A DNA stretch of 64,000 nt from Glandiceps talaboti. Its lineage: Eukaryota > Hemichordata > Enteropneusta > Spengelidae. Location of the stretch: NCBI RefSeq assembly GCF_964340395.1, contig NC_135560.1:8603598-8667597 (forward strand), in the 5' to 3' direction. The translations under genes were made by a program, and so were the position numbers. Positions 1 through 64,000 of this stretch are shown piece after piece. The notes under the pieces are model-generated. The model worked only from the letters and a program-made list of their open reading frames with translations. It was not told the origin of the DNA and did not search any database. Position 1 is the first letter of the stretch; each line of letters begins with the position of its first letter.

Positions 1-440
1 AACTTCTATTCAACTTTACCGCCTACTTTCCAATTTTACTAACTACTTTTGGAATAATAAATAATAAATAATAATAATATCACTTGTAAAGCGCCATATA
101 TCCTAAAAGTTCATAGGCGCTGAAACACTACAAAAAACGATAAAAACTACTAGTGTAAAACATACTAAAAGAGTCTCAAAGTTCACTGACAATATAAAGA
201 GTCCCATGTAATAAAATTCATTAATGATGCACAAGAATCACTGGTAAAAAGTACTTGTGATAGCAAAAAGTCACTTCTTCTAGAAGTCACTAATGATAAA
301 TAAGAATCAGTCACTAGAAAGTGTCACCTGTAATAAAAGCAAAAAAAAATATTAAAGAAAAGTCACTTATGTTAAAAATGCTGTTCTGAACAGGTGAGTC
401 TTCACTTTAGTTTTAAAACACGATAGTTCATCACACTGTC
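1..440. other. gene-free AT-rich stretch, degenerate repeats
   Basis: No convincing coding potential. Between about 170 and 370 there are loosely repeated blocks containing 'gtcact' and 'gtaataaaa', which look like a decayed short tandem repeat. Nothing else is recognised. Confidence 0.4.
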
Positions 441-447
441 TTCACAA

Positions 448-640
448 TTAGACTGCTGCAGCATTGGAGAAAGCACGTTTCCCATACGATGATTTTACCG
501 GACTAATTTCGACAAGTAGCTTGGACTTAGAGCATAGATTACTGCTGAGTTCATAAAACTTCAGAAGCTGGGATATGTATGGTGGAGCCGTGTCATGTAG
601 TGCTTTATATGTTATCAGAAGTACCTTGAATTCAATCTGA
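448..640 (-). mobile_element. LINE ORF2 C-terminal fragment
   Basis: The minus strand reads the C-terminal region of a non-LTR retrotransposon reverse transcriptase: [20 protein letters not shown], a mid-section with [14 protein letters not shown], then [14 protein letters not shown] before a stop. The pattern 'FK(I/V)LLLTYKALH..APPY' followed by 'YG.RAFS.AA' is standard for CR1/L2/Rex/Jockey-type ORF2 C-termini. The reading frame is lost upstream in the tetranucleotide repeat beginning near 641, so only a relic remains. Family-level assignment is not attempted. Confidence 0.7.
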
Positions 641-686
641 TGTATGTATGTATGTATGTATGTATGTATGTATGTATGTATGTGTG

Positions 687-718
<32 letters not shown>

Positions 719-738
719 TGTATGTATATATATATATG

Positions 739-825
<87 letters not shown>
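641..825. repeat. (ATGT)n and (TA)n microsatellite block
   Basis: About 85 bp of ATGT repeats are followed by about 87 bp of almost pure TA. Long Met-Tyr-Val-Cys and Tyr-Ile frames crossing it are translations of the repeat, not genes. Confidence 0.97.
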
Positions 826-828
<3 letters not shown>

Positions 829-964
829 TTGGTAGTACTGGAACTCTTTCTTGGTTGTAACTCGGAGTTTCACGCATTGCGCGATCATCAGTTGTCTGTT
901 GATCGCGCAATGCGTGAAACTCCGAGTTACAACCAAGAAAGAGTTCCAGTACTACCAAAACTAT
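823..964. repeat. perfect 65-bp inverted repeat (hairpin)
   Basis: The arm at 823-887 is the exact reverse complement of 900-964, separated by a 12-nt spacer (888-899, tcagttgtctgt). A further 36-bp copy of the right arm (tgatcgcgcaatgcgtgaaa...) lies at 1121-1156. Both copies border TA or GT microsatellites. It may be a tiny foldback MITE or a template-switch product. No target duplication can be read because the flank is (TA)n. Confidence 0.9.
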
Positions 965-1017
965 TACGCTCTGCCACTGCGGTATAGAGCACTGTCTTAG
1001 TAGATTGATACCCACCG

Positions 1018-1019
1018 AG

Positions 1020-1116
<97 letters not shown>

Positions 1117-1249
1117 CTGATGATCGCGCAATGCGTGAAACTCCGAGTTACAACCAATATGTGTGTGTGTGTGTATGTGTGTGTGTGTGTGTGCGTGCGT
1201 GCGTGTGTGTGTATGTATGTATGTATGTATGTATGTATGTATGTATGTA

Positions 1250-1280
<31 letters not shown>

Positions 1281-1322
1281 ATGTATGTATGTATGTATGT
1301 ATGTATGTATGTATGTATGTAT
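1018..1322. repeat. (TA)n, (GT)n and (ATGT)n microsatellites
   Basis: (TA)n runs about 1018-1113. After a 40-bp unique piece (the third copy of the hairpin arm), GT repeats and then ATGT repeats run to about 1322. Confidence 0.95.
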
Positions 1323-1931
1323 ACAGCAATCAAAGAAATAAAAAGTGATGATTGACAGACACTGGACTAGGGTTGTCAGTAATATCCTACACGACGACAA
1401 TACTCAAAGCATATACTGTTGTTATTTTTTTAATTACTGTACCCCTACTAGGCAAAAAATAATGCTGTCGAGCTGCTCTCTCGAAAAAGAACATGTGCTG
1501 TTAGGGGTATGGTGGTTGAAATTAATTGTTGGGTCCTCTGATCGGGTCCAAGTCCTCCAGCCCCCCACCCCCCTCCCACCCAATCAAATGGTTTACACCA
1601 AAGTAACACCGTTACCTGAATGCAAACCACACCTGAGTTCCTTGCTATTGTTTATTCATCACTGGTTGTTTAATCACAATCGTGTCACCTTGCATGTATT
1701 TTGCATAAAATTATGTAGAAACACCCAGTTTCTATGCCATATATGTATATTGTGTTTTTACGGTGCTAAGGATCCGAGTTTGGCAATAAATCAGCTTGCA
1801 TTAGTGCTCATGTTGGTCTCTGTACATTGATTCCTGTTGGTACTCCTCGACGATTGAGTGTAATTGCCTGGTAAAAGAGTTGTTACTGACGACCTAGAAA
1901 AAAAGCCATACAAAAGGCATCGACAGTTGTA

Positions 1932-3987
1932 ATGGCAGATGTAGATTCCAATAGTCTTGAAACTGTGATTGCTCCCTCCACAGCTGCAGTAAATTCAAAA
2001 TCTAAGGTACGTTGGATATATGAAATGTCTACGTCACTCATAATTACGAGTTGGCCTCCTATTAAATTCAGCCATACACAAACAGGCGTTGAAGTTAGCG
2101 GATTTCGCCATTTCGAGGTGGACAGACGTCCGTACCGGTTACAGCATATGTGTAGCAGTATTCAATGAAACACATTTTCGTGCATAAAAAAATCCATTTG
2201 CATTCGAAAATTCATTTTTTCATTGGTTAATTCATAGACGGTAGACCTTCCATGTTAGTTGTCTGAGGGTTAATTTACATATTTGTATTCGTAAAATCAT
2301 TTTAATGCGAAATGTCAATGTTTGTATTTGTACTATTCGTCAATGTCTATTCATGTGCTAACAATGTATGTTTTATGTTCGTCAAAAATATAGTGGTATT
2401 CTTTAAACTTAAGCTTCCCTTTGTATTTGTGATTTTCAATATTGTTATGTTTGCTTGTTGTAACCTTGTGTTCATATGCATGCTACGACCCAGTTTCTGT
2501 TGTACACGTACGCACGGTATTTCCATTCGAGAGAGAAACATATAGTAAAACTGTAATTTGTAATGGACTCCTAAATTCTTGCGTGGGAAGCGTGTGTATT
2601 TTGTTATTCAAGTGAAACATGTATGAAACCGTCATTACTATAATTCAAATCTGAGGTAAATCATGTGTTTATATAGTGTTATATATTGTAGTAGCGACTG
2701 GGGGGAGTCGAATCTCGAATCTTTCGCCGTCACATTGAATTCTGAATTCCTCCGTCCGCAATTAAGACAGTCATATTGTAATCTATGGCAGCTTGTGCGT
2801 TGATTTGGTGTAAGAGGGTGTTTTAATTTCATTTTTATACGTTTCTTTTCTATTTCTTACTTTGTATAAGGATATTTTTCTGATAACAAAACGTATTTAG
2901 GGAGCCTCAGTATTTACAAAGGGCTGGAGGAAATCACACATGGTCTGTTAAATAAAACATGACCCCCCCCCCCCATTCTCCATTTGTAAAAAGTGACCCT
3001 CCCCTTTTTCCCATTTTATAAAACATGACCCTCCCCATGACAGTTACATATACTGAACGTTAATCAATATTCCCATCATATGTATACATACAAAATACAA
3101 GTTTCTGTATTAGAAAGCAATATTTGTACATATAAAGTGACAAACAGTAAAGTACTGGCTAATTACCTTTCTCTTATAATCATTGTCATAGAGTTAAAAG
3201 AAATATTGAGTTATCAGTTTGACCTCTAGTAAAAGGGCGATGACCATTGTCAGTGACTATCATTTTGAAGAAATTCAGTATAATCCTCTCACCTGGAACA
3301 TTGAACTTGTGAAAACAAAGTAACTCTGAGTTCAAAAGAAAGTCTTGGTATTAATTTTCACACCTATTCAACAAGAGATAATCCTTTACACCTGGATAAA
3401 CAATCCTTGTATCCAGGGTAGCTTTCTTATGTTTAGTAACTCTTCCAAAAATAATGACCAATCATAATTCAATTTTAGAGCATGTGATCCTTTGTAGCCA
3501 ATGGGATGGAAGTAGTGTTATTATGGGATGGGGAATGCTATAAGAATGGGTTTTTTAGTTTGTGACTTCAGTTTTGTGACTGGTTTGAGGTGAGAGCTGT
3601 CTTGGCTCTAAATAAAGTTCACAACTCCTTCTCAAGAAGTTCTGCGTGCTTGCCTGTATATCTAGTGAGTGTGTTGTGCTGAGACTTTGGTAATTCGATC
3701 TAAGAGTTAACAAGTGAAGTTGAAGGCAACTATACACGGCCGTATACTAAACTTCGTTACAATCATACACACTCTAGTTAGTATCTAAAATGTGCTTTCC
3801 ATGTTGTGCATACTCTGTCTGATCTGGTCACTTGTAAAAGTTCCATGATACCATTGTCATCATCATCATCACCACCCTCACCTTCAGTATTGCCATTATC
3901 GTGTCACTTTAATCTGACTCACTGGCACTACTTGAGTCAGTATTTGTATCACTGTCCGTGTGCTCTATGACATTCAAAACTAAATCG

Positions 3988-4036
<49 letters not shown>

Positions 4037-5493
4037 TATCATAATCATCATACTTAAAGTATACTTTGGAATGTCAAGTACATTTCCATGCTCAAGTATA
4101 CTTAAAATATAAATTTACAATAATTGAATCTTCAAATTGGTCACAAAACTACGGATTATAAAATGTTACCCCCCCCCCCCAACATTGTAATTCAAAAGAT
4201 GACTCTCCCCCAAGAACAGGGTTGTAAAATGTGACACCCCCATTCCTCCGCCCCCCCCCCCCTGTAAATACTGAAGGCTGCCATTTAGCAAGTTTTGGTA
4301 TTGAGGGATTTTGTCAGCAGTGTGGGAAAAATACAGACACACATATTTAACAAGTTACGAACATGTCCGGATTCATGCCTGGTTTATCCGAACACCTTTA
4401 AAAAAAGGTACTGATGACTTTAGGAGTCTAATTGTCTTGTGTGATGATCCAATGTCTAGATATCAGCTATACAACTCGAACTTTTTTGATGCACAAGTTT
4501 AGTTCGATGGTGATGACGGCTAGCTAATGCCGATAGTACTTTTAAATTTTTAGACTGTCTTGTTATTTCTTATAAAATATTTGTTTATGAAGTTGAATTT
4601 ACTTCTAAGTATTTCAATCTTAAAATTTCTAATTGGTTTGTTAAATGTGATTTTTTTTCTGAAGGTTATCAAATCCGACACCAACTTGAAGACCAAGGCT
4701 CTCACGAAGTCGCCGTCGACACCAGAACAAAAACAATTAAAAAGCCATCCAATTTTAACTTCGTCTTCGTCATCAGAGGTTGAAATATGCATAGTAAATG
4801 ATGAAAAGGCTAATACCGAAGCAACGAAAGAAAGTAAAAATATATCGCGATCGGGCACAGAATCTCAAACTTTGTCGACAAAGAAGGATAAAAAATATTC
4901 CAAAGGCGTGTCATCAAAGAAATACGCGTTAAAGAAAGTAAATGACAGAAGAGAAAAGACGAAATCAACGAAACTGTCTACACCAAAGGACAAGTCAAAA
5001 ACTCCAAAGTTGACCAAAAGTACAACACCTGTTCAAAGTAATAGCTCTTCGAGGGTTAAGACATCAACGCCAAAGAAGAGTACAGTGACCGTCAAAGTGA
5101 TTAAAAGGACAACGGCTGATGATGTCCATGGTGAGAAGAAGTTGAACGATTCTGAAGAAGGCACAGCTAATAAAGCCCATAAAACTGATAAGGAAGAGTC
5201 AACAAAACCTGAGCGTTTGGTCGAAGTGGAAGAATTCTTTATCGATGATAATATACGAGAATTCCGTGATGACGGCGATTATCACAGTCTCTCGTTGTAT
5301 GGAATGTCGTCAGAAATGTCGCAAGAACTCAGAAATGAATACTACAACCCGAGTCCCGGGTTAGGTCGTCAAAATGCACACTATTTCGATCCATGTCCAG
5401 AGTTAGATGGCGAAGGTCTACTGACCACTGAGAAGCTCGCATACTACTGTTCTCTCAATGATAAACCGTTAATGGTAGACGTTGGTACGGATG
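1932..5493 (+). CDS. unrecognised Lys/Ser/Thr-rich protein, 5' part (two exons)
   Basis: I do not recognise the family. Exon 1 CDS is 1932-2006 (25 codons, begins MADVDSNSLE), ending in a good donor AAG|GTACGT. Exon 2 is 4665-5493, after a T-rich tract and acceptor GAAG, in matching phase 0. It gives about 276 further residues and ends in phase 1 at GATG|GTGAGT. The product starts polar and is then very rich in Lys, Ser and Thr (about residues 30-190, with many S/T-P and K-K pairs), resembling a disordered, nucleic-acid-binding or linker-histone-like tail. It next becomes acidic (VEEFFIDDNIREF). The last 90 residues look ordered (NEYYNPSPGLGRQNAHYFDP, then LTTEKLAYYCSLNDKPLM). The gene is incomplete: the donor requires a downstream phase-1 exon not confidently found (candidate at 8950). 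Intron 1 holds the 2900-4282 transposon. A single-exon reading extending left of 4665 is unlikely because it would start in intronic, AT-rich sequence. Confidence 0.65.
2900..4282. mobile_element. TIR element, Harbinger-like family, in intron 1 of the 1932 gene
   Basis: Left end (gggagcctcagtatttaca...) and right end (reverse complement ggcagccttcagtatttaca...) are inverted copies of each other, and both match the better-preserved element at 8332-8773. Subterminal blocks repeat 'aaaacatgacc(c)n' and 'aaatgtgac(c)n'. The left flank is TTA; the right flank is ATT, so the target duplication is not clean. The interior has a (CAT)n run at about 3988-4038 and no transposase-like ORF, so it is non-autonomous. 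Confidence 0.65.
3988..4050. repeat. (CAT)n microsatellite
   Basis: About 17 tandem ATC/CAT triplets, slightly interrupted at the 3' end. Confidence 0.95.
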
Positions 5494-6198
5494 GTGAGTA
5501 GACCATATAAATAATACACGAAACTGTCGTATATAAAGCGGATTATGGTTAATCTACAGTACCGTAGCCTGCGGGGGCGGGGGGGCGGAGGGGGGGGGGG
5601 GGCAGCTGCCCCCTCCCTGAGATTTTGAAAAAAAAGAGGGAACAAAGATACTTTTTGAATACGTAGCGATGTTATTAAAATCGTTATTTACGTGACGATT
5701 CCTAGCATGTTATTACCAAACAAAATAATCAAGTTTGAACCAACCTTGGAAAATGCTTCCACTTATAAACAAACTTGATCTAACAACCCACAGTTGTTTA
5801 TATGGTAAACGCAATGTCATACACTTATTGATAGTGTTAGGAATCCCCTTCCCTTTATTACTAACGGCCCTTTTCAGGGCCACCACATCCTCCAAAAAGC
5901 GAACTACCAAACCGCTAAACTATAGTTTCAACAAATAAAGTCTTGAGAATAATAATCTCCCGATATGGATAGAAGAAAATTTGCAAGACAAAAACATGAA
6001 ACACACCTTAAACACCTTGGTAAATTATAATCCAAGAGAAAATCCAAACGGTGGTTTTCCTCTAGTAGCCTCTGTTTGTAGATGTCTACAAACAAACACG
6101 TGGTTGTAGTATGGGCTCACCAGCTTCTCTAGAGATAGCTGACATCGCATTCCACAAACTTGAGTGGTGCATTATTGAAACATACATGGATAAAAGTA

Positions 6199-6341
6199 AG
6201 CAATAAACCACCCCCTGGGAATGGTATGCCAAGAGGTTTTGACCAGTGAACGAAATATGTGCACGAGCGATAGCGAGTGCATATATTGAGTTCACTGGTC
6301 AAAACCAAGTGGTATACCATTCCCAGGGGTGGTTTATCGCT
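6199..6341. mobile_element. palindromic MITE inside Penelope-like copy 1
   Basis: A near-perfect foldback. The left arm begins agcaataaaccaccccctgg and the right arm is its inverted copy ending in ggtggtttatcgct, with the turn around 6265-6275. Compared with copy 2, the extra sequence is 6196-6570, so this palindrome and the next element entered together or one beside the other. Confidence 0.8.
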
Positions 6342-6342
6342 A

Positions 6343-6561
6343 TTATATTATACCAGTATATTGAAAATATCGGAAACAAGATAAGACGCAATGTTTTCTG
6401 GTTTCATTTGCGCCCCCATCCCTGCACGGACTGCAACGCTCGTAGACGTACGGTGAACATCAAAATTTGGATGCGTGCCAACTGTGCATTATCGCTCATT
6501 TTAGACGTCTAGACCAATCAGATCTCTCGATTTGCGCCATCAATATACTGATATAATATAA
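6343..6561. mobile_element. 219-bp MITE with 22-bp TIRs
   Basis: 6343-6364 (ttatattataccagtatatt...) is the inverted copy of 6540-6561 with one mismatch. The interior is more GC-rich than the flanks and has no ORF of note. It directly abuts the palindrome at 6199-6341. Confidence 0.75.
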
Positions 6562-7529
6562 TCATGATAATATCACTTTGGACACGTTTCACTGATGTCA
6601 TATTAATGCTATTCCGTGGCACACAAACTGAACTCAATATTTAAGTGAAAAGATAAATGAAATGCACCAAACATTAAAATTTTCGTTGGTCAGCTCAGAA
6701 ACGGAAAGTGGTATGCCTTGATTTGGTGATATACTGAGGTCATAGGTTCAAAAAAAAAACCTTTGGATATCAAGACTCACACCAAACTAGTCTAGTTCCT
6801 ATACAGTATCGATCGTTACGATTTATACAATGTGTGGTTATGGAAACCACATTCTGGTCATCCAGACTACACCAAACCGACTGAAACTTTTCATTACCTC
6901 CATAGACAATCATGTCATCCAAAGTGATATTAAATTGAAACAATGAGGTATGAACGTGCAGTAACGAAGAAGATTTCCAAAACAAATTGAAATTCTTCAT
7001 AAACAAATTGACACAAAGAGGATAAAACAAAACAGAAGTGATTCGCTCGTTAGGTCCATTACGAGAATATGGAGACTTATCTCCAAAATCGGACACCAAC
7101 TCAAGAGAATCCTCTAGTCTTTAAAACAATAGTCCCAACATCAAGGCGTCTAAACTAAAAGACGCATAGGGAACTGATACTAGTAGAAAATAGTGTAACC
7201 TTGAACCAACTCCACCCGACCAAACCCGGATCATAGCACATAAAAGAACGAAACAAAAATCTTAAAGACATACTTGTCACAACTAAATTGAAGTCCTCTG
7301 CCTCTAAAAGCAAGGCTGAAAATAACCTTGCTGATCATAATGTGATTGAAATACTAGTATCTCTGCTTGATGAACAATATCAAATTTTAAGCCAAACAAA
7401 TGCGAGAACGCTGTCTTATTGGACATAACTGCAACTGATGAAGGACCCCAACAGCCGGTCCGAAACGTCTTAAATAAAAGAAGGGTCAACTAGGTATCGA
7501 ACAGGGGACTTATCGCCAATGTCTTCCCC

Positions 7530-8925
7530 AATTTTACCCCTTTCATACATAGTTGTCTAAATACGTCAATATTAATGATCGACATTTTGTTGTATTCTGA
7601 TAGAAACATTCTGATACATATCTCGGGAACCAAGTGCCTGTGATCTGTGCACACTCGTGACTGTGTGCATTTCTGTTACTGAACGTGTAACAATATCAGT
7701 ATGTTTCAAATCTTGTACCGTCTTTACGTTTATTTGAACAATAGTTGAGTTAATTTTTAGAGGAATTAGTGTGATGTTGATATTCACTGACCGAAAAAAA
7801 AAGTCAAAAAATAATTTGTGTACACAAAGTTCGCGCAATACTCAACTTCCAAACACGGCACTGCTGAAATGACACTATACTTTGTTTAATTTCACTTCGC
7901 ACATCAGTCATCTGCTATGAAATCATTGAGTAAACCAAACTCAAAACAATCCTACCGAACACTAATTGTACGTCATACCTGATGTTTAATTAATTTAAAA
8001 CTAGCTGCATTTATCTGTAGATTAATTACATGAGTCCATACTGACTTGCATGTGTAAAACGGGACGGGTTCCCCCAGTCTTTACTTTTCGAGCACATTCA
8101 CATTCAGTCTCACTGAAAAACTTCAAGATGGAAATATCATGAGAACAAGTAAATAAAATCAGACGTCAATAGCAACTTTTAACAAACGACATTTACTGTG
8201 ACTATTATCACGCCGTAGGGTTCCGTCGCTACGGAAAGTTGACCAGGGCATAATGTTTTACTTGTCTGTGGTTGCAACAGTTCGAACTCGGAGATCTGGA
8301 GGATTCGTATCTCGTCGTCAAGACTATATTAGGGAGCCTTCAGTATTTACAGGTGGGGAGGGCCGGAGGAATCAGGGGATGGGTCACGTTTTACAAACCT
8401 ATTCTTTGGGGAAGGTCATGTTTTACATTAGAATATTTGGGGAGGGTCACATTTTACAATCCATAGTTTTGTGACCAATTATTTTGTGTGTTTTGAGAGA
8501 TAAAGGTGAGATGAGCACTCAACATTTATTTTTACGAATATTAATATTGCTTTCTAATATAGAATCAAAAATTTAATTTGTATGTATACATGTAATTGGA
8601 AGATTGATTAACGTTCAGTATATGCAGTTGTCATGGGGAGGGTCATATTTTACACAATGGGACAAAGGGGATGGTCACATTTTACAAATGGAGAATGGGG
8701 AGGGTCATGTTTCACTAACAGATAATGTGTGATTTCCTCCGGCCCTCCCCTCCTGTAAATACTGAAAGCTCCCTTACGCAATGACAATGCGCTCCCGATG
8801 GAAGTACCGCCGGCATTTGTTTCCCGAGTTATGTCTCAGAATATTTCTATCAGAATACAATAAAGTGTCGATAATATCGTTAATATTGACGTATTTAGCC
8901 AACTATATATGAAAGGGGTAAAATT
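7530..8925. mobile_element. 1.4-kb element with about 110-bp terminal inverted repeats
   Basis: 7530-7640 (aattttacccctttcataca...) is the imperfect reverse complement of about 8815-8925 (ending ggggtaaaatt). The shared block includes 'ctaaatacgtcaatattaa' and 'gtattctgatagaaa'. No long ORF lies inside, so it is non-autonomous. It directly follows the end of Penelope-like copy 1 and is itself interrupted by the 8332-8773 element. No clear target duplication is visible. Confidence 0.75.
8332..8773. mobile_element. 442-bp MITE, TTA target duplication (PIF/Harbinger-like)
   Basis: Terminal inverted repeats of about 40 bp start gggagccttcagtatttaca and end in the inverted copy at 8773. TTA flanks both ends (8329-8331 and 8774-8776), the 3-bp target duplication expected of PIF/Harbinger-type elements. 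The inside is built from 'gggtcacattttaca' style subrepeats. Related to 2900-4282. Confidence 0.8.
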
Positions 8926-8949
8926 ACACTTGTTTCTGTGATCGCGCAG

Positions 8950-9053
8950 GTTCACTCACCGCGAAAAAAGATACTGTTATCTATGACAGAAAATATCCCA
9001 ATTCCACTATTACACAAGACCTCAGAGTTGACAGTGGAGCAACTTATCTCTGA
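8950..9053 (+). other. possible downstream exon of the 1932 gene
   Basis: A pyrimidine-rich tract and acceptor (cgcgcag|gtt) at 8949/8950, read in phase 1 to match the donor at 5493, give about 34 residues (GSLTAKKDTVIYDRKYPNST...) and a TGA at 9051-9053. A different frame stays open longer, to 9123, so the assignment is weak. It sits 25 bp beyond the right end of the 7530-8925 element. Confidence 0.2.
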
Positions 9054-9123
9054 AACAACTCTTACTGATAACAGGAAGTGGTCCTGTTGTTTTAAAAGCA
9101 CCAACTCAAGTGTATATGGCTGA

Positions 9124-12100
9124 AATCTATCTTATGCAATCAAATTAGTCTGACTATGTATATTCAGTTGCCATTATTTTTTGTAAGCTTATATATGTTT
9201 TGGTTGATTTTATACAAATAATTGTCGTATTGAACAACCCGCAAATTGACCCGCAGTTGGCCTGTCGACCCACAAAATAACGATACTGCCATGGTATTGG
9301 TACGACGTACGATAGTTTTCATGTACCAGATACTCGACACATGGTGAAGTCATTTTATAGAAAAACCTCCTTGCATTGGGGGGGGGGGGGGGGGGGGGCT
9401 TTGACGCGAATGACTGGAATCTGTGTAAAACAAGTTCCAAAATGCAAGCTATAACAGTTCGTTGTCGAAGTTGAACCCCTTTTCTTCTATGTTATGAACT
9501 TTTGTTATCGTGTAATGGTAATTAGTAGGATAAGCTGTTAGCACGTTACGGATATGTGTGAAAAGCCTAGATAGGGAATGTTTATATTTTGGTGATCTGC
9601 GTCAATTTTCAACCACAAGTTTTCCACCTCCAAAGGATACAGCCAATCATATGCAAAATAGGGTTCCAGGCACCGGGATCCGGAGTTCTGCCACAGACAA
9701 CCTTGTTAGTTGTCTGTGGTTCTGCTTATACCCTAGTATTAAAGATAAGCTGTCAAAATGTTGACTCAGTGTTTGACATGTGCGTGTACAGGATTAGCAG
9801 TCTTCTATCGGAGCTATTATTAAAGTTTGTGTAGCGGGGTCTAACAACTCCTTGTCTGAGTTGCTGCTGAAGTCTTATCGGTATTGGATAGTGTAAGACA
9901 AAAGGGGGTTTAGAAGGTGTGTTGACCTTTTTAGTTCAAGTAAAACCAGTTCAACAAAGTCAGAAACCATATGCCTGAACATGAAATTATAAGGGAAACC
10001 TCCTGGTCTCAAGAATGAAGTGCAAGAGTACGGCCCGGACCAAAATAGTTTGCCAAAATTACGAGGAGAACTTAATTACTGAGAAAAATAGCGAGTAGTA
10101 TTAAAAATAAGTCATACTACTGCAGCATGAATGGAGTAGTGACTGCACAGTAAGGGTTTAAGGAAGGAGGGCACAACTGTTACCATTCAAAAGACTTCAT
10201 ATGAGCTACACTATAAGACACGTCTCGTCTCATGTTGCATGGTTTATTTGTTTCGCCGTGAACGCTGCATGCAGTCTGTGTCCCCACTTTTATCTCAGTA
10301 TTATTATCACCTAGCCTGGCAAGGGGTGAGACAGTGTGTACTTTATTACTTAATCTAATCATAGACAGTGAAGTCTCCCCTCCACTGTCTATGATCTAAT
10401 CTAGCAAGGGTGAGATGGACCACAGACAAGTGTCAAGACAGATTGGCAACAAGCCTTCACCCATCTTCGAACGTAGCCTCGGGTGCAGACAAGTAAATGT
10501 CTTGGCAGGGAAATGATGCACAGGTTCGAGTATACTGTTCAACCTGCTCGTACCTCTCCAACCCGGACACTTGTCAAATCATGACAAACCGTTTCAAACA
10601 CATGTCAGGGACCAGTCAGTTTTGTTAGCCTGTGGTACATATATATATTTGTTCTTGTCTCTGTTTCTTTCATACATGGTTTAAATATTACTTCATGTAA
10701 GGGTTCAAACATATACATAAAATTATACATATAATACACGTATTACCTAGCTACCACACTAGTTACAGAACATGCCAGTTAGGTGTTTGACTGTTTCACA
10801 ATCAGTGCTTCACTTATCTTACACTTTGGGGCAAAAGTGAACTTGAAGGTTTTGTAATGGCAATCTTCATACTATTGGATAGTTTATAAAAGAACTTAAT
10901 CTAATTTGTTCTAGACTCTTCAGTATGAATTGTCAGAAGGGATGATATACTTCCTATTTCAGACACTACATGTATCGACACCACAACTCAAATTCAAATT
11001 TCTATTGTACACTAGGTATGACCTCCTAAAGTGCTCTAACACATCAGTAACTTTACTATACATACAATATCAATTCCCCTATACCAATGTTACAGGCCCA
11101 CTTTTATAACATGGAAAACTTATTTAAAAAGTTATATTTACTTTAGCTTTTCGATGCTTGGCAATATACATCTCAGAGGCTATGAATAACCTAAAAATTG
11201 CCTAAATAGAAACAAAAAACTGCAGATCTGGCGGGGGGGGGGGACCCTTGGACTCCATCACCCCAGAGGCCACTCATTCGTTAAACCAACAATAAGATTC
11301 ACCAAAATTGGTAAAAAACTTGAAAAGCTTCTAAGGGAGACCCCCTAGGACCCCCCCCCCCATAAGAGGTAGACATGTCCAAGCCTCAAATCAAAGTTCT
11401 TTCCTCCACCTCTTACTGTCAAGATGCTATGGAACTTTACTTCAAACATGTTTCAACCTTATGTAGTTGCTTTTTACATGTTAGAGCTGTCTTATAAAGT
11501 TTGTAAATTATTGTCTGAAAGTGTCTGTGAATAGCCTAAACATTGCCTTTAGAAGTAAAAATCCTCCAGGGCTTCTAGGGGGTCTCCCATTCACACACAC
11601 TCACACAAGAGGTGGACATATCCCAGTCCCAAAGCTCTTCCCTCTACAGCTTACTGTCAAGATGCTATGAAACTTCATTCACGGGGGTCAGTGACTTTTT
11701 GTCGGCCCAATGGAAAAAAAACACTGACACCCCCCATCCCCCAAGCTGGAGAAACAAACCGGTCTATCCAGGCTGAATGTTTGAGCTCATCAATCAAGTT
11801 TCCGATTTGTATTTTCAGTGTGTCACCATACCATGGCATAAAAACTGTCAACGATGTTTATTTAATTGAAAATCAAATATGTATGAAATATGTAGTTTTC
11901 TAAATAATATTTATAATATGTGTGTGATAGAACAGCATCTTTTTACTCTCTGTATTACCATGTGCGAAAACCAAACAGAAAATTGTGGCAACAAAAGTAG
12001 GTGTTCAACATTGACGTAAAAAATCCGGATATCTCAAAGAAGCAAAGAAAAAAAAAGTTGCCAGCATAGGCGAAGGAGAAAAAAAAAATTCTCAGGCTAG

Positions 12101-12300
12101 CAGGTGGGGGAAAAAATATCGGGATATCGAATGGTCTACCCCTTTATATCATTGCTAGTATTATTAAATCGTATATTGATACATTTGTAGTAGCACGATT
12201 CGTTTGATATTTTGTTTTAGGAAAAGAGCAAAAATAACTGTGGTTTTATGGACTAGCATAGTACATTATGACCTATCGATGAACTTGAACAATCATAATG
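9124..12300. other. intergenic stretch, no gene seen
   Basis: Only short random ORFs. Notable items are a (G)18 run near 9379, a perfect 11-bp stem with a 7-nt loop (9691-9701 / 9709-9719), a 13-bp hairpin (10358-10370 / 10383-10395) and C- or G-runs near 11233 and 11350. Two similar blocks near 11310-11400 and 11550-11640 ('cctccag/ggg...aagaggt(a/g)gacat') look like a diverged duplication. Confidence 0.5.
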
Positions 12301-12314
12301 AATAAACAAAGGTC

Positions 12315-12437
12315 ATGCACGCACCCACTCACGTGTCACATACTTATCACGTGATAGCCGATCAACCCGGTCCGATCAAAAACCTGACGCAATCGAACTC
12401 TACGTTATTTTACTCCGAGCTACGAAACTGTGAAGAC
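12315..12437 (+). promoter_or_regulatory. paired CACGTG E-boxes and candidate non-coding first exon of perilipin
   Basis: CACGTG occurs at 12330-12335 and again at 12348-12353, the second in the symmetric context ATCACGTGAT. About 85 bp further a good donor GAAGAC|GTGAGT follows at 12437/12438. The perilipin coding exon at 14469 opens with an acceptor two bases before its ATG, so an upstream non-coding exon must exist. This is the best candidate I can see. CACGTG is the core for MiT/TFE, Myc and USF-type bHLH factors; which factor binds is unknown. Confidence 0.35.
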
Positions 12438-14074
12438 GTGAGTGAAATACATCGACTTTCGAAAGGTAAATCTGATTGTAAAGGTGTTATACTTGAACAT
12501 TTTTCTTAATTTCATGTGAGTTAATGTATGTCTTTTCGGTTGAACGATGATTCCCTGCAGTTCAGTGTCGGGTTTTCGCAAATACTACTAAAAGTACTAT
12601 ACTACTACTAGTACTACAGCTCTGAGGTTCGTCGTGTTGAACATCCAGAGCCAAGTTCTAACCTAACGTACGAGTCGATAGGTACAGCATGGACGTACAT
12701 CCGTGGCTACAGTTACTTCTGACAGTGAACAACTGAAAAAGCACTTCAATGATGATCCGAGAGGGATCCTAGTACACAATATTCATGTAATTTGCCATTC
12801 ACATTACTATTAATTACAGAAAAATAGTCCCCGTCCTTGAGAAAATGGCGCATACGTGTGATACGTGGTTTCCGGTCAGATTCATAGTATGATGGCTCTA
12901 TTTGATGATATTTACCCCTGTAAATAGTTAGTTTTGTGATTGAAGAAGTACAGGTTTCGTAGAATGTAACTCACCGTATAATTCGTTAAAATTGTCGAAA
13001 ATTACTTCGTCAAGAACCCATAAATTGAACAACAATACACTACACTACATTTTGTATTCACATCTCATACATTTTAAAATGACGTCATCGTCTTGTAAAT
13101 TATGTTTTCAGGGTAACCGTAAACGATGCAAAAAGAAGTCAGCGACCGTTGAAAGCATACTTTCATTTTCGCTCAATCGTTTTCATCGCATTACCTTTGT
13201 TGTAAAATGTTCTGCTTTTATATGAAATTATAACTAGAATGTAGCAAATTGTAAGTTTATCACAAGGCAATGGAAAACAGGAAGAGAAAAAAAAATCACA
13301 AAATACACCATTGCTTTCCCCACTTTGTGAATATTCCAGTATTCAATAACCATTATGTTATTGTTACACAGGTGATAGAACATAAAGCTTGCAACAGTCG
13401 GATTCAACTATAAACCAAGTGTATTCACATACCTCATAAAAATATTAACAAGACAAGGTTATATTGATAGCTATCTATTTTTTGTGAGCCTTCATAATGT
13501 AGTACAGCACAATACCTCTGATCTTTTCAATACTGGGAATTATTGCTTTATAAATTGATTGATTAATATCATACTATTTGTGATAATTCCTTAACAAAAT
13601 TATTTGAAATACATTTTATATTATTGACTTGTCAGTATTTCATGTAAAGAATGGATGATTGCATTAGTATATGTGTAATGGTAGAACTAGAAGTTTCTAA
13701 TTTCATCATCTCAACTCTTATCATAAATTGTTTACTTAGAAGACTATGTAGGTGTTTATCCTGGCATTTGTTAATCCTGTCTGTATTTGCTAAGCAGATC
13801 AAATGTACAAAGTGCAAATGCACCTTATCAGATACATGTATTGTATGCTAATGACACGACACTCCTTGTTAGGGAAGGGACTAGATCGTGTATGACACAT
13901 TACAACCATTACATCATAAGCCCAAAATAGTTTACATTCACTCCCAGTGGCTGTTGAAGATTGATACACGTCATTTTCCCTAGCTCAGTAGCTGTTGACT
14001 AGAACAAAAAATTAGTGTTAAAACTGTAATTGCATTGCTGAGTACAGGTGTGGAAGTTAGTAACAAGCTACAGG

Positions 14075-14241
14075 CAGTGTTTTATTTAAGGGCGGTAAGT
14101 AGGTAAAATCTACCGGGGTTCCCACATCATTTTACCGGGGTTCCCCACCTAAACTATGATACATTGCATGGGAAGCACTACCAGTTTTACCTCTTTCCCC
14201 CTTTCTGTTACCGGGGTTCCCAAACCTTAGCAAAAACACTG
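14075..14241. mobile_element. hAT-like MITE, copy A
   Basis: The ends are cagtgtttt and aaaacactg, the CAGTG-type terminus common in hAT elements. TACAGG flanks both sides (14069-14074 and 14242-14247). The inside repeats 'accggggttccc' three times. An opposite-orientation copy is at 17690-17847. Confidence 0.7.
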
Positions 14242-14470
14242 TACAGGTGTGGGAATAAGGTAACAATTTTAGTAATGAACTACACTTGTGGCAATATTAT
14301 GGTAACGAAAGTATACTAGGCACATACACTTGTAAGACACAGTCTTGTAAATGTGTATTACTGTACTTGCTGTGGCGACTGGAAACAACACATTTTTAAC
14401 ACTTTTGTCATTTTTGTGTGTGTCAACTGTCCTTATTTGTAACATCTTCCTATTTTGCTTGGTACCAGCT

Positions 14471-17400
14471 ATGCCTGCTGTAGAAACTGAGATGGAGTCT
14501 GTTAATGAAATGAAAGATGTTAGTGTTGATATGTCTGAGAACAAGGATAATATCATCAGCCGTGTTGCTGGACTGCCCATGGTGAATTCTGCCATTGGAC
14601 AAGTGACTAATATGTACACAAAGACCAAGGAATATAATGGTTTGGTCAAGTATACCTTGGAAGCTGCTGAGAAATCTGTTGTCACCGTCGCCAGTGCTGC
14701 AATGCCAGTTGTTAATACACTTGAAAAACCAAGTAAGTTTTTTTAAAGGAACATTCCTTCATCAGGGTTTTTGGTACAGATGATTGATATTGGAGTTAGT
14801 GAGTAGAGAGGAAAAGTCACTGACAATGCAATTGGCCATTCCAGACTGCAAACAGGAAATTGAGAATACAGCGACCTCACTCAAATTGGGGGTATCATGT
14901 AAATCAGGGATGTTTTTCATATTGTTCAGACACTGAGGAAAGCAGCAGTGCTGTATGATTAACTGAGTAACCTATACCATGTATACCCCAAGATACACAC
15001 AGACAGGAAGTAGAGTACCACCATGGCAAATTTTGGAAAGGTCTATTGAAGTATCTGTAAAACAGATACAACTACTTAGAGTACCAGTACTTGCATTTGA
15101 ATCCCTTTGTGCAAACATCAGAAAACAGCAAACAACATGTTTGGTGTTAATATGAATGACATCTGTTATAAGTTTTATCCTCTATTTGTTATAAGAAATT
15201 CTCTGTACTCAAAATAGTAGGTTTACATTTGATTGTAAGCTACTGTGTATTAAACATTGATGTTTTGTTCTCCTTTCAGTTGGAATGGCTAACGACTTTG
15301 CCTGTAATCAGATGGATAAGTTAGAGGAAGCTTACCCAGTCATTACTCAGCCTTCTGATAAGGTAAAGAGAAAGACATGCCATATCAAGTGTGTTTAAAT
15401 AAAGAGTGTATATGGGAAGTGCAGTGTTTAGATTGTGAAATGGCATCAATCGTGTGCTGCTTGATGATATCCAAATTTCACTGTATGCTGAGTGTATGTA
15501 ATGTGTATGCAAGAAAAAATTTTCATGGTTGCTGACACACTCAACCTCTGTTTCTAGTCCTTTATCACTACATTTTATAGATTTTGTGTGTGTGTTAAAT
15601 TGAACATGCTGAGACAATCACTGCATTAATATTAAATAATGAAATAAATAACACACTGGGGTACTCACTATTTATGATACTTTCAGGTATACAGCAGTGT
15701 TGTTGATGGCAGCAAACGTGTATGGGATAACACCAAGTCCATCGGTACTAGGACCATCGATAATTTGATGAATACCAAAGTTGGTCAAGCTGTGTCTGCT
15801 AGTGTGGACATTAGTTTATCTATGTCTGAAATTGTGGTCGATCATTGTCTTCCTCCTGATGCAGTAGAACGAGGTAAGGGTCAATTGAGTACAGGGTAAA
15901 ATTTGATTGGGTACCCCAAGAAAAGTAACTCGGGTAGATTTTATCTACTCACTCAGCTTCAAACAAAACCACTGATAATGAAGAAAAACATATTGCAAAA
16001 TGCCTACTACAAACAAGTATTTGTATTGTCTACTTGAATTAATTTCTTCAAATCTTGTCATTTACTTTTCTTTTCCGTAGAGGAGGATATGGCTGAAGCT
16101 TCCAAGGAGAAAACTGATGAAGAGAAGCAGCTGTGCATTGCTCCTGTTCAACGTGTAGTTAGCCTTACTGGTAAAGTGCGTCACCGTATTTATGTACGAG
16201 CTATGGCTAAACTGCAGACTGCTCAAAAACGTAGTCAGGAAACTGTAGAAAAGTTGCATTATACAGTCAACCTGGTAAGTCAACTAGAGAGTCAATTATT
16301 GTGTGTAAGTCAACTAGATTGTAAACTATGATGTCATGTTCTTAAAATTTTGTGACACATCCAGCCGTCAGACTTGCCGTACTGATTGACAATCCCTTTT
16401 CCAAGTTGTCATGACAATTGGTCCAGCTACTAGGAATGTGTATACAGAGAATCAAATACTGTTACCAGTACTAGTAGGTTGTATTCACCAATAAGTGATC
16501 ACAGGTCTCCATCCCAAAAGTACCATTTTATATGTGAAAGTCATTCATTTATGATATCTCTATGGTGAGGACAATTTCATTCACACCAGGCAGGTGTGAC
16601 AGAATACAATTTGTACATTTCAATGTGAAAATGTAATGTACATGTCATCTGTTTCAGATTGAATATGCCAAGGCCAACATTGATACGACCAATCAAAAAG
16701 TTCGTGACCAAATGAACAGTGCACAAGAAACATTGTGGACCACTTGGGATGATTGGACAACTGAAGATGGGCAAGGTGAAGAAGGTGGTCAAGAATCACA
16801 GGTAAGTGGTTAAATGATCTGGTATGTGGTGATATGATCTCAGGTATGTGGAAAAAATGATTGTAAGGGGAAATGATTTCAGGGTTTGTGGTGAAATGGT
16901 CTAATGTACGTGGTGAAATGATTTCAGATATGTGGTGAAATTATTTTCATAGATCAGTCTGCACATGATGATACAATGTTGATCCTTGTTCAACTTTTTA
17001 GCCATTATTCCTCACCAGGTGACAAAATCATGCATCTTCAGCAACAATTATGTTTCCCATGAAGGTACTGAAAATGGAATCTCAGAAATTTAAAATTTGA
17101 ATCCTACATTTAAATTCTAGGTACCCACAATAGTATTTTACCACACACTTAGAGGGTCAAAATAGAACAAAAAAGTCTTGACTTATTCTCACAAATAACT
17201 AAGTAATGCATGTGTAGTACACGGACTGGATGTCGAGGTGACAACTAAGAAATCAAACAACAGTTAATGGTATGCTGTGCCTATTTGGTTAATTGTTATT
17301 TCGGCAATAGGAATTACTATTACCATACCAGCAGTACAAAAATGTCCTAAATCTTCAATGAATTATGAATTTTTGGCAGAATTCAGAAGAGAAAACTGTG

Positions 17401-19522
17401 AGCGTTATACGTGGACTGACAAAACGGCTGACTGTCGCCAGTGGTAAACTAGCAACTGCCGGCATGGATGTCTTACCTGAAACTGTAACCAAACAACTGA
17501 CCAAGGCCAAGGACACAGCTGAAGATTTGTATGACTCCATGAAACAGGTAAGTGATTTATTCATCCACTTTTTTGTATACCATCATCAGAACGCAAACAG
17601 TATTAGATTTTTTTTAGCATCAGCTGATAGATTAAAAACTTGGATGGATTGAAAGCTAGTTAAACCCTGCCTGAAGGAAAAACAACTGGCAGCGTTTTTG
17701 CTAACGTTAGGGAACCCCAGTAACAGAAAGGGGTAGAAATGACTGTTTCCCCATAGAGTCTATGATAATTTTGTTTGTGAAACCAGGTAAAATAAGTTTG
17801 GAACCCTCGATAGATTTTACCTACTTACCACCATCATCAAAACACTGAACTTCATACAAAAATGTTCAATTACAAGTAGTGACATGATTCATATTTTTCA
17901 ACAGGTGAAGGTTTTGAATGACTTACCATCATCATTACTAGATCAGGCTAAAGACAGACTCAACCAGGTTTCCGAAGCCATGTTGTCTGTCACAGAATAT
18001 GTTGTCAACTCCAAGGCATTGCAATGGCTGGTAAGCATGGTAATCACTAATTTCTAGCCAAAAAGATTACTTTTGATTGGCTTGCTTTGATCACATGACA
18101 GCATAGCCAAACTCGACTCAAGACAAATGAGTTCGTGGATAAAAATTTGAATAAGTGATGTGATGTCATCACAAACAGTAGCAGAAACACGGATACTGTG
18201 TGATATTGGTTTGTTGTCATGTACTTTGGCTTTGCAGTGTGAATAACAAAAATACTGTACTGTGTGCAAACGCATTTAAGTTTGAAATTTGTGTGACTAT
18301 ACCAATTAATTAAAGAGTTTGAATTGTTTTTGTAATGTACACTCAAATACCGACAAGACCGGATACACTTTTACCTTGATCCCACACCACGTGTGTATCA
18401 CTGTACTTGTACCTATCAACCTTCCCGCTATCATTGCCCTAGCCATGATTGCATGTTTTCATTCACCACCAAAAACAGTCAATAATTTGAAAAGTGATTG
18501 AGTGATTGGTTAGTTGTGATGAACAGTTCATGCTTACAAGGTCAACATGTGCAAGGTGACCAATCCCATCTCGGTTAGCCCCCTCCTATAGATTTTACTG
18601 GCCAATCTGTATACAGTTAATCAACACATACAACATCATGGTACTTGTAATCTGATGCTGCTGATGTACATGGTATCTTCAACTGTTTGGCATTGTGTGC
18701 CATGGATGAAATATTTACTCAGTAGAGGGCTATGCAAAATCACCAAAACCAGTGTCAGATTTGTGTTCATCATACATTGTTAAGGCACTTAATTTCATGC
18801 ATACATTTTATTCCATCCATGATTCAATACTTTATTGTTACAATAATGGATTGATGGAATAGTATCTTGGTATTGTTTCGTTCGTACGTCGTTGACAAAA
18901 TGTCTTGCATGTTGTGTCATGCCACTACACCCCCACCCCATGAACTGGATGTACTCAAGTCAATCAGAACATGGTACAATGAAATGCAGTTTGTAAGATG
19001 CGCCATGATGGGGCGCCCTCACACATCGGTCAACCCCTTTCACTATAAAGCAGGCCAGTGGCATGATGTATCTTACAGTCTAAAAGAAATGTGTTAAGGA
19101 AAGACAACAACAGGAAAATCAAACAAGAAATTACATCTGTCACTCTGTTTGTCAGTCTCTAACTGCCTGTCTTGCACTTTCAACTATCTTTCTTGATTTG
19201 CTGTGTTCTGGGAAGTAACTGGGTTCTATTTTATGTGTTATGTACAGTGTCTTTACTTATGCATGTGTCCACCAAACTCTTCTAGGTCCCTGATAAGGTG
19301 AAACAAGTGTTAGACGTCAGAAAACCCCTAACAAACCAAGGTAACGAGAACACGCCTGCAGGCCCAGATGAAAACTATTCAGCTGAGGATGACGGTGATA
19401 GTGATGATGATGATGATGATGATGATTATGATGTTGATATCGATGATGAGTTTCATGCTAACGAGCAAGATATTGATGATGAGTTTTATGTTAACGAGCT
19501 AGATTTAAACAAGTGGTTATGA
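14471..19522 (+). CDS. perilipin family protein (lipid-droplet coat), isoform 1
   Basis: Eight coding exons: 14471-14732, 15280-15362, 15687-15873, 16081-16274, 16658-16801, 17380-17547, 17905-18030 and 19286-19522. All have GT..AG borders and consistent phases, giving 466 aa. Perilipins coat lipid droplets and control lipase access. Family evidence: an N-terminal PAT region (ISRVAGLPMVNSAIGQV at about residues 29-45, then MDKLEEAYPVITQPSDK at about 99-115). Amphipathic helical stretches follow (VWDNTKSIGTRTIDNLMNTK; LTGKVRHRIYVRAMAKL), and a helical C-terminal region includes WTTWDDW and YDSMKQVKVLNDLP. Length and order match vertebrate PLIN2/PLIN3 (about 435 aa). The start ATG lies two bases after an acceptor (AG at 14467-14468), so the 5'UTR is split. 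The last exon encodes a very acidic tail, partly from a (GAT)n run at 19401-19427, with two repeats of DIDDEF. An alternative last exon is at 19876. A likely poly(A) signal is at 21049-21054. Confidence 0.9.
16275..16318 (+). repeat. duplicated 5' splice site after perilipin exon 4
   Basis: GTAAGTCAACTAGA occurs at the authentic donor (16275-16288) and again 30 bp downstream (16305-16318). It is a two-copy tandem whose first copy is the functional splice site. Confidence 0.75.
16799..16950 (+). repeat. donor-seeded minisatellite after perilipin exon 5
   Basis: The sequence from the authentic donor (CAG|GTAAGTGGTTAAATGAT) is repeated about seven times in 20-23 bp units in diverged form: GGTATGTGGTGATATGATCT, CAGGTATGTGG, then copies with 'tgtggtgaaatg'. 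Several units keep GTATGT, a usable donor-like hexamer. Confidence 0.7.
17690..17847. mobile_element. hAT-like MITE, copy B (perilipin intron 6)
   Basis: Reverse-orientation relative of 14075-14241, with ends cagcgttttt and aaaacactg. It shares the 'gggaacccc(a/g)gtaacagaaaggggg' region and the 'tagattttacctacttacc' region. Confidence 0.65.
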
Positions 19523-19875
19523 CTTGTAGGGCCAGTAGTTCAACACAAACCAGCTAACTCATTCCAGTGTTTAACCATGCATGTTTGTGTACAATTAGAA
19601 GTAAACCATCATGTTTCTGTGATGTCAATTAGTGTGTGTGAGTGTAGACACAACATCATGACTAGCTATAACGTAAAATGTGCATTCTCATTTCAACGAT
19701 TTCTTTCTCATTTGCCACCCCTAGTCCTATCTTGGCTATCACCCCGACTACAACTCCTCTTTTCATACGCTTCTTCCACCGAGACAAACTCTCGGGTACA
19801 CACCTCTCAAATGCTTTGCTCCTGAAAAATTGCTTTAATTATGCATGGCTCTCTTCATATTTGTCTTACGTTTAG

Positions 19876-20016
19876 GTACCAGATGTGGAACTTGATCGTT
19901 TAAATTTTGATGAATTTGGAGAGGAAGATGATAATGATGATGATGACCTTGGTGATATTGATAGCACCAATTCAGGAATTGATGTAGACTTTTATGACAG
20001 CAATAGTGAAGAGTGA
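19876..20016 (+). CDS. perilipin alternative last coding exon (isoform 2)
   Basis: After an acceptor at 19875, an exon in the same phase 0 as the 19286 exon begins VPDVELDRLNFDEFGEED and ends in a TGA at 20014-20016 (46 codons). The 19286 exon begins VPDKVKQVLD. The shared VPD start, common phase and common acidic Asp-rich character suggest an ancient exon duplication used as mutually exclusive 3' ends. With exons 1-7 it gives a 434-aa protein. Joining both exons in series does not work, because the 19286 exon ends in a stop. Confidence 0.75.
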   Translation, partial: VPDVELDRLNFDEFGEEDDNDDDDLGDIDSTNSGIDVDFYDSNSEE

Positions 20017-23000
20017 GCGACTGTTAAGTCTCAGATCACATTTCTTTCATACTTCAGGAGTCTGAGTTTAATACCTTAAAACTAACAAATGCATCTATGA
20101 CGAACATTTCCAGTGTAACAAAATGACTTAATAGTTCACTTAGCTAGCCACTGTCATTCTCATTACCTGAAATAGAATTTTTACCATCTAGGAGCATAAT
20201 TTAAATAACCATCATTCAAATTCTTTGTCTAAATTTTCATTCAAATTTTGATGCTCCAAATGTTACGCATGCATTGCTATATGTGCGTGTGAGAATTAGT
20301 CGACCTTCTTGTTCTATTTTGACCAGCTAGCAAGATGTGAAATGCTATTACAGGTACTGAGAATTCCATGTGTAGCTTACTTACCTCCGTAATAAACATT
20401 TGAGGGTTCTTGTCCCCATGGTGATTAGGAAGACTTAGTTGGCATACATGATAACATGACCCAATTGATAACTAGTACCACAAAGGAATAGTTAAAGACT
20501 TCAAACAAGTAAGAATATATAGGTCAAACAAATCACCACCTTGTCTTTGCGAAAGTATAAAAATACTCCAGAATGAGTGTCGATCATTTAGAAGATGAAA
20601 TTTATTAACATATGGTCACAAGTAATGAAGAGAATAACAGTACTTACTCTGTTCTTGTCATAGTTTTACTTTGAATACCACAAAAGAATTGACACTCGTG
20701 ATTTATTTTCACTAAATTTATAAGAAACATTTTGACATGTGTTGTTGAAATATACATTTGAGGTTGACAGCTTCAGGAATTGCATTGGGTAATAATAAAC
20801 TTACCAGCATCCTACCTTTCTTATATACTCAGCTTGAGGCATGTACTGTTACTTGTATTTGAAATCTTTTGATTGGATATGGATGATTAGTTCTGACAGA
20901 GATCACCGTTTTACATCTAAATCAAATATTGTCTGTGTTCACAAAATTAGATTTTTTTTGAGGTGATAAAGTGGTACATGTTCTTTTGTAGTCTGTTTGT
21001 CAGTTTGGATTCTTATGAAACCTGTTTGACTTTTTAGTTTCAGTAGTAAATAAACCTGCATTGTGAAAGTTATTAACCAGTATTGTCTGTGTATGTGTAT
21101 GTGTGTGTGCATGTGAATGAGTTATATGCCAAGTAAAACACAGGTCTCCCCCCCCCCCCCCCCCTAGAGAATGCAAGTCGAAGATTTTACCTTGGTCAGA
21201 TTTTTATCATTGATTTTATCCATGTCTATATAGAAGTGGTAAACAAGCGATATCACATTGACAAACATGCCAGGGGCTTTCTGGCATCTTTTCATTTCTA
21301 CTTAAAGCAGTTTGAGACATGTTCTCACTCTTAGCATTCTAGTAGTTGTTTGGCAAGACATTTTCCATCAAATACATTGCTATGTATATCTACTGACATG
21401 ACTACTGCATCAGGGTTGTTCTAAACCGCTAATTGTACCCTATTGTGCAGAATTGTGAAACTTCCTGGTAGTTCTAAATAACTGAGTAAAAGCAGGTAGT
21501 TCAAGACTTCTACAATGAATCATGAAAGTCTTTCAGAATTGTTGATAAATTGGATGAATGCATTGGTATTCCATTTTTTTTAGCCCAACCAAAGTTCAGA
21601 TGTGCTGTGTCTGTAGGTCAAGTTGTCTGTGTGTGTGTCTAATCAAGTTGTGTATGTATGTATGTTTGTGTGCAGCTAGGTATGTTTGTAATAGTGTGTA
21701 TGTAATAAATGCTGTCCGGGTAAATACACGCCGACGTAGGAGGCGTGTATTGCCCAGATGGCATTTATCTTGTACCCCAGGAACTTCATTTGTAGTGACA
21801 TATTCTTCCCAGGAAGAACTTCATACACTCATCATCTGTTTTGATTTCCGATAAAAAGACTGATGCCTAAAGCCGACAACATTGATACACGCTGGTGTCA
21901 ACATTCTATGTCACACACGTATATCATTACATGTACATTGTGATGAAAATAGCAGTTACATCACAATTGACAAGTGTATTACATCACAATGTACTTGGTA
22001 TTATTATACAGGACATTCATACTACAAACTACTCAATACAATCACATCCATTATGTTTATGGAACTACTGATGAATGAAATTTAATCGGCACTGATAAAA
22101 CAAAACATGGCTACTGACATCAAAAATACAACTTTCAGAGAAGTTGTTTATCTGTCTCTATTCAACAAGACTAGCGTAAAGAAACTTAATTACTTGCAAA
22201 TAAAATACACCATTCAAACTTTTGAAATGTTGTGTATTACGAAGCAATATAGCGTACATAAAGGTAACATCCAATAATACTTGATATGTCATAAGTCCGT
22301 CATCAACACAATACAGTCTTCAATTATTGCGACTTTTTTGTTTTGTACATAATGTTCAGACACACTGATCTATGTCCTCAGATGTCATAACAGCAAATCG
22401 TCGTTTTCTCCCTGTCATGATACTGTGTATCCCTTAGCTTGCAAGTTGCGACTTATGTGTATTTTATCAAAGACAAGTAAGAAACTGTGATTTTGTTCAC
22501 CTTCTATTACCCTCTGTTTACATTTATTAGTGAGTGAACCAAGTCTTATCAGTTCAGTTACATTCAGGGGCCATGTTGTTGTTATGATTGTCTATGTCTA
22601 ATCGTTCTTCCTGGTAACACACAGTCAGGGGCCATGTTTTTGTTATGATTGTCTGCATCTAATTACTCTTCCCAGGATGGCATTAATTGGATCTCATACA
22701 CAGAAAATACACTCCCGCCAAAGATATTAGATAAATTTGCTACTCAGCAATTACACCGGTCTTCATGCTTTTCCCTGATTGGTCAATAGTCTATCAGCTA
22801 GCCCTCGGATGTTCTTCCGATAAAATACGACACACAGCCGAACAACCCTATCGAGGATGGAACATCCGAGGTCTAGCGAATGTCATCAGGATATAAATAA
22901 CTGCCAATCAGAGAACCGTATTAGCGACAAGCACAAACATAGGACAATAGCTAAATTTTCAAGCATATTCATCTTAAGGAGGGCCTTGTAAAAATAACCA

Positions 23001-24900
23001 CCAATGCGTTAACTAAAATGTGTGAATGACAACGTCTACACACTCATCAAACACAATTACCATAAACTGATAAGACATAGTAAGACATAAATGTGTTTGT
23101 CAACACCTGCATGCAGAGATTGAATATATTAAAGTATATATATATATGCATATATGGCCCAACCCACCGCTTATCGTAATCTCAATGGAATGTCCGGTCT
23201 GAAAATGACATTCGCTAGACTGTTCAGGCAAGCCCTCACATGCGAACTTCGTTCGCTTATAGTTATAGCATCGAAAGAAAGCCTGAACGTCTAGCAGCAA
23301 GACTAATTGGTCAACAGCCTCATTTGTAACTGTCAGTTGACATTTAATGCCCACACCGGATGCATGCACGCATGTAGATATGTACATATGTATAGTATGT
23401 ATGTATGTATGTATGTGTAATATATGTATTGGATTGTGTGTGTGTGTGTGTGTGTGTGTGCGTGCGTGCGTGCGTGTGTGTGAACAACTTACAATACAAA
23501 GGACACAGGAATGATTTCCTTATATTTGATAGGAATATTTCTCATGAATGTGTTTCAGGCAAAGACCAGGTCAGTGATACACAAATTAGGTCTAGAAAGT
23601 TATGAATGGTTTTATGTAAACAAAGTGAAAGAACTATTGGACAGACTGGTCTGACAATTTGTGGGGACATTTAAAGGGATGTCTAGAGCTGACTGTACAT
23701 TCAGTTGTGCATCACTCCCATTGACAAAATAAAGCCACTTCAGTTTCATTACCTTCTCTTTTATTGTCAAAAAATTAATTCTCAATACAAATACAGGACA
23801 GTCCAAAGTACAGAAGAAAAGAAATATTCATCATGATTCAAATAATAAATACATGATTTGTGATTGTGATCAAAATGTTCACTATAACATAACTTATTAC
23901 AGAATTTTCACTAAAACATAAACTTGATATAACAGACTTTTGTAATGAAAAGTTCACCATTACCACACTGTTCATTATAACAACTTGTTACAGTACAGTT
24001 TTCACTATAACAGAATGTTATAAAAGGATGTTCACTATACAGTTTCTTGTAACAGAACACTCACTATAACAGAAATTGTAATAACTGAGCATTTACTGTA
24101 ATGTAACTTGAGAAAATAGAATGTTTAAAATAATATAAGCTTTGTTCAACAGCAATCACAATATACATTACTACATGTATTATTTGTTTCAAAAAAAATT
24201 AAAAGCTAAAAAAATTAACTATTTTTAAAAAGTTAGGTAGGATGTATACATCATTACTCGTGTGAAGAAAAGCTCTCCACGTTCATGTTCATATGTACTC
24301 GAAGTTGCATTGCTCCAAGTCAAAATGTGTCAACTCAAACCATACCAGAAGGAACGGACAACCACTCATCCTTCCAAGGGAGGAGTTGATAATTTTGAGT
24401 CTCGTTTACTTGTAAAAGCACAGCCATGCTTTTGCACAAATATGCAAACATTTTTCCTTTGCATGTTCTGGTATGAATACATCAAATTATATAATTTTGG
24501 ACAGCATACAGACAAAGTCTTTATTCTTTAAATTTGTAATCATGACTCTGAATGAAATATTACTTGTTGTATTACCTCCTCCAACTCACCCCCCACCCCC
24601 ACCCCCACCCACCCCTCCACTTCTTACCAATGAAGTGCACCCATATTACTGCCACAGTTTTCAAAATAAAATATAAAGTTAGATAACTTTAAATGAGGCA
24701 AAAGATAAAGAAAATGTTGTAAGATATTGCATAGGATCCAAGTCGTTTGGCTACACGTTACAATTGGGAAGTGTTGTTACTGTTCATTACACTCAATGCA
24801 TTCTGATCAGAATGTTGGGATAGTATACCTGGTGTCATTTTTCTCTCCTTCAGTGTTAGCAGCCAGACTAGTTTTCACTTATTTCACTGTTCCTTGTTTT
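20017..24900. other. perilipin 3' flank and intergenic sequence
   Basis: No gene is recognised. Visible features are an AATAAA at 21049-21054 and a (C)17 run near 21150. There is also an imperfect hairpin at about 21707-21771 with a 10-bp core (aatacacgcc / ggcgtgtatt), a two-copy 60-bp direct repeat at about 22565-22680 ('aggggccatgtt...'), and (GT)n near 23435-23480. A degenerate ~40-bp tandem repeat runs about 23870-24110 ('cactataacaga'), and (CCCCCA)-like runs sit near 24585-24615. Confidence 0.5.
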
Positions 24901-24921
24901 ACAGCAACAGACATTGTGATT

Positions 24922-27323
24922 CTATCCAAGCAGAACTTCAAATACAATTGTTACTGTATTCAATATTATTAAAGGCACTGCAAAAGATAGAAAATTATTG
25001 TTAGAAAGATTTGAAGTCCAAAAGTACAAACTTCACATGAACTAGGCTGACTACTGATAACTGCTTGTCAATATAGTGCCTTACATCACATTGCTATTGA
25101 CAGCTGCTTGTCAATATAGTGCCTTATATCACATTGCTATTGACAGCTGCTTGTCAATATAGTGCCCTATATCACATTGCTATTGACAGCTGCTTGTCAA
25201 TATAGTGCCTTACATCACATTGCTATTGACAGTTTCTTGTCGATATCAGCATATCTTATCCCACATGCAAGCCAGGTTGAAGGTATTCAAATGAACAAAA
25301 AACATGGGCTTCTACCTGGATTGTAGACTGTCCTGTTATCAATGTGACTTACCCCATGATTGCCCTAATACCAATGTCAATTAATACCCCTTATGACTGT
25401 CCTCACATCAATGTCACTTACCCCTCATGACTGTTATGACATCAATTTCACTTACCCCTCATGACTGTTATGACATCAATTTCACCTACCCCTCATGACT
25501 GTTATGACATCAATTTCACTTACCCCTCATGACTGTTATGACATCAATTTCACTTACCCCTCATGACTGTCCTGACATGTCACTTACCCCTTATGACTGT
25601 CCTGACATGTCACTTACCCCTCATGAGTCATAACATCAGTCACTTACCCCTCATGACTGTCATAACATGTCACTTACCCCTCATGACTGTACTGACATGT
25701 CACTTACCCCTTATGACTGTCCTGACATGTCACTTACCCCTTATGACTGTCATAACATCAGTCACTTACCCCTCATGACTGTCATAACATCAGTCACTTA
25801 CCCCTCATGACTGTACTGACATGTCATTTACCCCTTATGACTGTCCTGACATGTCACTTACCCCTTATGACTGTCATAACATCAGTCACTTACCCCTCAT
25901 GACTGTCATAACATCAGTCACTTACCCCTCATGACTGTACTGACATGTCACTTACCCCTTATGACTGTCCTGACATGTCACTTACCCCTTATGACTGTCA
26001 TAACATCAGTCACTTACCCCTCATGACTGTCATAACATCAGTCACTTACCCCTCATGACTGTACTGACATGTCACTTACCCCTCATGACTGTACTGACAT
26101 CAATGTCACTTACCCCTCATGACTGTACTGACATGTCACTTACCCCTTATGACTGTCATAACATCAGTCACTTACCCCTCATGACTGTCATAACATCAGT
26201 CACTTACCCCTCATGACTGTACTGACATGTCACTTACCCCTCATGACTGTACTGACATCAGTCACTTACCCCTTATGACTGTACTGATATCAGTCACTTA
26301 CCCCTTATGACTGTACTGACATCAATGTCACTTACCCCTTATGACTGTCATGACATCAGTCACTTACCCCTCATGACTGTCCTGACATCAGTCACTTACC
26401 TCTTATGACTGTACTGACATCAATGTCACTTACCCCTTATGACTGTCATGACATCAGTCACTTACCCCTCATGACTGTCATGACATCAGTCACTTACCCC
26501 TCATGACTGTCCTCACATCAATGTCACTTACCCCTCATGACTGTCATAACATCAGTCACTTACCCCTTATGACTGTCATGACATGTCACTTACCCCTTAT
26601 GACTGTCCTGACATCAATGTCACTTACCCCTCATGACTGTCCTGACAGATCTTATAAGATTAACTATTTGTGCTTTCATGCCAGGATCCTCACCAAAACC
26701 ACCTACAGTATGATCACCTCCCCATCCAACTAGAAATAAGAAATATATAGTGTACAGTTAAACTCGATAAAACAACAGACTCTGTTCTTCTCTGATACAC
26801 TGGTAGTAAAGTATTGCTGTTTAGTATGACAGCCTCCTTGGTGATTGACATTCCAGTGTAAACCATGGAAGTTTCACCGACTGTGACACTTCCATGGTAA
26901 AACTAAAGCCTGTTGGATCTGAATAGTTTAAGTTGTAGACCTTCTCAGGCGTCTGTCTAATTGTCTGTATCAGAAGTTTCTTGCAGACTTGGCTCAGTGC
27001 CTGATCAAAATGCACATGTCAAAGCTTATAACCTTTCGTTAATTTGAAAAATGAGGCAATGCGAAAAAATTACACGATAATTGATAGGTCTCCAACTTCA
27101 AATCGGGTGCATACGTTCAATGATGTGTGGTGTAAAACAGCTGTGTACTTGAACTCGCTGCTATGTCTGCGAAGCTTCGAGCTACAACGGCATGTAGCTT
27201 GGAGAATATGCATACACTGTCCATAACCTTACCTTTGTTAAGAAATCTTTCTTCGTGGAGAATTGCCACAGCGTTGATCATTAGTAAAATCGCCTCGAAC
27301 AGCGAGTAGATCGTGAAAGCCAT
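24922..27323 (-). CDS. IER3IP1: immediate early response 3-interacting protein 1 (Yos1 family)
   Basis: Three exons on the minus strand: 27323-27233, 26729-26628 and 24977-24922 (stop TAG), joining in phase 1 at both introns. The product is 82 aa, the same length as human IER3IP1. It starts MAFTIYSLFEAILLMINAVA and continues ILHEERFLNK. The middle is GWGGDHTVGGFGEDPGMKAQ, then LIRSVRTVMR, and the end is VPLIILNTVTIVFEVLLG. This pattern of two hydrophobic segments around HEERFL and IRSVRTVMR-P is diagnostic of the family. IER3IP1/Yos1 is a small ER-Golgi membrane protein acting in early secretory transport. Intron 2 (24978-26627) is mostly a minisatellite that begins on the exon 2 donor. The gene is head-to-head with the STARD5-like gene. 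Its short length and split exons make it easy to miss in automatic annotation. Confidence 0.95.
25061..25235. repeat. 43-bp minisatellite, about four copies
   Basis: The unit begins ctgcttgtcaatatagtgcc and ends ...cattgctattgacag. Copies start at 25061, 25104 and then every 43 bp. It lies in IER3IP1 intron 2, near the exon 3 acceptor. It does not copy the acceptor. Confidence 0.9.
25400..26645 (-). repeat. donor-seeded minisatellite in IER3IP1 intron 2 (39 copies)
   Basis: Units of 30-34 bp. On the minus strand each reads gtcaggacagtcatgagg, then gg and GTAAGTGACAT. The first unit on the minus-strand side (26621-26645) is the real end of exon 2, encoding SVRTVMR, and its donor. The other 38 march into the intron, with 5 more degenerate copies at the far end. 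By hand count, 37 of 39 keep GTAAGT; exceptions include GTAGGT near 25480 and GTAAAT at 25825. Any splice to an inner donor would add an in-frame stop (AGG GGT AAG TGA). Confidence 0.92.
25671..26042. repeat. 124-bp higher-order repeat, three copies
   Basis: Within the minisatellite, four monomer types in a fixed order (30+30+32+32 bp, ending catgt, catgt, catcagt, catcagt) recur at 25671, 25795 and 25919 with very few differences. They are a recent block amplification. Confidence 0.85.
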
Positions 27324-27870
27324 ACTTGGCGGTGTTTCCTGTCGAATACTGCTGTCGTGTCAGAAATGCATTGCGACAGTATTTACGACATTATTCGTAA
27401 CACAAAATAGAAACGAAAAAGGTGAGAATTTGTTTTTATTTTTTTGAACGATAAGCAATATTGCCTCTTGTACTGGCAATAAAACAAAATACACACAAGG
27501 TTGGCTGTGGATCACAAAATCACCAAATTTGCTGTTGACGAATAGATAGTGTAGCAATTTTACGGCATCTATTTTTTTCTATACCAACGTTGGTGGCGCT
27601 CTTCTCAACTTATCGTCTTCACAAATCTCGAGCTGATCAATCTCGCTCGCTGAATAGAAATGTAATACCCAAATGGTTCCCCTCCACTATCGGTGAATAG
27701 CCCCATTGCTTTGTGTTCCATAAGCTTATTATACATGGTGATGGTTTCATTGTGATGACGAAACGAATATTTAAATACATTATGTTAATACACTCACTTA
27801 GCGGTTATTTTCTTGGAGCAAGACACAAGATCAACATTCGAGTGTCTTCAACTGCAACGACCGCAAGAAG
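27324..27870. promoter_or_regulatory. bidirectional promoter region IER3IP1 / STARD5-like
   Basis: The two start codons diverge across 547 bp, so both 5'UTRs and promoters must lie here unless upstream exons exist. There is no TATA box at a convincing position. A 12-bp palindrome ACCAACGTTGGT lies at 27583-27594, close to the midpoint and beside a GGTGGCGCTC stretch. Confidence 0.6.
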
Positions 27871-30392
27871 ATGGCATACAGAACAGAGGCAGAGAAGGCC
27901 AGCGAGAAGTTGATGGGTTACTACAAAGACACCGACTGGACGGTATCGAAAGTCTCAGTAAGTATTAACGGAGATACTCTCCGTGTTTTGACCACATACA
28001 TCTTACAAGCTATGAGGTGTGAGAATATAGTTTTCATTTTATTCCAAAATTTATCGTGACAAGAAAAGTAGAAGCTATGAATGGCAAATGGCATCTTTGC
28101 GCTTTTTGCCGAAATCACCATGCATTATTTTTATCGATTCCTATAATATTTGATGAATTTCGATAATGGCAATTGTTTATATGACTAATATTGACAGAGG
28201 CTAACAGAGGTGATCTTTTAATGTATGTGATACAACTTTTTTCCCCTCTTTATTTACAAAAAACCAATGCAGCGAGAAATATCATTGGAACATTTCGAGG
28301 TGAGAGAGTATCATAGAGTGATTATGTTGGATTATCTATGTATGAATGCTGTTGTCATGTGTTGTGTGTGAATAAAGTTGTCACTGCATTTCTCACCACT
28401 TGGTGGTATATATGAACAGTATAGAATTGGGTGTGTGGGTGGGTGGGTGGGGGTGTTAAAAATCTGTCACTCACACGCTGAAGAGGATGAGCTAAATCAT
28501 TAAAAGTACCGTAGAAATAGCTTGATAGATTGCAGACCTATCATTTTAACCATGCATTATATTGCAGTGACATTTTAAGCACAATACTATAGGAAGTAGC
28601 TGATATTAATTGTGTGTCTCAATTTTAACTTTGAATAAACTGACACAACATGGCTATTTTTTTCCAGCTAAGGGTAGTATTGTAATAGAATTATCATTAT
28701 GTATATTATGACTTATCAAAACTAATAATGTAGAATTTATATTACCATATCTATGGAATAACACAACGTAACATATAAGTTTCCAGCACTGTATCTGAAA
28801 CAGAGCTGTTCAATCAACTTGGGTGTGTGCACAACGGTTATGGTGACTATTTTAGATTTTAGTGATACTCAAAATGCCACGAACATAAAGACTAGTTTGA
28901 AAAGACATGATAAAATATAGGGCCAATTAAACTTAGATGTGAAGTCTGTGAATGCGATCTCTCGACATGACGTAGCCATACACTTAACGGTTCCTGTATG
29001 ACTAGAAGTTAGTCTCTACTACATCACGTTACAGCTATAGCTTGTATTTGTTTTCACCAAAATGTTTGAATTTTGACCTATTGGCATTTGTACTCTCACT
29101 AGACTGTGTTTGCCTGCAGTGAGATGAAAGATATAGAATTACACAGTAATGAAAACCCTACACTTTACACCATCAATAGATATACTCATGACAAGTCACC
29201 CAATATTTAGTTAGTTTCTTTTTTGAGTTCTATGGACTAATAACCTTGAAAAGACTGTTTTGAACTCAAGGCTTGAGTTCAAAACAGTCTTTGTTTATTC
29301 AAAGCTTGTTTATTCTAATGAATGTGACTGAAATAGGACATGAAAATGATATCAGATTTTCTTGCTACTATGAAAAAATTTCAAATTTTTTAAACTGAAA
29401 TTTAAAGTACGGTAACTACTGTAAAGCAAGACATCTTGTGCGATTGAAACTACAAAATTCAAACTTGCAGTTTGAACTCTGGTTGATTATTCTCATGAGT
29501 ACATGTGAAAGAGGATAAGAAAATCAAACTTTCCTTTTTCTTCTTCTGAAATATTTCAGTACTTACTGATATTTAGATATTGTAGGGCAAGACACCTAAT
29601 ACAGTTAAAATAAAAAAAATTCAAATTGCTTTCATCATCCCATCAAATCTTGGCCATAGATTTGTTCTTGTGTTTCAACTTTTCGTGATGTCAGCCTCAT
29701 TTCGTTCGACACTAAATATGTTTTTACAATGTCTGCTAAATCTATCTGGATATTGATTCATAATCTCATAAAATTTGATATCTCAATGATAGATGGAAAC
29801 ATTTCATGTGCTTTGATCTTGAAATTTTAGACATTTTAGACATTTTTTTCATTACTAGTAATAGTAATAGTATTGTAAGTTTTGGTAAACCTTTCATTTG
29901 GTGCCCCAGTGTTCTTTTGCTAATTGGCGTCCTGGCTTGTACCTCTGTTGTCATGGCAATTTGTGTACATTTGTTGTCTTGGTAATTTGTTTTTCTGTAC
30001 TTATACAATCAGTGGTATTCCTGTGTTCAATGCCTTGTTACATGTAATATAGCAATACATTTGCATAATTTGGCAATTTTTTTGTTTGCTTATAGCTTTT
30101 TATATTAAATTCCATTTCCAATGATCTGTTAAAAGTTTACATTTCATGCTTATTTCCAGAAAGAAATTACTGTGTCTTACAAGAAGTCTGCAGAATTTGA
30201 TGGTCACATGTAAGTCTATATGTTATGATTCAGCAGGGGGTATATTAGCCTATAGACTTATCCTGTCTCAGAATCACTATCTCAGTTTGAAGTCCATGAC
30301 AAGTCTTTGGGCTTGGTTTTCAGTGCAACTGAACTTCTTAGGTTCAGTATATCGGCATGGAAAAATGTCTGTCTGTCTGTCTGTCTGGCTGG

Positions 30393-30467
<75 letters not shown>

Positions 30468-33400
30468 CAACTTAAAGTCAAAAACCGCTGGACCGATTGC
30501 CATGATATTTGGTGGGTATACTAGTATTACCTTGGGTGTCTAGTTGGGAAATTGTTCAAATCAAAATGACCTTACCACTGGTGTGTGATTTGGGTCAAAA
30601 AATGTGATTTTTGGTCAAAAAAACGTAAACTCTCAAAAACTACTTGTCAGATCGGTCTGAAATTTGGTGGGAACATTCTTAGGGTTTTTAGATTAAGAAT
30701 TGTTCATAAAATGATGATCCCATCAGTGATATGCAAATTAGGTCTAAAAATGTGTCTTTTTGGTCAAAAATCTATAATTCCAAAATTACTGAGCAGATTG
30801 AGATGAAATTTAATGGGGATGCATCTGGGGATGTGTAGATGAAGGTGAATTCACATCATGATGATCCCATTGGTGATATGCAAATTAGATCTCAAAAATC
30901 CCAGTTATGGTCAAAAATTTATATCTCTAAAACTAAATTGGGAATGAGGCTGGAACTTGGTGGGAATGTTTCTGGAGGTGTTATTGTGCAGTTATCAAGT
31001 TCAGTGATTGTTCAAACTATATTGACAAAACTAGCAACCATGACCACACCCTTAGCAACATACTACAAAAATAACTACAGCGATGGATAGGTACATGAAT
31101 AAGGATTTTTTAATGTATGTAAATATGCCTAGTAACAAGACCATGCCCATAGCAACAGCCAAAGATGAAGTATATTGTTAACATAATAACAGACATTAAT
31201 AGGCAAGTGAATAAAGATTCCAAAAATATATGCAAGTATGCCTAGCAACAAGACCAAGCCCATAGCAACAGCCAAATGGTAGTGACTATTGCAAAGCAAG
31301 TGGATAAACATCCAAAAGAGGAATGCAAATAAGCCTAGCAATAAGACCATGCCCATAGCAACAGCAAAATGATGACATATATGGTGAAGGTAACAACAGG
31401 GCCTATAGGCAACCAGATAAACATAAACAAAAAAAAATGTTCAGTTGTGCTGCAGTGCCATTGGTGCTATCTTTAACAGTGTAACAAAGCCAGAATTGGA
31501 ATCTATCAAAGCTTACTGATACTCCACACGTATTTCTAGACCACAAGTATGAAACAAGGCTATACCAAACAGTTGATGTCAACTTGGCTACTGATTGATG
31601 TAATCTTAGCTGTGTTATTATAAATATTTGAAACTCGGTATTTAGGAGTTAGTGACGTACTACTTCAAACCAAATGCTAGACTCTCATTTTAAATTAGTC
31701 CAGTAATGATATAAGAGATATCGTTAAGTTTGTCTATTTACAGCTACTATATGTAATACAGTGCCATAGTAGACATACCAGTACCATCAACATCAGCAAT
31801 TTTGTATTTGGTTTTAGGATCAACTTTCCATTTCATATTTTCATACCATTCTTGCAAGCCATAGCATACTTTTGTGCTGACACAACAAAAAATACATGTA
31901 CTGTTAAAGCTGCACCAGCTGTTAAAGTGGAGTATTATTTTGTGATCAGACAGCCAACAATATATTCACTGAAAATTGTTCAATATTACACACTGTATGT
32001 GATAATTTGAGGTTGATTTTATTTAGAAATAGTCCAGTAATGGGTTGAAATTGTGATTACATTGGGGGGGCGCTGAATCTAGGGTATGGACCTAAAAATC
32101 AATTTTACCAGATTCATTGTACCGAAGTATGTGTACAGGTACACAAATATGTTGGTGATTTAATGCTGTTCAAGGTATACGATATTATGTGTAAGTCATT
32201 ATATGTAACAAAACAGTTTCAAAAAATTTTCCAGTTGTGTCTGGACCTGGATACATAATTGGCACCTCCTCCTTAGGTGATCCTATCTTTTGTTATGTTT
32301 CTCATTACTTTTTCATAGCAACTATGGGTTGGTCAATTTTAAAAAATTGGAAAAATCATCATCTCCATGTTTCTCTGCCTTTCCTTTTCCTCCTCTCTAT
32401 CTTCTTTTTTTTGGATTCCTGGTAACAAGCCCATTCCCAGCTTCTCTACACAACTGTCACGTTTTCAGCCCCCTACTTGAATAACTTCCATCATGAAAGA
32501 AATGCTCAGTTTTTGTGAACAAGTGTTGTCACTGCCGCCAGGACTGTAGGTGATGTCGACAGTCCATACACTTGCTTATTCTTGCCAGAGAAGGTACTGT
32601 ACAGCAAATATTAAGGGCAATCAAATTTTTTTTTTGTAATTTTGATGTCGTAGCTGAAAATTTGGGTCAGTTGGGTCATGAGAAACAGCAAAAACAGTGG
32701 GGTCACCCTTAGGAGTATCATGCCAATGGGGGTCAAGGGTTAAGTTAGAAATACTACTGATTTAACTAAGTTTTGTCTTGAATGATAATGTCAAAGGTGA
32801 TTCAGTGACAGAAGGGGGCAGTGCGTTCCAGACAACAATTGTTCTGGTGAAAAATGAGTTCTGGAAAATTTCAGTGTTTGAATCAAGGTTTTTATACCGA
32901 GTGGGATGGATGAAGTCATGCACTCTTAGTTGGTGAAAGATGCTTTATAGCTACAGTGACACACAGTTCACCTTTTCTGATTGTGTATAGGTTCACATAG
33001 CAGCTTTTCTATGGGTTTGTAATGTAGGCTACTCAAGATTTCCAATCATAGTAGTTACACTGCTATGTCGATCATAGTCACTGCAAATGAATCTGTCTGC
33101 AGACTTCAGTACTTTGTCCAACTGTGTAGCTAGTGCAGCTTTCAAAAAAGTAGAAATGTATAACATGCACTGTATGTGTTGTACTATTAGGCCAAAAAAA
33201 TACATCTTTTACATTGTCATTAATTCATATCAAATGATAGCAATAACTATTTCTATAAAATTGTTTTATTGAGAGTAAAATCTTGTTATTTATATTGTTT
33301 AGGCATCTACCACAAGACTGAATCATGAAATGATAGTAGAATAGTTTAGCCATCTTTCTTAATTATGCTTAGTGGAGGCATGAATAGGCAAATAATTTTG

Positions 33401-34231
33401 TAATCAGGCAGTTTGTTGGGATGTTAATATGCCTAGTACTTCATGTACATGCATACTACTTCATTTTTTCAAGTCAATTAAAGCTGCACTATAGTGGCAA
33501 CTGGAACATTTTTTTGAAACTGCGTTTTATTAGATAGAATCACTTAGTCATCATATCGTAAACCCTGAATAGTATTGAATCACCTATTAAGGGTAAATTA
33601 TTTGTCTAACTGTGCACATAATATGATATAAGAAATTCTATCAAATTGTTTTTTTGGTCCATACCCAAAAATAAGCTCCCCAATGCAATAATGATTTTAA
33701 CCTGTTACTGCACAATGTATACATACATTGACATCCCCCCCCCCCCCCCATTAACATGTAGTGTGTAATTACTGGTATTTTAACAAATTGCTGTGAATAT
33801 TTTATTGGTTGTCGAATAAAAAAAATAATACTTTGGTTACAGCTAGTGCTGCTTTAAAGCTGAATTTATCCATATTTGCATATTTGAATACAAGGCTTAA
33901 AGATATTAGATGGGGGAAGCAAGTGGATACTTTGATAAATAATTCTGCCTTTATTTGCATATTAGATACAAGGCTGAAGGTATATTAGATGGAAAACCAG
34001 ATGAGATTATAAAGTATGTAATACCGTCACCTCTTGGTGTGCGGGATAACTGGGATAAAACAATAAAAACATCTGAAATCTTGGATTCTTCGGAAGAGGT
34101 ACAGTGTCATTATTATTTTAATTCATTGTACATTGAGCGGTTCAGTAATTTTATTTAAAAAAATATGTACATATAAAAGTATGTGCATACATACATACAT
34201 ACATACATACATACATACATACATACATACA

Positions 34232-34265
<34 letters not shown>

Positions 34266-37200
34266 CAGACAGACAGACATACATACACACGCACGCACAC
34301 ACGCACGCACGCACACACACATACATACATACATACATACATACATACATACATACATACATGCACACAGACAGTAATCAAAATGTATATTCTTTGTTGC
34401 AGGAGTTTTTCGTAGTTTATTCTCAAACTCACAGTTCAGCAATGGGACTAATATCTTCACGTGATTTTGTTGATGCTGTGTTAATTAAACATATAGAAGA
34501 TGATGGCATAATTTGTACCAATTCAGTCAGTGTAGACTATTCAGCACGGCCTCCAGTTGATGACGTTGTCAGGGCCTTCAACCATCCTGGTGGTACATTT
34601 TGTGTGGCTGTTGAAGGGTATGTAAATTACAACCACTATTCCTGTATGATAGTTTTGTTTTGTTTTGAAACTACCAGAGATCCCCAGTTGTAATATGAGA
34701 AGTACTATACTGTGCATGAGTCAAGTTGATTAAAATATAAGGAATATATACTCTGGTCATTCTATGTCACAACAACACGTGTCTATGTCACTGGTTCTGC
34801 TGTGTTAGAAATATGAGTCAAAACATTCAAAATTGCTATTACTTTCCCCAATTTTTTCTTTGATGTTACTGGCACTGGTATAATTATGTTATTCTCCGAT
34901 ATTTTTCTTCATTCAGCCAGAAAATACTCGTGAGCGAAGGGTTGTCACTATTGATAGACTTGTAGTGACAAAGGTCCCTTAGGTCACCTGTATTTTCCTT
35001 GGCTGAACGAAGAAAAATATTGGGGAATAACATCTAATTGTCTATTCAATAAAAAGGGATAACCATCCAATCAATACATGTTTTCTCGTAGTTAGCACTT
35101 TAAAGCCCAATGTTTGAATCCCACATTTTCTCACAATTGTGGTTTTTTGTAACTAAAGCCCTAAGGATTACAGCAGATTGGATCTCTCTTTTCTTCATTA
35201 CCAACCTTTTCTAAATCTCCGCTAGATAACATTTTTCTCGCTCAGATTTTAAATCTGTAACTGACATTGGTCTTATATATCTTTAATATTAGAGTCTAAA
35301 TATTAAGGCATACAATAGCTGTGTATTTTCAAACTGTATGCCTAGACTATGGAATTCTTTATCATTGAGTTTACAGTAATCTTCAAATCTGAACATTTTC
35401 AAGAACAAACTTCAGAAACATATGTTCAAACAAGAAATTTGTGTGGATTGACCCTTACTGGTGCCATTGAACAGTACTTTGGTTCTAGAGTCTGGTGGTT
35501 ATAAATTTTTTGGATTAAATTGGATTAAATTAGATTAGATTAGATTAGATTAGATTAGATTAGATTAGATTGGATTGGATTAGATTAGACTAGATTAGAT
35601 TAGATTAGACTAGATTAAAGACAGATATGTAGTCATCTTTAGACATCAGCTACACTTCACAGAATTTTGTGTACAGTTGAATATTGGAACAAAATGTCAG
35701 ACTCAAGAAAAAAAACGGAAAAAAAACTCCCCCCTGAAGTATCATGCATTGACATTTCTGAACACTGTGGGTGTGATTTCCTCTAAGGCAGGATATACAG
35801 AAATGGTGATATTTCAACAATCGACTATATCAAATGTCATATAAACTTAGACTATACTACTAATACCTTCTGGAAATATTCAAATTTCTGTAAATATTCA
35901 CAGTATTTATTGAAAATTTCAGTGACTCTAAGGCATTCTACTACAATAAGAAGCTTTCTTTCTGTACATACACCCACGCTCTTATCCCTGCCACACTTCA
36001 TATTATCGTTTATGTATATTCAGATACTTTGTATGATGTAATACTCTGATGTTTAATATTGACAAGGTTCTTCAATATAAAACTCTTAGATAGAATTTCT
36101 TATCACGCAGTAATAAAAGACATACATGGACAAAACATTTGATGTGTAATTTTAGATCTGCATATTAATTAGCTCATTTATGTATTAACTGGTTTTAGTG
36201 CAGTTTTGCTTGTACCACTACCAAAGCTACCATAATGTCTTTGAATAGGTTACAAAACTTTCTACTCACATAATTTGGTGAAATCGTGAAAAATATAGCC
36301 AATAATGTCATTGTCAGATAGAGCTTTAATAAAAACAACGATTTCAGTTGATGAGAATGTAATTAAAATAAGAATGATTATTTGTCCAAGTTTGTCATAA
36401 GATGTATTTTCTTCACCCATTTCCAGGTTTCTTAAAAATTAAAAACAAAAAGTGTCATTAAAGGTTTTTTGTATATCAATCATTGTATTTTACATAAAAA
36501 TTCATAATTTTCTGAAATAGTGGAACATTACTTGATGTACACATTATGTTATAGCAAACCCAAACACCAATCTGTACACATGAAAATATTAAATGAAAAC
36601 ATTCTTGGCAAATGCTTTTGCAGTTGTTTGTCTTGCGACAATCCAAGATTTTCATCTCTAATGCCGCAATACGAATGGTCTTGTCAGTCCCTCGTCAAGT
36701 CACACTATCTTGTTTAAAAAAATTGTTTTTGTACGAAATGAAAACATAACTCAAAACCAGTATAAATGTTAATTGAAACTGAACTATCGATGACAAAAAA
36801 TTAATAATATCACAAATGAAAACATAATCCAATGCCAAAATAAACATTTTCATTCAAATTAGAGTTAGCAAATGATCAGACTTTCATTCAACCAATGTTG
36901 ACTTTGTGTGATTGTGATAGTTCAATCAGCTAAAGTTATGCACAGAACAAACCGATTCTGGTTATCAATGAATTATGTATTTAATCAGTGTTAGTAATTG
37001 CCTTAAATAAGTTAGATTTCAGTAAATAATGTAATTAAGTATGTCTGGGGAAAGTAATTGTATTGGCATATCATTGATGTATAGTGTTACCACGGTTACA
37101 GAGGTTTACTTTAAAACTGTACTAGCTGCAATTGCAACTTTTTGTTCAAACTGTTTTGTTAGACATACTAGATGACTTACTCCTAATATTGTACACCCTG

Positions 37201-40200
37201 AATGGTATTGAACCACCTGTGGGTAAACACGTATTTGTGTAGCAGTACACAGTATGGTGCAGTATATACTTAGCAAATTGATTTTTGGGTCCATACCCAA
37301 AATTCAGCACCCCAATGAATCCTGATTTCATTGTATTAATATACTTCTTATCATAGTAGCAGAGTATAATGTCTAGTTATTGGAAAGTTAACAATTTTTA
37401 GTGAATGTATTGTTGGTTATCTGACCGAGGAAATAATAGAACTGTTACAGTTAGTGTAGGTTTAAAAGATAGATTTCACTGCTAAGGGTAAACCATTTGA
37501 TTGGGGGGGGGGGTTCAAAAGGGGGAGAGGGGATTTGCTGACCAACTCAAGACAAAAAAAAAAATTGCTTCCTGGGTATGAGCTTAAAAAAATTGTGCTA
37601 CAAATTAGTCACAGTCAAATTCTCAGATACATATGTCTCTGGCAACACCTAAACTTTTAAATGATTCTTGTCAAAGGTATGTACTAAGTGTTGGCAAATG
37701 TTGAAACCAAACAAAACCATGAAATCCAATTTTAATACTGAGGTTACTGACCTGACTTAGTACCTTGAACCCTGCAATTTTTCATCATAATAAAAATTGA
37801 CTTTGATTATTTAAACATGTGGTGGTATATTGCAGTATATTGATGTAAATATATGTAATTTAATTTTGTAATAAAATAGAGGCCACCCATGCTGAGTTGA
37901 TATATAAACTAGGTAATTAGAGTGAATCATACACTGAGATGAACATACCAGGTACATTCCTATGTCTAGATGATTTACAAAAGTCTACAGGGTATTGGCA
38001 GGAAATGAAATATAGAAATGAACATGCTGTTGAAATTCTTACAAGATCTACAGTGTACTGATAAGAAATAATTACATATGAAATGAACATGCCAGTGGAA
38101 ATCTTACAAGATCTACAGTGTACTGATAAAAATTAATAGGTAACTTGCAAACCCGCCATGTTGAATGTTGCATCATGGGAAATGTGATACTAAATACTCA
38201 TCAATTAGCATTATAAACAATGTTGATACATTGTTTGTAACCACAAATAATCAATCCATAGTTACCCTGACCATTAGGGGAGGTTTATTTTATCAGTAGC
38301 TCTAGATTAGGTATTACGATAGCCACAGATAATCCCATAGTCCTTTGCGTCTGAGCATGCTCAGTCTTGATTGCAAGTTCCCTATTAGGTATGAAATGAA
38401 CATGCTGTTGAAATTCTTACAAGATCTACAGTGTACTGATAAGAAATAATTACGTATGAACATGTTGAAATTTTACAAAATCTATAGTATACTGATAAGA
38501 GAGAAATGAAAAATTGAAAAATATACTTTTAGATTCTTTCCTAGTCCGGGTGCCTGGTCTACAGTATACAGGTGAGAAATGAAAAAATGAAATGGACTTG
38601 ATGTTGAAAATTGCTAACTTAAATTAAAATTGAAATTCTTACAAGGTCTTACAACACTACTGGTAAGAAGTGAAATATGTAAGTAGAGAGTTAGACACGA
38701 ACATGCTTTTGAAATTGCTAAGATTTAATTTTTAAATGATTTAAATTTCTTAGCAGATAATTTACAAAGTCTACTGAGTATTTGTAGAAAGGAGTGACAA
38801 TAAAAAACATAGAATATTTGATAAGAACATGCTTTTTTTTAATTGAATGTCGAGATAACTTTCAAAATCTGAGTCTTTGCAGAAAATGAAACATATAGAA
38901 ATATACATGCCAGTGAATTTCCTTGCTAGATAATGTACAGTCTACAGAGTATTGACTGAAAGTGAAATGTGAAATGAACATGCTGTCGAAATTCCTTCCT
39001 AGATTATTTCTAGAGTATTAATAGAAAATCGAATATTTGATATGAGCACGCTATTGAAATTTGTATGTCTCTGTAACTTAAAAGTCTACAGAATGTTGAA
39101 ACAGAAATAAAACTGCCAATGAAATTCTTTCCTACATTATTTACAATGTCTACAGTGTATCTGTTAAGAATTGGGGCATGACTATTACGTAGAATATTTG
39201 ATGTGAGCATGCTGTGGAAGTTTGCATGTCTCATTCACTTATTTATTTAAACGTCTACAGAATAATGAAATGGAAATGACCATTTTAATGAAATCCCTTT
39301 CTACATTTCTGTAAACCTGGAAATTTTCGTGTATTTCACTCACTGGAAAACAAAAATGCAAAAATAAGTAGTGACTGAAATGCGTCTTTGAGAACTATAA
39401 CTGAAGACTGTAAAATTGCAAACTTTTCTAGTAATCAAAATCTGTAGGTTTACAATATTTACAAAGTCTGTGGTATACTAGTAAGAAATGAAGCATGTAA
39501 TCTGTAGAACATGCTGTTGAAATTTACATGGCTGGATAAACTAAAAAGTCTACGAAATGAAACATAGAATGTTGTCGAAATTTTCATGTCTAGAGAACTT
39601 AAAAAGTAAACGGCATATTGTTTGGTAAGAATTGAAACATAGAATATTAGAAATGAATATGTTGATAAAATTCCTATATCTAGATAACTGCAGTCATAGC
39701 GCTGCACACGGAGTACATGATTGTTAGTGTTAGGATATACTAGGTAAATGTCTGCCATTTGTTCTGTAGGATACCATGATTTATGTACAGAGGTCAATAT
39801 AACATGGTTATCTTGCACCCCTACCAGAGTACATGACATATTATGACTAGGTTATCTTGTTACTCCAACCAGACTACAAGAGATACAGATATCAGTGTAT
39901 AGTATGTATAGTAGCCACAAGGAGTTTGGAAACACTTTTGACTTTTCTGTTGTCTTCTTTCATCTATTCATTCTTTAAAATAAGGAATAACGTCATAGTC
40001 TTCTTTTCTGACTGAATACTCACACTCCATACTGACTGAATAAAGACATATTGTCCGCTGTTCTACCCTTACCAAACCCCCTTTCGTAAATCATATTGTG
40101 AAATAAGACCTCAGATAACCTTTCATATAAGTACTGTGGTACAAGTTTCACTGATAAATTACCTTCCATAAAAAGTCTTTATTTCTGAGGATTTATCACA

Positions 40201-42022
40201 CCATAAATATTCAATGTTTGCTGATTATGGTGTATTAGAAGTAATCCCACCTACAAACAGTGACTGCTATCATGATGTAATCAGTGTGTACAAATCCTTG
40301 CTTGTATGAGGTGAATTGTAGACTACTCTGGTCAATGCCCTAGCCATACTAGCGTGAAATGGATCTCAATTTCACACTTCCTGTGTCCTCAATGTAAGAA
40401 GAAACGGTGTTGACATACCAGATCTAGTACACCTTTCATTCTATTTCTGTAACTTTGATGAAAAGATTCCTTTCAGTGCACACAGACGACCAAATCATGA
40501 TGTCATTTGCTATTTTAAACTTCCTGTGTCCTCAGTGTAAATAGCAATCAGGTGTCTGACAAATACCAGATCTCGTACATGTACTTTTCATTCTAGATGT
40601 GCTACACCTACCTTTTATTCTATTTTTGTAACTTTGGTGAAAAGACTTCCTGTAACACAAACCATCAAACCATGATGTCATTATAACTGAACTAAATCTC
40701 AATTTCACACTTCCTTTCCCCCTTATATAATTAGAAGTGTTGTCAAAATACCAGACGTAATATAGTACCCTTTTTTTTCCTATTTTGTAACTTTTTGATG
40801 AAAAGACTTCCTGTCACACAGCCTGCTATATGGATACGCCATCATTTTAGCCAAGACGAATCTCAATTTAATGCTATGTGTGTCCTCAATGTGATAAGAA
40901 TCCGTGTCAACATACCAGATTTTGTACACCTTTTATTTCATTTTTGTAACTTTGATGAAAAGACTTCCTGTCACACAAAACACTATATCGACATGACGTC
41001 ATTATAACCCATACTAGGATGGTCACAATTCCGTACAAAGTCTTTAACATTGCATCATGTAGGAATTCACTCAGACTACTGTACTTATAATATTATCTTG
41101 AATATTTAGTCTTGTTATTATCATTTTATGAATTCCTCACCAGATATGATCATTTCATTTCTAAAACCAACAAGTTGAGGTCACTGAAAGGCAAAATTCA
41201 ACTCTGATATAGACATTTATAATTTTGATTAATGCCAGTCTAAATATAATAGTCTATATCGGTGACTGACCAGTGATGAACCATAGAGTCCCTTGACACA
41301 CTCCCCAGCAGTATCACTACTGAGTTCACTCAAGGGTCTAATTCATGAAACTACATGAAATTACAGTTTTGAAATGTCAGAAGACTGCTCACAAATTTAT
41401 TTTATTAATGAATGATATTGATTATTATATATGAAATATGGCATTAAAGGCCAAGGTCTCCATCCCAGGTTCTGACATTTAGTAGTATCTTATGAGTGGA
41501 GCCATGAATATTAGATGGGTTAGTAGTGACATTTCTACTCATAGAGTCAAAATATTTCTTGGAAGTGAATACCAAATTTTTGCCAACGTTTCGTCAGCAT
41601 CATTAGGGACGTACTACAAGACTCTGTGAGTAGAAATTTCCTAACTAAGTATGAGTCCATAAACATTCATTCTCGCATTAGATGGGTTACTTTTGCCCTG
41701 GACCATCATTTTTCTGTAGTTCTACAGACAACTGTTTAACACCAGTCCTAAATTTTAATCCTAGTTCAAAACTGAGCCCCCCCCCCCCCCCCCGAATCTT
41801 CATTCTCAGAATACATTTTAATTGAAATCGTTTCTTGAATTTCTTTATAGAGATGAAGACAAAACCAAAGTGATAAGTTTCCTGCAGTCTGATCTGAAAG
41901 GAATGTTACCTAGAACACTGGTGGAGACAGCACTACCAAACACTATGATAGACTTCTTTATTGGTTTGAAAACAGCCATGGAAAAGAACGTACTTCATGC
42001 GCCGGCTGACACAAAGAGTTAG
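27871..42022 (+). CDS. START-domain lipid transfer protein, STARD5-like
   Basis: Five exons: 27871-27957, 30160-30209, 33966-34098, 34403-34617 and 41851-42022 (stop TAG). Phases agree throughout, giving 218 aa (human STARD5 has 213). It is a single START domain with no leader or membrane segment, as in the soluble STARD4/5/6 group that moves sterols or bile acids between membranes. Recognisable blocks are KASEKLMGYYKDTDWTVSKV at the N-terminus, YKAEGILDGKPDEIIKYVIP, and SSAMGLISSRDFVDAVLIKH (the conserved SPRDFVD strand). Then come VRAFNHPGGTFCVAV (family G-F-N-H-P), and the C-terminal helix SDLKGMLPRTLVETALPNTM. STARD5 is favoured over STARD4/6 by the FNHP-G-FC pattern, but assignment within the group is uncertain. 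The gene spans 14 kb because introns 2-4 are filled with repeats. Poly(A) signal AATAAA at 42335-42340. Confidence 0.92.
29250..29292. repeat. perfect 21-bp palindrome
   Basis: 29250-29270 (aaagactgttttgaactcaa...) is the exact reverse complement of 29272-29292, with a single-base centre. It lies in STARD5-like intron 1. Confidence 0.9.
30370..31090. repeat. (GT)n followed by about four ~130-bp degenerate units
   Basis: CTGT and GT microsatellite (30366-30464) leads into tandem units built on 'gatatgcaaattaggtc', 'aaatttggtgggaac' and 'tggtcaaaaa'. Similar sequence flanks microsatellites near 44490-44680, 52190-52370 and 60690-60820, so it is a dispersed family, probably the end of a non-autonomous transposon. 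Confidence 0.65.
31100..31400. repeat. tandem ~90-bp units with 'cccatagcaacagcc'
   Basis: At least three units, each with 'gcctagcaacaagaccatgc' and 'ccatagcaacag'. The same family recurs at 56410-56660 and, inverted, at 59550-59690. Confidence 0.75.
31904..32240. mobile_element. TTAA-type MITE, truncated inverted copy
   Basis: Starts ttaaagctgcaccagctg and contains, inverted, the block 'aaattgatttttgggtccat' seen in the 37111 copy. The far end cannot be found. Confidence 0.5.
33478..33857. mobile_element. 380-bp TTAA-type MITE
   Basis: The ends are ttaaagctgcactat and agtgctgctttaa, an inverted repeat bounded by TTAA, as expected of piggyBac- or Kolobok-type insertion. It shares 'ccctgaatagtattgaatca' and 'ccatacccaaaaa' with the 37111 copy. 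It lies just upstream of STARD5-like exon 3. Confidence 0.75.
34187..34372. repeat. (ATAC)n and (AC)n microsatellite
   Basis: ATAC repeats (about 34187-34262), CA/CGCA repeats, and ATAC repeats again, ending 30 bp before the acceptor of STARD5-like exon 4. The stretch displaces the usual branch-point region. Confidence 0.95.
34883..35039. mobile_element. 157-bp foldback MITE
   Basis: The left arm 'gttattctccgatatttttc' continues to 'ttcagccag', and the right arm (to 35039) is its inverted copy with a few mismatches and a 2-bp gap. The flanks are AATT-like. Confidence 0.75.
35300..35617 (+). mobile_element. LINE 3' end with (ATTAG)n tail
   Basis: The plus strand at about 35338 reads MPRLWNSLSLSLQ, a stop, then SSNLNIFKNKLQKHMFKQ. 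This is the 'P.LWN.LP...R....L..FK..LK..LF' signature that ends CR1/L2/Rex-type ORF2 proteins. About 90 bp of ATTAG pentamers (35520-35617) follow, a normal LINE tail. It is an inactive fragment in STARD5-like intron 4. Confidence 0.7.
37111..37465. mobile_element. 355-bp TTAA-type MITE
   Basis: Bounded by TTAA at 37111-37114 and 37462-37465, with inverted ends ttaaaactgtactagctg and cagttagtgtaggtttaa. It is collinear with 33478-33857. A (G)12 run and 'gggtaaaccatttgatt' follow at 37480-37515 and resemble 47210-47255, another repeat family. Confidence 0.75.
37930..39720. repeat. degenerate tandem repeat, 1.8 kb
   Basis: Irregular units of roughly 60-130 bp share 'gaaatgaacatgctgttgaa', 'attcttacaagatctacag' and 'gtactgataagaaat'. 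Divergence rises to the right. It fills much of STARD5-like intron 4. No coding frame is conserved. Confidence 0.7.
40360..41010. repeat. four diverged ~160-180-bp tandem units
   Basis: Each unit has 'gtaactttgatgaaaagact', 'tcctgt(c/a)acaca', a 'catgatgtcatt' block and 'cacttcctgtgtcctcaatg'. The last copy contains TGACGTCA (40994-41001). Confidence 0.75.
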
Positions 42023-42756
42023 ACTGGTTACCATCACCCTACACTTGAAAACTGAAATGATTTGATGAACCGACACTGTGTGCTGTGGGAATTATCCCCA
42101 AATTAAAAACTGAAGTAACATTAAAAAAAAAGAAAAAGCAATGTAGTTGTAGATAATATAGTATTGTCTATGTTAAATTATATTAGTGTTTTGAAGCAAA
42201 TTATCGGATGTGTTTGTCATGTATCTGCCTGTCTTTCCTGCATGGAGCTAGCTAGTAGGGGTATTATATGTAATGAGATTTGCATTTTTGCAAGCATTGT
42301 ACATGTTAGTTTGAATCTCCAGTAATATCCTTGGAATAAAATCATTGCCCTATTAAACCAAACTGACCAGTAGCCCATTAATAAAACATAGAACCCCCAT
42401 CAAATTATTTTTAAAGCCAAAAACAGCCAAAATTTATAAAATGACTAGATTGAGAATTGAAAAGAAGCATTTGAACAAAGAAGCATTGACTATTGTTTAT
42501 AGTATACAAAAAGGACCAAAATGTAAGAAAAAGAGAAGAGTAGCTCAATACATGTATGGCGCAGGTAAATTTACCAGCTAGTTTACTCTGGTGAAACATA
42601 AAACCTGATATGTGATAGAAGTATTGTTAAAGTAGTTTAATGGTATATCCATGTATACCTTGCATCGATGACATTGAAATAACATTCTGCATTGTTCGCA
42701 GAGTTAATAGTAGCCAGAGGCTAGGATATCTCAGTGGCTTGAAAATATCACTGTCA

Positions 42757-43018
42757 AACCAGTATGTCGACAGATGGCCAAGTCTATGGGCTACATTGTC
42801 AAGCCAGTATGTCAAGTCAGATAGCCAAGTCTGTACGTGGGCTATACTGTCAAGTCAGTATGTCAAGTCAGATAGCCAAGTCTCTGGGATATACTGTCAA
42901 GTCAGTATGTCAAGTCAGATAGCCAAGTCTCTGGGCTATACTGTCAAGTCAGTATGTCGAGTCTGATAGCCAAGTCTCTGGGCTATACTGTCAAGTCAGT
43001 ATGTCGAGTCTGATAGCC
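42757..43018. repeat. 47-bp minisatellite, about five copies
   Basis: The unit reads gatagccaagtctctgggct, then atactgtcaagtcagtatgt and cgagtct. It lies downstream of the STARD5-like gene. It contains no donor-like GTAAGT. Confidence 0.9.
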
Positions 43019-44700
43019 ATTGAAGTCTCTAGCTAGCATATTAGAGGTATCCCTACATTTTAGAACATGTATGGTGAATTACGTGATCAGTTGTGTAGAG
43101 ACTATGTCCTAAATCCGAGTTCTGTCACTACTACTGTCACTAGCATGTGATGTGATGTGATGGTTAAAGTATCACAATACTGCAATGACCATTATATATG
43201 CAGAGAACATTACCTTGAAAAAAAAAACCTGCAGAATTGTATATTATCTAAATACTCATCACTGCCAATGTGATTCAAATAATATTCTTTTTATTTGTGG
43301 CTTCCAAGAAGAAATGGACATGTTTAGTTAATTTATCATCAAATGTATAATAGTTAATGTATTAGGAGTAATGTATTGGTGCTACAGTAATGTTAGCACG
43401 TGAAAATCATTTCAAAGTAGAATATACTAGAGACAAAATACAAAGTGAATTTTAGAGTAAACAGGACACTGTTATAGTGAATGTTACACTTTAACCCGGC
43501 AGGAAGAAGGTAGTTTCTGTGTTGAATGTCGAACATTTATTGTACGTAATCAACAATTTTAATTTCTGTACTGCATAGCCCTAACCCCTCACCCTATTCT
43601 CGCAAGACAGGACTTGTTTTTCCACTAATGTAATGAAAAATAATTTCTCAGATAGTGTTGTGAAGATGCCTTAATACCCACCCTTTTTATTTTTGCCACA
43701 TTTTTTCATGGAAATTTTTCTGTTTCAAAGTATCGGTTATCATTTTGAAAGTGGTATAGTTTATCTAAATCCAAGTGTCGATGATTATCATTTTGAAAGT
43801 GGTATAGTTTATCCAAATTTTGCAGTCCATGTTAATCCTCGTCTAATATATATTAAAGTCACAGCAGATCGTCACGTCACGTTCAGGGATCTGATGAGCA
43901 TGTCCACCCACCCAGTTTACTTGAGATCACTTTCAAAACGTAACTTTAAGTCAGAAAAAGAATACATATTGGCAACTTGATACATTTGCAAATGTTTGGT
44001 TTCATCTAGACAAGGCCTCAAGGGAATGCACTTCCTGCCAGGACTAATAATCTGTAGAAATCCCCAAGGAGGAGATGAACTTTTAATAAAAGATGTCATA
44101 CTTTATGACGATATCGTATAAATCATACAATTTTAATCAACTTAGCAATAATTAAATCATGAATTTTAATCTTCATGCTGTGTGCCTTTTTTCCTGAAAT
44201 CAACTAAAGTGTATTCCCGGTCGGATGAATAGTGGTACTGAGGAGTTCATTGACTGCTTTTATAGGACAAGTACGTATCAACAACCGTATGTTTGACAGC
44301 CAAATTAAATAATGTATAACTAAGGCTTACATTGAAAGCAATTTACATGTATATTGTGTAGTCCTAACTTATGTAGATATGTTATATTTTGTACAATTTA
44401 TTTTTTATTTATATATAATTATAGATTTTTCTATTTTTTTCATTTTTACCTTCCATCCTTCAATTTTAGGAAGATTGTAATATGGTGATGTCTCTCTGTC
44501 TGTCTGTCTGTTTGTTTGTGTCTGTGTCATCGTTTTCTCAAAAATGGCTCACCCAATTCAAATAAAATTTGGTAAACACCTTCTTTGGTTGATGTTTGTT
44601 TTAATTTTAATGATTCATTTGCGTAATTAATGAAATTTACAAGTTAATTGACTTACCGTGTATGGTTGCTAAGAATTTCACAATCTGACAAAGAACCAAT
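43019..44700. other. intergenic, no gene recognised
   Basis: A 95-codon frame at 43693-43980 contains a duplicated YHFESGIVY peptide from a local 66-bp direct repeat (about 43735 and 43790). It matches nothing I know. The rest is AT-rich. Confidence 0.4.
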
Positions 44701-44702
44701 TG

Positions 44703-46532
44703 AGGGTGACCCTAAAACGAATGACAACCCGAATGACGGAAAACGAATGACAGCATTTCCAGTATGTAAACAGTGGAATGACACCCTTTTCTACATTCCG
44801 AGCAGTTAGTTTAATGACACCGTCTGCACTGTAGATCCAGTGGAATGACAGCCACCACTCTATAAAATAAGTGGAATGACAGCACTTCCAATGCTTTGGA
44901 ACTGGAATGACAGCGTTTCCATTATGTAAACAGTGGAATGACACCCTTTTCTACATTCCGAGCAGTTAGTTTAATGACACCGTCTGCACTGTAGATCCAG
45001 TGGAATGACAGCCACCACTCTATAAAATAAGTGGAATGACAGCACTTCCAATGCTTTGGAACTGGAATGACAGCGTTTCCATTATAATAATAATAATAAT
45101 AATAATCTTTATTTATACTGGATAGTTCTTTAAGCATATAAACACTTGTCTCCCAAGAAGTCCAGTGAGGGCCATCCCTCATGGGTTCAGTGTTAATGCA
45201 GGAGGAAACCGGAGTACCCGGGGAAAACCTGCGTTGTTCGGTAGAGTCAAACTGAACGACACTCTTCTTACTTACAGCGTGGTAAATTTAACAGAACCCT
45301 GAATGGGGTTCGAACCCCGACCGCAGTGGTAAGAGGCAAGTGGTTTAACCACTCGGCCACCGACAACCCGTATGTTATGTAAACAGTGGAATGACACCCT
45401 TTTCTGCATCACAATGACAGCCGCCACTCTATAAAATAAGTGGAATGACAGCATTTCCAATGCTTTGGAACTGGAATGACAGCATTTATATTGGGTAAAC
45501 AGTGGAATGACACCCTTTTCTGCATTCAGTTAGTTGAATGACACCCTCTGCACTGTAAAACCAGTGGAATGAAAGCCGCCACTCTATACCATAAGTGGAA
45601 TGACAGCATGTCCAATGCTTTGGAACTGGAATTACAACATTTCTAGTATGTGCACAGTGGAATGACACCCTTTTCTACATTCAGTTAGTTGAATGACACC
45701 CTCTGCACTGTAAAACCAGTGGAATGAAAGCCGCCACTCTATACCATAAGTGGAATGACAGCGTTTCCAATGCTTTGAAACTTTGGATTTGCACTGCAGG
45801 GGGTGTCATTAAACTAACTGAATGTAGAAAGGGGTGTCATTCCACTGTTTACCCACTGTAAATGCTGTCATTCCAGTTCCAAAGCATTGGAAATGCTGTC
45901 ATTCCACTTATCTTATAGAGTGGCGGCTGTCATTCCACTGGTTTTACAGTGCAGAGGGTGTCATTCAACTAACTGAATGTAGAAAGGGGTGTCATTCCAC
46001 TGTTTACATAATGGAAACGCTGTCATTCCAGTTCCAAAAGATTGAAAATGCTGTCATTCCACTTATCTTATAGAGTGGTGGCTGTCATTCCACTGGTTTT
46101 ACAGTGCAGAGGGTGTCATTCAACTAACTGAATGTAGAAAAGGGTGTCATTCCACTGTTTACATACTGGAAATGCTGTCATTCCTGTTTCAAAGCATTGA
46201 AAATGCTGTCATTCCACTTATTTAATAGAGTGGCTCTGTCATTCCACTGGTTTTACAGTGCAGAGGGTGTCATTCAACTAACTGAATGTAGAGAGGTGTG
46301 TCATTCCAGTGTTTACCCACTGTATATGCTGTCATTCCAGTTACAAAGCATTGGAAATGCTGTCATTCCACTTATTTTATAGAGTGGTGGCTGCCATTCC
46401 ACTTGTTTTACAGTGCAATGGGTGTCATTCAACTTACTGCATGCAGAAAAGGATGTTATTCCACTGTTTACACACTGTAAATGCTGTCATTTGTTTTCTG
46501 TCATTCGGGTTGTCATTCGTTTTAGTGTCACC
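44703..46532. mobile_element. 1.8-kb foldback transposon made of inverted ~155-bp arrays
   Basis: The ends are inverted copies: left agggtgaccctaaaacgaat, right (reverse complement) agtgggtgacactaaaacga. Both continue with 'gacaacccgaatgac'. AATTG flanks both sides, a possible 5-bp target duplication. The left half carries ~155-bp units (with 'agtggaatgacaccc', 'ccagtggaatgacagcc', 'aagtggaatgacagca') in one direction. The right half, from about 45790, carries them in the other. No transposase is seen. Many short frames rich in 'CCHST/WLSFH' are translations of the repeat. Confidence 0.85.
45085..45374 (-). mobile_element. tRNA-derived SINE inside the 44703 element
   Basis: Read on the minus strand, the head has tRNA-like pol III boxes. 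The A box TGGCCGAGTGG (about 45349-45359) and B box GGTTCGAACCCC (about 45306-45317) resemble tRNA-Ser/Leu. A body contains 'ttttccccgggtactccggt' and 'ttcctcctgc', a core seen in broadly distributed animal SINE superfamilies. The tail is (ATT)n, 45085-45106. The site matches the neighbouring empty repeat unit ('tccattatgtaaacag'), with TTAT repeated at both ends. Confidence 0.85.
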
Positions 46533-46715
46533 CACTAATTGAAGCCCTCATGGAAGGCATTCAGTGCACATCTGGCATATTATTATGTGTCAAAACATAT
46601 TGTCTTAATTTGGAATGATGAATCTACCAACACTTGTGTACACCTCCTTATTGTATCTTGTCAGGTTTCTTGTCACCCAAACCCCTATGTTTAATCGTGG
46701 TATCCGACCCAAGAT

Positions 46716-46795
46716 ATAAATAGCGCCCTCTATGACTGAATCTGAAAACGCGCAACCTCACTGAAAGTAAGATGGCAACACAAGTCTGTATACAG
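46716..46795 (+). promoter_or_regulatory. candidate promoter and first exon of the FAD oxidoreductase gene
   Basis: A TATA-like 'gatataaatagcgccctc' precedes a short exon with ATG at 46772 and donor TATACAG|GTAAAA (46795/46796). The next good acceptor in a matching context is AG at 55429-55430, before the oxidoreductase start. If joined, the ATG at 46772 makes a 14-codon upstream ORF (starts MATQVCIQ) whose TGA overlaps the main ATG as TGATG at 55449-55453. It could instead be the start of an unrelated gene destroyed by the insertions that follow. Confidence 0.35.
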
Positions 46796-47952
46796 GTAAA
46801 AATTATCGTTTTCATATTTTTAGAAAATCAAATGATTCACAGTATCCTTCTGACTTCAATTGATATTTCTAATCAACATTATCAATGCTTACATTTTTGT
46901 AAATGTATGGTTACAATTATGTACATGGATACCCTTACTTTTCCTTCTGAAATATCATTTTAAAATTTTAATACAATGAGAAATATGAAAAATAAAAACG
47001 GTGGCCCTTATACTTATAAGACAATCCAAGATGTTAAAAAACACTACAAAAGACACAAAACCTTTGCAGAGAAAATAGATTAGAGATCGAAAATCCTCAA
47101 CATTCTGGGTATAAATCCTTTGTCTAAAGCAACAGCACATAACATATAAGACAAATTACTAAATGAAATTGATGCAATATATTGTGTTAGTGTGGATGGA
47201 AATAACGTTAGGGGAGAACCATTTGATTTCGGGGGGGGGGGGGGGGGGCAGGAGGAAGTAGATATGGCAGCAAATTGTTTTTTCCCATCACTGTGACAGC
47301 AGTTTTTTTTCTATTGTCAGTCCTGCATCAAATCGTTTTTTCCATATGCAGAAGCAATGCAAAATTTTTGTTTCTCGGTTACCAATTTTGTAAAAGTGCG
47401 GTGCATAACTATACCTACATGTCACTGGTTCACAACTAACTTGTTCTGTGTAAGTAGCAATAAGTAGCAGTTCAATAATCAAGTTTGAACCAACCTTGGA
47501 AAATGCTTCCACTTATTATCAAACTTGATCTAACAACCCACAGTGGGTTATATGGTGAATGCAATGTCATACACTTATTTAATATTGATAGTGTTAGGAA
47601 TCCCCTTCCCGTTATTACTAACGTTAACCACATCCTCCAAAAAGAGAACTACCAAACCACTAAACTATAGTTTGAACAAAAAAAGTCTTGAGAATAATCT
47701 CCCGATATAAATAGAAGAAAATTTTCAAGACAAAAACATGAAACACACCTTAAACACCTTGAGGCTGCTTTCACAAAAACTTGTTGGGGGGGGGGGGGAT
47801 TATAGGGGTGGGGACTTGAAAATAAATGGATAGTGTGTGGGGGGTACCTGAAAAAATGTTATGGGTTGTAGGGGGGTACCTGAAAATAAATTGACATCAT
47901 GACTTTTCAAACATGGGAAAATAAGCTTTTAAAATGTTGGTCTTCCTTTTTC

Positions 47953-47955
<3 letters not shown>

Positions 47956-47991
<36 letters not shown>
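47956..47991. repeat. (CAA)n microsatellite
   Basis: About 12 CAA triplets inside the 47762 transposon. Confidence 0.95.
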
Positions 47992-47992
<1 letters not shown>

Positions 47993-48343
47993 GCAGCTAC
48001 AAACAACAGTTGCTCACAAGTTAGTAAAATGAAAAACAAAAACAGTCAAATTTTAATTTTCTTTTAATAAACTGTTAATGTAATGATGAATTGAAATGGG
48101 CGAATTGAGTGGTACAGACTGTTTTTTGTCTGAAAATACCAGTGTCTTTCATGTACACTACTATCTACTGAAATTTGGTTCATTTAATGTGTGAAATTAC
48201 CTTTACAATGTACTGAAAATATTCTTTGTGACATGACTGTGTTTTGGTTTGTGGTTTTCACAATGATATGTAACTTTTTCATGTAAATTCTTACTAGTAT
48301 TAAATGACAGACAAATATGACAGACAACATTTTACATTTGCAG

Positions 48344-49011
48344 CTCTTGGAAGTTGAAAAAAAAGAGTTGGAAAAGGTTCATCTCAGCTTGCCATCAAAA
48401 TGTAAAAGATGCACCTGCACTAAAACACACTTGACAAGTATCAAAAACTTCTGTCCAAGGTATTTTTGCACAACTAAAACACCTGTATAGTAAAGGGTTA
48501 GTGTCAAGTAAAAATGTTGAGAAACTTGACGAATTGAGCAAGAAACTGTGTGTCAAGAAAGAGATATTAAAGGGAGCAATCCTTCATTTAGAACAACAGA
48601 GAACACTTGCCTCTATGAGGGAAAGAAAAAGAATGAAAGAAAGCTTGGAGCAACGTGCTGAAAAAAAAATTTGATGAATATGACTGGGATGCGCTTGTCA
48701 GAAACGGTGACATTTCCAAATTGAAAGTGAAAGAACTTGATAAGTACCTTTCCAACTATGAAATTCCAGCTGTGGAAGGAATGCACAAAATAGACAAAGT
48801 TGAGGCTGTAAGATGCCACTATTATCAATCTAAAGAAAATGAGAGTGATTTGTCATCTGATGACAGTGATAGTGAGAATGATGATACAGCTAGTTCCAAC
48901 TCTGATGAAGTTGAAGGAGAAATTGGGTCTGATGATGATGATGACAATGCCATGTTTATATCACACGATCTGGAAGGAGAGCTACCACTTGGAAATCAAA
49001 AATTTAAATAA
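48344..49011 (+). pseudogene. frameshifted SAP-like-domain gene carried by the 47762 transposon
   Basis: After a good acceptor (tttgcag at 48343) the frame reads LLEVEKKELEKVHLSLPSK, then a Cys-rich KCKRCTCTKTHLTSIK. A frameshift near 48450-48470 leads to LKHLYSKGLVSSKNVEKLDE and a coiled-coil-like KEILKGAILHLEQQRTLASM. A second frameshift in an A9 run at 48660-48668 leads to FDEYDWDALVRNGDISKLKV and ELDKYLSNYEI, which looks like a SAP-type helix-turn-helix motif. An acidic C-terminus (DDSDSENDD; SDDDDDNA) follows, and stop TAA is at 49009-49011. Both shifts are single-base, so assembly error at homopolymers is possible. Origin unknown: host gene capture or a transposon accessory protein. Confidence 0.6.
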
Positions 49012-50464
49012 ACACATTCTGAGACTTTGTTTAAAATCCTGCATTCACCTTTGTAATCTAACGTCAAAACCAGTCCAATAATCTGAGGCTCTTACAAGGT
49101 AAGTGTATTACCAGGTTCTTTAAGATATACAATTACTATGATAATAGGGCCATCTTAATTATCATTACCACTAATATATATCACTCGATTCCTATTCTGT
49201 TAGATGAAATGTGGCTGGCATTTTTGAGTCATACATTTATTTTCTTTTGACATTATATTGAACTAATTTACATCAAACAAGAACGGGATACATGGCAATG
49301 CATTTTATTAAGAGTTTTTTCAGTGTTATTTAGACCAATTTGATTTCTTTTAGCACATATTTAGGAAACTGAACTGGAACAATACAGTATAAAACTCTCT
49401 TTAGATAACATGTGCATCACAATATTTGCAAATACAACTAAAATGACATTAAACTGTAACACTACTAGTATAATGTACTAATACAATATTGAACAGAAAA
49501 CAAAGACTCAGTTGGTCTGCTGATCATTTTACAAGAGTTATTCAAAGTGTAATTCATTTACAAGTATATGTTGTTTTTTGGAAAGGCAATGCACTGGTTA
49601 ACATAACATTTTGTTTTAACTGGTGTTTGTGTATATATATATACACACAATATACAAATTGATTATATATATATACTGGACAAAGTTGGTATTAAGTGTA
49701 TTATGTACAGTTTTGTACTTGGTATGGAATGTTAACGCACAGGAAGAGTATTCCAAAAAAAATTTATTCGGGTGGGGGTACTTGAAAATTTATTCGGGTA
49801 GGGGGGGTACTTGAAATATTTGGGGCTTTGGCAGGGGGGGGGGGGTACTTGAAAAATTTTGAAAAATGGCAGGGGGGTACTTGAAAAAAAATGGGGTTTT
49901 TACAAAAAATCTCCCGACCACCCCCCCCCCCCCTAACAAGTTTTTGTGAAAGCAGCCTAAATTATAAATAAATCCAAGAGAAAATACAAATGGTGGTTTT
50001 CCTCTAGTAGCCTCTGTATGTAGATGTCTACAAACAAACATGTGGTTGTAGTATGGGCTCACCAGCTTCTCCAGAGATAGCTGACATCGCATTCCACAAA
50101 CTTGAGTGTCGCATTATTGAAACATACGTGGATAAAATATCACTTTGGACACGTTTCAGAGATGTCATATTAATGCTATTCCGTGGCACTAAAATTGAAC
50201 TCAATATTTTAAGTGAAAACATAAATGAAATGCACCCAACATTAACATTTTCGTTGGTCAGCTCAGAAACGGAAGTGGTATGCCTTGATTTGGTGATTTA
50301 CAAAGGTCATAGGTTCAAACAAACAAAAAAGGTTGGATATCAAGACTCACACCAAACTAGTCTAGCTCCTATACAGTATCGATCGTTACGATTTGTACAA
50401 TGTGTGGTTATAGAAACCACATTCTGGTCATCCAGACTACACCAAACTGACTGACACTTTTCAG

Positions 50465-50843
50465 CACAGGGAGCTCAGGCTCAGTTAGTTTTGTTTACAA
50501 ATATAAACAAACAAACAAGTAAAAACAAACAAATAAACAGACAAACAAACAAACACAAACAAACTACTTAACCGACACATGAGTAGATACATACATGAGT
50601 AAACGACAACAAACCAAAGAACAAGCACACCCCCCCCCCCCCCCCACATGGTCACATCTGGAAATAACCCATGTATGTATCTACTCATGTGTCGGTTAGT
50701 TTGTGTTTGTTTGTTTGTTTGTTTTTGTCTGTTTATTTGTTTGTTTGTTTATTTGTTTATTTTTACTTGTTTGTGTTTTGTTTGTTTGTTTACTTGTTTG
50801 TTTATATTTGTAAACAAAACTAACTGAGCCTGAGCTCCCTGTG
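50465..50843. mobile_element. 379-bp foldback element with 7-bp target duplication
   Basis: TTTTCAG at 50458-50464 is repeated at 50844-50850. The ends are cacagggagctcaggctcag and its inverted copy. The arms continue through AAAC/GTTT-rich tracts to a second inverted block (aaccgacacatgagtagata...) around a (C)17 run. The empty site is seen in copy 1 near 6892 (cttttcattacctcc). Confidence 0.9.
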
Positions 50844-51624
50844 TTTTCAGTACCTCCACAGACAATCATGTCACCTAAATTCGGTCTTGAGTATGAACGT
50901 GCAGTAACGAAGAAGATTTCCAAAACAAATTGAAATTCTTCATAAACAAATTGACACAAAGAGGATACAACAAATCAGAAGTGATTCGCTCGTTAGGTCC
51001 GTTATGAGAATAGGGAGACTTTAATATCTCCAAAATCGGACACCAATTCAAGAGATTCCTCTAGACTTCAAAACAACATAATATATATAGTCCCAACATC
51101 AGAGCGTCTAAACTAAAAGGCGCATTAACAAAACATTGGGAACTGCTAGAAAATAATATAACCTTGAACCAACTCTACCCAACCAAACCAATCATAGCAC
51201 AGAAAAGAACGAAACAAAAATCTTAAAGACATACTTGTCACAACTAAACTGAAGTCCTCTGCCTCTAAAAGCAAGGCTGAAAAAAAAGCCTTGCTGATCA
51301 TAATGTGATTGAAATACTAGCATCTCTGCTGCTTGATGAACAATATTAAATTTTAAGCCAAATAAATGCGTCGAGAACGCTGTCTTGTTAGACATAACTG
51401 TGACTGATGAAGGACCCCAACAGCCGGTCCGAAACGTCTTAAAAGAAGGGTCAACTAGGTTTCGACCAGGGGGACGTATCGCCAATGTCTTCCCTGCCAG
51501 GGGACGTATCGCCAATGTGTCCCTGCTAACCTACCCTAGTACCAGGGTCAATAACATTGACAAACCGGCCTTTAAACCATAGACAGTAGTGTCTATGTTT
51601 AAACCAATTTATTATACCAATTTA

Positions 51625-51770
51625 ACAAAATAATCAAGTTTGAACCAGCTTTGGAAAATGCTTCCACTTATTAACAAACTTGAATTAACAACCCTGTGTT
51701 TATATGGTAAACGCAATGTCATACACTTATTTAATATTGATGATGTTCGGAGTCCCCTTCTCTTTATTAC
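51625..51770 (+). pseudogene. Penelope-like retroelement fragment, copy 3, head-to-tail with copy 2
   Basis: Repeats the first ~145 bp of copies 1 and 2 (aataatcaagtttgaaccag ... ccccttctctttattac), beginning about 95 bp after copy 2 ends, in the same direction. Partial head-to-tail tandems are a known habit of Penelope-like elements. Confidence 0.8.
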
Positions 51771-51806
51771 CGCCTAAATTCTATGCATTGCAAAATGATG
51801 CAAAAA

Positions 51807-51852
51807 GTGTAAAAAGTTTGTTATTGTACGTACAATAACAAACATTTTACAC
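51807..51852. repeat. 46-bp palindrome centred on GTAC
   Basis: Arms 51807-51829 and 51830-51852 match with one mismatch and no spacer (gtttgttattgtac / gtacaataacaaac at the centre). It lies just after copy 3. Confidence 0.9.
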
Positions 51853-54145
51853 ATTGTTTAATGTTTTGCCGTTTATTGAGATGTGAACATGGACTTGGTA
51901 TATGTTATTTCACATTATTTTTTCAAGTAGAAAAACATAGTGAAGCTGTTTTATCAAACAAAAATCCAGAATAAATACCAAATTCTCATCCATATGGCCA
52001 CTTTAAGATATAGCCTAATAACCAAAAATAATTAATTATGCAAAATATTCATTAACGCTGTAAGATACATCAACGAATTTTATAGGACAAATGTATGTTG
52101 TTATGTTTAACGAATATACTAAATTATATTGAAATTGAAGTATGCAGTCTTAAGATATTGCATAATTAGTTGATTTCATTAATATGCAAATTTCTCTAAT
52201 TAAACATTAACAGATCTGGCTCAAAACCTAATCAGGTCTAGCTATTACCCTATAAAAGATTATATAGCCCAAATTTCATTACAATTGAGCCAGCCAATTT
52301 TTAGAAAATGGTTTCACAGACACACAGACGGACGGACAGACAGACACACAGACAGGCATTCCCCTTTTAATACCTCCTGTACCCTTACGGGAGGTAAGAA
52401 TGATACTTGAATGACTAAAATCGGACAAGAACTGTTGAAGATACAGATATTTAAAGTATTAAATTTTCCGAATTTTTTCTGCCACCATTTTGAAATTTTG
52501 AAAATTTGAGTTTCCTTCATTTTTAAACCACAATTTCAACAAGAAAATGACATCTTAAGAGCATTTAATTTGTTTTACATACAGAAAAAGTATTTGTAAA
52601 CTTAGGCAAAGTGACATTATTGCACGTATATATCATATATGTGAATAAACGTACACTGAAATCACAACTTTGTCTAAAAATCAGTTGCGGCAGAAAACTG
52701 TTTTCCTGAAAAAAAAACTATAGAGCTCTTTCTATTCATGCTATCAACATGAAATTTGGGATTTGTATGTTTCAATGGGTGTTGAATCCAATGTGACCAT
52801 TCAAAAGAATTGTAATAGGGCTACAAATATGAGATTCCACAAATATGCAAATGAGGTGGGCCAAATTATGCAAATGTCACGTAAAATATGAAAGAGAATA
52901 AAATAAACTTTATTTATTATAATTAGTCAAGTTATCTTTGAATTTTAAATTGTCCCTGCACCAAAAAAACAACAACAACATTTTTGATCCAAAAATGCAT
53001 ATTTCTGATATGATCCTGTTACAAAAGACAAACTAGACAGTGATGTCTTCACCATGACAACCACTAATGATCGATGAACGTTTCAGTTCAGTTTTTCTCT
53101 GAAAAAAAGCAAGAGGAAATACTGTGTAAGTGTGGCATCTTTGGACCTGGTACGGTAGTATAATACTATCATCCAGTCATAAACACTTGTTCAGTAACTT
53201 TGAATCATAAATAAGTCTTATTTACATACATATTTTTTTTTTTAAATCATACACATTGATTCGAGTACCTGTGGTCACTGCGACCTGGTACATGAACAAT
53301 GGCGTCCTATTCACACTCAAACTCCACTTGCGTGTCGTTCCGAACACTAGTAAAACTAAAATCGTTAGTGCAGAGGACTCGCTCATTAAAAATCACTAAA
53401 AATACATGATTTGATAGAAAAAACACCAAATTTTAACATGAAAGTATCGTTTACCTGAAATTCCTCGGGCTTCTGGTAGCAAATTGACTGTAAACTTGAA
53501 CTTTGATTTCAAACGGCAATGAACGGCGGAGAATCACCAGAACGAGGCTGTGATACATCGCACAATGTCATGACCTTTCAAATAAGGGGTCATGTGTGTA
53601 GGTCAGGTGACACAGTCCCCTGCACTTTGAAAATGAAGTCAGGAAGTAAGTGAAAACAGCCGATTTTTACCGCCGTGCGCAGTTGAATGTCATTTTTAAG
53701 GGGGTTTTTTTTCGGATTGCTTCCAAAATTTACTAAAAATTATTTTAACAGAAATATTGACCTTTTAAATGTGACCAAAAAGATGTTTTATTCATAAAAA
53801 TCCGACTTTTCAAAGCAGAGATATTGTCTTGTCAAATTTATGCTGTGAACACACAGTGGCAGAAAATTTTTCAGTGCGTCTGACCTGCCTAATTTTATTT
53901 TTTTTTTCTCGAATACGTATTATCAAAGTTTAGAGTCAGCAATGAAAAGCTAGGTGGGGTCGGGTAACCGGAACCAAACAATAATTTATTTATGACTAAA
54001 TAGTAAACGTTTTGCGGGAGGGTTATGTAAACGAGGGGGCGTAGCTCCCGAGTTTTTGGCACATAACCCTACCGAACGAGTTGTCTATCTTACTTATATA
54101 GTAGGCATGATTGGCTCAAACGGATCTTTTTCAAAATTTTGTGTA
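51853..54145. other. non-coding, repeats of the 'tgcaaat' family
   Basis: 52190-52370 is an inverted relative of 44490-44680 (GACA/GACG microsatellite plus 'aaatttcattacaattgagc'). 52730-52870 is a further relative. 53270-53700 is less AT-rich with several CpGs and could hold an unseen promoter or exon, but no coding frame is convincing. Confidence 0.4.
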
Positions 54146-55289
54146 AGGCCAGAAAAAAAAAAAGCTGTTCAACGCATATTTTTGGCATTTCAATTTTTTT
54201 ATTTTTTTTTTGGTGATGGGCAAAATATCCTCATGCTGGCTTTGCATGTCAGTGAAATGCACACTTTGTTTCAAAATTAAGGGAATTTCTTTATACTTTC
54301 TGAATAGTACATGTAACAATATACATTTGAGTCAATTCCAAATTATGTACTGTCAGTGGTTTACTTGGCTCTGATGATGCATACAAGCATGAATTGAGAT
54401 AAAATTAAACTGTTGCATATCCAATATTCACTAAACGAAATGAGCAAAACTTTATGACCATGGGAAGGGCAGTCATTGGGCCATCAAAAGTCTGATAGTC
54501 TGAAAGTCTTCAAATGTTTTACTCTTTCTTTATTCATGATTTTTTTGGAATCAAATTAAAGTTCAGGAGAAGTAATTTACCACATCTGCAAAATATCTTT
54601 CAGCTTTGCCACAACAAAATACACTTCATAGCCAGATAAAATGTACTGCATGTCATAATTGTCTCTCAATTCTGGTGTTTTAAAACCACATTCAAGCTTT
54701 GTAAGACTTTAAATTATGTTTTTTGTTTGATATTTTATGCCTCTAAATGGCCTCCTATATTGTCTTATTTTCAAAAACGTTTGCATTTTTGAGGATGTAT
54801 CCTTCCAATCAGTAGCAATCACAGTAATAATTGTCTTTCTCCCAAAACAAGATGGAAGGTGGCTGACTAAGTTCCCTTCATAGGTCAGAGCTAATTATTA
54901 GACATCTCCTTACAAGTATCCATGTGAAATGCACATCCTTTGTCAAGTAATATCATTTGGACTGTTATTGTAGTTGATTATCACTTATTTTTAATGCATC
55001 ATTGTACCTGTGCTACCATATATAATTTTATATCTCCTCTATAGTGTAGGTGACAGAAGGAGTGGCTAAAATAATTCTGGAGTTTCATTTAGCAGGTCTT
55101 AACATATTTTGAGAGGAGCTACAAAATTTGTTTAACCGTAAATTGTGCACATTTCCTAACTAGAGCTGATGGAAATCAATTGCCATACAGACAAATTGCA
55201 AGAGATAAAATCAAAATGAATGAATAAGTACAATGTAAACTCAACTTCAAATGTTTTGCCATCATTACATGTGGTTTGTTTTTACATCC

Positions 55290-55321
<32 letters not shown>

Positions 55322-55388
55322 TCGACCTACCTACCCAATGTGTTGGGTTATGTTGCCCGTTCAACAGCTTTTTTTTTTTTTCTGGCCT
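54146..55388. mobile_element. 1.24-kb element with ~30-bp TIRs
   Basis: 54146-54174 (aggccag, A11, gctgttcaacg) is the inverted copy of 55358-55388 apart from A-run length and one mismatch. No ORF of note is inside. A second A28 run and a short inverted repeat 'acccaatgtgttgggt' lie near the right end. Confidence 0.75.
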
Positions 55389-55450
55389 AATTTGTAAATG
55401 AGTTATTATTAACTGCTACATTGTTTCCAGTGTTTTGATTTACACTGTTG

Positions 55451-58398
55451 ATGGGAAGTGACCACATCAGGAAGATGGAAGGCCATAATATAAACTATTA
55501 TGATATCTGTATTGTTGGTGCTGGAATGATTGGATCTGCAGCAGCTCGTCATGTAACACTTATATCACCAAGTTTAAAAGTCTGCCTTATTGGACCAAAA
55601 GAACCAAAGGTATGTGAGAGATAAATGATATATCACATATCATTTTTGTACCTTAAAGCTGTATTGCCTGCAATCTGATTAAAATCCGATGTAAATGTCG
55701 GCTAATCATTCATTGCTATTTTACCTTCGTTATTTTGCTTGAATTGACCTTCGTAGTACATGTTTACGTTCTTAGCCTGATCGCCAGGAGGCTAAAAATG
55801 TAAACATGTACATTTTGTACTATGAAGGTCAATTCAAGCAAAATAACGAAGGTAAAATAGCAATGAATGATTAGCCGACACCTACATCGGATTTTAATCA
55901 GATTGTATTGCCTGAAACTGGTTTGTTAGATATAGTCATAGACCCTCCACCCACTGGTCTATGATATATTGATGTTCTGCACAGTATTGAATCACATGTG
56001 GGGTAAGATTATAAATCTAGATAATGTCACTGACAAGTGTACACATTTGGCTGTCACAAGTACACATTAAATCAAAACATAGACGGCCCATTTAAATCTA
56101 TATTTTGTTAAAAGGGTCGTGTTTGAATCTCGTCACATTAGTGTTATCTTAGACTTACATGTTGTATTAGCAGAGTGTTCTGGACTTATAAACTTGTTTT
56201 ATAGTCACTGTCAGGGTTTAATTCTCCATCGTTGTCTGTCATCCATTGTCTGTGAACTTTCTCTATTTTCATCTTCTTCTCTGAAACCAGCCATTGGAAT
56301 GCTTTGATATTTGGTGTGCATGTCTCTTGGGGTGAGGCTTTTCAGGTTTGTTAATGTCAAGTTGATAAGAACCATTTGCTATTATTAGCAAATTTTAGGG
56401 GTATTTGTGGTTGAAACAAAACCATGCCCATAGCAACAGTCAAATGGTTGTGCATATTGCAAAGATGATAACATTGTTGGGTGGCAACAAGACTACACCC
56501 ATAGCAACAGTCAAATGATGGTGTATGTTGCAAAGATAAATACAGGAATGAATAGGCAAATGAATAAACATTAAAAAATGATCCCATTCTTGCCTAGCAA
56601 CAAGACCACACCAATAGCAACAACCAAATGATGGTGTATGTGGCCAAGATAACAACAGGGGTAGTTTGGCAAGTAGGCAAACATTTTTTATTAGTGACAT
56701 ATTTCTTGACTAATCAGAACACAGTCAGCCTGCAGCGAAGAAAGTGTACATAGTGATACTAAAATGTTGTGCATATTGCATGGGTGACAAGGATGGCTTG
56801 GCATGTGAATAAACATTATTTTAAAATTGTGCTACAATGCCATTGGTGCAGTTGTTTTGCTTTGTTTTGTTTTTTTGGTAATTTGGCATCAGGTTCACCC
56901 CATTGCCTGCAAAAAAAATTTATTCTACCATAAAGGAAGACAAGAATAGTAGTGAACCATTTTTCAATACTTGTAGAATGACGAAATTTTCTTTTGAAGT
57001 CATAAAGCAAAGTATGATAGGCTATCTGTTTTGTATGGATGTTTTTGACCAGGTTTAGGTGATATGACAAACTACTATGTTTATTCTTAATTGTAGCATA
57101 GTTGAAATGTTTCTAGAAAATGCTCAACTAAATACAACATTTGAGGTTTCCCTTGTCCATCTTCTGTACCCTTTATACAACAAAAACAAACAAAAACAGT
57201 GGAACTACTAGTATTTCAACCACTAGGTTGCTTGTTAGTCCCCGCGGACGAAGTCCGGAACGGGGACTTATGGATTGGGTTCCATCTGTCCTTCCGTCCG
57301 TCCGTCCGCAGCCGTTTCTTGGAGATGCCTGGACCGATTTTTTTCAAACTTGGTACAGGGGTAACATGCTATGGCATACATATGCACGTCAATTTGTTTT
57401 ATGATACGATCCAATATGGCCGCCTAGCAACCATTTTGTTTTGCAAATTTTCCCTGTCTAAAGCCATAACTCAGACATGCTTTAACAGATCTCATTCAAA
57501 GTTGGTATTAGGACAGTGTTCTATGACATACATGTGCATATTCATTGTTGTCATGATACGATCCAATATGGCCGCCTAGCAGCCATTTTGTTTGTGAATT
57601 TTCATGTCCAAAGCCATAACTCAGACATACTTGAACAGATCTCATTCAAAGTTGGTATTAGGACAGTGTTCTATGACATACATGTGCATATCCATTTTCA
57701 TTGTGATACGATCCAATATGGCTGCCTGGTAGCCATTTTGTTTGCGAATTTTCATGTCCAAAGCCATAACTCAGACATGCTTTAACAGATCTCATTCAAA
57801 GTTGGTATTAGGACAGTGTTCTATGACATACATGTGCATATCCATTTTCGTCGTGATACGATCCAATATGGCTGCCTGGCAGCCATTTTGTTTGTGAATT
57901 TTCCATGTCCAAAGCCATAACTCAGACTCCATTTTCATCGTGATATGATCCCCCATACCCAACCAATCCTTTATTGTTGGAGGCATATTCCATGTCCAAC
58001 AAGCACACACAACATATCTAAGTCTGTTTGTTTTAGGTTCACAAATGTTGTTGCGTGATCAGAGTAGTGATAATTCCTTAAAACCCAATTATAGCGGGGA
58101 CTATGTCATTCTCAATGACTTGTTTTTATAACTCTACCAGGCAACTGTTTTTCATACCTAAAAGAGTGCAATGTAATGGCAGTGAATAATTACCAATATC
58201 GACATGTTGTAGCTTTACTGATAACAAAATGTCAAGGGTGGAAGGGCAGTTTTATGCCTAATGTCAAAGTACATGTCAACTTTGCACCTATCACATGCTA
58301 TGGAATTGTTTCACTGGATGATTTATATGTGGCATTTTTGCTAAGATTAGTAAGCAGGTCATTTTTTTTGTAATACCACAAATAAAACGTCCTCAACC

Positions 58399-58440
<42 letters not shown>

Positions 58441-59692
58441 TGATACAATTAGAAAAGTTAAAACTTTTTGCAAAAAGCTTACTCAGTAGTGACACTATTT
58501 GAAAATTCTAGCTGAATTTCTACTGACTAAATAGCAAAGAAACTAAAATAAAATGTCAAATAAAATGAAATCCAAGCCTACCTGCCCTATTTATAGGTTT
58601 TTAATTTTTGCCTAAGGTTTAGGAACACTAATAAAAAAAAAACCCAGAAAATATAATATGGTAAAATTTTGCTTTTTAATTACTTCAACCCAAAGACAAG
58701 ATACTCGTTGGTCACAATACTTCCATAACAGTTGATGAGGTGTACAAGAAGTAAATGAAGACAATTATGTGATTCAGAAGTAGACAAACACAACATGCAG
58801 ACTGTACTGTTATAGGCTGAAATCACATCGTTTCTCTCTGGAAAATGATTTTAAACAAAGAAACCAAAGATCGTTTTGGCAAGAAAATAGAATTAAATTG
58901 TCATAATTTTTTCTTTTTCTATGTAAACAATTTTTAGTGTCAGCAGCTTAAACTAGGGTCAGGTTTTAGCCTAAGCAAAATCACTACTACAGTATTTATT
59001 CTATAAAGTATACAATGTGTTATCATAAAAAGGTGTGAACGGTACTAAATAAACACTCTTAAAAAACTAGCATACTGGTTAATTCAAAATCCCATCCAAA
59101 CAAAAAGTTGATTTCTTATTAGTTTGAAAGGTCCCCTTATGTAATTTGTGAGTACTCTTTGTTTTGTCATGGGTTACCTCTTCCTTCTTATGAAATAAGA
59201 AAAATTAAATTAAAAAAAACACTTGCTAATACCTCTTAATGTTGTGAATGATAAATGACAATGATAAAGAAGATAAATTACTATACATTGTGTGACTGCT
59301 TTGTTAACAAGCATATGACAAGTCAAACATATATATAAAATGTTCAAGTGTTATATGTTTATTCTATCTTTCAGGCGGGTTCTATAGGGCTCCTTTTTGT
59401 GTTACCGTTAATTAGAACTTGCGGTGTGTCGTTTTATTCCCTAACATTTAGACATACATGTAGTCAGGTGATGACCTATTATATATCTTGCCTTGATATC
59501 CTATGAGAAAGAATACTGATTTGAAACATCAGGGTTGAATTTACCATCCCTGTTGTTATCTTTGCAATGTACTCCATTATTTGGCTGTTGCAATGGGTGT
59601 GGTCTTGTTGCTAGGCATATTTGCATACATCTTTTTGAATGTTTATCCACTTATCCATGTTTTTTTTTTGTAATATACGTCACCATTGCACG

Positions 59693-59736
<44 letters not shown>

Positions 59737-62700
59737 TGCACACACGCACACACACACAAATTACACCATGCCTGTAACACTACTGAACTTTACTACTGAA
59801 CTTCATCAGTTTAGTTGTGCTAAAAATGAACTAACTGCCAGCATGCAGACATCAAATGCAGACTGAGACATCAAAAAATTGGCGCCTGCATGTCTGCGTC
59901 TAGTTGCAGTACTACAAAATGGTTTATTCAGTTCCGTTTAGACAGAATGTAGCCAGAAATTGCAATGATGCTATCTTAATGTGTAGAATGTGCAGTTTTT
60001 TTTATTGGTTTCTGCTTGGTTGTATCAAACGGAGCCACTGAACACTAATGAAATGGGCAATAGTAACTACAAATGTACGAAAACTTGAAAACTTACCAGT
60101 GGGGGTAATTGCCCATATGTTTCTGGAAGAACTTATGGACTAGATTGCATTTAAAATGACTATGTTTAATAAATAAATTAGTTTGTACTTTGTGAATCAT
60201 ATTAATCTTTTACTTTAAAGAAAGGAAATTTATACCCAAACACTTTATAAGATACTGGTTAAATCTATTGCAAATACAGAAGTTACTGTGGGGCATACTG
60301 CAGAGAATTTGTGGTGGTATGTCTGCTCTGGCCATTTCAAAGTTGCAATATTACATGTATGTAGTAATGATTTGATATCAAAGTCGACTACAGATATGAC
60401 AGGGTTAGATATCTCACTGCATTTAGTAAACGCATGATATTATTAGGAGTAGAGTTATGTGAAGAAATTATAGCTAGGTCAGAAAGGTGAAGGCCACTTG
60501 TTATGTATAGTCCTATGAAAAAAAAAGAAAAAACCCAAAGTAGTCAGATTAAAAATAATAATTTTATTAAAATTAGATGCCATCAAAATTTAATAATAAT
60601 AATTTTTAGTAATAATTAAAACATTCTTTCAATGACATTTTGTACTTCCTTAATCAGCAATGCAACATTACATAGTGTGATGACCCCATGTCATAATTAG
60701 CATATTACTGTTATGCTAATTAGGTTTAATTAGCATGGATTTGGGGTCAAAAGACAAAGTCGAAAACAGCTGGACAGATTTCCTTCAAATTGACATTTTG
60801 TGAGCCAATTGTATGATACTTCAAGCGGCTAGTTAATTTAGTTTTGTCCAAAATAAAGTGATCTCATGGTACAATGTACCAGTTTTTATTTGTATATTTG
60901 TACTGTCGATCTTGTTGTTTTACTGAAATAAACTAAACTAAACTAAACTAATAAGATACATCAATCAGTTCATGTCACTCCATCCTCATCAGCTGCACTG
61001 GCGACTGCACTCTATTCAAGGGGTTAACCTTTCTATGAAGGTGCCTGTCGCGTACCTCATGGTGTGGTCATATGAAGAGATATTGTTAAATGATAAGTCA
61101 AAATTTTGACAATACTAAATGTTGTAAAAACGATGGAAGGTAGAAACTAGAGCTAAAAAATGTTAAAGTAAATGATATAGCTAGAAAGTAAGCTTACTAA
61201 GTGACATGTCAGATCTGACAAAATTACAACTATAAATAAATATTTTTTTTAATAAATTGAAGGAACGTCATGGTGTACATCATGGGATATTTGGAGCTCA
61301 TTATGATGAAGGTCGCATCACAAGGTCACTGGACCCTGATCCAATCTGGGCTGAACTTGGACAGAGATCCATTGCAAGATACAGAGACCTAGAACAGAGA
61401 ACAGGTAGGTGATGTGTTCTGATTCCCATTGCAAGATATAGAGACCTAGAACAGAGAACAGGTAGGTGATGTGTTCTGATTCCCATTGCAAGATACAGAG
61501 ACCTAGAACAGAGAACAGGTAGGTGGTGTGTTCTGATTCCCATTGCAAGATACAGAGACCTAGAACAGAGAACAGGTATAGGTGGTGTGTTCTGATTCCC
61601 ATTGCAAGATATAGAGACCTAGAACAGAGAACAGGTAGGTGATGTGTTCTGATTCCCATTGCAAGATACAGAGACCTAGAACAGAGAACAGGTAGGTGAT
61701 GTGTTCTGATTCCCATTGCAAGATACAGAGACCTAGAACAGAGAATAGGTATAGGTGATGTGTTCTGATTCCCATTGCAAGATACAGAGACCTAGAATTG
61801 AGAACAGGTAGGTGATGTGTTCTGATTCCCATTGCAAGATACAGAGACCTAGAACAGAGAACAGGTAGGTGGTGTGTTCTGATTCCCATTGCAAGATACA
61901 GAGACAGGTAGAACAGAGAACAGGTATAGGTGGTGTGTTCTGATTTCCATTGCAAGATACAGAGACCTAGAACGGGAACAGGTAGGTGATGTGTTCTGAT
62001 TCCCATTGCAAGATACAGAGACCTAGAACAGAGAACAGGTAGGTGGTGTGTTCTGATTCCCATTGCAAGATACAGAGACCTAGAACAAAGAACACTGATG
62101 TAGGTGTCTTGAAAAGTTTGTTGATGTAACTAAATAGTTGTAATATGTAATAATTAATTAATTTGTAATTTGCATAATTAATGATTTTTGGTAATAAAGG
62201 CAATATCTTAAATACATGCAAGCTTCAGATAGCATACAGTATGACATTATTAATTTGCCAATTATAGCGGTGTACGTATCATGCATGATAGCTTTAGGTC
62301 AGAGTTTTGCATTCCCAAAATTAATGTATGTAGGAGCAAAAATCTAAAGGCTGAGCCCTTACGAAAGACATTCAGTTTATAGATGCTATAATACAGTTAC
62401 AAAGTAGAACTCTTGTCTTTTATTTTATCACTTAGATACAATGTAGTTAACGTTGGAAACTTGTTTCACCGGAAAACAATGCTGTATGTTTTGTATTATG
62501 CTTTCCTTGTACAAATTCTTTTGGATAGGAGTCCAGTTCTTTCGTGAAGTCGGCCAAATGTCAGTAAGCGCAAAGGGTGATGCATACATAGAGAATGTGA
62601 AACGAAATACCCAAACCATGAAACTAGAAGCCAGCGTGTTGGACAAAGAAGGAGTTCAGAATATCTACCCATTCTTGTCAATTAATCCTGATGATGAAGC

Positions 62701-63665
62701 TGTTCTGCAGAGCAAAGATGCCGGCCATGTGAGTCCCAGGGCACAGATTGTAGCACAACAAACTGCTGCTCATCTACAGGGCTGTGACATCATTGATGAT
62801 GTTGTAGATCAGGTGACTGAAACCAACCAATCAGATGGTTCTAAATGCATGAAAGCAATTACAGCCAAAGGTCAAGTTATTCTGGCCGGACGGATTTTGC
62901 TCACAACAGGAGCTTTTACAGGATTTAGGAACTTACTTCCCAAGGGAAAAGAATTGGATGTAACATTGTTAACGCAGACGGTTGCTTTGATTGAAGTCAC
63001 ATCAGATGATGCAAAACGACTAAAGGATATGCCATGCCTCATTGTGAAACACAATGAAGGAACAAAGTATGATGGCTACATACTGCCACCAATCAAATAT
63101 CCAAATGGTAATTAATATTTTCAATTTTCTTTCAATTTTCTTGAATAAACACATCCGGAATAATGTTGCAAAAAAATGGCTCCCATTCTAAAGTTGATTC
63201 CTTTGGTGGACTTTTTTGTTAAGGGCTGTATTCAAGTAAGTAAATTCAAACTAAATTAAAATTTCCTAGTCTTTTTACTGGTATTCCTGGTGCTGTTTTA
63301 GAAAAGGTATGTTTAGACTCATATTTTGAGCTCTGCAGAACCAGTGACGTAAACATGGGTTGTTGTGACGTAGAATATTGACCAGCATATATAATCCATA
63401 TTTTCTGCAGTGGAGAATAATATAGAATTTGTCTATCGAACTATTAAATGATTTTCAAATGGTACCAAGCTGAATGATCATTTTTGGTTATTAACTATTA
63501 AATGTTTTGGACTCCTGACAGGGAAGTACTATTTAAAAGTTGGACATGGCAATGATTTTGAGAGAGAACTGCACACTGCAGCAGAAGTTGCTGACTGGTA
63601 CAAGACAGACGGCGATAAATTTGTACACCAGCCTCTCCTGGATAAAATATTTCATTTTGTTAAAG
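55451..63665 (+). CDS. FAD-dependent oxidoreductase (DAO family), 5' part; runs off the window
   Basis: Exons found: 55451-55609, 61263-61404, 62529-63107 and 63522-63665, ending at a donor AAAG|GTAAAT, so more exons lie beyond the window. The joined part is about 341 aa. The N-terminus has the dinucleotide-binding fold YYDICIVGAGMIGSAAARHV (GxGxxG), followed at the end of strand 2 by KVCLIGPKEP. Next come YDEGRITRSLDPDPIWAELG, RYRDLEQRTGVQFFREVG, the substrate-domain stretch GHVSPRAQIVAQQTAAHLQG, and LLTTGAFTGFRNLLP, typical of DAO/sarcosine-oxidase-like amine oxidases. Substrate unknown. The start was chosen at 55451 because an in-frame TGA lies 18 bp upstream (55433-55435); a second ATG at 55475 is also possible. 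The intron after 61404 starts with a repeated-donor array. Confidence 0.85.
55653..56030. mobile_element. TTAA-type MITE, interrupted copy
   Basis: Begins ttaaagctgtattgcctg and, after the foldback insertion, resumes with 'tattgaatcacatgtggggt' as in 33478-33857. The right end is unclear. Confidence 0.5.
55671..55905. mobile_element. 235-bp foldback element with 9-bp target duplication
   Basis: TATTGCCTG flanks both sides (55662-55670 and 55906-55914). The element is nearly all stem: arms of about 105 bp (caatctgattaaaatccgat... and its inverted copy ending cagattg) around a short loop near 55775-55795. A 9-bp duplication is typical of Mutator-like elements. Confidence 0.9.
56400..56660. repeat. 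'cccatagcaacag' repeat family, second locus
   Basis: Three units with 'gcaacaagaccacaccaata' or 'catagcaacagtcaaatg', related to 31100-31400. The inverted third locus is 59550-59690. Confidence 0.7.
57238..58101. mobile_element. 864-bp element with GTCCCCGC ends and four 150-bp internal repeats
   Basis: GTCCCCGC (57238-57245) and GCGGGGAC (58094-58101) are inverted ends flanked by TA. The left end folds as a nested hairpin (GTCCCCG..CGGGGAC outside, CGGAC..GTCCG inside). Inside, 'gatacgatccaatatggc' recurs near 57405, 57555, 57705 and 57855 with 150-152-bp spacing. The short ORFs across it are repeat translations. Confidence 0.8.
58380..61262. other. oxidoreductase intron 1, remaining part
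   Basis: AT-rich, no exon seen. Contains (C)20 then (A)17 at 58398-58437, (CA)n at 59698-59758, and an (AACTA)n tail at about 60930-60950 that may end a degenerate retroelement. Confidence 0.5.
61371..62100 (+). repeat. donor-seeded minisatellite after oxidoreductase exon 61263-61404 (13 copies)
   Basis: The 57-bp unit is the last 34 bp of the exon (attgcaagatacagagacct...aacag) plus the first 23 bp of the intron (GTAGGTGATGTGTTCTGATT+ccc). Copy 1 is the real exon end. By hand, 9 of 13 keep GTAGGT, 3 have GTATAG with a 2-bp insertion, and the last has lost the donor. Using any inner donor would read through an in-frame stop (ACA GGT AGG TGA). Confidence 0.93.
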
Positions 63666-64000
63666 GTAAATATAGTTGTTATGTCTGGTCAAAATGAAAA
63701 CTCTACAGTAAAGTTATCACTCTACATGTCCCAGTCAATGCAAGTATGACACTGGTAATCCAGCCTTTGGTTTACTGAGATAGACACAAACTAAATCTAT
63801 CGTTTTTCAAGATGGTAGATTACACAAGTGGGTGATAGCTGTTCCTGTGTTGTGTGTTTCTAATCACCCTGTGATCAACATGAACATTGTTTCATAACAA
63901 CACTGCAAGGTCATGGAACTCTAAATAAACTAGTTTTCAGAGACACCTCCCTACTGAGACTATAATTCAACCAAAGTCATCCATTCAATAGCTTATCACT

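Follow-up and report, generated by a model that had tools for sequence, protein, structure and literature searches.

A minisatellite made of an exon end and its 5' splice site in IER3IP1 intron 2 of the acorn worm Glandiceps talaboti, and related arrays elsewhere in the genome

Tandem duplications of exon/intron boundaries have been termed 'mirages' in the globin genes of amphioxus, with Adh3 and other loci cited as further cases (PMC3087553). The globin units measure 150-160 bp; at BflGb6, where the acceptor is affected, three or six of them are present depending on the haplotype, and the donor of BflGb9 occurs as a duplicate. RT-PCR suggested that the globin mirages are regularly spliced (PMC3087553). 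Intron 2 of the IER3IP1 gene of the acorn worm Glandiceps talaboti (genome of 590 Mb) holds an array that resembles BflGb6 and BflGb9 in being a minisatellite-like tandem duplication of a boundary, but differs from these cephalochordate mirages in belonging to a hemichordate, in its 30-34-nt units and in its 39 copies (PMC3087553). It lies in a 64,000-nt stretch of DNA (C13:8603598-8667597) that was analyzed as a whole and is referred to as the window. The unit straddles the exon/intron boundary, splice dinucleotide included, and the beginning of the array coincides with the true splice junction of a genuine gene, as judged from the Yos1 domain and from an exon join equal to the annotated protein. 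In all likelihood, the array is itself a mirage, i.e., a boundary duplication that has grown by slippage or unequal exchange and is tolerated through exon-proximal splicing.

The IER3IP1 gene and its array

Joining the three exons by hand (Table 1; both introns are phase 1) gave a product with 100% identity over 82 aa to the annotated G. talaboti protein 'immediate early response 3-interacting protein 1-like', carrying the Yos1 domain (PF08571, E 2.8e-32). TRF described the array by a period of 32, 39.7 copies, 89% match and a score of 1653; given 39 copies, this degree of match and a score to be compared with a TRF threshold of 50, a chance origin can be dismissed. By dissection of the minus strand, 39 donors were placed in register from 26627 to 25421, 38 of them inner ones, with spacings of 32 nt (15 cases), 30 nt (14) and 34 nt (9). 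GTAAGT is found in 37 of the 39 and a variant in two, the contexts being GGG/GTAAGTGA in 36 cases, GAG/GTAAGTGA in one, and GTAAAT and GTAGGT in one each (here and below, a slash marks the splice junction). A repeat unit combines about 19 nt of exon end with about 11-15 nt of intron including GTAAGT, the genuine end of exon 2 serving as first unit. Two decayed copies were recognized by eye deeper in the intron, near 25387 (GTATTA) and near 25351 (GTAAGTC). TRF also returned a higher-order period of 124 bp, corresponding to four units, which is a sign of block duplication.

The initial annotation had described intron 2 as a tandem array of exon end plus donor, seeded on the end of exon 2, from which the outermost donor is chosen. 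The array and its seeding on the real exon end are borne out by the dissection, and the annotated protein is the exact product of splicing at the outermost donor. Equating the intron with the array goes too far, as the array makes up about 75% of the 1650-nt intron, which also houses a second, 43-bp array.

Table 1. Positions and identification of exons, donors and arrays; ranges are window coordinates, L numbers denote loci elsewhere in the genome
Feature	Position or locus	Strand	Details
IER3IP1 exon 1, coding part	27233..27323	-	MAFTIYSLFEAILLMINAVAILHEERFLNK plus first base of next codon; donor AAAG/GTAAGG
IER3IP1 exon 2, 102 nt	26628..26729	-	end ATG AGG G/GTAAGTGA, phase 1
IER3IP1 authentic (outermost) donor GTAAGT	26622..26627	-	junction matches annotated protein
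IER3IP1 probable mirage minisatellite, 39 in-register donors, unit 30/32/34 nt	25385..26647	-	TRF and dissection
IER3IP1 last in-register donor, copy 39	25416..25421	-	dissection
Second array in IER3IP1 intron 2, 43 bp x 4.3, unrelated to the former	25061..25246	-	TRF
IER3IP1 exon 3	24922..24977	-	TTTTGCAG/TG CCT...GGA TAG
Perilipin-2-like exon	16658..16801	+	homology; end ...GGQESQ, donor CACAG/GTAAGTGG at 16802
Second window mirage, degenerate 22-nt x 7 array from perilipin donor	16795..16941	+	TRF
Sarcosine-oxidase / N-methyltryptophan-oxidase-like exon	61263..61404	+	end AGAACAG/GTAGGTGATG; start inferred
Third window mirage, 57-nt x 12.6 array, 36 nt exon + 21 nt intron	61369..62094	+	TRF
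Next oxidase exon	62529..63112	+	GGATAG/GAGTCCAG; DAO domain PF01266; end approximate
IARS1 exon	L026		PDB E 4.4e-7
METAP2 exon	L047		E 9.8e-14
ACAD9/VLCAD exon	L049		E 2.4e-12
CMTR1 exon	L050		E 7e-6
Kelch exon	L046		E 1.7e-11
PKD-like channel exon	L042		E 1.5e-4, just under curated cut-off
FN3 exon	L053		E 2.8e-5, just under cut-off

Arrays at other splice junctions in the window and the genome

Two more donor arrays occur in the window; the initial annotation had mentioned neither these nor the amphioxus precedent. The one in the perilipin-2-like gene has a consensus donor in its first copy only, its inner donors being mostly decayed. Annotated perilipin isoform X2 contains QESQVKEKTV, which would fit splicing from a donor located 4 nt downstream, still within the first copy (GTAA/GTGG, of the GTNNGT type). 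In the oxidase-like gene, the first donor at the exon end at 61404 reads AGAACAG/GTAGGTG, and joining it to the next exon gives a 100% match to the G. talaboti protein P0029. The window also contains, at 44745-46491, arrays of 155-160-bp units in opposite orientation that form a palindromic pair, with arms of 360 nt, 91% complementary and 92 nt apart. An open frame at 50011-50451 of the window resembles reverse transcriptase (PF00078, E 0.05, below cut-off) and looks to us like a Penelope-type element.

Might splice junctions be preferred seeds of minisatellites, e.g., owing to sequence bias or co-transcriptional structures, beyond what random placement delivers? In favor of this, three of the six window arrays with at least four copies begin at a known donor. 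Under random placement, a donor falls within the first unit this often with P 1.5e-5 (2e-4 within gene bodies), and any overlap of array and donor is reached with P 0.007 (0.14 within gene bodies), in a test that used 12 known donors, some with approximate positions. These values are suggestive rather than decisive, because constraint on the coding sequence would by itself limit the overlaps that are tolerated to the first unit.

The genome was then searched for a pattern of three strict donor octamers at a spacing of 8-38 nt. The octamer AGGTAAGT gave 945+917 matches (1862) and its reversed control TGAATGGA 483+330 (813); AGGTGAGT gave 727+652 (1379), and its reversed control TGAGTGGA, with 594+724 (1318), was about as frequent in arrays. 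The permuted controls yielded 165+135 (GAGTAATG; its reverse, 84+125) and 79+377 (GTGATGAG; its reverse, 209+103). As proof of a junction preference, the raw counts were rejected, since the reversed controls are too high and long arrays sway the numbers. Distinct loci are the fairer measure, because matches count units, and we relied on them and on exon edges instead. Among the matches listed, contig C1 has at least six distinct loci for AGGTAAGT and at least ten for AGGTGAGT, compared with at least two and at least two for the permuted octamers, which again speaks for a preference. The reversed octamer TGAATGGA is represented by at least nine C1 loci among the matches listed, five of which look like GGAT/TGAA-type microsatellites.

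The upstream edge was read for 17 array loci, namely all six listed AGGTAAGT loci on C1, eight of the ten AGGTGAGT loci on C1 (two additional members of the L045 family were omitted), and the three listed loci on C2. In seven of the 17, the array begins at an exon's donor and the exon has a recognized homologue (Table 1); in five the exon is less certain, and in five none was seen. The L051 exon found no homologue in the searches and may resemble VPS54. At L028, L030 and L052, an acceptor-like site and an open exon are present, but the searches returned no significant homologue; the L030 exon ends one copy upstream of the first strict octamer. The L025 array is possibly exon-anchored, and it was, like L028, additionally scanned in one frame. 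No exon is visible on the strand concerned at the array edge of L027, L043, L044 and L048. L045 was rejected as an exon-anchored case, its exon-like reading lying on the opposite strand with the acceptor outside the repeat unit. This opposite-strand reading beside the L045 array (C1:20467050-20467950) is saccharopine-dehydrogenase-like (PF03435, E 0.0083, below cut-off), and the array family recurs at 20.50 and 20.53 Mb. Among the matches listed, exon-anchored arrays thus number four on C1 (35.9 Mb), or five with L025, for AGGTAAGT, and seven for AGGTGAGT on C1 and the initial 24 Mb of C2 taken together. Extrapolation to the whole genome gives about 130 exon-anchored arrays for these two octamers alone.

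Array density was estimated by TRF from a 160-kb sample (C1, C2, C4 and C5, sampled at fixed positions in 16 pieces of 10 kb each), which contained 21 arrays with at least four copies, covering 13% of the bases. One of the 21 is an acceptor mirage (C1:2998605-3007052, L010/L054) of 58 bp x 148.9, whose unit carries a polypyrimidine tract and CTACAG/CTGTGACTG. In 147 units, the 28 nt surrounding the site show no more than two changes, and tract plus AG occur 97 times in exact form. The final copy leads into an EGF exon (Pfam EGF, E 5.4e-7), another EGF exon (E 1.5e-8) lies just upstream of the array, and the intron between the two is almost entirely array. Donor and acceptor mirages together mean that both intron ends are affected, as in amphioxus. 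By eye, no exon was seen at the edges of the sampled arrays L018 and L022. A 30-bp x 220 array in L017 (3461-10000) reaches the end of its sampled stretch.

Scaled up, 21 arrays per 160 kb correspond to about 77,000 genome-wide, and random placement would then be expected to produce about 700 donor mirages, with 150,000 introns assumed and units of about 35 nt. With arrays this dense, many minisatellites must hit splice junctions by chance, so that a preference for junctions is not needed; together with the high count of the reversed octamer TGAGTGGA, this makes such a preference doubtful in our judgment. We lean, if only slightly, towards the view that mirages number in the hundreds in the acorn worm genome, that they affect donors as well as acceptors and also housekeeping genes (IER3IP1, IARS1, METAP2, ACAD9-like, CMTR1), that at least one mirage has about 147 competing copies, and that the exon-proximal copy is spliced nearly always.

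Probable origin and tolerance of the arrays

How an array arises can be followed among the oxidase paralogues. The junction was read in the window gene and 11 others, making up 12 oxidase loci that have the exon downstream of this junction. Copies number 13 in the window gene, if a decayed last one is included, and two in L039, the second of them imperfect. L031 has about 1.3, namely one copy and a partial one with 19 nt of the exon end. The remaining nine of the 12 (L032-L038, L040, L041) present a single donor and no duplicate. Copy number thus varies among paralogues as 13, 2, about 1.3 and, nine times, 1, and from this series it follows that the array derives from the exon boundary. As nine of the 12 junctions lack a duplicate, the single-donor state would most simply be ancestral. 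A short common GAT..CC stretch was noted by eye at the duplication seam. An unrelated 32-bp array is located deeper in the intron of L038.

The three array-bearing oxidases are near-identical in the junction tract, and at the exon end L031 and P0029 agree in all 32 aa; yet the three do not group in a tree of the whole proteins, which was poorly resolved and was rejected. The near-identical tract in ungrouped genes may mean that it was spread by gene conversion instead of descent. Three stretches of C13, near 8.66, 8.77 and 8.78 Mb, contain oxidase paralogues whose identity to the window gene is 91-93% in one exon and 62-66% in the next, a disparity that suggests local gene conversion.

For IER3IP1, we envisage that a short stretch across the exon 2/intron 2 boundary was tandemly duplicated to give a minisatellite, which slippage or unequal exchange would then have expanded, in part by blocks of four units. 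A slippage-type origin, one of the possibilities raised at the outset, gains support from the oxidase series and from the 124-bp period. Exon definition would select the exon-proximal donor, the mis-spliced RNAs would mostly be removed by nonsense-mediated decay (NMD), and the array itself would have no function of its own. Selection on the protein would keep the exon-proximal copy, leaving the remaining copies to drift and to be homogenized. The array is tolerated, in this scheme, because splicing keeps using the outermost copy, and the retention by selection of the exon-proximal copy only would also account for the intact first donor and decayed inner donors of the perilipin array. For both IER3IP1 and the oxidase, the annotated proteins, on which the assignment of first-copy use rests, agree with splicing at the first copy, which fits exon definition. 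The exon-proximal site therefore appears to win among near-identical competing splice sites. Accessibility was rejected as the cause of this choice, the first IER3IP1 donor ranking 11th of 39 in local folding. The IER3IP1 array is probably neutral.

The initial annotation had also proposed that use of inner donors adds an in-frame TGA, and this holds for donors 2-8, the range computed, all of which extend exon 2 to RSVRTVMRGK-stop. The distance from this stop to the last junction is 26 nt for donor 2, 56 nt for donor 3 and larger for donors 4-8. NMD is triggered, as a rule, by a stop located 50-55 nt or more upstream of the last junction, so that the products from donor 3 onward should be NMD targets. 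On this basis, the array could act as a splicing decoy or NMD rheostat, the inner donors being kept so that some IER3IP1 transcripts end in this way, are degraded, and thereby set expression. The 37 GTAAGT donors would be in line with that role. Moreover, variants common to at least two inner units occur in none of the 11 donor-core columns compared with five of the 19 others (P 0.08, hypergeometric), which weakly hints at donor conservation. Singletons in the 38 inner units are, on the other hand, no rarer in the donor core (3 of 418 cells) than in the other columns (4 of 722, a figure that counts both gap cells of one deletion). The decay of the inner perilipin donors and the nine oxidase junctions devoid of a duplicate likewise argue against a rheostat, as does the fact that the sole G. 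talaboti protein among 28 hits is the full-length form. Clear support is thus lacking for such a function, which we consider quite improbable.

Long near-identical arrays are error-prone in assembly, and an aberrantly assembled mirage has been reported from the draft amphioxus genome (PMC3087553), so that an artefact, or a collapsed or expanded repeat, has to be weighed as well. The IER3IP1 units, however, differ from each other by shared variants in the 124-bp higher-order arrangement, and assembly echoes would hardly account for the degenerate perilipin array or for the short arrays of the paralogues; we regard an artefact as highly improbable. The remaining proposal, according to which 39 donors in one intron, 37 of them GTAAGT, bind U1 and shield the IER3IP1 transcript from premature polyadenylation, is scarcely credible and was rejected, considering that neither AATAAA nor ATTAAA, the two hexamers searched, is present in introns 1 and 2, and that the same kind of repeat has also formed at an acceptor, a type of site not bound by U1.

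Comparison with known mirages

If a mirage grown by slippage is the correct reading and such arrays are as common in the acorn worm as we suppose, mirages would be no amphioxus oddity and would be widespread among deuterostomes. They would also amount to natural competition assays among dozens of near-equal splice sites; the choice between near-equal neighboring sites is usually studied with built minigenes. The 39 IER3IP1 donors, the roughly 147 EGF acceptors and the oxidase paralogues, with their 13, 2, about 1.3 and 1 copies, form a graded natural series. Arrays of splice sites show one way in which introns grow, and possibly a way in which exon ends shift.

A literature search covering open-licence papers found no hemichordate mirage, and as far as this search shows, the IER3IP1 case takes mirages beyond the lancelets. 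Its short units at an exon/intron boundary are like those of the amphioxus Adh3 mirages, which measure 10-72 bp and are said to leave splicing undisturbed, and for which length and somatic instability have been reported (cited in PMC3087553 and PMC3902484). Tandem repeats over 5' and 3' splice sites are likewise described for amphioxus PGBD5 and troponin C, the PGBD5 repeats being imperfect and of 60 and 108 bp, the latter a triplication (PMC3902484). A further parallel is the intron gain in the potato RdRp gene, where a tandem duplication is also tied to splice signals; there, the duplication is reported to create an intron, whereas the IER3IP1 array sits inside an intron that separates the same exons (PMC4974935).
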